From: Halichondria panicea
Lineage: Eukaryota; Porifera; Demospongiae; Suberitida; Halichondriidae
Direction of reading: 5' to 3'
Length of the DNA: 64,000 nt
NCBI RefSeq assembly: GCF_963675165.1
Contig: NC_087383.1
Location: 6,418,139-6,482,138, forward strand
Part shown: positions 1-64,000 of the stretch, piece after piece
Layout of the letters: each line of letters opens with the position of its first letter
Numbering within the stretch: the first letter of the stretch is position 1
Program-made: the position numbers and the translations under genes
Notes under the pieces: generated by a model
The model's input: the letters and a program-made list of their open reading frames with translations, nothing else
Database searches by the model: none
What the model was told of the DNA's origin: nothing

Positions 1-193
1 AGCTAGTAAAGAATGTTTTGCAAGCATCAAACATAATTATATGTGAACTTTGCGAGGGTTGATCAATTTGCAATAATAAAATTGCAAAATCTAAAATTAT
101 TATTAGTAAATACACACGATCCTTACCAGAACGCAATAGTTAGATCGCAAAGGGTTAAATTTTCTGCTGCTTGCATGGGCTCATTATGCCCCG

Positions 194-775
194 GTGCGCA
201 TGCGCAAGCGAGGTATACGGTAGTGTGTTTGTGTGTCTGCATGTTTGTGTGTCTGTGTGTCTGTGTAGACCGCTACAGCTGCTCAAGGATGAATCAAGTG
301 CAAGTAAGAGTCTCTATAGGCTTCTAGTCACGTTTACTTGGATTTGCTTCGTCCCCGAGTTATGCCTAGTTTTGCTTACTTGGAATGCCATTGCAGTCTT
401 TTCAGAAGAGTGCGTAGCGAAACTTGCCCATGGAGTGTTGCTACTCTACTTAGTAGTTAGCTCTGCACTAGAACGCTAGCTATTGGTAGCTGCAACAGTG
501 AGAAGAGAGCTGCAAGGCTCTACTGATGCAGCTATTAACCTTGGCTTGAACTTTTGGCATCAATCGTTTTTAACAACAATCATGGCCGATCATTACCCAC
601 TCTTTGATTCTGGATTTTGCCTGCATGCAGCAAATTCAATGCAAGATTGTTCATCAATAATTCATGTAGTAGGAATGTTATGTAGCTTTGGCACCTCCAT
701 CGAGGCATCAGCACCCTCGGTACTTTCATTCGCAAAGGTTTTTCACTAGCAAAATATTCTAGTAATAAAGATTGA
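194..775 (+). repeat. Dispersed ~550 bp GT-leader repeat, copy 1
   Basis: The repeat starts near a GCGAGGTATACGGTAGTGTG box followed by an impure GT run. It continues through conserved blocks (CTACAGCTGCTCAAGGAT, TTAGTAGTTAGCTCTGCAC, AACAACAATCATGG, GGCATCAGCACC). Other copies are at 2128, 2690, 26690, 32295 and 32855. This copy ends with a CAAAGGTTTTTCAC tail that recurs reversed at 59855-59975. The open frames across it are not conserved between copies, so it is not treated as coding. Confidence 0.75.
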
Positions 776-1681
776 ACGATTTAGATAAAGAACAGAAAAG
801 GATAGCCTGTGTAGGCTACTTCGACAGTATACTGCACAAAGCGTACATCGAGGCAGGATATTAATAATACCACGTGAAAGAGCCGCTCAATGTGCATGCA
901 TGTGCTTGTACCTACAACGTGCACACACAGCGTGCAAACAATTATAACTACTGCTGCAGTCATTATTTTTTTAATCTTTCACGTAGTATTATTAATAATT
1001 ATCATTTTGGAGCTATGACTTGCAAAATTGCATATAACTATAATTATACCAATATTTTCGTATGGTGGTATATATTTCGTATTGTATAGAGCATCATACA
1101 AATTAACGCAATACGTTCTCCTGAGGTGTAATGACATTTAATTGGGCAGTACGTTCATATGAAAATTTGCACCAACGAAAATTACCCGCAATGGTGTAGC
1201 AGGGCCATGCAGGGAAGCAGACTCCTTTTAGCATGAAAGCTGACACACTGTCTTCTTTGTATCTTAATTGTATAGCTATAATCATTATAATTATTAACTA
1301 ACTTTCATCTGCATACTAAAAAGTCACCAAAATACTTTAAAAAAAGGCCATCTGTTTTTTGCTATTCTGCAGCAAATCACGATAATGTTTCCTGCATGAC
1401 TCATCAATAATTGTTCATATGCACAGTATTAATTAGCTGACCTATAATTATGCTATATATCCAGTGCATGCATGCAATGATAGCTATATATAACTAGCTC
1501 TATAAATTCTATCCTTTATTGGCTCATCATCAAACTGGTGCTCAAGCCCCTAAAGCTCCCCACTGGATCTGCCATTGATGCAAACAGAAGAAGAATTTAC
1601 TTTATTCTGTATACATGCATACAAGTAACACATAACCTGTACTTCATTCACATGAATATTGTATTGCATGTACTAACTTAC
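776..1681. other. Intronic spacer with a small foldback
   Basis: No gene is seen here. About 1047-1198 has imperfect inverted ends (TACCAATATTTTCG and CGAAAATTACCCGCAATGGT), resembling the CCGTATAGCG miniature-element family at 24728. The same piece occurs in copy B at about 31244-31400. The rest is AT-rich and shared with copy B. It is probably intron of the left-hand ROCO paralogue. Confidence 0.4.
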
Positions 1682-1777
1682 CATTGACAGCCACATTGCA
1701 CTCTGAGATCAGGTACTTGATAGTGTTCAGCTTTCCCTCTTCGACTGCTAGTCCCAGTGGAGTTTGTCCGTCACCGA
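1682..1777 (-). CDS. Ankyrin-repeat exon of left ROCO paralogue (A1)
   Basis: This is a 96-nt minus-strand exon between an acceptor (..TATAG at 1778) and a donor (GTAAGT ending at 1681). It encodes one ankyrin repeat containing GDGQTPLGLAVEEGKLNTIK and ending ..ECNVAVN. The TPLGLA helix-1 core and KYLI helix-2 are typical of ankyrin repeats. It enters and leaves in phase 1, like every other ankyrin exon in the window. Its paralogue is 31868-31963. The Roc/COR and Death exons of this gene would lie left of position 1, because the only Death exon here (21396) is upstream of it on the minus strand. Confidence 0.8.
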
Positions 1778-2127
1778 CTATATAATAGTGTTGAATCAAA
1801 CAATGTGACAAAAAGGACCACCCCACTGATTAATTAGTGGGTGAGACTTTACTATAATAATAATAATGGAAACCATGCATGCATTGTTTCATTTCATCAT
1901 AAATAATTATGATACACAGTATTATTATATTATATACAGCAGCAACCTTTTATAAATTTCTTAATTGGGGGAAGTTGGGTTGTCGCCCGGTTTCAAATAC
2001 TTATTGTGATTTGAATAATTTTTAATGTTGGTTTCAGTTATAGGCCTGTGCCAAATATTCAAATTTGTTCACCTATTATTCATATTCGCACTTTATCAGC
2101 CTATTATTTACTTCATCCACCTAAGCG
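1778..2127. other. Intron, nothing recognised
   Basis: AT-rich sequence shared with 31964-32294. It contains several ATAATTAT-type motifs but no coding signal. Confidence 0.5.
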
Positions 2128-2665
2128 AGGTATATGGTAGTGTGTTTGTGTGTCTGTGTGTATATACACTGCTAAAGCTGCTCAAGGATCAATGAAGTGC
2201 AAGTAAGAGTTTCTATATAGGCTTCTAGTCATGTTTTCTTGGATTTTTATTCGTGGATTTGCAAAATAATGCTTCATTCTCGAGTTATGCCTTACTTGGA
2301 ATGCCATTGCAGCTTTTTAAGAAGCACGTAGCCAAACTTGTTTACCGAGTATAATTGCTACTCTATAGTTAGTAGTTAGCTCTGCACTAGAACGCTAGCT
2401 ATTCCATGGTAGCTGCAAGAGTGAGAAGAAAGCTGCAAGGCTTGCGTTCTGATGATGGTATCCATTAATTTTAGACTGGAACTTTGGCATCAATCGACAA
2501 TCATGGTCGATCATTACCCACTCTTTGAGTTTGCATGCAGCATGAAAATAAAAAAATGTTCATCATGTATACCGTATACTACGTGTATAAGCTTTATGTT
2601 ATGTAGCTTTGGTATCTCCACCAATTAAGGCATCAGCACCGCAGGTGCTTTCATTCAAATTGATG
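2128..2665 (+). repeat. Dispersed ~550 bp GT-leader repeat, copy 2
   Basis: Same family as 194-775, beginning with GCGAGGTATATGGTAGTGTG and a GT run and ending near the GCATCAGCACC box. It sits head to tail with copy 3, and the same doublet is present in copy B at 32295-33370. The doublet therefore predates the segmental duplication. Confidence 0.75.
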
Positions 2666-2689
2666 ACACTTATTATTATGCCTCAGTGC

Positions 2690-3290
2690 GCATGAGCAAG
2701 CGAGGTATACGGTATAGTGTGTTTGTGTGTGTGTGTGTGTCTGTGTAGACTGCTACAGCTGCTCAAGGATGAATCAAGTGCAAGTAAGAGTTTCTATAGG
2801 CTTCTGGTCATGTTTACTTGGATTTTAATTCGTGAATTTGCAAAATAATGCTTCGTTTTCGAGTTAATTATGCCTTACTTGGAATGCCATTGCAGCCTTT
2901 TCAGAAGAGCACGTAGTTTATACCGAGTGTCTGGAAAGTCAAGGGATTATCGAAAAAGTCGACGGTCCCACAACATGGGTCTCTCCTCTATACTACTCTA
3001 CTTAGTAGTTAGCTCTGCACTAGAAAGCTATATAGCTATTGGTAGTTGCAAGAGTGAGGAAGAAAGTTGCAAGGCTCTGCTGATGGCAGCCACTAATTTT
3101 AGACTTTAACTTTTGGCATCGATCATTTTTAACAACAATCATGGTCGATCATTACTCTTTGAGTTTGCATGCAGCAAAATAATTATTGCAAAAAATAAAT
3201 GTTCATCAGTATAAAAGCGCTTTATGTTATGTAGCTTTGGCATCTCCACCGAGGCATCAGCACCTGCGGTGCTTTCATTCAAATTATTAT
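2690..3290 (+). repeat. Dispersed ~550 bp GT-leader repeat, copy 3
   Basis: Second half of the tandem doublet. Its paralogue in copy B is 32855-33370. The GT run differs in length from that copy (microsatellite-type variation). No coding frame is conserved. Confidence 0.75.
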
Positions 3291-3578
3291 AGCACCATAT
3301 TTAATGGGATTTAATTTCAGCAGCTAATAACAAACTTTTATTAGCACACAAAATGTGGTTTCAACATAAAATTAATGATTGGAAGATTTACTGATACGTA
3401 AAATGTGGGATATAATTATTTTCACAGTGAATTATTATTCACATTGTAAAAAAACTGCCTATTATTCAAGGAATATTAATCTTGGTACAGGCCTATAGTC
3501 CCAGTCCTGCATCTGAGTACGAGGCGCTTTATATAGGGCCAAGTGAAGCGAGTCTCTATAATAATTATAGTCATCTGT

Positions 3579-4604
3579 ACGGTGGCCCTGAGCGTTACTA
3601 TTAGTTCACCTTAGCTACTTGATACTTCGCCTACCTTAGCTACTGGGTAGTTCTACTTGATAGTTCGCCTACCTTAGCTACTGGGTAGTTCACCTACCTT
3701 AGCTACTGGGTAGTTCTACTTGATAGTTCGCCTACCTTAGCTACTTGATAGTTCACCTACCTTCGCTGCTTGATAGTTCACCTACCTTAGCTACTTCGCA
3801 GTTGACCTTTGAACTGCATGTTAATTCTATTTAATGCTGCTGTAGCCGTACTGTACATAGCGACTAGAGATCAATAATGAGAGCTACATATGCACGTATA
3901 CAGGTACTGAGGATTATCTAACAGCAATGCAAGACTAGAGTACCACACCAGAACCATTGTATATAGTACAGAACTCTTGTGCTGCGATGGGATTAGGAGA
4001 TATAAACGTAAACAACTTGAACTGCATGTGTTGTATTAGTCTGGGGCCTCAGAGGGGAGGGGGAAGAGAAGCAAAAGGTCTCTTAATCCTAGCTCTATTT
4101 CCCCAAGCTATTAGACTAGCTAGTATTGTGAATAACATGTAACTTCCAAATAACTCAAGTGTGGTACTCTCATCTTGCATTGCTGTTACCCATAGGGTAG
4201 CACTAACCGGTTGCAGATAATCCTCAGTACCTGTATATATACATGGAGCTCTCATTTATATTGAGTCACATGGCTCCAGCAGCAGTAACATACAGTTCAA
4301 AGGTCAACTTCGAAGTAGCTAAGGTAGGTGAACTATCAAGTAGCTAAGGTTGGCGAACTATCAAGTAGCTAAGGTAGGCGAACTATCAAGTAGCTAAGGT
4401 TGTTGAACTATAAACTTAAGGTCACTGGCAAGTTTGAGGCATACAGTAATTACAGAAGAACTAGGATAGTGTAGCGTAATTAATTACCTAGATAAGGTAT
4501 AGTTGAACTATCAAGTAGCTAAGGTAGGCGAACTATCAAGTAGCTAAGGTAGGTGAACTATCAAGTAGCTAAGGTGAACTAATAGTAACGCTCAGGGCCA
4601 CCGT
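3579..4604. mobile_element. Giant foldback element (ACGGTGGCCC family), copy 1
   Basis: Termini ACGGTGGCCCTGAGCGTTAC and its reverse complement enclose 1026 bp. Most of the element folds back on itself, with arms of several hundred bases. Each arm contains subterminal tandem copies of a ~25-bp unit (CTACTTGATAGTTCACCTAC with variants). Copy B has the empty site at about 33720. The flanks are TCATCTGT and ACATCTGT, consistent with an 8-bp target duplication carrying one change. No protein is encoded. A second copy is 40613-41430, with its centre in the opposite orientation. Confidence 0.85.
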
Positions 4605-4946
4605 ACATCTGTCTGTCTATGATGGACGTACGGCACGGATTTTATCGTGATCCTACAATATTAAGTACCAGTTCCGTTTACGTAGTACACGTTTCATAAC
4701 GTTTTGACACCATCATATTAATTAAAAGCGTTGCAATTTACTGTACCGCTGTTATTTACCGTTACATGTTGCAAGTATGTTGTAGAAAAGTAGCAAACAA
4801 AGAGACAATCCTATAGTCATCTCAAGCACTTAGCTATGCCATGGCTTATGTCTAGCTGTAATTAAGCCTATATATATAGCTCTTGATCTATAACAAAGAC
4901 ATAATCATAACGCAGAATTCACAGGTTCTTCAACTTCTCATTAAAT

Positions 4947-6320
4947 GTGACAGGGCCAATGAAAACAGACCTTAACGCGGGCATTTTCGAATCAGTTTTT
5001 ATTGTTGAATCGGATAGGGCGTCCTTTAAGCTTCAAAATGATACCAAGATCGACCTCCTAGCTACTTTCTTTCCGGAGATATGTTCGAGGGAACGCTACG
5101 AAGGTATTGCAACGCCCTCTTGAGTAAATGACGCTCAAACGTCATGATAATTGAAGTTCAATTATTGGCTTCCGGGCACTTCCGTATACTCATAAAGCTT
5201 AGTAAAAGATGTTCTGGATAAGACAAGTTAGTTAGATGAAGGCTAGGCGTTCTAGGACTCTCTAGCTAGCTAGTATAGCTATGTAGCTGGATTGCTTGGC
5301 ACCTAGGAAGGATCTTCGAAGAAATAAAGAGACAAAGACTCCCGTCGCTCAAATGGTAAGCTCTCATGTCTTGTTATAAGCTTGTATCTGTGTAATGTAT
5401 CAGTCTTATAAAAGATCCCTCACTTGTATCGAGCCTACAGAAAGTGTCTCTGTCCTTCATACAGCTTAAAGGAAGCCTAAGTGATCTATTATAGGTAGTC
5501 TTTCACTTAGTATTCATCCGTATCGATCTAAGGCTTGATCCAACTTATTAGTAGCCTTATAAGAAGCTTTCCTCCTTTAATTTAGTACTGGTATATCTGC
5601 CATTGTGCTTAGTAGTAACAGGCCTGATGGGATGGGTGATCACATCATGGAGGGCCCAGGAAACTGCGTGGAATTGTCGTATAACATTTATATTGATGGT
5701 TCCCCCAGGTGGTGGTAAGTGTCGGAGGCCTGAGAAACGCTTGTCTATTGGCTAGAATGTAAGTGACATTGATATTGTGTCTATCTTAACTTACTACTTA
5801 TCTGTAGGTTGTTATGGAGTGTTTATGAGGACAAGTGGCACGGGATACGTACATCTAAAGAAACAAGAGTGGATCTACGCCAAGCTAGCTAGCTAGATAG
5901 CTGCTCTTTCTAATCTATTTCTGTTGCTAAATTATGTTTGTTAAGAAGTGGAGCTATAATATACCTGGCTCCTCTTGATGATTGTAAGTACTGGGCTGAT
6001 GAAATAGTCCTGTACAAGTTGTCATCTTTTATTTGTTAAAATAATTAACAATAATAGGGAAATTCCCAGGGAATTTCCCCTCACGTAGACAGTAAATTTC
6101 ATTGTAAAAAATGAACGTTCGGTGAGTTTCTTCAACGTCCGCGCTTGACCTGTTTAAAGCTTCGTAGAGACCCAAATTTTTACAGGTAGGTAGAGGAAGG
6201 GTTGAAGTTAGCACCTGTGAAAAAAAAATTTTTTGCCCATGTTTTTCATTTCTACTAAATTGGCCTATAGCTTAATTTAATTATTGCCGCGTTAAGGTCC
6301 GTTTTCATTGGCCCTGTCAC
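4947..6320. mobile_element. Non-autonomous GTGACAGG-ended transposon, copy 1
   Basis: The element is 1374 bp with inverted ends GTGACAGGGCCAATGAAAAC, flanked by AAAT on both sides (4943-4946, 6321-6324). The empty site is in copy B near 34095. The interior holds splice-like sequence (a GGTGGTGGTAAGTGTC donor-like site near 5713 and a TTATCTGTAG acceptor-like site near 5807) but no long frame, so it may contain captured exon debris. The first eight terminal bases and the 4-bp AT-rich duplication match the autonomous-looking element at 9608, so that transposase may mobilise it (inference). Confidence 0.85.
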
Positions 6321-6664
6321 AAATGTCTGCAGTCTCTATATATAAATATGAGTCCTATCTCTGTTCTACAAGGTTAGAAAACGCTAGCTATAGCTAATAT
6401 CTATATATATATACAGCTAACTATACTTCACAATAGCTATAGCTAGCTGCATGCAGAGCTGCATGGGTATGACAATGGTTGAATAAGAAAAAATGCGTAT
6501 TAATATGTATATGGGTACTACGGACGTATTACGTAAACGGAACGGGTACTTTATATTGGCTGCTACTGTAAAGTATCATTTGAGACGTACACACAATAGG
6601 TTGGGATAGAAAGGTCAAGTGATGTAATTACAGTGCATGCATGCAAATAATTATACTAACTTAC

Positions 6665-6769
6665 TATTGATATCCACGTTGCACTCTGTGATGAGGTACT
6701 TGATAGTGTCCAGCTTCCCCTCTCTGACTGCCACTCCCAGTGGAGTTAGTCCATCACTGTCCACAGTTC
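6665..6769 (-). CDS. Ankyrin-repeat exon of left ROCO paralogue (A2)
   Basis: A 105-nt minus-strand exon bounded by an acceptor CTATAG and a donor GTAAGT, in phase 1 on both sides. The translation includes DGLTPLGVAVREGKLDTIKY and ends ECNVDIN, one ankyrin repeat. The paralogue is 41899-42003. It would splice from 7070-7156 upstream to 1682-1777 downstream, across the transposons at 3579 and 4947. Confidence 0.8.
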
Positions 6770-7069
6770 CTATAGTGGTGAGTCAGGACAGTGTCAGGAA
6801 TGCACAACACATTGTCTCAGAAACCATAACTATATAAACGTCATCAACAACTATTGCCTGAACACCTCTACATGTCCCATACTGCACCTACCCAACTATA
6901 CCCACAGTAGTGGTGTATATATACCCAAGACATACACAATGAGTTATGGGAGGCCTAACATTGCATAAGGTATAAGATATCATTGTTGAGACATACACAA
7001 TTAATGGGTAGGTAGAAAGGTAAAGAGATGCATGCCATTAGCAATCAGCGTACAGAGATATTCACTCAC

Positions 7070-7156
7070 CATTGACATCCACATTGCACTGATTGATCAG
7101 ATAATGGACAATTGCAGTGTACCCAAACTTGCAAGCAAAGAGAAGTCGATTGTTCT
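7070..7156 (-). CDS. Ankyrin-repeat exon of left ROCO paralogue (A3)
   Basis: An 87-nt minus-strand exon with acceptor TTTTCTCCAG and donor GTGAGT. It encodes NNRLLFACKFGYTAIVHYLI followed by NQCNVDVN, the LLFACKFG variant of an ankyrin repeat, also seen at the start of the large ROCO exon (VLLLACKYG). It is in phase 1. The paralogue is 43963-44049. Confidence 0.8.
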
Positions 7157-7228
7157 CTGGAGAAAACGATAAAAAGTGGTTATTATATGAAGCACTAGAC
7201 CCTTGTGAGGGTTGGATTAACCCTTTAA

Positions 7229-8106
7229 CCGTCGGATTCTTAATTAACAGTGAAGTGAAATGTCTGTAAATTCTCTATCGGGTTTCCAGAGCAATAAAAT
7301 GCCTAGCAACCACATACCAATAGAATGCCCATACAACAAGGAATAAAATGGTGCAACATGTGTTGCCATAACAACCACAGTTATTACGCTCACCCGTTTT
7401 TATCATTTTAAATGCTCGGCCAGCGGTGAGATAAAATCCAAAAATTTTTTTTTATGGATCAGCCTATCATATGGTATAAAGGCTTGACTAAGCTTGATTT
7501 TCACATCATATGAATGTAACAGTGCTAAGATATATCAATTTGAAGTACAATACGTACATGTATTACTATATCGGTGAACGATCTACAAGCTCATAAAGAC
7601 TGTTCATTACTGCTAATTCTATTTTAGCTATACTATACTTACACTACTGATATTCTAGCTATACTATACTACTTGCCAGAGTCACACAGTGAGCCCTCTC
7701 CTGGTCTTTCACCGTCCTGGTCCATGTCATGCATGTCCTCAGTCCCAGACAGTTCATCAGCGTCTGGCATAAAGCTGGTAGCCTTTGGGAGGTATCCTAC
7801 TATCCCCTCTCCTTCATAGGCACTGTCATCACCAGAGGAGACATCGCCATTGCTGTCCTCAAGCTGTTCAAGCACATCGGCACAAGTAAACAATCTAGCC
7901 ATAGCTATAAACTTCGTGCGGTAAGATGCTAATGAAATTTTAACATAGCAACGTGGCTTGAAAAATTCTAGACTAAATTGCACATGACTCTACAGCTCTT
8001 CCTCTATACAGGGATGTGCGTAGTTCGAGCTACTTCCTAAGTATCGCAGAATTAGAATTTCGCAAAAAAAGTCACTATTGCGGGCCACGATCGTGGCCCG
8101 TGGCGG
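7229..8106. mobile_element. TTAA-flanked insertion, piggyBac-like remnant
   Basis: An 878-bp segment in copy A lies between two TTAA tetranucleotides (7225-7228 and 8107-8110). Copy B has TTAA at the matching exon end (about 44191) but no insert. The termini are only weakly inverted (CCGTCGG and CCGCCACGG). The right end carries a perfect palindrome GGGCCACGATCGTGGCCC. About 85 bp of host sequence present in B (about 44105-44189) is missing in A next to the insert, so the event was not a clean insertion. The TTAA target and the acidic N-terminus-like frame inside suggest piggyBac, but termini and catalytic core are not diagnostic. Confidence 0.5.
7669..7983 (-). pseudogene. Acidic N-terminal fragment, possibly piggyBac-type transposase
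   Basis: A 104-codon frame. From an internal methionine it reads MARLFTCADVLEQLEDSNGD, followed by a serine/aspartate-rich acidic stretch and an EGEGIVGYLP segment, then stops. A short FT..xVLxxL motif followed by acidic sequence is what I expect at the N-terminus of piggyBac-type transposases, and the surrounding TTAA flanks agree. No DDD catalytic core or C-terminal zinc domain follows within the 878-bp insert. At best this is an internally deleted element. An unrelated short frame is possible. Confidence 0.35.
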
Positions 8107-8176
8107 TTAACTTTGGTGGTTACATCACCTTCATTTTTCAGTGTCAGCTTTAGGATACGAACTACTTGTGCAGAAT
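8107..8176 (-). pseudogene. Ankyrin-like exon of left paralogue, donor destroyed (A4)
   Basis: The minus-strand exon after acceptor CTCACCTCAG reads DSAQVVRILKLTLKNEGDVT plus TKVN. The intact paralogue 44190-44261 reads DSALVVRILELTLKDKGDVT and ends at AAC followed by G|GTGAGA. In copy A the TTAA insertion at 7229-8106 interrupts the last codons, so the exon runs straight into CGCCACGGG and has no GTGAGA donor. Unless a cryptic site is used, this exon cannot splice to 7070-7156. Confidence 0.65.
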
Positions 8177-8574
8177 CTGAGGTGAGAACAACAATTGCAC
8201 TGTGAATATACTACGATAATAAATATGCATGCATGATAGAATGTTCAGCGCAAAATGGATCACATGCAGTCTACTGGATATGGTCACAAGAGCAAGGGCT
8301 TAATTGATAACCTCATAATTTTACAAATTAACAAGCCTATACTGCATGTATGATTCTACATCAGGCTCTCACATCAGGGTCTCTGAATTAAGTAGTCACT
8401 TCAATATACCAGTCGTTATAAATTGCTAGCTTGATCAGACCTGAAGTGCGGCCATGCCTCCGTATAATTATACTGTAGTTCTGGCTGCCCCAAGCTAGGT
8501 TTTTAATGTACGTTTATTACAGCCGGATATGACGTTTTGGGTGTGATTTGAAGTATGAAAGTTTAAATAGAGAG

Positions 8575-8945
8575 CAGTGGCGTAGGCAGGGGGTGGCAAA
8601 GCGGGCAAATGCCCCCCCTTTTTCTGGATCTCTACTACTCAGCTCAGGTTAGTGTAGCTGATTATCTTGCTGAGCACTCCCTTTCTTCCCGATATTGCTG
8701 CAGTTAGCTAGCTAGTAGGCAAGCAAAACGATTTAGTCCCTAAACTGTGAGCTATTCTGGTCTAAATCTATAGACAGTTCTTGTTCTTTGCTAAACTAGC
8801 TTTCTAAACATCAGGCCACACCCAACTAAATAGAGAAATCAATTATGACATCATAATTAAGAGGCGTGGCTTCCGGTCAAAATTTAGGCGCTGCGGGGCT
8901 GATAGGTTTTGCCCCCTCTTCCAAAAAATCCTGGCTACGCTCCTG
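8575..8945. mobile_element. hAT-like miniature element
   Basis: A 371-bp element with ends CAGTGGCGTAGGCAGG and CCTGGCTACGCTCCTG, the CAGTGGCGTAG..-type terminus I associate with hAT miniature elements. GAGAG flanks both sides. Copy B has the uninterrupted site near 44665. Near the ends a G-rich and a C-rich run can pair (8584-8625). No coding potential. Confidence 0.7.
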
Positions 8946-9603
8946 GAGAGCATAACAATTCGAGACAAAGTCGCAAATTAGTCATTAGATTCGAGGTCAA
9001 CCTGCACAGTCCCAATTAACCGAATAGCCGCGGTTATGACTTCATACCGCCCACCGCGGAACCAAAATCTAGTCAAATCGCTTGTTACTCGAGACTTTTC
9101 TTCTGCTCATAATTATATCTAAGAATTGCCAACAAACACTCAATGCCTATAGATGCATGTATATAGACTTTACATGTGTAATAGAATTTTGAGCATCAGA
9201 ACGTCCATCCTCTCTAACCACCACATGGGTTTCCGTACACTCTTGTTATAATTATTACTACGATAATACACAAATTGCATACCAGGCCTTATCAAGATCA
9301 AGCTATAATAATTATTATTGTACAAACTTGATTACTAATAGTTCCCAAGCTTATAGGGGGTGTTTCAGCACCCTGAGTCCCTAGCTCGATACGAATGCAC
9401 ATAATCAAGCAATGATAATCAGCTAACGTAACCAACAAGACAATATTTTGGTTTTATGATAATTAATACAGTATACATGCATCTATAATTATAGTTCATC
9501 AGAAAAGACGAAAATTACGTAAAACTACTATGAGGCTGCTCAGTGCATGGGTAGCTAGCTGAAGATCAGAGTATAATCCTGACTGCACATGTAACATAAC
9601 ATA
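8946..9603. other. Spacer shared with copy B
   Basis: Matches 44665-45620. It includes the box CCGAATAGCCGCGGTTATGA (9020-9050), followed by a CCGCCCACCGCGGAACCAAA box. This composite recurs at 44740 and, reversed, at 19345-19400, and in part at 14795. It is probably another element terminus. No gene is seen. Confidence 0.45.
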
Positions 9604-9607
9604 ATAT

Positions 9608-12600
9608 GTGACAGGCTCTAGGAAAACCGGACTATTCGCACAAGCAGCACTATTGAGCTATAGACCAAAATAGAATAACAGCCAAAAATCATCAAAACAG
9701 TTTTTATTGTATATACAGTTAGTTCAAAGCTTCGTGCACCTACTAGTGAAGTTTTAAGCTGTACTTGCTTACCATAAGAGCAGGCGAGCAGTGTAAAGAC
9801 GGCCACTCAACACGCATCTTTCTTGAATAATTTTAACTTTACGTGACGTCACACGTAACGGGATTTTCCCTTGCGCAAGGGCGTATCTCAATTGCGCATG
9901 CTGCAGCTGCAATCATACTAGCTACACTTAGTATGAACAGCATGAGCTCAGGCAACGCTTCTAAAACGGCTAAGGCTATTAACGACATATTGAGGTTACC
10001 TCAAGAAGACCAAGAATCCCTGGGTGATGTCATCTCAGAATGGCTAGACCTCGAGGAGAGAGAAACCGATGGTACGTATAAAACAACACAGTAATCAAAA
10101 TGAAACAGAACAATAAAGCAATGGAAATAAAATGTAATACAAAATGCTACAATGTAGGGACTGAAGACATGGGGGATACTGACTCTAGGTTTGAGTTTGA
10201 CGAGCCCATCCTCTCGCTGCAAGGTAAGAAATAACAATTTTAGGCTTTAACTTTTAACAATTCTTGCCTTTGTTTAGGTGATGACGATGACGATGATGGC
10301 GACATTAGACATGAAACAGATCCATTGGAAGCAGCGCTTGTACGGATCTCTTCACGCACCACTGGTAACCCCTCAAGTGCTCTCGGTCCAATGGAGCTCT
10401 CTGTGATTGAAGACGAGGAGGTAACAAGTTTTGTGCGTGACACCTGTGGATGCAAACTTGCTAATGGTAGCCCCTGCTCGAAACAATTCACTGTTACTCA
10501 CATAACAAAGATGAGAATGGCCTGCAATGAACTTTCACACGACGAACTCGACATGGCTCTTTTGGGGCAAATTTCGGCCTGCACTAATCGTAGCGATGGT
10601 GTGGTGGTTGAATCTCGACACGTAGCGGCAGGGAGGAAGAACAGCTACAGCAGTTATGTCCACCAGGGGAAACCCGTGTGTACTCGGTTTTTCAGATTTA
10701 TCCATTTTGTAGGTACGTTTAGTACCTGTAAATTAAAATACACATACATAACACACGCACTAAAAATACTTGTGTGTATTTGCGTATGTATTTTTTGATA
10801 GGTATTGTGCATTTATTTTTAGCCGCGAGTACACATCCAAATCCACACGCAAACACGAACAGCGTATTTTTGTGTATGAATGTGTACTCCCGCTAAAAAT
10901 AATACAGGTACGCTTACATGAGTACACATAAAGAAATCTGTACGCACTCATTACTAACTGACGCATGACACAATTTTAGGGAAATACCGGCTCAGTACTC
11001 TCAATGCGAGTTACGAGGAAAATGGACTGTACACACGGATACACGGCAACAAGCACCGACTACCAGCTAACACTTTGTCATACGAGTGCCAAAAACTAAT
11101 GATCACCTTTGTGCTGAACTATGCTGCCCAGAATGCTCTCGTCCTACCCGGTAGAGTCCCTGGGTTCCGAAAGACTGACATCAGGTTGCTACCCTCAAGC
11201 ACCTCAAAGAGGTCAGTATGGAAACTGTACAAGGGGCAGATGGAGGCGGTGAGGGACATTGCAATGGGCTACTCTACATTTTGCAAACTGTGGAGACAGC
11301 TACTTCCCTACCTGGTTGTGACGAAGCCTATGACTGATCTGTGCTGGACCTGCCAGCAGAACAGCACAGCACTCTCTCGTGCAGTCAACACGCCACTTGC
11401 CGAGAAGAGTGCGACCCTGACAGCCTACATGGAGCATCTGGACAAAGTTCAGAAGGAGAGATCATACTACAAGACTGTATGCGACCAGTGCAGAGTGACT
11501 ATCCGCTCACACTTTGAGCAAGACGGAGAATTCACCCCACCGCCGCTGTCTTCAAACACTCCTCCGAACTCTTTGGATATCGAGAGTCATTACTCTTTCG
11601 ATTACGCTCAACAGGTAGGGATCTGTAATAATAGACATAAACATAATAATACGTGCATAATAATGTATAGTGTGTATCACTAGTATCTTGCTAAAAATGA
11701 CTGTTTTTTTATGGTTTCACAGGTACACTATCCCAGCAATCCCCTGCAACCAGGCCCCATTTACTTTTTAGTACCTCGGAAGTGCTCTTTGTTTGGGGTG
11801 TGCTGTGAGGCAATTCCCCGCCAAGTCAATTTCCTCTGTGATGAGGCGGGAAACTGTGGCAAGGGGGCAAACGTTGTGGTTAGCCAGCTTCACTACTACT
11901 TTGAGCATCATGGCCTAGGTGAGATTCAACACACACATCCCAATCAATACACACCATCCAATAATTTTTATGTGATGAAGGGACACAAACCAAAATAAAT
12001 TATCCTATTTACAGGCGAGAAGACAGTGTATTTGCATGCCGATAATTGTTCTGGACAGAACAAAAACAACACAATGGTTCAGTACCTGCTATGGCGCTCG
12101 ATGACCAACCGCCACTCTCACATCACTCTCTCATTTCTGGTAGTTGGACACACCAAATTTTTTCCGGACTGGTGCTTTGGGCTCGTCAAGAGACTGTACC
12201 GAAGGACAGTAATCGGAAGCCTTCAGGCCATCGCTGAGGTTTGTACATAAAAATCAGATTATAGGTAGCTACACAAGATAAAGAAATTGTGGTATGTAAA
12301 GGATTTTAAATAATTAAGTTCAATCAAGCCACTAAAATTAAATCGTACAAAGAGCTATTTTTATAGCACCTACGTGTAGATAGGCTCCCAAAAACATAGA
12401 ACTTAGCCAATTGTACACATTGCAGTTATAGACACATTGCAGTTATAGATTGTTATGGTAGCGGTCAATTATTAGTCAGTTTACAAAAGCCCCATTTAGC
12501 TCGTATAAATAGTAAGCCAGTAAACTGCACAATACACTTACAGGTTGACTGTACACTGTTGTTATACTTACAGGTTGTGGAGGGGTCGGCCACTTGCAAC

Positions 12601-13666
12601 AAAGCCCAGCTTGTAGTGGATAGCAATGGTGGAGTTGTGGTTCCGATGTACGACTGGGCAAGTTTCTTTGCACCAATCTTTAAGAAACTCCCAGAGATCA
12701 AGGTCACTCATCATTTCCATGTGATGTCCAGTAAGCCAGGTGTTGTTGCCACCAAGAAGCACAGCGACTCTGTGGGGAAGGAGCACAACATTCTGAAGGA
12801 TGGTGTTGAGCTGGATCAGGATGAGATGCCTTCAGAGATTGTACCCAAGGGTCTGTCACTTCAGCGGCAGTGGTACCTCTATGATAAGATCCGAGAGTTC
12901 TGCCCTGTCGCTGATCAAGACATTACGTGTCCAGAGCCATCTGCTCCACGGCCAGACAGTCGACAGCCATCTCCAGAGCCACCAGGTCCCTCCTCTCCCA
13001 GCCATCCACCCCCTGCCAAGAGGCCCAGACGCTGTGGACAGTGTGGCCAACTTGGTCACAACAAGAGGAGCTGTACTCTGGACTCTTCTCCCAGCTAGAC
13101 ATCTGTGTTACCCTCATACCCCGGTTCTTCTAAGAGCCACACATTAACAGAATAATAACCTGCGAGTAGTAGACAGGGTGTTAAAAAGCTTAAAACCCTA
13201 CGTGGCTGTCTTACAACCTAGCGCTATGACTTGCGAGTAAATTCTAACGCTCTAGACACCTAAGATTATCCTTACCTGAAGTTATTTCTTGAGAGTCTCT
13301 TCGTAGGGGACCAAGAAGTCTTTCTCTTAGCAGTCAGTTCTCTCATAAATAAAATGGATTTCAGCACATGGCCTACTAAGTATTGCGCATGCTCACGCAT
13401 ACAAACGTAGGCGGAATTTAATGACATATTCACGCATGCAAACGTAGGCGGAAACCATTCAATTTCAATGACATTTTCTAGAGGCTATTTCTCGAAATGT
13501 AAGTAACCAAGAGATCGCCTCTGACGAGGCCATAACTTGGGATCGCAAAACGCTATGGAGGTGAGAAAGGTGTCATTCTGTAGCTCTAGTAACGCCCTAT
13601 CACCTCATGTAGTTATCATAAATTGACTATCTGCGCGAAAAGTCCGGTTTTCCTAGAGCCTGTCAC
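9608..13666. mobile_element. Complete GTGACAGG-ended DNA transposon with intact gene
   Basis: A 4059-bp element. The left end begins GTGACAGGCTCTAGGAAAAC and the right end is its reverse complement; 26 terminal bases match perfectly and about 31 of 33 overall. It is flanked by ATAT on both sides (9604-9607, 13667-13670). Copy B shows the uninserted site near 45628, so the insertion is younger than the segmental duplication. It holds one seven-exon plus-strand gene (9933-13098). The 4-bp AT-rich duplication would fit several superfamilies, for example Sola-type. I cannot assign one with certainty. Confidence 0.85.
9933..13098 (+). CDS. DDE/DDD-type transposase-like protein, 7 exons, 739 aa
   Basis: Exons by GT..AG borders: 9933-10071, 10158-10223, 10278-10712, 10980-11614, 11723-11918, 12015-12238 and 12574-13098. 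These sum to 2220 nt, exactly 740 codons including the stop, with all phases compatible. The N-terminus is acidic (a run of six Asp near 10280), followed by a Cys-containing segment (DTCGCKLANGSPCSKQF). The core holds FDYAQQ (exon 4/5 junction), YLHADNCSGQNKNN (start of exon 6) and VGHTKFFPDWCFG, which I propose as the three acidic positions of an RNase-H fold. The C-terminus carries a zinc knuckle, RCGQCGQLGHNKRSC. The DNC-GQNKN motif is familiar to me from many uncharacterised invertebrate transposon proteins (DUF7869-like). A start at 9843 is also open, but 9933 (MNSMSSGN) lies nearer the conserved part. Confidence 0.75.
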
Positions 13667-14391
13667 ATATTGCATAATTATTGCTAAATCATTAATTTTG
13701 GCTATCATTGTATTGAGCCTTTAACCCTTTCCCCGTTTTAATTAAAACAAAAACAATTTTCTAAAAATTCATAATTATAGTAATTATCATGAACCATACA
13801 TTGAAATGACTTTTAACAGGTAGCGCAGACCCCAGAGGTATCTTGACACCATCTTCGTTACCTAGCAACTGACCACCCCACTAATTAGCAATTGTTTACA
13901 AACATTCACAATTATGTACACAAACAATAATTATTTGTATGAAGGCACAGAGTGGCTAAAGACGTGTTCTCAATGTTCTCACGGCGACATAATTATAATC
14001 ATAGTTCAATCAAGATCTGCAGAAAGTTATCTGCGAGGTCGTATCAGCAGACGTCCTTTTCCCGGGAAATGTTTTCTTCACCTCAGGTATACAAGTTCAA
14101 TGGTGGCTCATGATGTCCACTGCTGTACTAACTAGCCTAAATACAGTTATACTGAAGCTATCAAGACTACAGATGCTACTCTAGACTTACCAGATCCAAG
14201 AAGTTGGTCCATCACAAGAGCTTCTTCCTCAGGCCTTTCAGGCTCTATTATTTTCTAGCTTGAGGTAGCTCGTTATCTAGCTATGATCCCAGTCACTGCC
14301 CTCTCACTCTACAAGGCCATAAGCATTGATATATTGTCACTGTCTATAGCTTTCCTAGAACCTCACTGAGGTTTTACTACAAGGATCTATC
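13667..14391. other. Tail of copy A, no gene recognised
   Basis: 13671-13835 and 14320-14386 match copy B (45630-46325). The 13836-14318 piece is absent from B and looks like an insertion without clear termini. No credible coding region is seen. Confidence 0.5.
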
Positions 14392-14720
14392 AAACGGTCC
14401 CTTTTCTTTCCACATTATAGTTGTGACACATGCAGGAGTGCCACATGCATGGGATATAATTATTGGCTCAGTAGTGACTTAGGCCCAAGGGCCACAGGCC
14501 TCGAGGGCAAAGGCACTACTGAGCCAATATATCCAATGTGTGCACGAGTGAGTTGTGTAACAACTGATTTGTTGCATTCCTTTTGGTGTACACATCACTT
14601 CTTTTAGAGGACAACTAGTTTCAACTACTTGTGGTGGGTGTGGAATGCTCCAGACGCATGAAAACATTTTCTGCCTACCACTGAATCTGTTTTAACAGTG
14701 TTATATAAAAGGGACCGTTT
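14392..14720. mobile_element. AAACGGTCCC foldback element
   Basis: Inverted ends AAACGGTCCCTTTT enclose 329 bp. Nested inside is a second inverted pair, GGCTCAGTAGTG / CACTACTGAGCC (about 14463-14525), with a GGCCC-rich loop. Similarity between copies A and B stops just before its left end. No duplication at the flanks is obvious. Confidence 0.65.
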
Positions 14721-15855
14721 CAGGTTACTAGGTGGAGGGTGCATGGGCTTTAGGTAACTTCAGCCATACTATGGCTTAATTGACCTGTGCCATATCCGAA
14801 TAGCCGCGGTTGATGCTTTGAAGCGTCAACCGCACATTACTCTACTCTTAATTAATTTGTGGTGAGCTACAACCTTCCAGAGCTCCACAGCTTTGCAAGG
14901 CTTCTCTCGAAGGTCAACAGAAGCCGTACTGAGTCCGATCACCATAGGTTAGCAATCAAAAATTTGCTGAAATTTTCATGTGAAATTTGTATTTCAATAT
15001 CAATCTCAAAAGTGAACATACATTATAATAAATACAATTACAATTAATTCTATGGTACAACAATGACTAAGAGGCCTCTGTACACAGGGGATGAGGTACT
15101 CCTAGGTATCCTGGATAGTAGTCACAGTTAGCAATTGTTCTTACACACAGTAGAACATAACCTCCTCAGAGACAAACACCAGCCAACAAGCCAGCCATAA
15201 AGAAATTGAATTTTAAATGTACCTTTGTTTGGGGTGGTGCCTAAAAGATCAAAAGATTATCATGCAATCAATACACACACTAAATTGAATAATAACATTC
15301 AGCCACATAATTATAATTGAAATGCTATAATAGACAGCACACTAAAAATTAGGAATGTACATGTAACACAGCACTAACTCACAAGCCAACAAACCTATTG
15401 AGAATGGCCATACACAAAGTACAGTACATCTCATACAAGGGTGCAAAATAATTATGAATCATGCAACCTTAGACATAATTATGTATAGGTCCCACAAGCA
15501 AACTTACATGCAATGGAACTCATAGGCACATATAAAGTAATTGTGATCCTACAACAAACTAGGAGTTCATAAAAAGATTTAACTTTGGGCACAGAATTAC
15601 AATGCATATCACAGGCAAACACACAAGCCAACTAATGACTAAATTGTGACCTAATCCTAGCTGGGGAGCATAACACAACCAACAAGCCTATTATGTTGGG
15701 AAGAAAATGTCCTTACACAAGTAGGCAGTACACTCACTCATAAACAGTACACTCATAAGCCCAACAAGCCTTTTCTTTCTTTCCCCTGAAAAGGTCAGAC
15801 ATTATTATGCAATCAACCTCTGTATATGTACACCTAATTGAGTAGTGAGCCTAAT
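14721..15855. other. AT-rich spacer with diffuse repeats
   Basis: No coding region is recognised. A CCGAATAGCCGCGG box with a small hairpin lies at 14795-14833. From about 15170 on, phrases such as ACAAGCCAACAAGCC recur at irregular spacing. Similar phrases occur at 55960-56230, hinting at an old shared repeat. Confidence 0.4.
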
Positions 15856-15990
15856 TGAATTGTAACCTTGGAAGCAAACAGGAACTTCACACAAGCCAAC
15901 CCCAATTGGAAGCAAGCAGGAACTTTACACAAGCCAACCCCAATTGGAAGCAAGCAGGAACTTCACACAAGCCTAGGCATAACTTTTGGC
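15856..15990. repeat. Short tandem repeat, ~37-bp unit, about 3 copies
   Basis: The unit contains GGAACTTCACACAAGCC followed by AACCCCAATTGGAAGCAAGC. It is repeated nearly perfectly between 15880 and 15975. The short open frames across it simply reflect the repeat. Confidence 0.75.
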
Positions 15991-16102
15991 AGAGCACTGA
16001 TAATATTAAGTACCATTTTACACATGGTGAGGCCTGCTTCTTGCAATTTACAGAGTACCTCTGACAATCTCCTGTCGTGCTCTTCCTGTGTCGGGCCACA
16101 GG

Positions 16103-16305
16103 GGGCACACACACACACACACACACACAGAGATACACATAAGCACGTGCGTGTGCACAGATACACATACACACACATACACCCGCGCGGGCACACATAA
16201 CAGACACAGATACACACACACCCGCGCGGGCACGCATACAGACACACACACACGCACGCACATAAAATTAATATGCACACACACACACACACACACACGC
16301 ACACC
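16103..16305. repeat. (CA)n microsatellite with CGCGCGGG interruptions
   Basis: About 200 bp of CA dinucleotides with GA/TA interruptions. Two CCCGCGCGGG palindromes sit at about 16182 and 16222, so the run alternates purine and pyrimidine with GC-rich palindromes embedded. Long open frames on both strands here are low-complexity artefacts. Confidence 0.85.
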
Positions 16306-16639
16306 ACTTACTGTAAGCAGTTCCACTCCTGGCCTGACTATGGACTCCCACCATCTCAACCAATCTGTTGGCCCAAACTTTCCGATCTCCGATTCAAGAC
16401 AAAATTCCAGCATTCATCACAGCTGATAACAGAATACATTGTGGATGAGACCAACAGATAGCTAGACAAATCAATGATGACCCCTTTACATTGCAACACT
16501 GCTGAGCGTACATATAGGCTTCTGTATTTTAAACTCGGCTTCAACACACTGCTGGAGCCAGTACACTTTACAAGCTACGTAGGTAAGCGTATTATCAGCT
16601 AAGAACACCATGTACAAGCTAAAAACAGCATCGCTATAA

Positions 16640-17460
16640 TCATACGCACACAAAGCTTACCTCTGAAGTAAAATCTCGCTCTGTCCTTGGCTGGTTGACT
16701 GTTCAGATTGGAGGTCCTGACAGAGTAACTAGCTACAAGGTAGCTTGAAGAGAACTGTTACTGTTACTAAGGGGTGCACCTTTCTTTGCCACACTGAAAA
16801 GAATAATAATTGAATATCAAACACTGTACACTACACTCTAAAAACAGGCTCTAAACTAACTCAGCTTCTACACAAGTATACTTTACACACTCATACGCTA
16901 TCTAGGCAAGTGCAGAAGCATATTAAATCAGCTCAGAGGCTTATGAAGGCTTATACTAGCTACATAATGCTTGCTATAATACGCACACAAAGCTTACCTC
17001 TGAAGAGATCCCTCGCTCTGGCCTTGGCTGCTTGACTTTTCCGTTAGAAACCAGGAAATCCTGACACAGTAACTACTGTAGACTACTTTGCTACGAAGTT
17101 GAATAAAGAAAACTGTCACTGTTTCCAAGTTATGCATCTTTCTTTGCTAGAGGCAAATGCTGAAAAAGATAAAATAATTTGAATATCAAACCTTGTAGAC
17201 TACACTAAAAAAACAGGCTCTAAACTAACTAAACTATTCTTTCAGTATAATTATTTCATACACTCAGAGGCTATCTAGGTAGGTGGACAAGCATATTAAA
17301 TCAGCTCAAAAGGCTTCTAAAGGCTAGACTAGGAAAATGATGATCGCTATACACACACAGAGCTTACTTGTGAAATGATCCTTGTTTGGTTAGATACTGC
17401 TTAGCAGCCTGTGGATTTCAGCATGTAATCAGCCGTGGAACGGGCTGTAAGCAGTCTGAG
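16640..17460 (-). repeat. Tandem ~340 bp cassettes with exon-like 3' edges
   Basis: Three related cassettes end on the minus strand at donor-like sites (CTTCAGAG|GTAAGC at about 16660 and 17000; ACAAG|TAAGC at about 17365). Shared phrases include AAAGCTTACCTCTGAAG, CAGGCTCTAAACTAACT and GCATATTAAATCAGCTC. Similar edges with GTTGAC and GTAAGC occur at 57105-57360. They may be alternative 5' exons upstream of the left ROCO paralogue, but I cannot show a conserved reading frame, so they are annotated as repeats. Confidence 0.5.
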
Positions 17461-17642
17461 CACGGCCTGTAAGCAGCCCTGTGTTCTCAGTTAGTTCTGG
17501 TTTGCTTTTATACAGTTAAAAGCTGAGTTTGGCATGAATAATTCCACAAAGTGTTAACATTTTTAAGAAACAAACATAGCCAGACAGTTCGACAGTTTAC
17601 AACACTAATAAGAATGTTTCTTCTAGTGCTTGTGCTGCTCGA

Positions 17643-17955
17643 GTGTGTCACTGTGTGTATAAAGAAGACACGTGAATAATGGTTGCAAAGAAAATAATGT
17701 CTTACCATTATAATGTGTTGTTCGACTGTTCGTACTGTCCACAGACCAGCCATGTCCTCTGTCACTGTGTGTATAAAGAAGACACGTGAATAATGGTTGC
17801 AAAGAAAATGTTTCTTATCATTATAATGTGTTGTTCGACTGTTCGTACTCCAGCCATGTCCTCTGTCACTGTGTGTATATAGTGAATAATTATAGTCTAC
17901 CATTTATACCTTTTTTGTTCGACTGTTTGTACTGTCACAGACCAGCCATGTCCAG
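17643..17955. repeat. Tandem repeat, ~104-114 bp unit, nearly 3 copies
   Basis: The unit begins GTCACTGTGTGTATA and continues through AAGAAGACACGTGAATAATG and TTGTTCGACTGTTCGTACT. Copies start at about 17647, 17761 and 17865; the last is shortened. The open frames on either strand follow the repeat and are not taken as genes. Confidence 0.75.
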
Positions 17956-18038
17956 AGCCAGTAACTTAACTAAAGCAAAACACAAACAAAGTTTTTATAA
18001 TTATTATGAATGATTGCTTACCTGCCAAATTCTAAAGT

Positions 18039-18106
18039 ATAGGTGTGTCCACGATATAGGTGTGTCCACGATATAGGTGTGTCCACGATATAGGTGTGTC
18101 CACGAT
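18039..18106. repeat. 17-bp minisatellite, 4 perfect copies
   Basis: ATAGGTGTGTCCACGAT is repeated four times without change. No function is evident. Confidence 0.9.
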
Positions 18107-18714
18107 GCTGTAATTAGACCAACCAATGTAAACGACAATAATTATTATTGTAAAATACCTTCTGGTCATGATGGGTTGAAATCATTGATGGCATGAGCAT
18201 TCCAATTTATATATGTACATCTGTATGTGTGCATCAGTACACGAGTTTAAAGTGAGTTAAATAATTATTAATTGGCTCACATTCTCAAGTAGTGTGAATA
18301 GGAACCTCAATCTCGAGCTCAATCAGTACAGTAATGATGACATAGACACAGGTACATATGTGTGTGCATACGTACGTAAACGAGTTCGAGTAAGGGAGTC
18401 AATAATAGAACCTGAATCTTGAGCTCGTAAAGTAATGATGACACAGACAACTGTAGATAATATCATAGGTATACGCATTTTATATACCTCGTACTCACCT
18501 ATTTAGTAGCCGTTGTAGAGGTGCATATTCTTCTTTTTAGATGTGTATTCCTATACATAAGCAGCATATGGACCAACATTTTAAAAACCAGCTGAACACT
18601 CACTTATAACATTGTATTAGAAGTCAACAACCTGCGTCAGAGTCAACCAGATCTGCAATACGAAATAACTCCGTCAACATAATTATTTATACATGACCAC
18701 ATAAGCACACCTTG

Positions 18715-18920
18715 TAGCCTATAGAGCTGGACTCCTAGAGACAGTGAGAGAAGAATTACAGAGACATCTAGCAGCTGATAAATGGACAGAAGTGAGTATT
18801 AATTAATTAGACCTACTATACTAGCTCCTCTACTTACTTCCTCTCTCTCTCTTTTTCTTGCTAGCTGGCCTTGGCAGTCAGCTCCATAAATAATATAATT
18901 ACTCCATCCATCCTTTAAAG
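18715..18920 (+). other. Possible two-exon coding fragment
   Basis: After an AG at about 18725 the plus strand reads GLLETVREELQRHLAADKWT up to a GTGAGT donor near 18791. A pyrimidine-rich tract and GCTAG acceptor follow at about 18864, then LALAVSSINNIITPSIL and a stop. The splice signals and amphipathic helix-like peptide are suggestive, but no start or family is recognised. It could be the 3' tail of a decayed gene. Confidence 0.25.
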
Positions 18921-18989
18921 CTGCAACTGAAGGAGAAGATCAAACTGAAGCACCTTTTCAGTCTCTTGGTGGATTTGGTAGCTAAGCAA

Positions 18990-19200
18990 CTTTCTCTCTG
19001 CGCATGCGCATACACTAGCTGCACAGGCTGTAAGCAGGACGTGGGTGGTACAGGCTGAAACAGGTCCGTTATTTACGGGCTGTATTCAGGACAGGATGTA
19101 CATGCTGTAACGGGCCTGTGGTTCCAGGATGTAAGCAGGACGTGGGCGATTACATCTGCATACAGGCCCGTATTCCGGCCTGTATTCAGCTGATTTTCCC
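18990..19200. repeat. Degenerate CTGTAAGCAGG repeats
   Basis: The phrases GGCTGTAAGCAGGACGTGG, GGGCTGTATTCAGGAC and GGCCTGTATTCAGC recur several times here. A related cluster is at 17400-17480. GC content is higher than in the surroundings. No gene is seen. Confidence 0.5.
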
Positions 19201-20489
19201 CACTGGCCTGAAACGTTCTCGTGGATTTTTGGCTGTGTATTCTAGACTAGTTTGCAACAAAGTTGCCTGCAGAAAACTGCTACTGCTTCTTAGCTACGCA
19301 TCTTTCTTTGCTAGGAGCTGATAATGAAAGTAATTTAAAATTAATTAGATTTTGGTTCCGCGGTGGGCGGTACTACATATGAAATCATAACCGCGGCTAT
19401 TCGGATAATGGGTTTCCTGTAATAAGCCTAACTGCTATTTGCATAACAGGTTTGCGAGAAAATAAAATAATGTATAATGTACCACTCAGCATTATCATGG
19501 GAAATAGAAGTTATGCATACTCGATCTGACTGTATGGATGATGCTGATATATCAATTTCAGTTGTGCATAATTATACTCAGACATGAACAAGCTAGTTAG
19601 TAGCTGATAAGTTAAAATTTTTAAATGCCCATGGCTAGTATTCTACAGATATAATAGTTGTTATACAAATCATCGTAAGCAGGTCTTTATGCAATGGACA
19701 ACCATGCACGGGAATGAGTTGTCAGGACGGATTGTCACTACATATAATAATTATACTGCCAATACAGAACTTTAACAATAATACTGTGCAAATAGTGTGC
19801 TACAAGGAGAAGGGGGAGCCCCAAGGCTGTCAGCCTGATGATATATTTTCTTTTTCTTATTATTCTCTTTCAAATTTTACTACGTAGCGGTGGTGTTCAG
19901 TCTGTCAATTATATCAGTGATGATTTTGAAATTATCATTTTGTAGCTATATTGAACCATTCGTACTTATTATCATAATTATGCCTGTGCTATTAATTAAC
20001 GTGTGCCTGGCCAATTGTGGATTCGATCTAACATGCAGTGGTAATAATTATATCGGGATCTTTAAAACAAAACAGAATAATTATAGCCTCGATCCCTATA
20101 GTTGTTCACCTATTATAATCATTACAAGAGCGAAACTCGGCCTGGGATTGAGGCTACAATGTTCTGGGCTTAATAATTTATAAAGACATCAAAAATCTAT
20201 TTGTAGTTGTATACTGCATGATATAGCATTACCTGAGGTATAGCCTCTTTCCCAGCCTCATTATCTCTATTTCAACATTGTTATAAATCGGCCGGGACCA
20301 CATTATACAGAAAGTCCTCTATAATTAATTAGTGCTGAAAGATAAAGTACTCCTCCATGCATGCCATGCCTAGTGGCTATAGTGCTTATATACAGCACAT
20401 ATCTTGTAATAACTAATAGTAAGATGTGAGATTATAATTATATAGGTCGACCAGACTCTGATCATGAGGGTCAAATTATGCTAGTTCCT
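19201..20489. other. Non-coding spacer with element fragments
   Basis: 19345-19400 is a reversed copy of the CCGCGG-box sequence at 9020-9075. 20084-20152 is a miniature TAGCCTCG-ended element (TAGCCTCGATCC on the left, GGCCTGGGATTGAGGCTA on the right). The plus-strand frame at 19890-20183 runs through that element and is not credible as a gene. Confidence 0.45.
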
Positions 20490-20700
20490 ATAATTATAGA
20501 AGTCTCCCTATATCAAAAAATTATGCTCATAATTATTGATATAATTTGCGAAGCCCTAAAATCATAATAATTATGACGGCAATAATTAGTATATAATTAT
20601 AGAAATCTCCCTATATCAAAAAATTATGCTCATAATTATTGATATAATTTGCGAAGCCCTAATCATAATAATTATGACGGCAATAATTAGTATATAATTA
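20490..20700. repeat. ~103-bp direct repeat, 2 copies
   Basis: The unit includes TCTCCCTATATCAAAAAATT and GATATAATTTGCGAAGCCC. The starts are offset by 103 bp and the copies differ by only a few bases, so this is a recent local duplication. It is rich in TAATTATA. Confidence 0.85.
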
Positions 20701-21395
20701 TAATTATATATAATTATAGGGATGAGAATGACCATAAGCTAGCTATAATACGTAAAGCGTAACTTTTTCAGTAATACATTATTTTTACACCTGTCCAGAC
20801 TAGCAATAATTATGTATTGAAACATCGAGAGGTACTGCATTGTCCCTATAAGCTTTATTGGACCGGAGTTTTCTTTATTATAGAGGTTCCATGCACTGAC
20901 ATGTCAGTACTAGTTAAGTCTGACTTGCTTTCCAACCTCAATCTAATAATTATACGCGTGTTCATTTATTACTTTGGTTTCTTTGTCAACCATCACTTTG
21001 ATCATAATGTCAATTGTTAAATTCAAATACTATAAAAATTGTGTATTGATTATAAATACCAAGTGCATGCTTAGAAAATATAAAACTCGATTTTAATGAG
21101 ACACAATAAATACAATAAAAATACTATAATTATTCTATAATTATTAATGCTATTTGCAAACTAAATGAATTGTGAGTATCAAACATTCTACAGAGAGTTA
21201 TACTTGAGCAAGTGTTCCTGTACACCTCTCCACACGTGACAATGTCATCGGACAGTGATACCTCCTGTACAATATATTATGAAGACAATCAGCATTAGTT
21301 TAATATTATTATACTACACTGTCATACACTAGTACAGTCTATAGCATGCACCCAACACAAGAGACTAATGCATGCATGTTTGGACATCACTAAAA
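20701..21395. other. Region downstream of the ROCO gene
   Basis: AT-rich sequence 3' of the ROCO stop codon (minus strand). It would hold the 3' untranslated region and polyadenylation signal. Several AATAAA-like hexamers can be read on the minus strand, but none can be chosen. No gene is seen. Confidence 0.4.
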
Positions 21396-24300
21396 TTAAT
21401 CTTGATTATACTCACATTGAGTCAAGTGCTGACAGATATCATCAGCTATCTTGTCTTTTCTCAGTCCCAGTAACAACTCCAGTAGAGCTTTGTGAGTTGC
21501 TGCGAAAGGATCGTGTCTTTTCCAGAGAATCAAACATTCAGTCATGGCTACTTGTGTTCCTTCATTACAGTACAACCTATTCACATCGGCCTGTTCTGCA
21601 GGAGTCAGTCCCATTGCACTCGAATATATCTTTACACCATCAAAATATTCGGCCAGGTAGGGAATATCGGAGTTCCCTATTTCACTATTGAGCTGCTCGT
21701 CAGTCAGACTGTATCTGCTCACTAGATCTTGAAGTGTGACTCGATTAGCAGCTGGTCCTATAATTATAGAGGTGCATATATGCGTTTATATCCTGTTCAC
21801 TCCAGTCTCTATTTCTACCTACAATTAATACAATTACATGGCAGTACATGTGCATGTATATAAATTTATATTATTTTGGTGAAGTTTTTAAGGTCAGATT
21901 CAGTATTAGAGAACTGACAAAATATGTTATACCCTAAACATAATTATAACTATTACACATTGTTAAATGAATTTAACGACATCTTACCAAGGCTCGACGG
22001 TTGTCTGACTTCATTCCTCTCCTCAATAGTCGTCTGTGTGGCTTCGTCTAATAGGAGAATCGGAAAATACAGTCGTTGATGCAATATCAGACAATTAAAC
22101 TAAAATAACATTATAATTATATATAGCCTTAATCAATTAATGATCGATAATTATTAAAAGTAACTTTCAGACGGGTATAAGCGGCAAATGGGTTTAGTGT
22201 ACTCACGTGTGCTTGGACTGGGTGACAGTTCAGTCGACTCATCAGGTTGCTGTGGCAACATGTTTTCACAAAAGAACGTAGGAGCAACACCAGCCAAAAC
22301 CTATAATCATGAGACAAAAGTTTATGGGTCTGGAAAAATACGATTAATTTTTGTCATTTTTTTGTACAAAATCCAAAAAGTTTATTACATAATTATAAGA
22401 CATGCACATAGAATTAGTTTCCATGACTTACGAGAGGGTTCTTCCCAGAGAAAACACTGAGTGGATCCAGAATCAGTCTCAATGCTCTGCAAGTGCCGTC
22501 ACCACTGTCCCTCCACACTCTCAGGGCATGCTCTAGACTGCCGCTCATTGCATGCGTGCTCTTAGCAGCCCTAGAAACAACTGAACAAACGATGTCTGAT
22601 AGTTCACGATTCTTGCTCCAACAAGATGAAAGAGCTGAGAGCAGTCCATCAGAGAGTTTCTCATCGTGTGCTGGGTCACCTTCGTTGCATAGAGCTTGTA
22701 GAATATTTTCACGGAGATCAGCGTACACCTCAGATTGCAGCAGCTCACCCACGGGTACAACTTGTGTGCTGGTGGTAGATTTAACAAATTCCTTCTGACA
22801 AGAAATGCTTTTAGCAACAGATTTCATACCAAACAATGGAGCACCAGCGATGTCAGTGGAAGGTAACAACCGTTCGTCCGTGTCTATGTTGGGGCAAAAC
22901 TCACAAGCAGCTTCAACCACTTTGTTGATAATAGTGGATCGTACATCGAGTACATCTAACGAGACCTTAGGTGCTTGTAGTTGAATAGTGACACTCTTCA
23001 TCTCCATCACCTCAACACGGACTCTAATTCCATCCTCAGTGACCCAACACACACCAGTCTTCCAGACCGAGCATTGACCTTGCAAGGCAGGATTGTCAGT
23101 GTCCACCACTGGAGCAAGACCAAGCGACAGAGACAGTCGAAGGAGAAGAACGTGAAGAAATCGAGGGTTGAAAAAATGGTCATTGTGTGCACAGGCCAGG
23201 GACCAGTTGAAACTGTACTGGAAATTAATAGTGGTAGCCATTGGTTCGCTGGAAGCTACCAATCGGATCAGTGCTGGACAGAAGATGACGCCTCCAGAGA
23301 CGGACACAGACGTTGCAGGAAGATGCTGGTCGATAAGACTGAGCACTATTTTGTCTTCAATGGGAACGGCTAGCTCGAGATGAAACAAGTATCCAATGAG
23401 CATGTCAATGTTGAAATTGGGGAAGTGTTTAGCGAGATCTGATTTTAGAACAACCCCAGTACTTGTGGAAAGCTCACAATGCTGTGTGAAATCTTCGGGA
23501 GCTAAAATGGTGCCATTTACTTCAGCCAAGAGTTTCGATTTGTCAATTACAATAAAGCTCTTTTCTGGGAAGGAAGCATTGCAAAGGAAAAGAATATGAC
23601 CTTTGTCACTGAGTTGAACACAGATCTCAACAAGTCGTGGAATGCAGCTGGTAGGCACGAAAGAAAGAACTTTTTCATCTTTTCTAGAAACTCGATCCTT
23701 CATTTTCCCTTGAACTTCTTCCAGGGTTACAGCAATCTCACCCGAGTACTTGTCAAGAAGGTGGACAAGAAACATATGAGCATTGAGGCTCACAGACAAC
23801 CGCTCTCGAATGGAAGCACAGCTAGTTTCAACAATATGCCTAAAACTCGTCATGCCATCAGAACTTGAAAAGCGACAATCCATTGAAACAAATCCAGCAA
23901 GATCAAACATCGAAAACTTTTGAATGGCTCGTACTATAATTTTCTTCTTTTGCTCCGCTTGTGTGCTTGTCACGAGATCAGCATGACTACCTACCACAAT
24001 GAGTGGTGCTTTGCCCTCCATATTGGCACACTGGTTGGCAACAATTCCCAACCAATAGGAGACGGAAGTTGCTGTGATGGTGTCGTTATTCTGGAGACCG
24101 ATTACCATGACAAAAACAGGTGGACACGTATCGACTGTATTCTTGATAATGGCAGCGTGACTGCTGTAGTAGACCTCTTGACCAGCAAAGTCATAGACCA
24201 ACACATCTCCAAAGACACGGCTCTTGAATAATCGAGGGATGATTCCGGCTGTTTTCTGGCTGACTCCATCGACTTCTTTAGGAGAGACGAAGATGTTGAC

Positions 24301-24629
24301 TAGATATGTGCGTGCTGTTGGCTCGTGTTCCATTGCTTCAATGAGAGTGCTCTTTCCTTCTCCACCGTGACCGATAACAAACATTTTCACTGGGTTTTTC
24401 AGAGGATCCTTTGAAAACAATTTACCAAGAGCTTTACGATGATTGGTATACACATCTTCGGCAGTAGCTCCGTGTTGCAACAAGAGTAGAATGATTTCCT
24501 TGTTCCCTGCAAGAAAGAGTGGTGTGTGTCCATCGTCATCTTTGATATTAGGATCACAGCCAACAACGTCATTCAAAAGATATTTCACGATTTTGGTAAC
24601 CCCATACTTGCAGGCAAGTAGAAGAACAT
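21396..24629 (-). CDS. ROCO protein: ankyrin-Roc-COR-Death, 3' exons
   Basis: Four joined exons: 24629-22432, 22300-22207, 22047-21988 and 21757-21396. The splice sites are canonical and the phases fit. The large exon starts inside an ankyrin repeat (VLLLACKYGVTKIVKYLL, then DGHTPLFLAGNKEIILLLLQ). It continues into a Roc GTPase domain with P-loop GHGGEGKST, switch-II DFAGQE and a SHAD guanine-specificity motif, followed by a COR-like region. Two small exons form a polar linker. The last exon is a Death-domain fold (VSRYSLTDEQLNSEIGNSDI .. KADD-like C-terminal helices) and ends at 21396. Such proteins couple repeat-based ligand or partner recognition to GTPase-controlled Death-domain signalling; that role is family knowledge, not shown here. 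Phase 1 at the first exon border matches the upstream ankyrin exons at 31868, 41899, 43963, 44190 and 48013, which I take as 5' parts of this gene. Confidence 0.85.
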
Positions 24630-24727
24630 CTGTAATGGAATAATCATTGAGCACCTAGCTGAAAGTACATGTATATGCAGTACTCTATAATAATATTAAC
24701 CTGATTCATTCATACAAGTTTTGGTTA

Positions 24728-24933
24728 CCGTATAGCGGGTAATTTTCGGGGGACAAAATATTCGTGGTTCAGCAATATTGAGACATTTCGTGGGTAATAT
24801 TTTTGTGGTAGCTGCCTGCACTGCAGGTAAAGGTAGGCATGGTCGCTTCATTCGTGGGTAAAATATTCGTGGTCAGACCTCCAATCACGAAAACCACAAC
24901 TATTTTGCCCCACGAAAATTACACGCTATACGG
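24728..24933. mobile_element. CCGTATAGCG miniature element
   Basis: A 206-bp element with ends CCGTATAGCGGGTAATTTTCG-type (first 10 bases CCGTATAGCG) and CGCTATACGG, flanked by TA on both sides. It is filled with TTCGTGG / CCACGAA phrases in both orientations. It lies just upstream of the large ROCO exon, inside the intron. A half copy is at 48256-48345. No protein. Confidence 0.85.
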
Positions 24934-24935
24934 TA

Positions 24936-25615
24936 TTCAAAGATATCTTATAATTATACATTCACGTGTTGTGTAATGCATAATTATAGTGTAGGTAATT
25001 ATAATTGTATTATGATTTACTTATTATTGTCTTGCATCACTTCTATACGATGTACATCAAAGAAATTGCGAGTACTACAACAAAACTCACTGAGCCGTGA
25101 CCACAAGGGCAATAACGAATGCGTAAAGCCAAGCGTCGTGCTACATTATACGCCTACGCCCATGTTTTAAGATTTAATTACAGTAACTTTAACCATAGAA
25201 ACCACACATTGACGAGTTATAATGTCATCAAATACACATGTAGAATAATAATAGAGATAAAACAATTGTTTTTTGTTCGATACTGTATATTGGGAGATGT
25301 CTGAAACACATTCACATGAATTGAATAAAGCAGATCCAAGGTTCTAAATCAGTTTTGTTGTAGCTGTTGCTTCTGTGAGCTGTTTATAGGAATTAAGGAG
25401 CTCTGTCTCACAGCATAACGTAGCCAGTCAGAGAGCCAGAACACACGAGCCATGAAGAGAATCAGAACACAACAATCAGAGAGTCTCACAAACAGGGCCA
25501 GAGGGAGTAGACCTTTCAACATGACAGTTAACCTTTCCCAGCTCAAAATACAGACACCTTTTTCTTCATATCTTATGAATACATTTAAATCACTTGTAAC
25601 TAGTAATCCAGACCC
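24936..25615. other. Intron, nothing recognised
   Basis: AT-rich stretch within the long intron between the 31868 exon and the large ROCO exon. Short frames occur on both strands, none with a recognisable motif. Confidence 0.45.
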
Positions 25616-26228
25616 TAGCCTCGATCCCAGGCCGAGTTTTCGCTTTTATAACGGTTAGGCGAATAACTAGACCTGGTACTAGTTGTCTGCGCATGTCAGT
25701 CGTTCGTCAGATTCTGAAGAATGGATATTCTCGTTCACTTTCGAGACATTTATATTCGTGTACTATATCGTGTACTATAGAAGCCAGTTCCCGTTTTATC
25801 ATTATTGGGAATGGCTCTTAGCTGAGCTTCTCTCTTCTCTGAAGCTTATGGAAAAAATTATTCTGAAGACTGAACAACAAGGGAAGAGGTATAAAGTTTT
25901 GTCAAGCTTGTTAAGGTCATATATTTTTGTTTGGGCCCTATTTTATATCAGTCTTGTTCATGTTTGGCAAGATAGGTAGACTATATTATAGTTTCATCAT
26001 TAATAATATTATGGTGGATCAAGTGAAGAGTGTGAGCTATAGAGAACTTGGTGCTGCCATCATCAGCTCGTCGACAATGACACTATAACCTGTTTAATAT
26101 GAGAATTTTAATATGTATAGATCTACACATAATTATTATTTAGAACGTCTACTTCTCTGTACAGGAGCAATGGCTAATATCCAGCTGCAGCACTACACAT
26201 CAGGGAAGGGGGCCGGTGAAGGAGGCTA
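25616..26228. mobile_element. TAGCCTCG-ended element, 613 bp
   Basis: The left end is TAGCCTCGATCCCAGGCC. The right end, read outward, is TAGCCTCCTTCACCGGCC (14 of 18 identical). The same two end types form 42-50 bp minimal elements at 36113 and 46744. Its interior has a frame at 25683-25979 with no recognised domain. No target duplication is visible. Confidence 0.55.
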
Positions 26229-26525
26229 GCATAATTATCATGCTATGATAGCTAGCTTTAGCAAAGAAGCAAAATGATGACTAAGCTATTAGTTTAGATC
26301 TAAGACACAAGAAAAATATATTATATATTGTATGGATAGAATCTAAACACACAATATAGACTGGTAGAACATCTCTAGCACTGCATACCCACACTCATTT
26401 TCACTCTTCTACCGTCCTTCTACCCTCACACGACTTCCCGATATAATAGTTATATACATGCTCTCCTTTTTGCTAACTCTATACCTCTATTCTATAATTA
26501 TTCCTCCATTCCTTCCGTTGAACAA
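26220..26525. repeat. Dispersed repeat shared with 43370-43750
   Basis: Shared phrases include GACACAAGAAAA, AACACACAAT, CATTTTCAC.CTTCTACC, GCGACTTCCCGATA and CTCTCCTTTTT. This copy abuts the start of segmental copy B. The other copy lies in an insertion specific to copy B. Confidence 0.65.
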
Positions 26526-26689
26526 ACATAATTATATGTGAACTTCGCGAGTTGATCAATTCGCAATAATAAAATCGCAAAATCTAAAATTATTACTAGT
26601 AAATACACACGATCCTTACCAGAACGCAATAGTTAGATCGCAAAGGGTCAAAGTTTTGCTGCTTGGGCTCATTATGCCTTGGTGCACAT

Positions 26690-27395
26690 GCGCAAGCGTG
26701 GTATACGGTAGTGTGTTTGTGTGTCTGTGTGTGTCTGTGTAGACTGCTACAGCTGCTCAAGGATGAATAAAGTGCAAGTAAGAGTTTCTATAGGCTTCTA
26801 GTCATGTTTACTTGGATTTGCTTCGTCCCTGAGTTATGCCTAGTACGCATGGTAAACGCTTCATACATAGACGCTGCTAAGAAGCATAAGCAAGCCAAGC
26901 AGGGGTCCTTGGGCACAGAGAGTTAGCACCACAGGCAAAAGACATACATGTAATTAGATTGAAGCACCTTCTTCAGAGATAGAGAGATGCCTGCGCTTGA
27001 TGCTTTGTACAATATAAACAAATACGCGGGGGAGTTAGGTCAGGAATTGATTACATTCCATTGGTCTGGCACATTTCACTGTGAAATTACCTCAAGACAA
27101 GAGTGCTCAGACCCCTTCTCAGGAGGGGGCTGATCCATGAGACTACTATTATCCTTGGCTTGAACTTTTGACATTGATCGTTTTAACAACAATCATGGCC
27201 GATCATTACCCACTCTTTGAGTTTCTCTGTGATTCTGGATTCTGCCTGCATGCAGTAAATTCAATGCAAGATTGTTCATCAATAATTCATGTAGTAGGAA
27301 TGTTATGTAGCTTTGGCACCTCGCATCAGCACCCTCGGTGCTTTCATTCGCAAAGGTTTTTCACCAGCAAAATATTCTAGTAATAATTATAGATT
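26690..27395 (+). repeat. Dispersed GT-leader repeat, interrupted copy
   Basis: Corresponds to copy 1 (194-775) but is interrupted at 26848-27150 by about 300 bp of unrelated sequence with no clear termini. The end boxes (TTTTTCACCAGCAAAATATTC) are intact. Confidence 0.65.
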
Positions 27396-27835
27396 GAACG
27401 ATTTAGATAAAGAACAGAAAAGGAGAGCCTGTGTAGGCTACTTCGACAGTATACTGCACAAAGCGTACCTCGAGGCAGGATATTACTAATACCACGTGAA
27501 AGACCCGCTCAATGTGCATGTGCTTGTACCTACAACGTGCACACACAGCGTGCAAACAATTATCACTACTGTTGCCGTCATTATTTTTTTAATCTTTCAC
27601 GTGGTATTATTAATTTGGAGCTATAACTTGCAATTGCATATACCGTACCCTCACGAAAATACACCCACCCTTTTTCTAGGCTTATTAGGGGACTGGGCGT
27701 TTAATCGCGAACGACGAGTTTTCATTCGAATATACGCCCACCCGCGGCCTCAAATCGAGGTTTACACTTTGCTCTATGACAATAATTATTATTCTTTATT
27801 AATTTATTGTATTTTCATTTTTAATACATAATTAT

Positions 27836-29224
27836 GTGATAGTACTTAGGAAAAGGGCCCTTAACGCGGGCATTTTCAAATCAGTTTTTATTGTTGAATC
27901 GGATAGAGCGTCCTTTAAGCTTCAAAATGATACCAAGATCGACCTCCTAGCTACTTTCTTTCCGGAGATATGTTCGAGGGAACGCTACGAAGGTATTGCA
28001 ACGCCCTCTTGAGTAAATGACGCTCAAACGTCATGAATAATTGAAGTTCAATTATTGCTTTCCGGGCACTTCCGTATACTCATAAAGCTTCGTAAAAGAT
28101 GTTCTGGAGAAGACAAGTTAGTTAGATGAAGGCTAGGCGTTCTAGGACTCTCTAGCTAGCTAGTATAGCTATGTAACTGGATTGCTTGGCACCTAGGAAG
28201 GATCTTCGAAGAAATAAAGAGACAAAGACTCCTGTCGCTCGAATGGTAAGCTCTCATGTCTTGTTATAAGCTTGTACTTATTATCTGTGTAATGTATCAG
28301 TCTTATAAAAGATCCCTCACTTGTATGGAGCCTACAGAAGTGTCTCTGTCCTTCATACAACTTAAAGGAAGCCTAAGTGATCTATTATAGGTAGTGTTTC
28401 ACTTAGTATTCGTCCATATCTATCTAAGGCTTGATCCAACTTATTAGTAGCCTTATAAGAAGCTTTCCTCCTTTAATTTAGTACTGGTATCACTGCCATT
28501 GTGCTTAGTAGTAACAGGCCTGATGGGATGGGTGATCACATCATGGAGGGCCCAGGAAACTGCGTGGAATTGTCGTATAACATTTATATTGATGGTTCCC
28601 CCAGGTGGTGGTAAGTGTCGGAGGCCTGAGAAACGCTAGTCTATTGGCTAGAATGTAAGTGACATTGATATTGTGTCTATCTTAACTTACTACTTATCTG
28701 TAGGTTGTTATGGAGTGTTTATGAGGACAAGTGGCACGGGATACGTACATCTAAAGAAACAAGAGTGGATCTGCGCCAAGCTAGCTAGCTAGATAGCTGC
28801 TCTTTCTAATCTATTTCTGTTGCTAAATTATGTTTGTTAAGAAGTGGAGCTATAATATACCTGGCTCCTCTTGATGATTGTAAGTACTGGGCTGATGAAA
28901 TAGTCCTGTACAAGTTGTCATCTTTTATTTGTTAAAAATAATTAACAATAATAGGGAAATTCCCTGGGAATTTCCCCTCACGTAGCCAGTAAATTTCATT
29001 GTAAAAAATGAACGTTCGGTGAGTTTCTTCAACGTCCGCACTTGACCTGTTTAAAGCTTCGTAGAGACCCAAATTTTTACAGGTAGGTAGAGGAAGGGTT
29101 TAAGGTAGCACCTGTGAAAAAAAATTTTTTTTGCCTATGTTTTTCATTTCTACTAAATAATTATTGGCCTATAGCTTAATTTAATTATTGCCGCGTTAAG
29201 GGCCCTTTTCCTAAGTACTATCAC
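27836..29224. mobile_element. Non-autonomous relative with altered termini, copy 3
   Basis: A 1389-bp element whose interior is nearly identical to 4947-6320 and 34455-35837. Its outermost ~25 bases are different: GTGATAGTACTTAGGAAAAG at the left and the reverse complement at the right. Flanks are TTAT and ATAT, an imperfect 4-bp duplication. The empty site is visible in the sister element at 59125. Both ends changed together, so terminal sequence has been exchanged as a matched pair. Confidence 0.8.
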
Positions 29225-29563
29225 ATATAGTATGAACATTTCATTGACTACAACAATTTTATAAACTAATGCATGAGTATATTATGATCAAAGCATGGCA
29301 AGAGAATCAACATGAAGAAGTGGATGCTTGTTGACGTCAAATGTAGCAGAAACTTCTAGGATGGTAGGTCATACTCCTACAGAGCAGCTATCAGGTACTT
29401 TGTTTCAGAAAACCAAGGCAAGGTAACCTGCAAAATTAGCCTGTGTGACGACTTTCTTGGACTTTGTGTTTTCATTTCTCAGCATATAGGACTGCTTGTT
29501 CCCTGCATATACATCTTCAGGGGCAAACAGATCCATACAGAGAAAGTTATATGTCTGATCTTG

Positions 29564-31013
29564 CACTGTTAAAAATGGGGTGTTACGTAGCACACTAATT
29601 TTAGTAGGTAAATGTCAGTGGTGTGTTAATGAACACACTGGTGTGTTTGTCGTGCTCAACAACACACTTGGAGTGTAATAAAACACACTTGGGTGACACA
29701 ACAGAATGGTGTGTTACTGAACACACTGACATCCATACAGTGGTGTAAAGTAGCACACGATATATAAGATATTAAGAAGGTCTTTTTACTTTTCAGATAC
29801 CAGAATTAATATTTATGTTCCACTTAGTACAGTTAGATCACCAAGAGTGCTAAGTATGTGCAAGTGAAATAAGAGTTGAAATGCTGCAAATGCGGGAAAC
29901 AACTTGCTATCACTCTCAAAGGAAGCTTTATACTTTGCAAACCCAGAAATCCAGGTCCTAAAAGTATGGCTATAGTATATAGAAGCCTGCAATGCATGTA
30001 GAATCTCTACATGCATGCTATATATACTAGAGCTAAGTGGCTAAGTCCAGACCAAGGTTTCTGTGTGCGCATGCGCATTGAGGCTAGAAGCACATGTAGT
30101 GTGCTTTAATTAAAATCAACAAAAGACTCAAGAACTGGAGAAGAACAAAATTTAGCTCTATACTAACTGCACTGAGTATTTAGCTTTCCTGAAGAATATA
30201 CACTACTGCAGCACTTCATGGAGCTTCCAAAGGCCATTCATGTGGTAAGCTGGTGAAATACTATGTGTGATATGATCATATAAATTATATAATTATATAG
30301 CCTTTCTCACAACTCAGCCCAGAACTTGACCTCATTTTTGACTTGAGCACTGGTTTGGGTACAGAAGTGACTATTCTCTGGGACATACTAACTGCTATAA
30401 ATGTGCAGAAAAGTATCCAGGTACGTGGAGTGTAATAGATATGCTTACCAGACATAATTGTATTTATTATTTAGGACAAGAATACAAGATGACTTCAATC
30501 AAAATGTGCTACTGCTGCTGTGCGCTCTTTCGTCAAAAAGGAAACATGTGATGTGCTGTCATTAACAATAATGTGTTGTAATAATCCGTATAACATTTAA
30601 ATAGTCGTTCGTTGTAAAGATGTGTTTTTAATTTGTGTTAAATGACTTGTACATTTTGTTGAAATTGCAATAGCACCAAGCTAAATAACATAGAGCAACT
30701 ACACTATAGAAGTAATCTTACCGTCCTGAAAATAACCAAGTTACGAGGTGCACATGCACTGTATGCATGTGCTAGACAACACATTTACCATTATTAGTGT
30801 GCTTGAAGGCACTGTATGCATGTGCTAGACAACACATTTACCATTATTAGTGTGCTTAAAGGCACTTATGCATGTGCTAGATAACACACTTGCCAATGTG
30901 TTCAGCAACACACAACAGTCTATGTGTTACAAAACACCTTTAGGGGTGTCAAATTTAAAGTGTCATAGCAACATCCCAAAAGTGTGTTCCAGAACACATC
31001 ATTTTTAACAGTG
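29564..31013. mobile_element. CACTGTTAAAAA element, 1450 bp
   Basis: The ends CACTGTTAAAAATGGGGTGT and its imperfect inverse (ATTTTTAACAGTG) are flanked by TG on both sides. The empty site is in the sister element near 59517. Near both ends the words ACACACT / AGTGTGTT recur many times, and a 53-bp tandem repeat of about three units lies at 30756-30890. No gene. Confidence 0.75.
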
Positions 31014-31867
31014 TGGTCCAGCAAAGAGTATAGTTTTACTAGCTACTACCTAAAACTTCCTTTCTTCACTAAAATTAATAGTGAACATGTGGCATTCAGC
31101 TACTGCGCATGCTCAACTTCTTATTCTGGGTGGGCTTATAATCGAGTAAAAATACCCTCGTGCAAGAACTTCGAAGCAAAAGTGGGGATGGGTGTTTATT
31201 CAAGATGGGCTTATTTTCGCGAGGGTACGGTAACTATAATTATACCAATATTTTCCTATGGTGGTATATATTTCGTATTGTATAGAGCATCATCAAATTA
31301 ACGCAATACGTTCTCCTGAGGTGTAGTGACATTTAATTGGGCAGAACGTTCATACGAAAATTTGCACCAGCGAAAATTACCCGCTATGGTATACACTTCG
31401 TAGCAGGGCCATGCAGGGAAGCAGACTCCTTAATTTTAGCGTGAAAGCTGACACACTGTCTTCTTTGTATCTTAGTTGTATAGCTATAATTATTAACTAA
31501 CTTTTATCTGCATACTAAAAAGTCGCTAAAATACTTTACTAAAAAAAGGCCATCTGTTTTTTGCTATTCTGCAGCAAATCACGATAATGTTTCCTGCATG
31601 ACTCATCAATAATTGTTCATACGCACAGTATTAATTAGCTGAGCTATAATTATGCTATCCAGTGCATGCATGCAATGATAGAGCTATAGCTACCTCTATA
31701 AATTCTATCCTTTATAGGCTCGTCATCAAACTGGTGCTCAAGCCCCTAAAGGATCTGCCACTGACGCAAACAGAAGAAGAATTTACTTTATTCTGTATAC
31801 ATACAAGTAACACATAACCTGTACTTCAGCACATTGATATTGTATTAGCTAACATCTACTAACTTAC

Positions 31868-31963
31868 CATTGACAGCCACATTGCACTCTGAGATCAGGT
31901 ACTTGATAGTGTTCATCTTCCCCTCTTCGACTGCTAGTCCCAGTGGAGTTAGCCCGTCACCGA
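31868..31963 (-). CDS. Ankyrin-repeat exon of ROCO gene (B1)
   Basis: A 96-nt phase-1 exon with TTTTAG acceptor and GTAAGT donor. It encodes GDGLTPLGLAVEEGKMNTIK and the CNVAVN end. It should join directly to the large exon at 24629, whose first codon completes to Asp (G|AT). The intron between them is about 7.2 kb and contains the nested cluster 27643-31230. Confidence 0.8.
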
Positions 31964-32294
31964 CTAAAATAGTGGTGAATCAAACAATGTGACAAAAAGG
32001 ACCACCCCACTGATTAATTAGTGGGTGAGACTTTACTAATAATGGATACCATGCATGCATGCATTGTTTCATTTCATCATAAATAATTTTATGATAATTA
32101 TACAGTATATTATAGCAGCAACCTCTTATAAACTTCTTAACTGGGGGAAGTTGGGTTGTCGCCCGGTTTCAAATACTTATTGTGATTTGAATAATTTTTA
32201 ATGTTGGTTTCAGTTAGGCCTGTGCCAAATATTCAAATTTTTTCACCTATTATTCATATTCGCACTTTATCAGCCTATTATTTACTTCATCCAC

Positions 32295-32830
32295 CTAAGC
32301 GAGGTATATACGGTAGTGTGTTTGTGTGTCAGCATGTGTGTGTATAGACTGCTACAGCTGCTCAAGGATCACTGAAGTGCAAGTAAGAGTTTCTATACGC
32401 TTCTAGTCATGTTTTCTTGGATTTTTATTCGTGGATTTGCAAAATAATGCTTCGTTCTCGAGTTATGCCTGGTTTTGATTACTTGGAATGCCATTGCAGC
32501 TTTTTCGGAGAAGCACGTAGCCAAACTTGTGTACCGAGTATAATTGCTACTCTACTTAGTAGTTAGCTCTGCACCAGAACGCTAGCTATTCCATGGTAGC
32601 TGCAAGAGTGAGAAGAAAGCTCTGATAATGGCATCCATTAATTTTAGACTTGAACTTTGGCATCGATCGTTTTTTAACAACAATCATGGTCGATCATTAC
32701 CCACTCTTTGAGTTTGCATGCAGCATGCAAATAATTCATCATGTATACCGTACTACGTGTATAAGCTTTATGTTATGTAGCTTTGGCATCTCCACCGAGG
32801 CATCAGCACCTGCGATGCTTTCATTCAAAT
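32295..32830 (+). repeat. Dispersed GT-leader repeat, copy B doublet first half
   Basis: Partner of 2128-2665. Contains the CTACAGCTGCTCAAGGAT and CAATCATGGTCGATCATTAC boxes. Frames here are not shared with the other copies. Confidence 0.75.
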
Positions 32831-32854
32831 TAATCCTATTATTATGCCTCAGTG

Positions 32855-33370
32855 CGCATGAGCAAGCGAGGTATACGGTAGTGTGTGTGTTTGTGTGTGT
32901 GTGTGTGTGTGTGCGTGTGTGTAGACTGCTACAGCTGCTCAAGGATGAATCAAGTGCAAGTAAGAGTTTCTATAGGCCTCTGGTTATGTTTACTTGGATT
33001 TTAATTCGTGAATTTGCAAAATAATGCTTCGTTTTCGAGTTTTGCTTACTCGGAATGCCATTGCAGCCTTTTCAGAAGAGCACGTAGTATACCGAGTGTT
33101 ACACTACTCTACTTATTGTAGTTAGCTCTGCGCTATAGCTATTGGTAGCTGCAAGAGTGAGGAGGAGAGCTGTAAGGCTCTGCTGATGGCAGCCACTAAT
33201 TTTAGACTTTAACTTTTGGCATCGATCGTTTTTAACAACAATCATGGTCGATTTGAGTTTGCATGCAGCAAAATGTTCATCAGTATAAAAAAGCTATTAG
33301 TAGCTTTATGTTATGTAGCTTTGGCATCTCCACCAAGGCATCAGCACCTGCGGTGCTTTCATTCAAATTA
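32855..33370 (+). repeat. Dispersed GT-leader repeat, copy B doublet second half
   Basis: Partner of 2690-3290. The GT run is longer here (about 32880-32922). The same conserved boxes follow. Confidence 0.75.
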
Positions 33371-34454
33371 TTCAACATTCACAGCAATGATATAAAACAC
33401 GTATATAATAATTTTATTACAAATTATATATAGCACCATAAATAATTAATGGGATTTAATTTCAGCAGCTAATAACAAACTTTTATTAGCACACAAAATG
33501 TGGTTTCAACATAAAAATGATTGGAATAACGATTGATACGTAAAAATGTGGGATAATATATTTTCACAGTGATTTATTATTCACATTGTAAAAAACTGCC
33601 TATTATTCAAAAAATTATTCCTAATTTTGGTACAGGCCTATAGTCCCAGTCCTGCACCTGAGTATGAGGCGCTTTATATAGGGCCGAGTGAAGCGAGTCT
33701 CTATTATAATAATATAGTCATCTGTCTGTCTGTGATGGACGTACGGCACGGATTTTATCGTGATCCTACAATATAAAGTACCCGTTCCGTTTACGTAGTA
33801 CACCAGTAGTACGTTTCATAACGTTTCCGTTTTGACACCATCACATTAAAAGCGTTACAATTTACTGTACCGTTGTTATTTACCGTTACATGTTGCAAGC
33901 ACGTTGTAGAAAAGTGGCAAACAGATTAAGAGACAATCCTATAGTCATCTCAAGTACTTAGCTATGCTATGGCTTATGTCTACCTGTATAATTAAGTCTA
34001 TAATTTATTATAATTATATAATTATATAGCTCTTGATCTATAACAAAGACATAATTATAACGCACCATTCACATGCAGGTTCTTCAACTTCTTATTAAAA
34101 AGATATTAATGTCTGCAGTCTCTATATTATATAAATATGAGTCCTATCTCTGTTCTACAAGGTTAGAAAACGCTACACTGCAAAAACACTTTTGTTATTG
34201 TGACAGTTTGCTACCGGCACAAAATGTTATCTTGACAAAACGTTTGTCAATTTCCTGCAATTATTGTTATAACGACAAATCATAGTTTATTTAACTATTA
34301 ATATAGTTTATCTAACTATTAATATTTGTTATTATAATGGTAGATTGTTATTTGAACACATGTGTTGTCATTTTGTCGAAGCGTTGTTGATCTCACATTT
34401 AGTGGAAGTTACCGTTCATTGTCAAATTAACATTAATGTGTGACAATAACAAAT

Positions 34455-35837
34455 GTGACAGGGCCAATGAAAACAGACCTTAACGCGGGCATTTTCGAAT
34501 CAGTTTTTATTGTTGAATCTGATAGGGCGTCCTTTAAGCTTCAAAATGATACCAAGATCGACCTCCTAGCTACTTTCTTTCCGGAGATATGTTCGAGGGA
34601 ACGCTACAAAGGTATTGCAACGCCCTCTTGAGTAAATGACGCTCAAACGTCATGATAATTGAAGTTCAATTATTGGCTTCCGGGCACTTCCGTATACTCA
34701 TAAAGCTTAGTAAAAGATGTTCTGGATAAGACAAGTTAGTTAGATGAAGGCTAGGCGTTCTAGGACTCTCTAGCTAGCTAGTATAGCTATGTAGCTGGAT
34801 TGCTTGGCACCTAGGAAGGATCTTCGAAGAAATAAAGAGACAAGGACTCCCGTCGCTCAAATGGTAAGCTCTCATGTCTTGTTATAAGCTTGTACTTATT
34901 ATCTGTGTAATGTATCAGTCTTATAAAAGATCCCTCACTTGTATGGAGCCTACAGAAAGTGTCTCTGTCCTTCATACAGCTTAAAGGAAGCCTAAGTGAT
35001 CTATTATAGGTAGTCTTTCACTTAGTATTCATCCGTATCGATCTAAGGCTTGATCCAACTTATTAGTAGCCTTATAAGAAGCTTTCCTCCTTTAATTTAG
35101 TACTGGTATCACTGCCATTGTGCTTAGTAGTAACAGGCCTGATGGGATGGGTGATCACATCATGGAGGGCCCAGGAAACTGCGTGGAATTGTCGTATAAC
35201 ATTTATATTGATGGTTCCCCCAGGTGGTGGTAAGTGTCGGAGGCCTGAGAAACGCTTGTCTATTGGCTAGAATGTAAGTGACATTGATATTGTGTCTATC
35301 TTAACTTACTACTTATCTGTAGGTTGTTATGGAGTGTTTATGAAGACAAGTGGCACGGGATACGTACATCTAAAGAAACAAGAGTGGATCTACGCCAAGC
35401 TAGCTAGCTAGATAGCTGCTCTTTCTAATCTATTTCTGTTGCTAAATTATGTTTATTAAGAAGTGGAGCTATAATATACCTGGCTCCTCTTGATGATTGT
35501 AAGTACTGGGCTGATGAAATAGTCCTGTACAAGTTGTCATCTTTTATTTGTTAAAAATAATTAACAATAATAGGGAAATTCCCAGGGAATTTCCCCTCAC
35601 GTAGACAGTAAATTTCATTGTAAAAAATGAACGTTCGGTGAGTTTCTTCAACGTCCGCGCTTGACCTGTTTAAAGCTTCGTAGAGACCCAAATTTTTACA
35701 GGTAGGTAGAGGAAGGGTTGAAGTTAGCACCTGTGAAAAAAAAAATTTTTTGCCCATGTTTTTCATTTCTACTAAATTGGCCTATAGCTTAATTTAATTA
35801 TTGCCGCGTTAAGGTCCGTTTTCATTGGCCCTGTCAC
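34455..35837. mobile_element. Non-autonomous GTGACAGG-ended transposon, copy 2
   Basis: A 1383-bp sister of 4947-6320 with the same termini, again flanked by AAAT on both sides. It inserted into the CACTGCAAAAACA element, which is absent from copy A. This is therefore an independent transposition and not part of the segmental duplication. Confidence 0.85.
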
Positions 35838-36800
35838 AAATTATAAAGTTACAGCTAGAACTCTACTAAAAGATACGTGCAAGTTTGCATCGCTGATTTC
35901 AACCTACTCAACCTATACTCGATTACCCTAGCTCGTAATAAATTGTCTACACTGAAACATCTCAGTCTTATATCTTTGCATGCTCATGTTCAATTGTGTA
36001 TGTAGCAATTGGAGACTTGTGACTGGGCATGGTAAGTTACAGTGGCAGTGAAGAAGTCAGGAGCCTCCAGAGTCCTTCAGTGCAGTGCAGTGCAGGCAGC
36101 CTTCTCTCTAGCCTCCTTCTGGCCTGAAGAGCGGCCTGGGATCGAGGCTACCTTCTCTCTAGTCTCTAACTCTAGCTAGTCTCGAGGCCAGATTCTGATT
36201 AAGGAGAGTTTGGCCTCGAGACTATAATTATAAGCTGGAACTATAGGTGTGGCATGAGGGGGCGTTCAGGAGGGCGAGGCCTCAAACATACTTAGCACAT
36301 GGTGCTTGCAGCTGCACCAGACTGCAGCTGCTCATGCAGCTTTATACCATCACTGACTGCATGCCTGTACCCCTGGCCCTGGGCTACCATGTTCCATGTA
36401 CACCAGCTAGGATCTAGGAGTCAAGAGTCACCTGCATCTGCAGCTTGAAAGAAAAGACAATCGCAAGTTAGTCAGTGCTCATTGCTAAACTCAACTTATT
36501 GCCCAATACTCTCTTTCAGATTTTCTTAAAGAGTAGATAGTACCACCATCTCAAAGAAAAAAGTTAAGTTCCATTGCATGCTGTTGGTGCATGGCATGTA
36601 CATGATCTCAAAACTCTCTGAATTCACAGTTTACAAATCACTGCTATACCGTATCGGCGTATAACTCCACCATGTACCAGCTTCAAAGAAAAAGGATTTA
36701 AGTTATGTTGCTCATTGCTAAATAAATGTGTTTACGTGTTTCTTCCAGCTGCAGATTTTACCGTACCTCGGCCCCACAATGTGTACCAGCTAGGAGTCTA

Positions 36801-38858
36801 TACTTAACCACCTTCATCGACTTCAAAGAAACGACTTGCAAGTTATGTCAGATTCCATAAAACTATATAGCTAGCTAGAGGGCAACTGTCCCTGGTTTCG
36901 ACCTTCATCTGTAGCATACTGATTTACGAGTTTGTGTCTTCATGTGTCAGTTACACTGGTTTCGACTGGTCAACTTCGTCCATGGGGTGATAGCTAGCAT
37001 ACTGATTTACGAGTTTGTGTGTATGTGTCCTCATGTGTCAGTTACACTGGTTTCGACTGGTCAACTTCGTCCATGGGGTGATAGCTAGCATTGTAATTTA
37101 CCAGTTTGTGTGTATGTGTCCTCATGTGTCAGTTACACTGGTTTCGACTGGTCAACTTCGTCCATGGGGTGATAGCTAGCATTGTAATTTACCAGTTTGT
37201 GTGTATGTGTCCTCATGCGTCAGTTACACTGGTTTCGACTGGTCAACTTCGTCCATGGGGTGATAGCTAGCATTGTAATTTACCAGTTTGTGTGTACATG
37301 TATGTGTCCTCATGCGTCAGTTACACTGGTTTCGACTGGTCAACTTCGTCCATGGGGTGATAGCTAGCATTGTAATTTACCAGTTTGTGTGTATGTGTCC
37401 TCATGCGTCAGTTACACTGGTTTCGACTGGTCAACTTCGTCCATGGGGTGATAGCTAGCATTGTAATTTACCAGTTTGTGTGTATGTGTCCTCATGCGTC
37501 AGTTACACTGGTTTCGACTGGTCAACTTCGTCCATGGGGTGATAGCTAGCATTGTAATTTACCAGTTTGTGTGTATGTGTCCTCACGTGTCAGTTACACT
37601 GGTTTCGACTGGTCAACTTCGTCCATGGAGTGATAGCTAGCATTGTAATTTACCAGTTTGTGTGTATGTGTCCTCACGTGTCAGTTACACTGGTTTCGAC
37701 TGGTCAACTTCGTCCATGGGGTGATAGCTAGCATTGTAATTTACCAGTTTGTGTGTATGTGTCCTCACGTGTCAGTTACACTGGTTTCGACTGGTCAACT
37801 TCGTCCATGGAGTGATAGCTAGCATTGTAATTTACCAGTTTGTGTGTATGTGTCCTCACGTGTCAGTTACACTGGTTTCGACTGGTCAACTTCGTCCATG
37901 GGGTGATAGCTAGCATTGTAATTTACCAGTTTGTGTGTATGTGTCCTCATGCGTCAGTTACACTGGTTTCGACTGGTCAACTTCGTCCATGGGGTCATAG
38001 CTAGCATACTGATTTACGATTTTGTGTGTATGTGTCCTCACGTGTCAGTTACACTGGTTTCGACTGGTCAACTTCGTCCATGGGGTGATAGCTAGCATAC
38101 TGATTTACGAGTTTGTGTGTATGTGTCCTCATGTGTCAGTTACACTGGTTTCGACTGGTCAACTTCGTCCATGGGGTGATAGCTATAGCATACTGATTTA
38201 CGAGTTTGTGTGTATATGTGTCCTCACGTGTCAGTTACACTGGTCAACTTCGTCCATGGGGGTGATAGCTTATACTATTTACATTTTGCACTACATATGT
38301 GTTGATAACTATAGTGACTTCAATCTTTTGTTCTGTAGGGGCTTATTGTGACGAAAATGATCTGAGGGATGTAGCGTTCATGAAACCAAACGAAACGCCT
38401 GCAGTTCACTACTGGAATTTCAAGAAACGCTAAGTGATGAACACTAAAAACAATTTACTGACAGAAGAAATGTATTGTGCTGCATGTCATGTGATCCAGT
38501 GATCTTATTCTATCATAAACTCATTGTTCTAATACCGTTTGACCTTCTGCATGTGCGTACGTGCGCGAGAAAACAACTAATTAAATGACAAAGGTATAGT
38601 GTTAATTTAACAAAGAAATTCACTTCATAGCAGTGTTAATTCAGCATTCACTTTGCTATTTTGACATAGAAGTACAATAAATTGGTGAAATTCAGATGAC
38701 ATAATACTTTGTTGTTTTGACATAATTTCTTTGCTTGAATGACAAAACATTGTAGGTTGTTTTACCTTTGTCATTCTAACAAATATTATTCTGTCATGTG
38801 AGATTCATCACCGGGACAAACTTTTGTTTGTTAAATTAACAAAAGTGTTTTTGCAGTG
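36801..38858. repeat. Tandem unit 1 (2058 bp) with 91-bp minisatellite
   Basis: Starts TACTTAACC and ends at a complete right terminus (GTTTTTGCAGTG). The minisatellite has about 15 units of 91 bp (GTCAGTTACACTGGTTTCGA .. TTTGTGTGTATGTGTCCTCA), with register from 36946 to about 38228 and one unit carrying a 6-bp insertion (97 bp). Unit 2 follows immediately. Confidence 0.9.
38339..38433 (+). pseudogene. Terminal-exon-like coding fragment, copy 1
   Basis: After a pyrimidine-containing TTTTGTTCTGTAG acceptor the plus strand reads AYCDENDLRDVAFMKPNETP, then AVHYWNFKKR and a stop. The sequence is compositionally protein-like, unlike the AT-rich DNA around it. No upstream exon is seen within the element. 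It resembles the C-terminal exon of a gene picked up by the transposon. The family is not recognised. Confidence 0.4.
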
Positions 38859-40552
38859 TACTTAACCACCTTCATCGACTTCAAAGAAACGACTTGCAAG
38901 TTATGTCAGATTCCATAAAACTATATAGCTAGCTAGAGGGCAACTGTCCCTGGTTTCGACCTTCATCTGTAGCATACTGATTTACGAGTTTGTGTCTTCA
39001 TGTGTCAGTTACACTGGTTTCGACTGGTCAACTTCGTCCATGGGGTGATAGCTAGCATACTGATTTACGAGTTTGTGTGTATGTGTCCTCATGTGTCAGT
39101 TACACTGGTTTCGACTGGTCAACTTCGTCCATGGGGTGATAGCTAGCATTGTAATTTACCAGTTTGTGTGTATGTGTCCTCATGTGTCAGTTACACTGGT
39201 TTCGACTGGTCAACTTCGTCCATGGGGTGATAGCTAGCATTGTAATTTACCAGTTTGTGTGTATGTGTCCTCATGCGTCAGTTACACTGGTTTCGACTGG
39301 TCAACTTCGTCCATGGGGTGATAGCTAGCATTGTAATTTACCAGTTTGTGTGTACATGTATGTGTCCTCATGCGTCAGTTACACTGGTTTCGACTGGTCA
39401 ACTTCGTCCATGGGGTGATAGCTAGCATTGTAATTTACCAGTTTGTGTGTATGTGTCCTCACGTGTCAGTTACACTGGTTTCGACTGGTCAACTTCGTCC
39501 ATGGAGTGATAGCTAGCATTGTAATTTACCAGTTTGTGTGTATGTGTCCTCACGTGTCAGTTACACTGGTTTCGACTGGTCAACTTCGTCCATGGGGTGA
39601 TAGCTAGCATTGTAATTTACCAGTTTGTGTGTATGTGTCCTCATGCGTCAGTTACACTGGTTTCGACTGGTCAACTTCGTCCATGGGGTCATAGCTAGCA
39701 TACTGATTTACGATTTTGTGTGTATGTGTCCTCACGTGTCAGTTACACTGGTTTCGACTGGTCAACTTCGTCCATGGGGTGATAGCTAGCATACTGATTT
39801 ACGAGTTTGTGTGTATGTGTCCTCACGTGTCAGTTACACTGGTTTCGACTGGTCAACTTCGTCCATGGGGTGATAGCTATAGCATACTGATTTACGAGTT
39901 TGTGTGTATATGTGTCCTCACGTGTCAGTTACACTGGTCAACTTCGTCCATGGGGGTGATAGCTTATACTATTTACATTTTGCACTACATATGTGTTGGT
40001 AACTATAGTGACTTCAATCTTTTGTTCTGTAGGGGCTTATTGTGACGAAAATGATCTGAGGGATGTAGCGTTCATGAAACCAAACGAAACGCCTGCAGTT
40101 CACTACTGGAATTTCAAGAAACGCTAAGTGATGAACACTAAAAACAATTTACTGACAGAAGAAATGTATTGTGCTGCATGTCATGTGATCCAGTGATCTT
40201 ATTCTATCATAAACTCATTGTTCTAATACCGTTTGACCTTCTGCATGTGCGTACGTGCGCGAGAAAACAACTAATTAAATGACAAAGGTATAGTGTTAAT
40301 TTAACAAAGAAATTCACTTCATAGCAGTGTTAATTCAGCATTCACTTTGCTATTTTGACATAGAAGTACAATAAATTGGTGAAATTCAGATGACATAATA
40401 CTTTGTTGTTTTGACATAATTTCTTTGCTTGAATGACAAAACATTGTAGGTTGTTTTACCTTTGTCATTCTAACAAATATTATTCTGTCATGTGAGATTC
40501 ATCACCGGGACAAACTTTTGTTTGTTAAATTAACAAAAGTGTTTTTGCAGTG
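38859..40552. repeat. Tandem unit 2 (1694 bp) with shorter minisatellite
   Basis: Nearly identical to unit 1 outside the array. Array length is about 11 units, and the 364-bp size difference equals four 91-bp units. The last ~590 bp differ from unit 1 at very few positions. Confidence 0.9.
40033..40127 (+). pseudogene. Terminal-exon-like coding fragment, copy 2
   Basis: Identical in translation to 38339-38433 and offset by 1694 bp, as expected from the tandem duplication. Confidence 0.4.
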
Positions 40553-40612
40553 TAGCTATAGCTATAGCTAATAGCTATACAGCTAGCTAACTACTTCACA
40601 ATAGCTATATAT

Positions 40613-41430
40613 ACGGTGGCCCTGAGCGTTACTATTATATTAGTTCACCTTAGCTACTTGATAGTTCAACTAGGTTTGTAGTTCAACAACCTTCTACTTG
40701 ATAGTTCGCCTACCTTAGCTACTTCGAAGTTGACCTTTGAACTGTATGTTAATGCCATGCGACTCAATATAAATGAGAGCTCCATGTATATATACAGGTA
40801 CTGAGGATTATCTGCAGCCGGTTAGTGCTACCCTATGGGTAACAGCAATGCAAGATGAGAGTATCACACTCGATTCATTTGGAAGTTATACATGTTATTC
40901 ACAATATACTAGCTAGTCTAGCTTGGGGCAATATAGAGCTATAGGATTAAGAGACCTTTTTCTTCTCTTCCCCCTCCCCTCTGAGAAAAAGTCTGGCCCC
41001 AGACTAATACAATACATGCAGTTCAAGTTGTTCACGTTTGTATCTCCTAATCCCATCGCAGCACAAGAATTCTGTACTATACAATGGTTCTGCATGGTGT
41101 GGTACTCTAGTCTTGCATTGCTGTTAGATAATCCTCAGTACCTGTATACGTGCATATGTATAGCTCTCATTATTGATCTCTAGTCGCTATGTACAGTACG
41201 GCTACAGCAGCATTAAATAGAATTAACATGCAGTTTAAAGGTCAACTGCGAAGTAGCTAAGGTAGGTGAACTATCAAGCAGCGAAGGTAGGTGAACTATT
41301 AAGTAGCTAAGGTAGGCGAACTATCAAGTAGAACTACCCAGTAGCTAAGGTAGGCGAACTACCCAGTAGCTAAGGTAGGCGAAGTATCAAGTAGCTAAGG
41401 TGAACTAATAGTAACGCTCAGGGCCACCGT
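40613..41430. mobile_element. Giant foldback element (ACGGTGGCCC family), copy 2
   Basis: An 818-bp element with the same termini and ~25-bp subterminal repeats as 3579-4604. The central ~300 bp is reversed relative to copy 1, as expected when the two arms are equivalent. It is flanked by ATATAT on both sides. The empty site is in copy A near 6440. Confidence 0.85.
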
Positions 41431-41530
41431 ATATATAGCTAGCTGCGTGCAGAGCTGCATGGGTATAGCTATGACAATGGTTGCATGAATAAGAAAAAAC
41501 GCGTATCTATAATACGTACTACGGACGTAT

Positions 41531-41741
41531 CACTGGGCAAAAAGCTAAATTTCCTGAGATGTACAGGACAGGGCGCAATTTCCTGCACCGATCCTGAAGT
41601 TTTGCAGGATAGGTGTACGGAAGTCTACAGGAAATTGTGCCCTATACTGCTACAGGACGGGTCAGGAAATGTGATGTTCTTCGAGAAAGTGCAGGATTTC
41701 AGGCCTGCACTGTAGCAGGAAATTTAACTTTTCGTCCAGTG
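41531..41741. mobile_element. CACTGGGCAAAAAG miniature element
   Basis: A 211-bp element with ends CACTGGGCAAAAAGCTAAAT and its imperfect inverse, flanked by TAT. The empty site is in copy A near 6526. The interior is full of CAGGA / TCCTG words in both orientations. The open frame across it (41485-41715) is incidental. Confidence 0.8.
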
Positions 41742-41898
41742 TATATATATACTACGTAAACGAAACGGGTATTTTATATTGGCTGCTACTGTAAAGTATC
41801 ATTTGAGACGTACACGCAATGGGTTTTAATTGGGATATAGAAAGGTCAAGTGATTATGTCATTACTGTGCATGCATGCAAATAAGTATACTAACTTAC

Positions 41899-42003
41899 TA
41901 TTGATATCCACATTGCACTCGGTGATGAGGTACTTGATAGTGTCCAGCTTCCCCTCTCTGATTGCCACTCCCAGTGGAGTTAGTCCATCACTGGTCACAG
42001 CTC
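41899..42003 (-). CDS. Ankyrin-repeat exon of ROCO gene (B2)
   Basis: A 105-nt phase-1 exon with CTATAG acceptor and GTAAGT donor. It encodes SDGLTPLGVAIREGKLDTIK and the ECNVDIN end. The paralogue is 6665-6769. It is separated from exon 31868 by a ~10 kb intron containing the CACTG composite and two further elements. Confidence 0.8.
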
Positions 42004-42184
42004 CTATAGTGGTGAGTCAGGACAGTGTCAGGAATGCACAACACATTGTCTCAGAAACCATAACTAATGAACGTCACTAACAACTATTGCCTGAACACCT
42101 CTACATGTCCCATACTGCATCTACCCAACTATATACCCACAGTATAAGTGGTGTGTATATTATAATAATATTATACTCAATACA

Positions 42185-42310
42185 TAGCCTCGTTCCCAGG
42201 CCTTACTTTTTTTGCTGTTAACTGTTCATCCAGATCCATTAAAGACATAGTGAGGCAGCAAAGAAAGAAATGGGCGTACAGTTAAGAAAAGTAAGGCCTG
42301 GTTTGGGAAA
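42185..42310. mobile_element. TAGCCTCG-ended foldback
   Basis: TAGCCTCGTTCCCAGGCCTT on the left pairs with AAGGCCTGGTTTGGGA on the right. The arms extend into TTTGCTGTTAACTGT / ACAGTTAAG. About 126 bp. Lies in the part of copy B that is missing from A. Confidence 0.6.
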
Positions 42311-42409
42311 TCGCGTGAATCACAAGGATTTTTATGAACGTGGGCGATATGTAGCCCACAATGTCGTGACGTAAGGTATTCTCCCACGCATTCAGAGTTA
42401 AATAAGACC

Positions 42410-43290
42410 ATAGATATAAGAAGGAGAGGGATGGGAAACGGAGCACGTGCGCACAATCACTTCTGTGTAATGCCAAAGGTTGATCCGCGTTTCGGCTCAA
42501 GACACCCTGCCAACCCAGCGGGAAATGTTATTACTATCATTCACAGCTCCCCACTGGGACTCTTAGTACTGTGCTGAGCATCCACACCTACTGCAGTGTG
42601 CATCATATAGAAGCGTTGTGTATCTCACCAAGAGCTTGAAAACTTTCAAAGGCAGTTTTTTGAGTGTTGTATTATCGTTTCGGCTCTATCTAGTGGCTTT
42701 GTGTACCTTCTACAAGGAGAGGCTGTGACTATAGCCCAAAATATTAATGATTCCCTCTTTCTTAAGTAGCTGGGCATTGTATGCAAGTAAAATCAAAGCC
42801 ACTTGGCTTTAGGTTGGTAAGTAATGTTCATTTTTGTCTTAGTCAGCTGGTTTTTAAAAGTAGACTTTTTGTGTACCCATTTAGAAAGTTACATCGATGA
42901 TTGAATATAGGTAAATGTCTCTTTGTATTCATTGATAGTTGGTTCATCGTATCGGCACAGTAATTTACGACAGAACTTTGCTACATTTCCATAATTCTCT
43001 ATCATGTCTGTGACTGTACTGGAATACTCAACGGTACAGACAGAGCTCCTCTCAAGAATTTGCCTGTCCAAGCTGCTTTTTACTGCTAGGAGGGTCTCAC
43101 TAACTATTTCTGCTACCTTGTTGTGACTGTTCCACTAGCCATCTAATACATGGAGCTCAGTAGCTAGTTTATAGCCTAGTACTAGCTAAAAGCATGGGTT
43201 GGAGGAAATAAAGAAGAAAACATTGACCGAAACGCGGATCGTCAATGCTATTTACGTAGTGTTTCCCATCCCTCTCCTCTTATATCTATG
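42410..43290. mobile_element. ATAGATATAAGAGG inverted-repeat element
   Basis: Arms of ~30 bp (CATAGATATAAG .. GAGAGGGATGGGAAAC) face each other about 880 bp apart. A second inner pair, GATCCGCGTTTCGG / CCGAAACGCGGATC, lies further in. A 60-codon minus-strand frame (42889-43071; VTDMIENYGNVAKFCRKLLC) inside is protein-like, but its family is not recognised. Absent from copy A. Confidence 0.65.
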
Positions 43291-43369
43291 ATAAGACTGT
43301 ATACTGAGACAACCACCAAGCTCAAGCTGTGCTGCAAGTCAGATCAGAGAACCAGCGTGGCCATGTAGC

Positions 43370-43800
43370 TACCTGCTATATGATAATGATGACTAGGCTA
43401 TTCTTGATCTATACTATATAGACTATATATATATACCATGTAGAAAGACACAAGAAAAGGTGATAGAATCTGAACACACAATCTAGACTAGTAGATCATC
43501 TAGCTAAGCCTAAGCTATAGTGCTTGCAAACTTCCAGTTCCAAGTCCATGTCCAGCTTGCTGCAGGCAAAGTTTTATTAGTCATAGATCTCTGCGTGGAC
43601 AGTCCAACATCTCTAGCTCAGCATGCCCATGCTCATTTTCACCCTTCTACCACCGTTCTACCCTCATGCGACTTCCCGATACAGGCTCTCCTTTTTCCTA
43701 ACTCTATACGTCTATTTCTTTCTTTATTCCTCCAATTAATATCTCATTGAACAATTAATACAGTATTTTATCTTATTGTGATAAAGAAAAGAAAAAGGAG
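43370..43800. repeat. Dispersed repeat shared with 26220-26525
   Basis: Second copy of the repeat described at 26220, again ending near TCATTGAACA. No coding content. Confidence 0.6.
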
Positions 43801-43962
43801 AGCCTGTGTAGAGGCTACTCAAGGCATACACAATGAGTTATGGGGGCCTAACATTGCATAAGGTATATAAGATATCATTTGAGACATACACAATTAATGG
43901 GTAGGTAGAAAGGTAAAGTGATGCATGCCATTAGCAATCAGCGTACAAAGATATTCCCTCAC

Positions 43963-44049
43963 CATTGACATCCACATTGCACTGATTGATCAGATAACGG
44001 ACAATTGCAGTGTACCCAAACTTGCAAGCAAAGAGAAGTCGATTGTTCT
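43963..44049 (-). CDS. Ankyrin-repeat exon of ROCO gene (B3)
   Basis: An 87-nt phase-1 exon encoding NNRLLFACKFGYTAIVRYLI and the CNVDVN end, with canonical borders. The paralogue is 7070-7156. Confidence 0.8.
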
Positions 44050-44189
44050 CTGGAAAAAACGATAAAAAGTGGTTATTATATGAAGCACTAGACCCTTGTG
44101 AAGGGTGGATTAATACTATAACAAAAGGAGCATCTGTTGCTAGTCATTAAATGACCGCCACTCAGTGTACACCTAATAATGAATCTCAC

Positions 44190-44261
44190 CGTTAACTTTG
44201 GTGGTTACATCACCTTTATCTTTCAGTGTCAGCTCTAGGATACGAACTACTAGTGCAGAAT
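44190..44261 (-). CDS. Ankyrin-like exon of ROCO gene (B4)
   Basis: A 72-nt phase-1 exon between CTCACCTCAG and GTGAGA. It encodes DSALVVRILELTLKDKGDVT and the TKVN end, a divergent half ankyrin unit. It is intact here, whereas the copy A version (8107-8176) has lost its donor. Confidence 0.7.
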
Positions 44262-46325
44262 CTGAGGTGAGAACAACAATTGCACTGTGAATATACTACG
44301 CTAATAAATATGCATGCATGATAGAATGTTCAGCGCAAAATGGATCACAGTCTACTGGATATGGTCACAAGAGCAAGGGCTTACGGCTTAATTGATAACC
44401 TCATAATTATACAAATTAACAAGCCTATACTGCATGTATGATTCTACATCAGGGTCTCACATCAGGGTCTCTGAATTAAGTACAATCACTTCAATATACC
44501 AGTCGTCATAAATTGCTAGCTTGATCAGACCTGAAGTGCAGCCATGCCTCCTCCGTATATATATACTGTAGTTCTGGCTGCCTCAAGCTAGGTTTTTAAT
44601 GTACGTTTATTACGGCCGGATATGACGTTTCGGGTGTGATTTGAAGTATGAAAGTTTAAATAAAGAGCATAACAATTTGAGACAAAGTCACAAATTAGTT
44701 ATTAGATTCGAGGTTAACCTGTACAGTCCCAATTAACCGAATAGCCGCGGTTATGATTTCATACCGCCCACCTCGGAACCAAAATCTAGTCAAATCGCTT
44801 GTTACTCGAGACTTTTCTTCTGCTCATAATTATATCTAAGAATTGCCGACAAACACTCAATGCCTATAGATGCATGTATATACACTTTACATGTGTAATA
44901 GAATTTTGATCATCAGAACGTCCATCCTCTCTAACCACCACATGGGTTTCCGTACACTCTTGTTATAATTATTACTATGATAATACACAAATTGAATACG
45001 AGGCCTTATCAAGATCAAGCTAATAATTATTATTGGACAAACTTGATTACTAATAGCTCTCAAGCTTATAGGGGGTGTTTCAGCACCCTGAGTCCCTAGC
45101 TGGATACGAATGCACATAATCAAGCAATGATAATCAGCTAACGTAACCAACAAGTATATTGCCTTTTTATAACACGTATTATATTATAGCCTCCTTGGCC
45201 AATACAACAAAATTGAGGGGAGGGGTAATTTTTGCCCATTTTGTAATGACACTTTCGGAGATTTATTATTAGCAGTTGCTTTTCTGCACATGCATGTTGA
45301 CATGAGTATCTACCAAGGTATTGTCAAGGAGAATAACTCATCCGCCAGGCCTGTATCAAGTACGTGCATGTGTGTTTGGAAAGGGGGTAGTAAGCACAAG
45401 GCTAACTGGGTTGGATGGAACCTCGTCCGATGAAGCATAAAATTGACTCAAACGGAATGCACATTATTTTGGTTTTATGATAATACAGTGTACATGCATC
45501 TAGTTTACTTATAGTTCATCCGAAAAGACGAAAATTACGTAAAATTATTATATGAGGCTGCTCAGTGCATGGGTAGCTAGCTGAAGATCAGAGTATAATC
45601 CTGACTGTACATGCAACATAACATAATAATTACATAATTATTGCTAAATCATTAGGCTATCGTTGTACAGAGAAGGTTGGACGCGCGTCATCCACCGTCA
45701 GGTTTTATCACGTGCGCTCAATTAAAATGGCCGATTAGGCACCATTAGGCACCTCAATGCTCCACTGTTTTGTAGGTTGTACAGAGACACTGCAAGTAGC
45801 CAGAAATGGTCTAGGAGCATTCCCACCGCCCCTCTCACCTTCCCTACACTGCTGAAAAGATTCCAAGATAGATCTAGACTAGTATTTAGATTTTTTTTAC
45901 ACTTTTCCAATTTTTTTAACTGGATTATGATCTATATGAGCAGAGGAGGTCAGAGCACCATTGATCTGTTTCTCTTTAGCGTTCTCTAGCTCTTACTTGC
46001 ACTGATAAGCTTTTAAATTCTCACCTTTGACCTCAAAGGAATTCTATAAAGGTTTATAATTATCACATGACTGAAGGCGTCATGATGATTCGTGTCCAAC
46101 CTCCTCTGATCGTCGTATTGAGCCTTTAACCCTTTCCCCGTTTTAATTAAAACAAGAAAATAAATAAAAACAATTTTCTAAAAATTCAAAAATAAATTAT
46201 AATAATTATCATGAACTATACATTGAAATGACTTGTAACAGGTAGCGCATATACAGGGCCATAAGCATCGATATTGTCACTGTCTAGCTTCCCTAGAATC
46301 TCACTGAGGTTGTACTACAAGGATA

Positions 46326-48012
46326 ATATGGTATTCTTTGCAAGTTTAGTTTGTCAGAAATATAGGCTTAGCTAGAGTGTGAGCTGTCTTGTGCAAAGGA
46401 AGAAGGAGCATCACTCTTGTGAAAGAACAGACCTAGGTTCTCAAGTTTCTGCTATCAGTTGGCTACCTTTGATTGACTACACAATTTAATACAAGCGCTT
46501 AATTGATTGCCAGATACGCTTGGTAGAGTTTATCCTCAGACTCCGGCCATCGATCTCTTGTATAATATGCTCAGGGGTGTCCAAAAGTGGCTGGGCCTGG
46601 GATGTATTAATTGTCAAGGTGAGCGATATAAATCAATAATACCCTTTTATCATTGGAAATTGTACACTATAGCCTGCACCTATAGCCCAATCCTTGTTAT
46701 CTGGATCAAGATATGACATTACGGCACTGGCACTGGTGTTGTGTTAGCCTCCTTCACCGGCCTTTAAGGAAGCGGCCTGGGATCGAGGCTAGTTTTGTGT
46801 GGACCATCACTGTGATGAATTTAAGTTCATACTAATTTGTATACAGGAGCAAAATGGAACCTTCCCCTCCAACCCCCGTTGTACTCTTCCTAGCTGATGG
46901 GTGCGAACTCATTGAAAGAGGATGCCCCAGTGCCACTCGTATTCTTCCCAAGGGGTCCGATCTTATAAAACTACCTGCACTAAAACTACTGACGTGGAAT
47001 GGCTCTTTCAACACTTGTGGTTGCTATCCTGACCAGTGACGTCAGGATTCTACTGTTTCTTGATGCACTGTGAACACACAATCTTTGTTATGCCACCTGA
47101 AGGCTTAGCAGGCATATCCAACGCAGTATTTATTAAGTCTTTCTGGAAGCTCTTGTTTGAGATCTTCGCTTCTAAACATCTGCATTTATTATGGATGCAG
47201 CTGTGTAGTACACTCTACAGATAACAGTATTAATTTCTAGTGTCATTATATCACTGTATTATTAGCCAACTGTGATGAACTGAAGATTTTACATAATTAT
47301 GTAGCATTCCTCTTGATACTAGGCCGAGGAGGCGACCTAGCGTTCAATTGGAGACGGATCGGCCTGGGATCGAGGCTAGTACAGTGTACATAAATTGCAG
47401 ACCGCGGTCATCCTGTGAATATCATTATAAACGAATTTTGTATGTAGTGCAGCAGCAGGAGAGCTATAGGTTGAGCCAGAAAGAGCTAAAATGAATAGCT
47501 AGATCTTTGATGGATGTTGGTATACATCATGGAAGAGACTGTCATCGGTGAGGTACTAAAATAGGAGCATATCCATGTACAGAGAAAGTTTGCTAGACTT
47601 AGACTAACACATACTAGGCGTTTTGTTTTTGCAGTAGGGAGTCTTACTGGGGTTCTTAGAAGAGAGAGTTTACTACCAGGCCTATAGCTAGCTGTAGCTT
47701 TTATTGACCTATATATGCTTGGTAAAAGTGCACTGTCAGCTCAATTAGCACTCGCCCGCAGACCCACTTAGTGGTTTTGCATAATTATAAGGTCATGCTT
47801 TGCAAACTTCCACGAGATGCGATTCCCGAGGTAAGACGCTCCTTCTGTAATGTGCTCCTGGGAATCGAGGCATACTGTACATACCAGTAGGTTAGCAAGG
47901 TGTTCAATAATACCGAGAAATGTACAACCTACTTAATTGTTAGTATTTGACAACCCGGTATATACAGCATAATTATGCACAAAATAATATTATTACAATA
48001 CTAACTAATTAC
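46326..48012. other. Spacer with mini-elements; no confident gene
   Basis: 46744-46791 is a 48-bp TAGCCTCC..GAGGCTA mini-element, and another such terminus is at about 47360-47380. The plus-strand frame at 46854-47039 (MEPSPPTPVVLFLADGCELI) and a following one at 47036-47224 look somewhat protein-like but show no domain or splice partner. They may be decayed element coding sequence. Confidence 0.35.
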
Positions 48013-48117
48013 CATTGACAGCCACATTGCATTTCATGATGAGGAACTTTATGATGTGCAGGTGCCCCCCTCTGACTGCCAGTCCCAGTGGAGTTAGTCC
48101 ATCCCTGGTCACAGCTC
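48013..48117 (-). CDS. Ankyrin-repeat exon of ROCO gene (B5)
   Basis: A 105-nt exon with TATATAG acceptor and a donor-like GTAATT (weaker than the others). It encodes RDGLTPLGLAVRGGHLHIIK, then FLIMKCNVAVN. Phase 1. It lies outside duplicated block B but is clearly related to exons 6665 and 41899, as is its 3' intron flank (CAGGAATGTACAGCACATTG at 48785). It is either the most upstream ankyrin exon seen here or a relic of a third unit. Confidence 0.65.
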
Positions 48118-48141
48118 CTATATAGTGAGTATGTCAGGAAT

Positions 48142-48783
48142 TAGCCTCGAATCCAGGCTGATTAAAATACGGCCTGCATGGCCATGGTATCTATAATTAT
48201 TGCATGTGTAATTAATCATAATTATATAGGTGTGGCCCGTCCACGCCCATGTACTACCGTATAGCGCAACATTTTCGAGGGGCTTAATTTTCGCGGATTT
48301 TGTGGGTTAGCAATCCTATACATGAAAATTAAGTCCACGAAAATTGTACTATTGAGAAGGCTTAGTTATTTATTTGCACATTATAGTCTGAAACCAGAAG
48401 GCTCTCTTCTATATATACCTCTATAATGGTCGTACGTTCGGATGTTTGAACTTGGTTTCTGTACAGACCATGGAAAATCTTTGAATTTGTGCTTCCAACT
48501 TAACTACGACCATACGACCATTGTAGAGGTAGCCTCTTCTGGCTTCAGAATCGTGTGCAAGCCTTCTCGACAACGGAATAGAGCTAGGGCATAGACAAAA
48601 ATTAATATTTGAACTTAGTAAACGAACTATTATTATATACTTCACGGTATAATTAATTTTACAAAGGTTTCCTAACGTAGAACAAATCCTCAGATTCTAG
48701 GGAACTCAGTTTGTGCATGTGCACTATCACCCATGCAATAGATACCAAGTCGTATTTTAATTGGCCTGATCTCGAGGCTATAG
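48142..48783. mobile_element. TAGCCTCG-ended element with 8-bp target duplication
   Basis: About 642 bp from TAGCCTCGAATCCAGGC to ..GATCTCGAGGCTATAG. It is flanked by TCAGGAAT on both sides (48134-48141 and 48784-48791). The same intron position in copies A (about 6795) and B (about 42025) has no insert. Nested inside are a half CCGTATAGCG element (48256) and a foldback with ends ACCTCTATAATGGTCGTA (48417-48531). An 8-bp duplication points to a hAT-type mechanism. Confidence 0.75.
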
Positions 48784-48791
48784 TCAGGAAT

Positions 48792-49234
48792 GTACAGCAC
48801 ATTGTCTTAGAAACCATAACCAATGAAAACACCGCGGGTGCTGATGCCTCGTGGAGGACAGTAGTAGATCTAAATGTAAAAGCGGAAAATGATCCACCAT
48901 GATCAGTGCTATAATTATAGTATGCCAGGGACTTCTATATAATTATGGAAGTACGAACAGTCAACTAGCTAACCTAGGCTAACCTGAACACTCCTTTGGC
49001 AGTTGGTGCATCAAAACAACATGCAGGTACAATCATAGCCTCGATTCCAAGCCGCTGAGAAAGGCGGCCTGGTATACACTGTTTACGCATGCGCCAGAAT
49101 TACCAAGAATCTTGGTAATCGTAAATTGCAGTATATTTACCAGTATTCTTATTCCACATTAGTTGTAAAACATTGATATCCGTTTCATTTATAATGATGT
49201 CATTGAAAAAAAGAAATCTAGTCCAAGTTGTGTA
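48792..49234. other. Spacer, nothing coding recognised
   Basis: Contains a TAGCCTCGATTCC / GGCGGCCTGG mini-element at about 49036-49075 and a short hairpin (TTACCAAGAATCTTGGTAA, 49102-49120). No gene is seen. Confidence 0.4.
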
Positions 49235-49605
49235 ATGGCTGCTACCTTCTCTTCTGCTCTTGTGTACGCGTTATCCTGTGTTGGAATACCAGGTCTAGTC
49301 TTGAAAGACAAGCAGCTGGAGGCGATGAAGTGTCTGTACGCTGGTGTTTATGTGGGTACCGTACCGACCGGCTATGGCAAGTCCCAGAGCAAGTCCATCT
49401 GCTTTCCAGACACTCCCTTTCTTGATTGATGTGAAGCTTGACAGGACCAGTGCACCTCTCTCTGAAAGAAGTGTTGTGATGGTGATTTCTCCTCTTGTTT
49501 CTCTGAGTGAAGCCATCTTCAAAGTGTTGGTGTGTCTGTTCGACGTTCAGTGCCATTCTCTCTGGAAGGAAGTATTGTTGTGACATTTGCCGAAAATTGG
49601 TCACA
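49235..49605 (+). pseudogene. RecQ-like helicase fragment, frameshifted
   Basis: In one frame the sequence reads LVLKDKQLEAMKCLYAGVYV, then VPTGYGKS, a Walker A motif in the style of RecQ-type DEAD helicases. The reading then moves to another frame with FQTLPFLIDVKL and SVVMVISPLVSL, the motif Ia region that normally follows in the same protein. The shift lies between about 49380 and 49400. A GTAAGT sits at the 3' edge (49606). No Walker B or C-terminal helicase lobe is seen downstream. It is a broken N-terminal fragment, possibly from a transposon that carried a helicase. Confidence 0.6.
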
Positions 49606-49883
49606 GAGTAAGTACGTAGTATCTGATCTGAGAACTGTGTGGCCTGAATGTGTTTACAATCCGAGGGACTTGTGTGTATCCGATCCGAGGGACTTGTTGC
49701 TTGAGTGTGTATTAATGGATAGTGCTTTCAATGGTAAATCTATTGTGTAAATCAATAAGTAGTCCTCACATTATGTTACGTCACAGCCACTGTACTTATC
49801 CACATTTATTTTTTACCCACAGGTTTAACTAATTTCTTATGAGATTAACTTGTCGCCTGAGTGTGTATCCGATCCAAGCCTCA

Positions 49884-50248
49884 AGTTAATGAATAAATCT
49901 ACAGAGCTGATGTTTTACTTAGCTGTCTCTGTCTACAGTATATGCAGAGAGGTAGCCTCTTCTTTTTCTTTTTTCTGTTCTTTATCCACAATAACTGTTT
50001 TAACGTTCCATGATATAAATACGGTAAATAATAAATTAATTGTCCACCCACGCGCCAACAGTAAATACTAGGCGCACTATTCAAGGGGCTGGAGTCGAGG
50101 CTAGTACAATCATTGAATCAAAATTTATTACAATAGCCATAAAACTGATAAAATAGCTAGCTGGTAGCTATAGTAAAGCCACAATAGCTATACTGAAAGG
50201 GGGGATCCGTGGCACCCTGGGATCTCCCCCTGGATCCGCCACTGCATG
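49884..50248. other. Spacer, nothing recognised
   Basis: AT-rich stretch with a TCGAGGCTAG box at about 50095 and a GGATCCGCCACTG element-like terminus at about 50232-50245. No coding signal. Confidence 0.4.
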
Positions 50249-50377
50249 CTATGGTGTTGTCGAGAAGGTTTGCACACTAGTCTGAAACTACTTTTATGAT
50301 TGTTTGATGGTCGTGATTTGGTTTTTACAAATGAAAGCTTCTTCTGGCTTCAAACTAGTGTGTCGACAACACCATAG
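50249..50377. mobile_element. CTATGGTGTTGTCGA foldback
   Basis: The arms CTATGGTGTTGTCGA and TCGACAACACCATAG continue inward (TTTGCACACTAGT / ACTAGTGTG), ~129 bp in all. A related, more diverged pair lies at 48355-48585 (AGAAGGCT and AGCCTTCTCGACAAC). Confidence 0.7.
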
Positions 50378-50512
50378 AGGGCCACAGCTAGCCAGCAAGT
50401 CTTCTTGACAACGCGATAGAGAGCATATTATTATTAAGCCACAGTTTCACAGGAGACAAGTATTTGTTAAAATTAATACAGAAAGAAACTATATATAATA
50501 TTATAATATTAT

Positions 50513-50745
50513 GTGACAGGGCCTAGGAAAACAACCCTAAACGCAGGTATACCCGAGTTTATTTTATTGTTGAATCGGATAAAGCGTTCTCTAAGCTTCA
50601 AAATGATACCAAGATCGACCTCCTAGCTATTTTCTATCCGGAGATATGTTCGAGGGAACGCTACGAAGTATTGCAACTTGAGCAGATGACGCTCAAACGC
50701 CATGAATAATTGAAGTTCAATTATTGATTTCCGGGCACTTCCGAT
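50513..50745. mobile_element. Truncated GTGACAGG-ended element
   Basis: The left ~230 bp of the 4947-6320 family begins with the variant terminus GTGACAGGGCCTAGGAAAAC, which is intermediate between the 1.38 kb elements and the autonomous-looking element at 9608. Similarity stops after TTTCCGGGCACTTCCG. The right part is missing. Confidence 0.75.
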
Positions 50746-51798
50746 CAATACTGCTGCTCAACCTCATGGCAGGAGACAGCTTCAGAAGCCATGAAACCTA
50801 TTGTTCCTATTGCACAAAAGAAATATACAGAACAATACCTACAGTTCACTACTTAAGTCATCATGTTTTGTTGTTGCACCAGTTGTATAGTACCTCCATA
50901 AGGCTCCACTTTTCTTATATCTACGCAATTCCACCAACTTTTAAAATGACTGCCCACTCAGGTGTATTAAGGACTGGGACTGGCAGTATTTACACATAAT
51001 TTTGCTCGTTTTAGTTAGCCATGATGACTGACAAATATTGTTGATTGTATTAAAATTGATGATTATTTTGAAACTTATACATTAGTAGAACATAATGCTA
51101 CTACATAAACCACGCCCACATAATTAATTATTAATTAGCAGCACAACAAAATGCAGTAGTAGAACAGTACAAATCACTTTAAACGGTGTAGAAAACACCA
51201 GTTCTCAAAACTTCTAAGTACTTAATCATAACGAGAGTTAAAGGTAGTAAGAGTACCTACTGGGAGAGAATGATAAATTGAAGCTAAGCAGAGATAATTT
51301 ACAAAACATGGAATATAAAGCTTTCACAAAGACAGTCTCAGGCAGTTAACTCACTTTGGGTAGAACACTCCGATTTCTCCTAGGATTATGTGATAGACTA
51401 ATGTTATGATAGCATTCTTGACACAAATCTGCACTCTAAAGCCAGCCTTAAGATGACCGTTCAGAGGCAAACAGCTAAAGAACTTGTTAGTGCTGACTTC
51501 AGCAAAAAAGAAGCTACATACAAATCAGTCTCACGTGAGCTCACACTGAAGCGGTATTATTCTTAAAGAGCAGCTGAATAATTATTGTGCAGGCACTGAA
51601 GCTTCAATAAACTCACTCTCAACAATTGATAGCAGTAAGTTATTAATTAATACATAATAATTACTGAATACATAATTACACGAATACAATTGTACACTAA
51701 ATTGAAACAGCTACTTAATAATTAATTAATTATTCTTTAGTATTGATATCGACGAGTTCTTGATCTGACTGTCCTCTCATCTCCTCTCTGCATCTTCA
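50746..51798. other. Upstream region of the 1241-codon gene
   Basis: No protein motif is recognised. A 5' untranslated exon may end at 51798 with donor GTAAGT (51799). The intron 51799-51906 would join it 15 bases before the ATG at 51922. A promoter cannot be assigned. Confidence 0.4.
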
Positions 51799-51921
51799 GT
51801 AAGTGACATCCTGTCCAAACTGTGTGCATGCATGGGTGAAAATATTATAATTATTTTGTGCATACAATACAATCACAAAATCACGATAATGTTTAATTAT
51901 TAACAGGCACTTGCAACTGCA

Positions 51922-54900
51922 ATGGCTAAACAACCTATTCCTAAACAACCTCTTCCACTAGCATTTAATTGTGGTTACGCTCGCACAGCAATACGAACAC
52001 TGACGTTAACTAGCAAGGCTAACCACAAGGGAGTGGTACACAAAGATAAACAAAAAACCGACTTCAAGAAACTTTTTGACATACCTACCTACCAACTCCA
52101 CAGTACACTCCTCAATACACCGGAAGACAAAAACCGGTCTTATTTTGATAAAATGTGTGAAAAAGTGCACAAGCTATTTTCCAGAAGTTGGAATCCAGCA
52201 ATTAATCGTGTAAAGTATACGAACAAGTTCTCAATGGACAACTGGAAAGCTTTAGACGATTCTGAGAAAGCCGCTCACACTCTAGCTAATTGTAAAGCAT
52301 GCTTCACGAAGCATGAAAACCTTCAGAGGTCATTTCCTGCCAAGCCCGTGTACTGCATACCACCACCACTTCTAGTACTAGATGTATCTGACCAACCACA
52401 GACCAAACGGCAGGAAAAGAAGATAGGACGACAGGTACTACAAGAGCTCGACACAACCTGGAAAAAACGATTTGGTCGAAAAATAACACCAGCTCTGCCT
52501 ACGATGATGCCAGAAGCAAATTTAACACGCAAGGTTCCTAAATTAGTGAAAAAAAAGGAAGATCGAACAAGAAAACGAACCTTCGTAACCCAGGTTAATA
52601 AACAGTTTGCTAAGAATGCCACAATGACCCTACTTGCAGAAGCAGAATCAATTTCTAGCTATAAAAGGAAGAGACTATCATACTCATTTGAGACACCACC
52701 GGCACCCAAACGGCAAAAAACACATTCCCCAAACGAGGATAATTTAACTTTGGATATGAACAAAGTCATTGAAACTTTAAACAATTTTCCATCAAGTGAG
52801 AAAATTAACTGGTCGGGCATGGCTAGAAAGTTGGGAATAACGCAGCCAAATGGAGGTCAAGTACTTAAAGAAATTGCACAAAGACATGGTATAGACACAT
52901 CAAGGCTAGAGCATTCCAGTGAAACCACACCACGAACAAGGCGTAGCAAAGCTAAGCTACAAGGGAGAGAAATTTCAATGCCATGCCTCCCAACCCAAGA
53001 GATCATCAAAGATGAAAAAAAACATCTCATTGATTCTGGCGAACTATCTATAGGAGTACCATGCACTCCGTACGTACTTTCGAAGTCCATAGTTAACACT
53101 GAAGGAAACATCGAAATAAAAAAGGTTGAATTTAATGGACGCAAAATCCCTCTAACAGAACTTAGAAAAAGCCTACTAAAGAAACAAGAGACTTATATGC
53201 GAGTGACAACCTCTGATGTTAATAAGATGACAAAAGAACAGATACTGACCTTTATGGATACAGTTCATCACACACAGCACCCGGATACACCTCTCGACAA
53301 GCTCCAAACTGAACTAAAGTCTATTCAACAGACCAGAACACTTGCTATTTGGCACGACCATTCAACAATTCTACAGACTGGCTACATTCTATTTGCGGTA
53401 TGGGTAGTCTATGATTTAGCAGTATTCTTTACAGAAGCAGAGTACAAAGCAAAGACAGGAAAAAAGGTTGACAATATCCAAGCATTAATTGAAGAACCCG
53501 AGATATACATGATAGCACCTAGCAGCTCATCCCCTGTTCACCAACTAGCTTTAATTGGTGATCGCATAGAGTGCCTACATGAGTTGGCCTCACCCATTAA
53601 AACCAGCAAAGGCTTGGAAATCAAAGACAAGCTACGTTTCTTTTGTGGTGACAAGCCAGCTCAACAATTTGAAAGAGGAACTCAGATTGGCGGTACATAT
53701 AAATGTGGGGGGTGTGGTTGTAAGGATCATATGATGCAAAATCTTCCTCATGCTCTTGCACAACCTTGGCGACCCTTAGCATACCTACAAACACTGGTCA
53801 CGGCTGGAAAATATGGGAGGACACCTGGCTTATTAAAACCTATGGACTCTCTCAAGGTGAATGAGCTAAGAGAAGAGCTTCAAACCAGGGGTTTTAAGGG
53901 AACCACAGAGAATCTGAAACCTGAACTTCAAGAAAAACTGTCATCCACCTTACGAGGTGCACAAAGGGTACCCACCCTCTTAACACTTGACCCAATGCAA
54001 TCACTATCAAACATCAACCTTGAAGACTACGAAGTTCTTGATTGCGAGCCTCTTCACGATATAAAAGGACACCTTCACAACCTCCTCCCAGAAATACCAC
54101 CCCTCTTACAGGAACCACTGAAAAAAGAGTGTGAACAAATTCTACAAACTACGATACCCAAGCAAAGCGTCAGTGGAGCCGTACTTCGCTCAGCAGCCAT
54201 TAAATTACTGCTTAAGCTGCTGAAAGCTAAAGTGGATAAGCGTGTGTTAGCATTGGTTGAGACAATTGTAAGGATTTCAGAAATCCTTTACATGAGAGAA
54301 TCAAAACGTAGCCCAAAGACTGTACTACGACTATACAACTGCACCTGGCTTCACCATGAACTGTGCAATGAACTACTACCCTCTCCAAAGTTTCAGACCC
54401 TACACCACCTGTTCGGTATCTACCTACATGCTCTAACAATTCATGCTCCAATTCAACACCAGACTATGTCTCTTTTGTCTGTAAATGCAGAGAACCAGGA
54501 GCGCCTTTTCAGTCAAGCTAAACGAGTCAGCCTTCGCTCAACAAACAGAAAAACAGAAAACGTTTTACCGACTATTCTCATCAGCATTCAGGCTAGACAA
54601 AAAATGGATGACCACAAGCCTATAGCAACTAAACAAGAGGGAATAGTCAGGTCTGTGTCATCAAAGCTACCACTGTACAAGGGAACCAGTATTGACAAAG
54701 AATTTGTTACTAAACACCTAACCAGTTGGCAAGCGCACTTAAAACGCATTAGTACCTTCCTCGAACCTGGAAAAGGCACCTGGTGGCATGAAAGCAATGA
54801 AGCCTTCTTATTTCATGATTCAGACGATGACATGAATTATCGACAAGAGGGGCCAAGTCTAATGCATTTTCGAAGTGCAACACAACCTAAAGTAGAGTGC

Positions 54901-55647
54901 GAATCACTCAAAGCTTGGGAGAAAATTTTGCACAACAAGGTGGTTTTGCCAACACCTTCGATAAGAGTCTATGACGACAATGGCGACTACACGGGCACTA
55001 GACTATTCACAACAAGTGACACAAACCCAAACAGCTCAATAACATTTCCAGAGCTAACAGAATCAGAGTATGACACTATCACTCAAAATGAAGAAACAAA
55101 ACAACAGAACACCGAAGCTTCACTTCAAGAGTTTGATTCAAATCAACAGTGGAGTAACTCATCACCTATTGCTCCTTCGCTGGCTACAGATACATACCAC
55201 GAAGAAGACCCACAAGATGTAGAGGGAAGCTTAATAGACATGAATTTACATATTACAAGTAATATGGATAGTGACCCTGAGCCAATCCCTCCGACGCTTA
55301 CTTTACAGACAAAAGCTGCCAAGGCAATACTGAGAGTGACTGGGCCCAATAACAACTTAGTCGAGCTCGACTTTCTACGTCACAAATTAAAGTGCAACAA
55401 AGCACTTAAAAAACAGCCTTCTGAGACTGACAAAGAAGAGTATGCAATGCTTCTCAAACAACTCCATGATATGGTAAACTCAAGCATTAAACAGGCAATA
55501 CAAGCTATCAGAGACTATGAAACAACCCACTACCACAAGTACAATATTTTTCCTGATCAAACTAAAGAAGAGTACAAACAACTACGAAAAAAGCTTGATA
55601 ATGCAAGGAACATATACTCTATTTGGAGCACTTTCAAAATTACATAA
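51922..55647 (+). CDS. 1241-aa transposase-like protein with HTH-like, Cys-cluster and SAP-like regions
   Basis: A single uninterrupted frame, 2-3 times longer than anything else here, and richer in C and A at third positions than the flanks. The N-terminal third is basic and Cys/His poor. Residues ~279-331 look like a helix-turn-helix (KINWSGMARKLGITQPNGGQ then VLKEIAQRHGID). Residues ~477-481 are WHDHS, followed by a hydrophobic strand. Residues ~574-600 hold FFCGDKPAQQFERG and CGGCGCKDH, a likely zinc cluster. Residues ~641-677 (MDSLKVNELREELQTRGFKG) look like a SAP DNA-binding motif. Residues ~855-893 are NAENQERLFSQAKRVSLRST, whose acidic residue could complete a DDE set with Asp479 and a middle Asp. 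I recall similar GD-PA-QFE / SAP proteins as unnamed multicopy genes in cnidarians and sponges. A transposon origin is inference; no terminal repeats were found around it. Confidence 0.6.
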   Translation: MAKQPIPKQPLPLAFNCGYARTAIRTLTLTSKANHKGVVHKDKQKTDFKKLFDIPTYQLHSTLLNTPEDKNRSYFDKMCEKVHKLFSRSWNPAINRVKYTNKFSMDNWKALDDSEKAAHTLANCKACFTKHENLQRSFPAKPVYCIPPPLLVLDVSDQPQTKRQEKKIGRQVLQELDTTWKKRFGRKITPALPTMMPEANLTRKVPKLVKKKEDRTRKRTFVTQVNKQFAKNATMTLLAEAESISSYKRKRLSYSFETPPAPKRQKTHSPNEDNLTLDMNKVIETLNNFPSSEKINWSGMARKLGITQPNGGQVLKEIAQRHGIDTSRLEHSSETTPRTRRSKAKLQGREISMPCLPTQEIIKDEKKHLIDSGELSIGVPCTPYVLSKSIVNTEGNIEIKKVEFNGRKIPLTELRKSLLKKQETYMRVTTSDVNKMTKEQILTFMDTVHHTQHPDTPLDKLQTELKSIQQTRTLAIWHDHSTILQTGYILFAVWVVYDLAVFFTEAEYKAKTGKKVDNIQALIEEPEIYMIAPSSSSPVHQLALIGDRIECLHELASPIKTSKGLEIKDKLRFFCGDKPAQQFERGTQIGGTYKCGGCGCKDHMMQNLPHALAQPWRPLAYLQTLVTAGKYGRTPGLLKPMDSLKVNELREELQTRGFKGTTENLKPELQEKLSSTLRGAQRVPTLLTLDPMQSLSNINLEDYEVLDCEPLHDIKGHLHNLLPEIPPLLQEPLKKECEQILQTTIPKQSVSGAVLRSAAIKLLLKLLKAKVDKRVLALVETIVRISEILYMRESKRSPKTVLRLYNCTWLHHELCNELLPSPKFQTLHHLFGIYLHALTIHAPIQHQTMSLLSVNAENQERLFSQAKRVSLRSTNRKTENVLPTILISIQARQKMDDHKPIATKQEGIVRSVSSKLPLYKGTSIDKEFVTKHLTSWQAHLKRISTFLEPGKGTWWHESNEAFLFHDSDDDMNYRQEGPSLMHFRSATQPKVECESLKAWEKILHNKVVLPTPSIRVYDDNGDYTGTRLFTTSDTNPNSSITFPELTESEYDTITQNEETKQQNTEASLQEFDSNQQWSNSSPIAPSLATDTYHEEDPQDVEGSLIDMNLHITSNMDSDPEPIPPTLTLQTKAAKAILRVTGPNNNLVELDFLRHKLKCNKALKKQPSETDKEEYAMLLKQLHDMVNSSIKQAIQAIRDYETTHYHKYNIFPDQTKEEYKQLRKKLDNARNIYSIWSTFKIT

Positions 55648-55721
55648 CTCTTGCATGCTTATTACTGTTAATGTTATCATTAATTATGATTACTCAATTA
55701 ACCAAAAACCCTACAACATGT

Positions 55722-55853
55722 TTACAGAGGATTTCAGGCTGGTTGGCAGAAGTTAAAAGTTGGAAGTGCAGTCAACCATGACCACTAATTGAAGAAACAT
55801 ACAAGTGTGTGGTCATGGGTTGAGTCTGCCAACCAACTTGAAATCCTCTGTAC
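55722..55853. mobile_element. CAGAGGATTTCA foldback element
   Basis: About 130 bp forming one long imperfect hairpin. The outer arms are TACAGAGGATTTCAGGCTGG and its inverse, and the inner arms are CAACCATGACCAC / GTGGTCATGGGTTG. It begins only 75 bp after the 1241-codon gene's stop, so it could lie in that gene's 3' region. Confidence 0.75.
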
Positions 55854-57104
55854 TACGTACAAGTCATAATTACTATAATTTACTTATCACACAGTTGAAA
55901 TCCAGCCATAAAAACATAAATAATTATTATTACAGGCACATACATGTATATCCCTGTATACAAGCCAACAAGCTAGCCTAAGCCATTATGACTTGGGGTG
56001 CAGGGAAAGAATAATGTCTAACACAGTACATCTCACAGAAAAACACAAGCTAGCCATAAGGAAGAGGGTAATGTGAATACTACATGTGCACATGTAGTAT
56101 TCACATCAGCTATTCCTGGTTATAGGAGCACGATCTAGATTTAGATTCATGTCTTCACGTTACAACAAAATTAATTATCATGCAATCAGCACCACAGTAT
56201 TCAGAAACTACACACAACAAGCCAGGTATAGATAATATCAAGGGCATATAAAAAGAGAGAGGGAATGCAACTGACTATCAACCCTACGTGCGAGCAAAAA
56301 CAACGCAACAGACCAGTTATACTGCACACAGGATATTACTGTACTTTTCTACCGTCCCCCCCCCCCCCCCCTTTAGTTTTTGCTTGCAAGCTGTTGCATG
56401 CCCTCTCTCTTTTTATACGCCCTTGATAATATGTAGCTATGCAATGGAAGCTCTACACAACACAAGCACATCAATTGCAATGTAAAGTAAACATAAATAC
56501 ACGCATAATTATAGGCACAGATATAATTATGAAGTTTAAATGGAGCTATAATTATAACCAGAAACTGCACACACTGTGGAAGTGAACTTTAAATGTACAG
56601 GCGAATGACATCTATATGTATCAAAGCAAAGTCTTACTACGTACCTAACCTGAAAACTCACATAAATTACACACAATCACACACACACTTACCTGAAGGC
56701 TGAAGCAGTGCCCGTCAACCACCACCATTCGTAGCCATCCTCAGGAGTAATCTATTGGCACTATAGGGACACGGTCACCTCTGCAAAACAAAAGGACTCA
56801 CTTTTTGCCAAGAGTTTTCCACACATAGCTTTTTTCTCAGCTATACAGGGATCAACTGGCATATGCATGTACTGGATGTTAATTTAGTAGGCGTGGGCAG
56901 GGAGGGGTTCGAGTTAGCTATAAAAGATGTTTAATATTTAGGGCGTTTCTACATCTGGTTAACATCCGGTGCAGTACAAGCCTGATAATCCCTATAATTA
57001 TGCTCCAGTAGCTATCTCAGTACAGTCAGCTAGCTAGCTAAGAACAACAACAACCTAAAAATAATTATAATTGCGATTTACACAGCGTTAATATAATACC
57101 TTAA
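55854..57104. other. Spacer with a perfect palindrome and a poly-C run
   Basis: 56071-56106 is a perfect 36-bp palindrome (ATGTGAATACTACATGTG followed by its exact complement). A run of about 17 C begins near 56356. Phrases such as ACAAGCCAACAAGC recall 15170-15850. No gene is supported. Confidence 0.5.
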
Positions 57105-57360
57105 AATGATATTTCTCTGCATTTTTGCTTGGTTGACATCTCGGCTAGAAGGATGGAAATCCAGATAGAGTAGCCTGTGACACAAGACAAGTTAGTTGAA
57201 CAACTATAATAATAAAGTAATAGCACGATTGTTATTATTTATTTATTATTTTAATATTTATACACACTCTAAGCTTACCTCATGAGTGATCGTTCTCTGC
57301 TACCTTTCTTCGTTGACTAATGGGTAACAGAGTTGACAATTAATCCAGATAGGCTGGAAT
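57105..57360 (-). repeat. Exon-like cassettes resembling 16640-17460
   Basis: Two segments end on the minus strand at donor-like sites (CATGAG|GTAAGC near 57278; TTTTAAG|GTATTA near 57103). They share GTTGAC and AATCCAGATAG phrases with each other and, loosely, with 16660-17100. They lie upstream of the ROCO ankyrin exons, as the other set lies upstream of the left paralogue, so they are candidate 5' exons. No start codon can be placed. Confidence 0.35.
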
Positions 57361-58953
57361 AGCTAGCTAGCTAGCTAGCTCCTTTACAAAAACGTGGTCT
57401 TGACATGATCGCAGAGACTAGATCGTATACAGGATTTCTTCCGTGCAAGTGGGAGGTTCTAATTTCATACGTAGCCCGAAACCATGGTGATCGCGTGGGC
57501 GTAGCCTCCCTCCTCACCCGACTTTACCCTATTGAAACGGTAGTGCAGCGTTATAATAGAGCAAATTCGAGCAGAAAAGAGGCGGCGCTGCTTATTAGCT
57601 GATTCAGCAATAATTGAAAGTCCCAGTCCTTAATACACCTGAGCAGCAATGTCACATGGCACGTGCGTGGCTGTGATACAGTGCAAGTGTATATAATTAT
57701 AGTATAACCTTCAACTCTCCATTCTCATCTCAGGTAATGTATGCTATAAGTACAATAATTATTATGTTAGATGTATGCACTGGCTAGATCGACCATACTA
57801 GACACTGTGTTAGGCCTCCATATACTCTTGCAACACCAGGGCTTCATAGAGGGGGGGGGGAATGAGCGCCCCCCCTGGCATTTGTATTGAAAATATGGGC
57901 CATAACGCACTGTGTTACGGCCTGTTACACACCAACCAAACAAAGAGTGTTTTATAACAACAATAATGAGTTCTTTACAAAGCTACTTTAATTAAACCGC
58001 TATTCTTCTATATACTCTTTCTGTTCCATACGTCCACAACTTCTTCTTCGAAGTCACTATAATTATCTGTATAAGTACAGAGGGCGATTCAATTAAGAGC
58101 GACCTTCATTAATAGTGAGAAAGGCTTGTGTCGCTCAGGCTATGGCTTTTATCTATAGTGCCATTCAACCTAGGCAATTGGATTTCTGCATTTTTTATGA
58201 CATTCCACAATACTATTAGTACTTAATAACTCTATAAGAATGAATTAAGATGTGATGCACGACAGTCTCTATCCCCCAAGATACGGATAATCGCCGAGCC
58301 TCCCATTTTTCTGAAATGTTGATTTTCTCCCCCCTGTCAATTTTTTTCTGTATAAAGGCCTGAACAATGCTCTTCAAAGTACATCTATATACATGCAGTA
58401 AACATGGCTGTCATTATTTTTATCATAATTATAATTCCAGTCCTGTCTTCTCTTCTCTGCTTCTTGACATTCCTTTTAGGCATTTTTTCACATTTTCGAA
58501 ACGTATAATACTTCTGTACTGAAGAAATAAAGGGAATCGAACTAAAAAACTAATTTTGCACTGTGAAACATTGTGAACGTATATGATTGGCAGGAAAAGC
58601 ATGAAAAGCGTAGAAACAAGAAATTCGGCGAGTGCAACTCCAATCCGTTACAACGTGATAAATATTGGCTGAGTCCAAGGTCTCTGGTTTTGAGATTCGA
58701 AGGCCTGAGGCTGTAGCATCCCAAGCATAATTATAGCGAGGGTGCTACTAAGGGCATATAACTGATTTAGAATAGTGCTAAGCATTAAGCAAGCTAGGCT
58801 ATAATTTTAAAGAAGACTCTGAAACCAAGAGTTTCTACAAGCCTCAAGCAACGTTAAAGCTTCGCTCTGGCTAGTCTACATAAAAAAAATCACATTGAAG
58901 GTATGCAGTTTCGTTTTTTTTCTCTTCAGGGGAGGCCAGTGAAGGAGGCTATA
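57361..58953. other. Spacer, no gene recognised
   Basis: Contains a G10 run facing a C7 run (57850-57880), which can pair and resembles the G/C-rich ends of the hAT-like element at 8575. Short frames (57405-57602 plus, 58542-58724 minus) have no recognisable motif. Confidence 0.4.
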
Positions 58954-59740
58954 CCGTACCCTCGAGAAAATACGCCCAGCAAGAAGTCTAGGCTTATTAG
59001 AGTCCTGACTGGGCGTTTAATCGCGAACGGCGAGTTTTCATTCAAATATACGTCCACTCGCGGCCTCAAATCCAGGTTTACACTACGCTCTATGACAAAT
59101 CTTATTGTATTTTCATTTTAATACATAGTATAAACATTTTTATTGACAACAATGTTATAAACTAATGCATGAATAATAATTATGATTAAAGCATGACAAG
59201 AGAATGAACATGAAGAAGTGAACTCTGACTCTATTCCTCTATTCAATGCTTGCCGATGTCAGATGTAGCAGAAACTTCCCAAAGGATATGGTAGGACATA
59301 TACTCCTATACAGAGTATATAGCTATCAGGTACTTCGTTTCAAAAAACCAAGGCAAGGTAACTTGCAAAATTAGCCTGCATGTGTGATAACTTTCTTGGA
59401 CTTTGTGTTTTCCTTTCTCAGCATAATTATTATAGGACTATACTTGTTCTCTGCATAATTATACATCTTCAAGGTCAAACAGATCCATACAGAGAAAGTT
59501 ATATGTTTGATCTTATAGTCCAGAAAAGAGTATATAATTATAGTCTACTCTAGATCTTACTAGCTACTACCTAAAACTTTCTTTCTTCTGTCAGACACTA
59601 AAATTAAGACTGAGCATGTGGTATTCAGCTACTGCGCATGCTCAACTCTTCATTCTTATAATCGAGTGAAAATTCCCTCGTGCAAGAACTTTGAAGCAAA
59701 AGAGGGGATGGGCGTTTATTCAAGATGGGCATATTTTCGT
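58954..59740. mobile_element. CCGTACCCTC element, copy 2, right end lost
   Basis: Begins at TA-CCGTACCCTCGAGAAAAT and parallels 27643-31230 without its two nested insertions. It ends at ATATTTTCGTG, lacking the GAGGGTACGG terminus. It serves as an empty-site reference for the nested elements. It differs from the other copy by several extra ATAATTAT-type insertions. Confidence 0.8.
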
Positions 59741-59854
59741 GTGTCACAACTATATTACTTGTATTGAACGAGTTAAAAACAAAAATAAGAGAGATTTTTC
59801 ACAGTAGCGGGCAGCATTTGATAGCAAATAGACTTGCCATATATACCGTATTAC

Positions 59855-59975
59855 TAGAATATTTGCTGGTGAAAAACCTTTGTGAATGAACCAAACCAGC
59901 AGAAAAGTTGACCCTTGCGATCTAACTATTGCGATCTAACTATTGCGTTCTGGCAAGGATCATGTGTATTTACTA
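59855..59975 (-). repeat. Reversed end pieces of the GT-leader repeat
   Basis: Reads on the minus strand as the first and last parts of 27-775 joined together: GATCCTTGCCAGAACGCAAT .. AAAGGTTTTTCACCAGCAAA. It lacks the ~550-bp interior, so it looks like an element from which the internal repeat is absent or deleted. GCGATCTAACTATT is duplicated. Confidence 0.65.
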
Positions 59976-60300
59976 GAGAGATAAAAATGTTGAGAGAAAA
60001 TTAATGTAAAGGAGAAAATGCATGCAAATGATACTAGCTATTATTATAATAGCTAATTAATATTAAGTGTTATTCTGAATTCTACATGTGTTCATGTTTT
60101 CTGTGCGCAGACGAAAGTTGGGCATGTCTGGTCAAGGAGAACGTCAAAGTAAAGTATGTTATTTCGAATGTGCTTCCCCAGAAACCGTTATAACTGCTAT
60201 ATCTTGGTGATGGTCCAAGATATATAGGGCCACTCTCAGACCTTTCTATATTATATTTCAATGGTATAGTGACCCTCTTCAGTTCTGATTATTATTATAC

Positions 60301-60372
60301 ATGCAGACTGTTATATACATCGTAAAATAATAGTGATCACTACTATTTTACGATGTATAATACAGTCTGCAT
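60301..60372. repeat. 33-bp-arm hairpin
   Basis: ATGCAGACTGTTATATACAT .. pairs with .. ATGTATAATACAGTCTGCAT around a TGATCA centre, with about three mismatches in 33 positions. Non-coding. Lies 90 bp outside the proposed Kolobok terminus. Confidence 0.85.
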
Positions 60373-60688
60373 ATGGAACTTACCAGTTACTTCAGACTTC
60401 CTTTGGCCCTATACCCCTATATATAATTTGGCAAGCAAACCCCTCCTGATATAATCTTTAAAGGGAGGGTGACACGAAAAAATCAACTTTTTTATTTTTG
60501 CATAAATGTGTTCTGTTTGGGACCCAGATGCATGTTATAAAGATTGAAATATTTTAATTAATTATTGATGAAGTTACAGAAGGTTTAGTGGGGCAGATTT
60601 AGCATCCTGTCTAATGGACTTCCTGTTGTGGTTGAATGTGGGCGCGGCTACTATGTGATGTCATAAAAGGAACAGTAGTGTAGCAACT

Positions 60689-61457
60689 ATGAGTTCAAGC
60701 AGTGATGACAGTGGTAGTTCTAGTGTTCTAAGCCTCTCTTGTTCAGTGTCTTCTGTTGAAAGTGATGTGTCAGAAGTTTCAGAACATGGAAGTAATTAAG
60801 AAACAATTGAGCCCTACAGATTTGAGCCTGAAGAGAGTGACACACCATTAGACACTGAAGAGACAGAACCAGGAGGAGCGGAAGACAGTGATGATGATGA
60901 TGATGACTCTGAAGGTGAAGAGAGACTCCTCAACAGAGATTGGTATGCATGTGCTTCATACAAAAACGCACATAAACAAGCATGTAATCTATTCAGGTGT
61001 CAGTGTGGAAACTGTGTTATAATGCCAACGGGAAGAGAGTGTGTATGTTGCTGTGAAGTGGAAAGTGTCGTAGAGAAGAAGGAAGAAAATCATACTGATA
61101 TAAGTTGCATAACTGACCATGAAGGATTCACACCGGTGTGCCTCGATGTGTGGGTACTTCAAACAGCATACTCTAACTATAGATATCATTATGGTGATCC
61201 TGAAGAGAAGCACATCCATGAGTAAGTGTTACTGTGTATATAATTATAAGCCATGAAATAATATTATTTTCTTCGTACAATGTAGGCGTTACCGTTTCAT
61301 TGCTTATCGGCAACTTGCTGGTTGGTGTTGGGGATGGCTTGGTCGGAAAATGAGGGTAGTACTACCAAGCTGCGCTGTAAACCGAATCAGGACAAGTTTC
61401 CCTTCTGCTAACTATGCTGGATTTAAGTATCCACAAGTGTCAAATTCAACAACATAA
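60689..61457 (+). pseudogene. P2X7-type C-terminal (ballast) domain protein, one in-frame stop
   Basis: Exon 1 is 60689-61221 (donor GTAAGT) and exon 2 is 61286-61457 (acceptor AATGTAG), phase-compatible and ending in TAA. The N-terminus is a Ser-rich tract (MSSSSDDSGSSSVLSLSCSV), then EPYRFEPEESD and an Asp-rich stretch. The conserved part has CQCGNCVIMPTGRECVCCCE, CITDHEGFTPVCLDVWVLQT, RYRFIAYRQLAGWCWGWLGR and VVLPSCAVNRIRTSFPS followed by YAGFKYP. This is the cysteine-rich zinc and nucleotide-binding cytoplasmic domain of P2X7 receptors, here without any channel part. Codon 37 is TAA (60797-60799), and no ATG lies between it and the conserved domain. The copy is therefore broken unless the base is a sequencing error or read-through occurs. 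Confidence 0.8.
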
Positions 61458-61737
61458 ATATAAATTGTCATACGTACATGAAAAATGTGAACAAATGTAT
61501 ACTTAATGGTCAGGGGTGATGAATCTGTTTGGTGCTGAGCAATGGCAATCGATTTTTCTGGTTTTACAAAATCACTACTTAGGCTGGTAGGTATCAGTGA
61601 AGATCCAGTAGAGGATGATGCACCACCGTTGTCAGAACACAGTGACAATGTTTCCTTCACTAATTCATCGATGTATCCTATAAAAGAACATGCATATATA
61701 CATCATTATTCTGGCATATATACGTGTCCCACCATAA

Positions 61738-64000
61738 TTATGTTGGATTTTCGACAACTTTTCGGACTATGTAGCCACCCTTCTTATATTTGGGAAACAC
61801 GATGTCATACCTCTCCTCGCCCCTTTTGGTCACAGCCTGCTTTCGATTGGCATTCTCATTAAAATGTAGTGCTGCTACCTGCAACCTGTATAATTATATA
61901 ATTATAAGATAGGTAATTAGGCAAAGATAAACCATGTAAACAATTGTATGGCTAACCTGCAGTGCATTCCTTGGTACGAAAATGCGGTTGACTTAGGGGC
62001 AAAGTGTATGACCACACTATGGAACGCTTCGAGTGAAGATGTTTGATACATAGGTGAAAGTTTAGCTACATCTTTACACACTCTAGGATTTGTCAGCAGA
62101 GGCGATAGTTTTTCACTGGCTTTAGTGTCTGTATATATAGCATGTAACACAATTATAATAGATATGTATATACTGCCAAACATTTATTACAGTATCACTT
62201 ACGTCTTTTAAACCACTTTTTGTTTCTTTTTCGTCCAACAAGCCTGCGATGACTACACTTTCGAAAGAGTTGTCCATGTCCAGAGTGCTTATTGTGAATA
62301 TGGTTATCTAATGATAACCATTTGGCTACCATTACATCTCCTTTGCAATCGGGGGTGGATGCAACACACCAATACATGTGGTTGGTAATGCTTTGTTCCC
62401 ATTTGCCCACAAGCTCACAATCTTTTGTTTTGGCTAAGGCTTTCAACTTTTTACGAAGCCCTGCATAATATGTAATGATATAATTATAGCATTTATCTAA
62501 CTATACCATAATTATTTACCTTTCACAACATGCCATATGTCAAAGTAGTGCTTGATGTCAGGGTTCTGCTCCCTTATGAACTTAGCTATCTGTTGATGTC
62601 TATCTGTGACCAACGTCCCCACTTTGATACCTTTCTTCTTCAAAAATTCTAACACTCGTATAAGACCTTCTTTCTCCATGTGGTTGCTACTAGCAACTTC
62701 ATTGCTCTGTAGTGCATGCAGGTCATCAATACATATAAATACATATACATGTACCTGAACCAATTTGAAGTCAACTATCTTGTTGCAGTTTAGCTCCAGG
62801 ACTGAATAAGAACCATACTTTGCACTGTGACCAGGACTATCTGATCGTCCGTCTCCAGCTAGCACTAGCGGTTTTCCTTTCTTTTTTAGTGACATCAATA
62901 GGGACTTCTGATTTTGCTTCCAAACGTTATCAATTGCAGGTTGAAGGTATTTGCTTTGATGGCGAAAAAAAGTTCTTCTAGTGATTGCAGCGACATTTAG
63001 GATCTTGAAGATGTGAAGAGCTTTAGATGGGAATGCTCCAGAGTAGAGAATGGCAGCTGACATAAGTATATTTCCAAGGGGAATGTTGCACACATAAGGC
63101 TGGCTATCCCATACACGTTTCTTGCGGCAATGTCTGCATGTCTGAACAATTCGTAAGAAAGAACCAAAAACCACCTTCTTAATGACGGCACTCTTTCCAC
63201 AATAGAAACAGGACACAAACAGTAGCAAAAGGGAAGATTCCGATACCATGTAGAAAGTATCTCCGTTTGGTCTGTGTTGGTCATTACAAGGCTCAATCGT
63301 CCCATCAGTCGTCTCATCAGAACTACATACCAGGTACATACAAACATAAGTATAATCATACAACTCTACTTACGATTCTTGATATGTTCCTGTTGATGTA
63401 CTCATGTCAATAGAACACTCAGAATCAGATGTAGGACATCTCCTTGGAGTAGATTCAAACAAGGGCACATCGAGAACACATTGTACACCCGCTTCTGCTG
63501 TTTGGGGATTTACTTGTGTGAGATTACATTGCACTTCAGCATCTTGAAATAGTGGTGTGACCTTGACTTGTATTTCTAGAGTAATAGAAACACTTCACTG
63601 TATAATTGTTATTGGCCATAGAATCTCTTACCTTTGGTGCTTGTTTTTGGCAATACTTGAGTACGCACATTTCTTTGGCTAACTTGAACACAGGCTTGCA
63701 CTGATACATGGTTGTATTTAGGACTAGGTTCATCATCTGATTCGACTTCAGCAGAAGCCTCACTGACAGTTGGAAGGTGTGAGGGTCCAGCAATAATTTG
63801 ATTGACAATCTGGTTAAGCTTACAAAATGCAAGGATTAACAAAATGCAAGGATTAACAGCACCTTTACCTCATGCCGTTGCCTTTTCTCTACAACTCCTC
63901 TTCTTCCGATGCCACTCCCTTCTGCTCTTCTCTTATGACCAATTTCGTGATCTGTTTGGGGTGATCGATGAAATATTGTTGGGACACTTTCAGGTTTCAG
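61738..64000 (-). CDS. THAP-DDE transposase, Kolobok type (5' end off window)
   Basis: Exons (minus strand): >64000-63869, 63809-63632, 63575-63374, 63322-62755, 62706-62520, 62460-62203, 62128-61957 and about 61892-61738. Borders are GT..AG with compatible phases. The first visible exon begins LKPESVPTIFHR, which matches the AVPTIF box closing a THAP zinc-finger domain. The catalytic core shows GDGRSDSPGHSAKYGSYSVL (first Asp), VGTLVTDRHQQIAKFI (second Asp), FDIWHVVK (the D-x2-H signature of the hAT/MULE/Kolobok/P group) and SSLEAFHSVVIHFAPKS (Glu). CxxC pairs (CFYCGK, CRHCRKK) lie before the core. The frame reaches TAA at 61738. Alternatively it may splice to a further exon near 61683 (GYIDELVKETLSLCSDNGGA), which would overlap the 3' end of the convergent gene. 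No inactivating change is seen in the visible part. Confidence 0.85.

Follow-up and report, generated by a model that had tools for sequence, protein, structure and literature searches.

A ballast-domain gene and a THAP-DDE transposase gene share the ends of a Kolobok-type transposon in the sponge Halichondria panicea

Kolobok transposases usually carry DDE, THAP, and H2CH motifs (PMC6004289), and the ends of Kolobok elements are given as 5'-RR, in contrast to those of piggyBac (Kojima and Bao 2022, PMC9587614). One lineage, Kol0, of the Kolobok-1_XT type, encodes a second protein beside the transposase, KolX, which resembles the cytoplasmic ballast of P2X7; the same paper gives vertebrates, annelids, cnidarians, and sponges as its range and derives P2X7 from a P2X4-like gene fused with KolX. 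The ballast domain had been described as an ancient animal module whose invertebrate genes are linked to two conserved neighbors (Rump et al. 2020, PMC7016195), an account in whose main text the stem "transpos" does not occur. The function of the zinc and guanine-nucleotide sites in the P2X7 tail was still called unknown in 2023 (PMC9859053). Within the literature searched, KolX, P2X7, and Kolobok are linked in PMC9587614 only. The pairing of a ballast gene with a Kolobok transposon is not new, having been in print since 2022 (PMC9587614); the additions made here are an empty site, a census of one genome, and weak evidence of purifying selection, which put the published assignment of ballast-domain genes to Kolobok transposons to the test across a whole genome.

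The window, the whole stretch of DNA analyzed, comprises 64,000 nucleotides of the Halichondria panicea genome (NC_087383.1, positions 6,418,139 to 6,482,138). Its bases 60458-64000 very probably represent the leftmost 3.5 kb of a Kolobok DNA transposon of the Kol0 type, in a copy about 4 kb long. With Kol0 as described in PMC9587614 it shares a transposase, a protein of the ballast fold, TTAA duplication, 5'-RR ends, and a sponge host, a group within the described range. Set against that paper's description rather than against Repbase sequences, it differs in that its inverted ends are its own, 215 bp long, and that it is accompanied by derivatives with internal deletions. Nothing found sets it apart in kind from Kol0, and the element represents a further family.

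The left copy of the duplicated target site is the TTAA at 60458-60461, and TTAA also stands at both ends of three further copies, L002, L003, and L004. Directly after it, at 60462, begins AGGGAGGGTGACACG. The left terminal inverted repeat (60462-60672, plus strand) measures 215 bp counting the TTAA, since L001 197-411, in the locus of the window copy, aligns with the inverse of L002 4221-4007 at 98.6%. AGGG is found at both element ends, in agreement with the 5'-RR ... YY-3' form of Kolobok. The 4-bp TTAA duplication, likewise a Kolobok character, is readable on the left side only for the window copy; the assembly is N from the base after window position 64000 (L001 3740-8001), and the right end falls within these Ns, where it is unreadable. 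A 72-bp palindrome (92%) at window 60301-60372 adjoins the element on its left.

Two convergent genes follow the left end. The KolX gene lies on the plus strand, with exon 1 at 60689-61221, a 64-bp GT...AG intron read from the sequence at 61222-61285, and exon 2 at 61286-61457, which runs from RYRFIAYRQLAGW up to the stop. Both exons are supported by Pfam P2RX7_C, which the window product matches with an E value of 1.5e-11 (45 bits; cut-off, 23.5), and four distinct P2X7 sequences of the PDB are matched as well, the best with an E value of 1.5e-06. The alignment pairs five cysteines (CQC, GNC, CIT, PSC), and a CVCCC cluster of KolX lies near the CC pair of P2X7, although the aligner left it unpaired. 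Arginines of KolX pair with R546 and R578 of P2X7, so that the five cysteines and these two arginines are common to KolX and the P2X7 ballast treated, along with nanor, in PMC7016195, whereas the partners of H547, R574, and K583 differ, as that paper reports for invertebrates. Unlike the P2X7 ballast, KolX stands alone inside a transposon and is not fused to a channel. Its frame in the window copy is interrupted by an in-frame TAA at codon 37 (60797-60799); L002 has no stop there, and its KolX frame is open over 234 residues. As judged from sequence, then, a predicted KolX with a ballast domain lies inside the shared ends, as is described for Kol0.

The transposase gene lies on the minus strand and enters the window from its right edge. 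The visible part of the THAP exon (63869-64000) holds the end of the domain from an ESVPTIF box onward, the remainder lying beyond the window; in L002 the THAP domain is complete and matches Pfam THAP with an E value of 6.9e-21. Exon 2 (63632-63809) and exon 3 (63374-63575) were obtained by conceptual splicing. Exon 4 (62755-63322), located by Pfam search and in-frame reading, carries the first catalytic D (62851-62853), and exon 5 (62520-62706), also read in frame, carries the second D (62602-62604) and the DxxH motif (62530-62541). The 48-bp intron before exon 5 (62707-62754) is open in frame too and may be unspliced. When these five exons, the first truncated by the window end, are joined at GT-AG, the reading is free of stops past DxxH; the later exons were delimited by eye. 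Exon 6 (62203-62461) contains a candidate H2CH zinc finger, an H/H/C/H stretch read by eye between DxxH and the catalytic E; exon 7 (61957-62128) holds that E (62028-62030), and the 3' exons fall approximately within 61500-61885. The residues thus form a DDE core with the C/DxxH motif of Kolobok between the second D and the E. A 285-aa exon of the gene matches Pfam Mutator with an E value of 1.3e-07 (31.4 bits; cut-off, 26.5) and MULE below the cut-off.

The first-pass annotation, made from the window alone, had described a TTAA-bounded junction followed by two facing genes, one with a ballast domain and the other with an AVPTIF-like THAP box and a D, D(2)H, E core. All of this reads as claimed, with KolX on the plus strand and the transposase on the minus strand, except for two corrections: the ballast gene has a stop at codon 37, and the right terminus is unreadable because only N follows window base 64000.

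How much of this unit moves together can be read from L002 (C7:4019637-4023620), 2.46 Mb from the window copy, where two matches of the end query face each other (C7:4019636 and C7:4023620). Between its TTAAs, one at each side, lie 3,976 bp with both genes inside, and its ends form a 215-bp inverted repeat of 98.6%. Over the 3,544 readable bases of the window copy, the unread end being left out of the count, the two copies differ by 14 single-base substitutions and 11 gaps, an identity of about 99.6% over aligned bases or of 97.9% in the BLAST count, which includes gaps. The 100-base flanks of L002, joined with one TTAA, match C7:3879792-3879991 over query positions 1-204 of 204 at 97%, and at this site the alignment has a single TTAA and the element is absent. 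A second empty site belongs to the deleted copy L003, whose joined flanks align with a neighboring repeat over 457 columns at 88.6%, again without the element but with TTA where TTAA is expected. The exact empty-site test of L010, a copy sitting in a tandem repeat, recovered nothing but the copy's own flank beside the insertion and is not counted. Both ends of L002, its flanking TTAAs, and its empty site show that the two genes were inserted as one unit. The earlier proposal, a Kolobok-type element in which a ballast gene and a THAP-DDE transposase gene converge, is therefore upheld: in L002, the right terminus lies beyond both genes and not between them, and the only other transposase core found (1 of 1) has the ballast gene inside its element.

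Neither of the two-gene copies has both frames intact as read. In the window copy KolX is interrupted, while L002 lacks 11 bp of transposase exon 6 (window 62290-62300), a frameshift in or beside the candidate H2CH finger. The window copy in turn has four bases (61735-61738) that are absent from L002 and that place a stop before its last transposase exon unless splicing differs. With at least one broken frame in each, no complete working element is seen among the copies that carry both genes.

A protein search of the genome with the ballast sequence, which scores the best candidates only (30 of 30 scored), gave at least 27 matches at at least 20 places; both numbers are minima, and the search may have overlooked a distant ballast gene lying outside units of this kind. 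The 20 places are the window copy, L002 to L006, and 14 members of a second family. At least one Kolobok-type end was found at every one of them: both ends at 17 of the 20, one end at 2 (L005 and L006), plus the window copy. A transposase core was found at just 2 of the 20, the window copy and L002.

L003 and L004 are 1.94-kb copies with the same ends as the window copy; they lack approximately window bases 61614-63624, and KolX is frameshifted in both. L005 and L006 are decayed, and their ballast frames have internal stops. N-terminal remains of the transposase persist in several deleted copies. The end query (151 bases taken from the element end) had 11 matches in the genome, which speaks against a chance likeness, 8 of them at the window copy (1), L002 (2), L003 (2), L004 (2), and L006 (1). 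Two more lie at a remnant without a ballast match (L016, C7:5333435-5333951), and the last lies on C11 (L017), where the transposase N-terminus is present and a ballast match absent.

Nine of the 14 places of the second family were retrieved as sequence (L007 to L015). These elements are about 1.94 to 1.96 kb long (for example, C5:6051380-6053327); seven of the eight other retrieved copies are 98.2 to 98.5% identical to L007, and L014 is 95.1% identical. Their two ends are inverse to each other at about 85%, and TTAA stands on both sides in eight of the nine, one side of L007 not being TTAA. The five remaining places were seen by their ends alone, which point toward each other across 1.95 to 2.08 kb. 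The ballast match at all 14 places covers query residues 110 to 188 of 197 only, past the CQCGNC stretch (67-72), and no CQCGNC-like stretch was seen when L007 was read by eye in six frames. A genome search with the transposase of the first family found no core that belongs to the second. The second family is a recently amplified, non-autonomous, Kolobok-like group with a partial ballast sequence; some of its copies also retain a remnant of THAP. Where the deleted copies were read, they have spread without working genes of their own.

The Pfam profile searches missed copies already known. P2RX7_C had only 2 matches in the genome, both to exon 2 in the full copies, against 27 by protein, so distant ballast genes could escape both kinds of search. 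Pfam Mutator had 26 matches, all of them away from the ballast places, and missed both known transposase copies as well; those 26 matches therefore do not measure how many Kolobok transposases lack KolX. In 14 control genomes, the P2RX7_C, Mutator, and P2X_receptor searches gave no match. One scan of viral contigs with a single KolX protein, a search able to detect only close relatives, yielded 3 pattern matches that were not confirmed.

If KolX serves the element, its sequence should bear traces of constraint. Ratios of dN/dS were computed in Nei-Gojobori style with our own script, taking the open KolX of L002 as reference, and are 0.42 for L003, 0.48 for L004, 0.54 for L005, 0.73 for L006, and 0.45 for L007 (97 codons); a ratio is lacking for the window copy, whose single change is non-synonymous. 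When changes per site were compared by Fisher tests, the p values were 0.067 (L003), 0.10 (L005), 0.60 (L006), and 0.004 (L007), one of the four being below 0.05, and 0.013 for L003, L005, and L006 pooled; L007 was kept out of the pool, and L004 was omitted because it nearly duplicates L003. These p values are a guide only, as the L002 branch is common to all pairs, broken copies are among them, and the local alignments that paired the codons were uninspected. The direction of dN/dS agrees with, and weakly favors, purifying selection on KolX in the source elements.

Against such a role it may be held that KolX is a ballast gene captured by chance, which rides in the element and does nothing in transposition. 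Searches for the transposase core gave no match at 18 of the 20 ballast places, the deleted copies that were read (L003 to L007) have broken or partial ballast frames, and two dN/dS tests come nowhere near significance. Moreover, the near-identity of seven of eight second-family copies to L007, with matches confined in all 14 places to the residues given above, indicates that these copies spread although none had its own intact ballast gene. Yet the deleted copies lack the transposase too and must be moved in trans, which leaves a KolX acting in trans untouched by the argument. The dN/dS ratio is below 1 in five of six comparisons, the sixth having no synonymous change, and a neutral passenger would hardly survive across the vertebrates, annelids, cnidarians, and sponges in which PMC9587614 places Kol0. 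We consider chance capture unlikely.

That a Kolobok inserted by chance into a ballast gene belonging to the host has scarcely any probability. PMC7016195 does treat such genes as ancient animal genes with two conserved invertebrate neighbors, but the ballast match is enclosed by both ends at 17 of the 20 places found, and in L002 the gene lies inside both ends and the empty site lacks the whole unit, which rejects the explanation for that copy. A piggyBac identity, with which the TTAA duplication would accord, is the least probable and is rejected, since the ends are AGGG, of the 5'-RR form by which PMC9587614 sets Kolobok apart from piggyBac, and the Mutator match (with MULE below the cut-off), the DxxH motif, and the THAP domain are contrary to it as well.

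The remaining reading, an accessory gene carried by the transposon, can be put in mechanistic terms. In the Kolobok family, THAP domains bind the element ends and the DDE core performs cut-and-paste chemistry. The transposase would accordingly bind the long inverted ends through its THAP domain, and its catalytic core would cut the element and paste it into TTAA sites. Complete copies would in addition make KolX, a stand-alone ballast-domain protein, from the convergent gene, and KolX would act in trans, most likely in the assembly or control of the transposase-DNA complex. We lean toward KolX being a trans-acting accessory of the transposase.

The P element transposase offers a comparison, as it also joins a THAP end-binding domain to an RNase H type catalytic core (PMC7776569); it has its own GTP-binding insertion, whereas here the ballast protein is encoded separately. 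By analogy, KolX might supply in trans the guanine-nucleotide cofactor function that is built into the P element transposase. If so, a THAP-type transposase would depend on a partner protein to sense GTP/GDP or make use of it, and the P2X7 ballast would owe its nucleotide site to a former part in assembling transpososomes. Among the five GDP contacts of the rat protein in PMC7016195, only R546 and R578 pair with arginine in KolX, which speaks against this, and we think it very unlikely.

What does the census imply for P2X7? Seven exon matches to P2X_receptor were found in the genome, four of them over the cut-off, at C8:4263715-4272908 (4.26-4.27 Mb). None of the 20 ballast places has such a match, and the nearest ballast place on C8 is about 0.4 Mb away. 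The P2X channel gene and the ballast copies are separate in this genome, and no fusion of the P2X7 type is seen. The census and the clean empty site support a mobile source for the P2X7 tail, and the spread of the ballast domain by a transposon with later fusion to a P2X gene, as the first-pass annotation proposed and as PMC9587614 had already published, is compatible with the data. They also suggest that the function of the zinc and guanine-nucleotide sites in that tail be looked for in transposition.

The window holds other long frames outside the element. Three of them lie on one strand at 10244-13098; none matches Pfam over the cut-off, and in the last a CCHC-like knuckle can be made out by eye. 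A 746-codon frame at 22414-24654 has ankyrin repeats and a Roc match just under the cut-off. At 51904-55647, one frame stays open for 1,247 codons; its only Pfam match, to SAP, is below threshold, and it is perhaps a gene of another mobile element.
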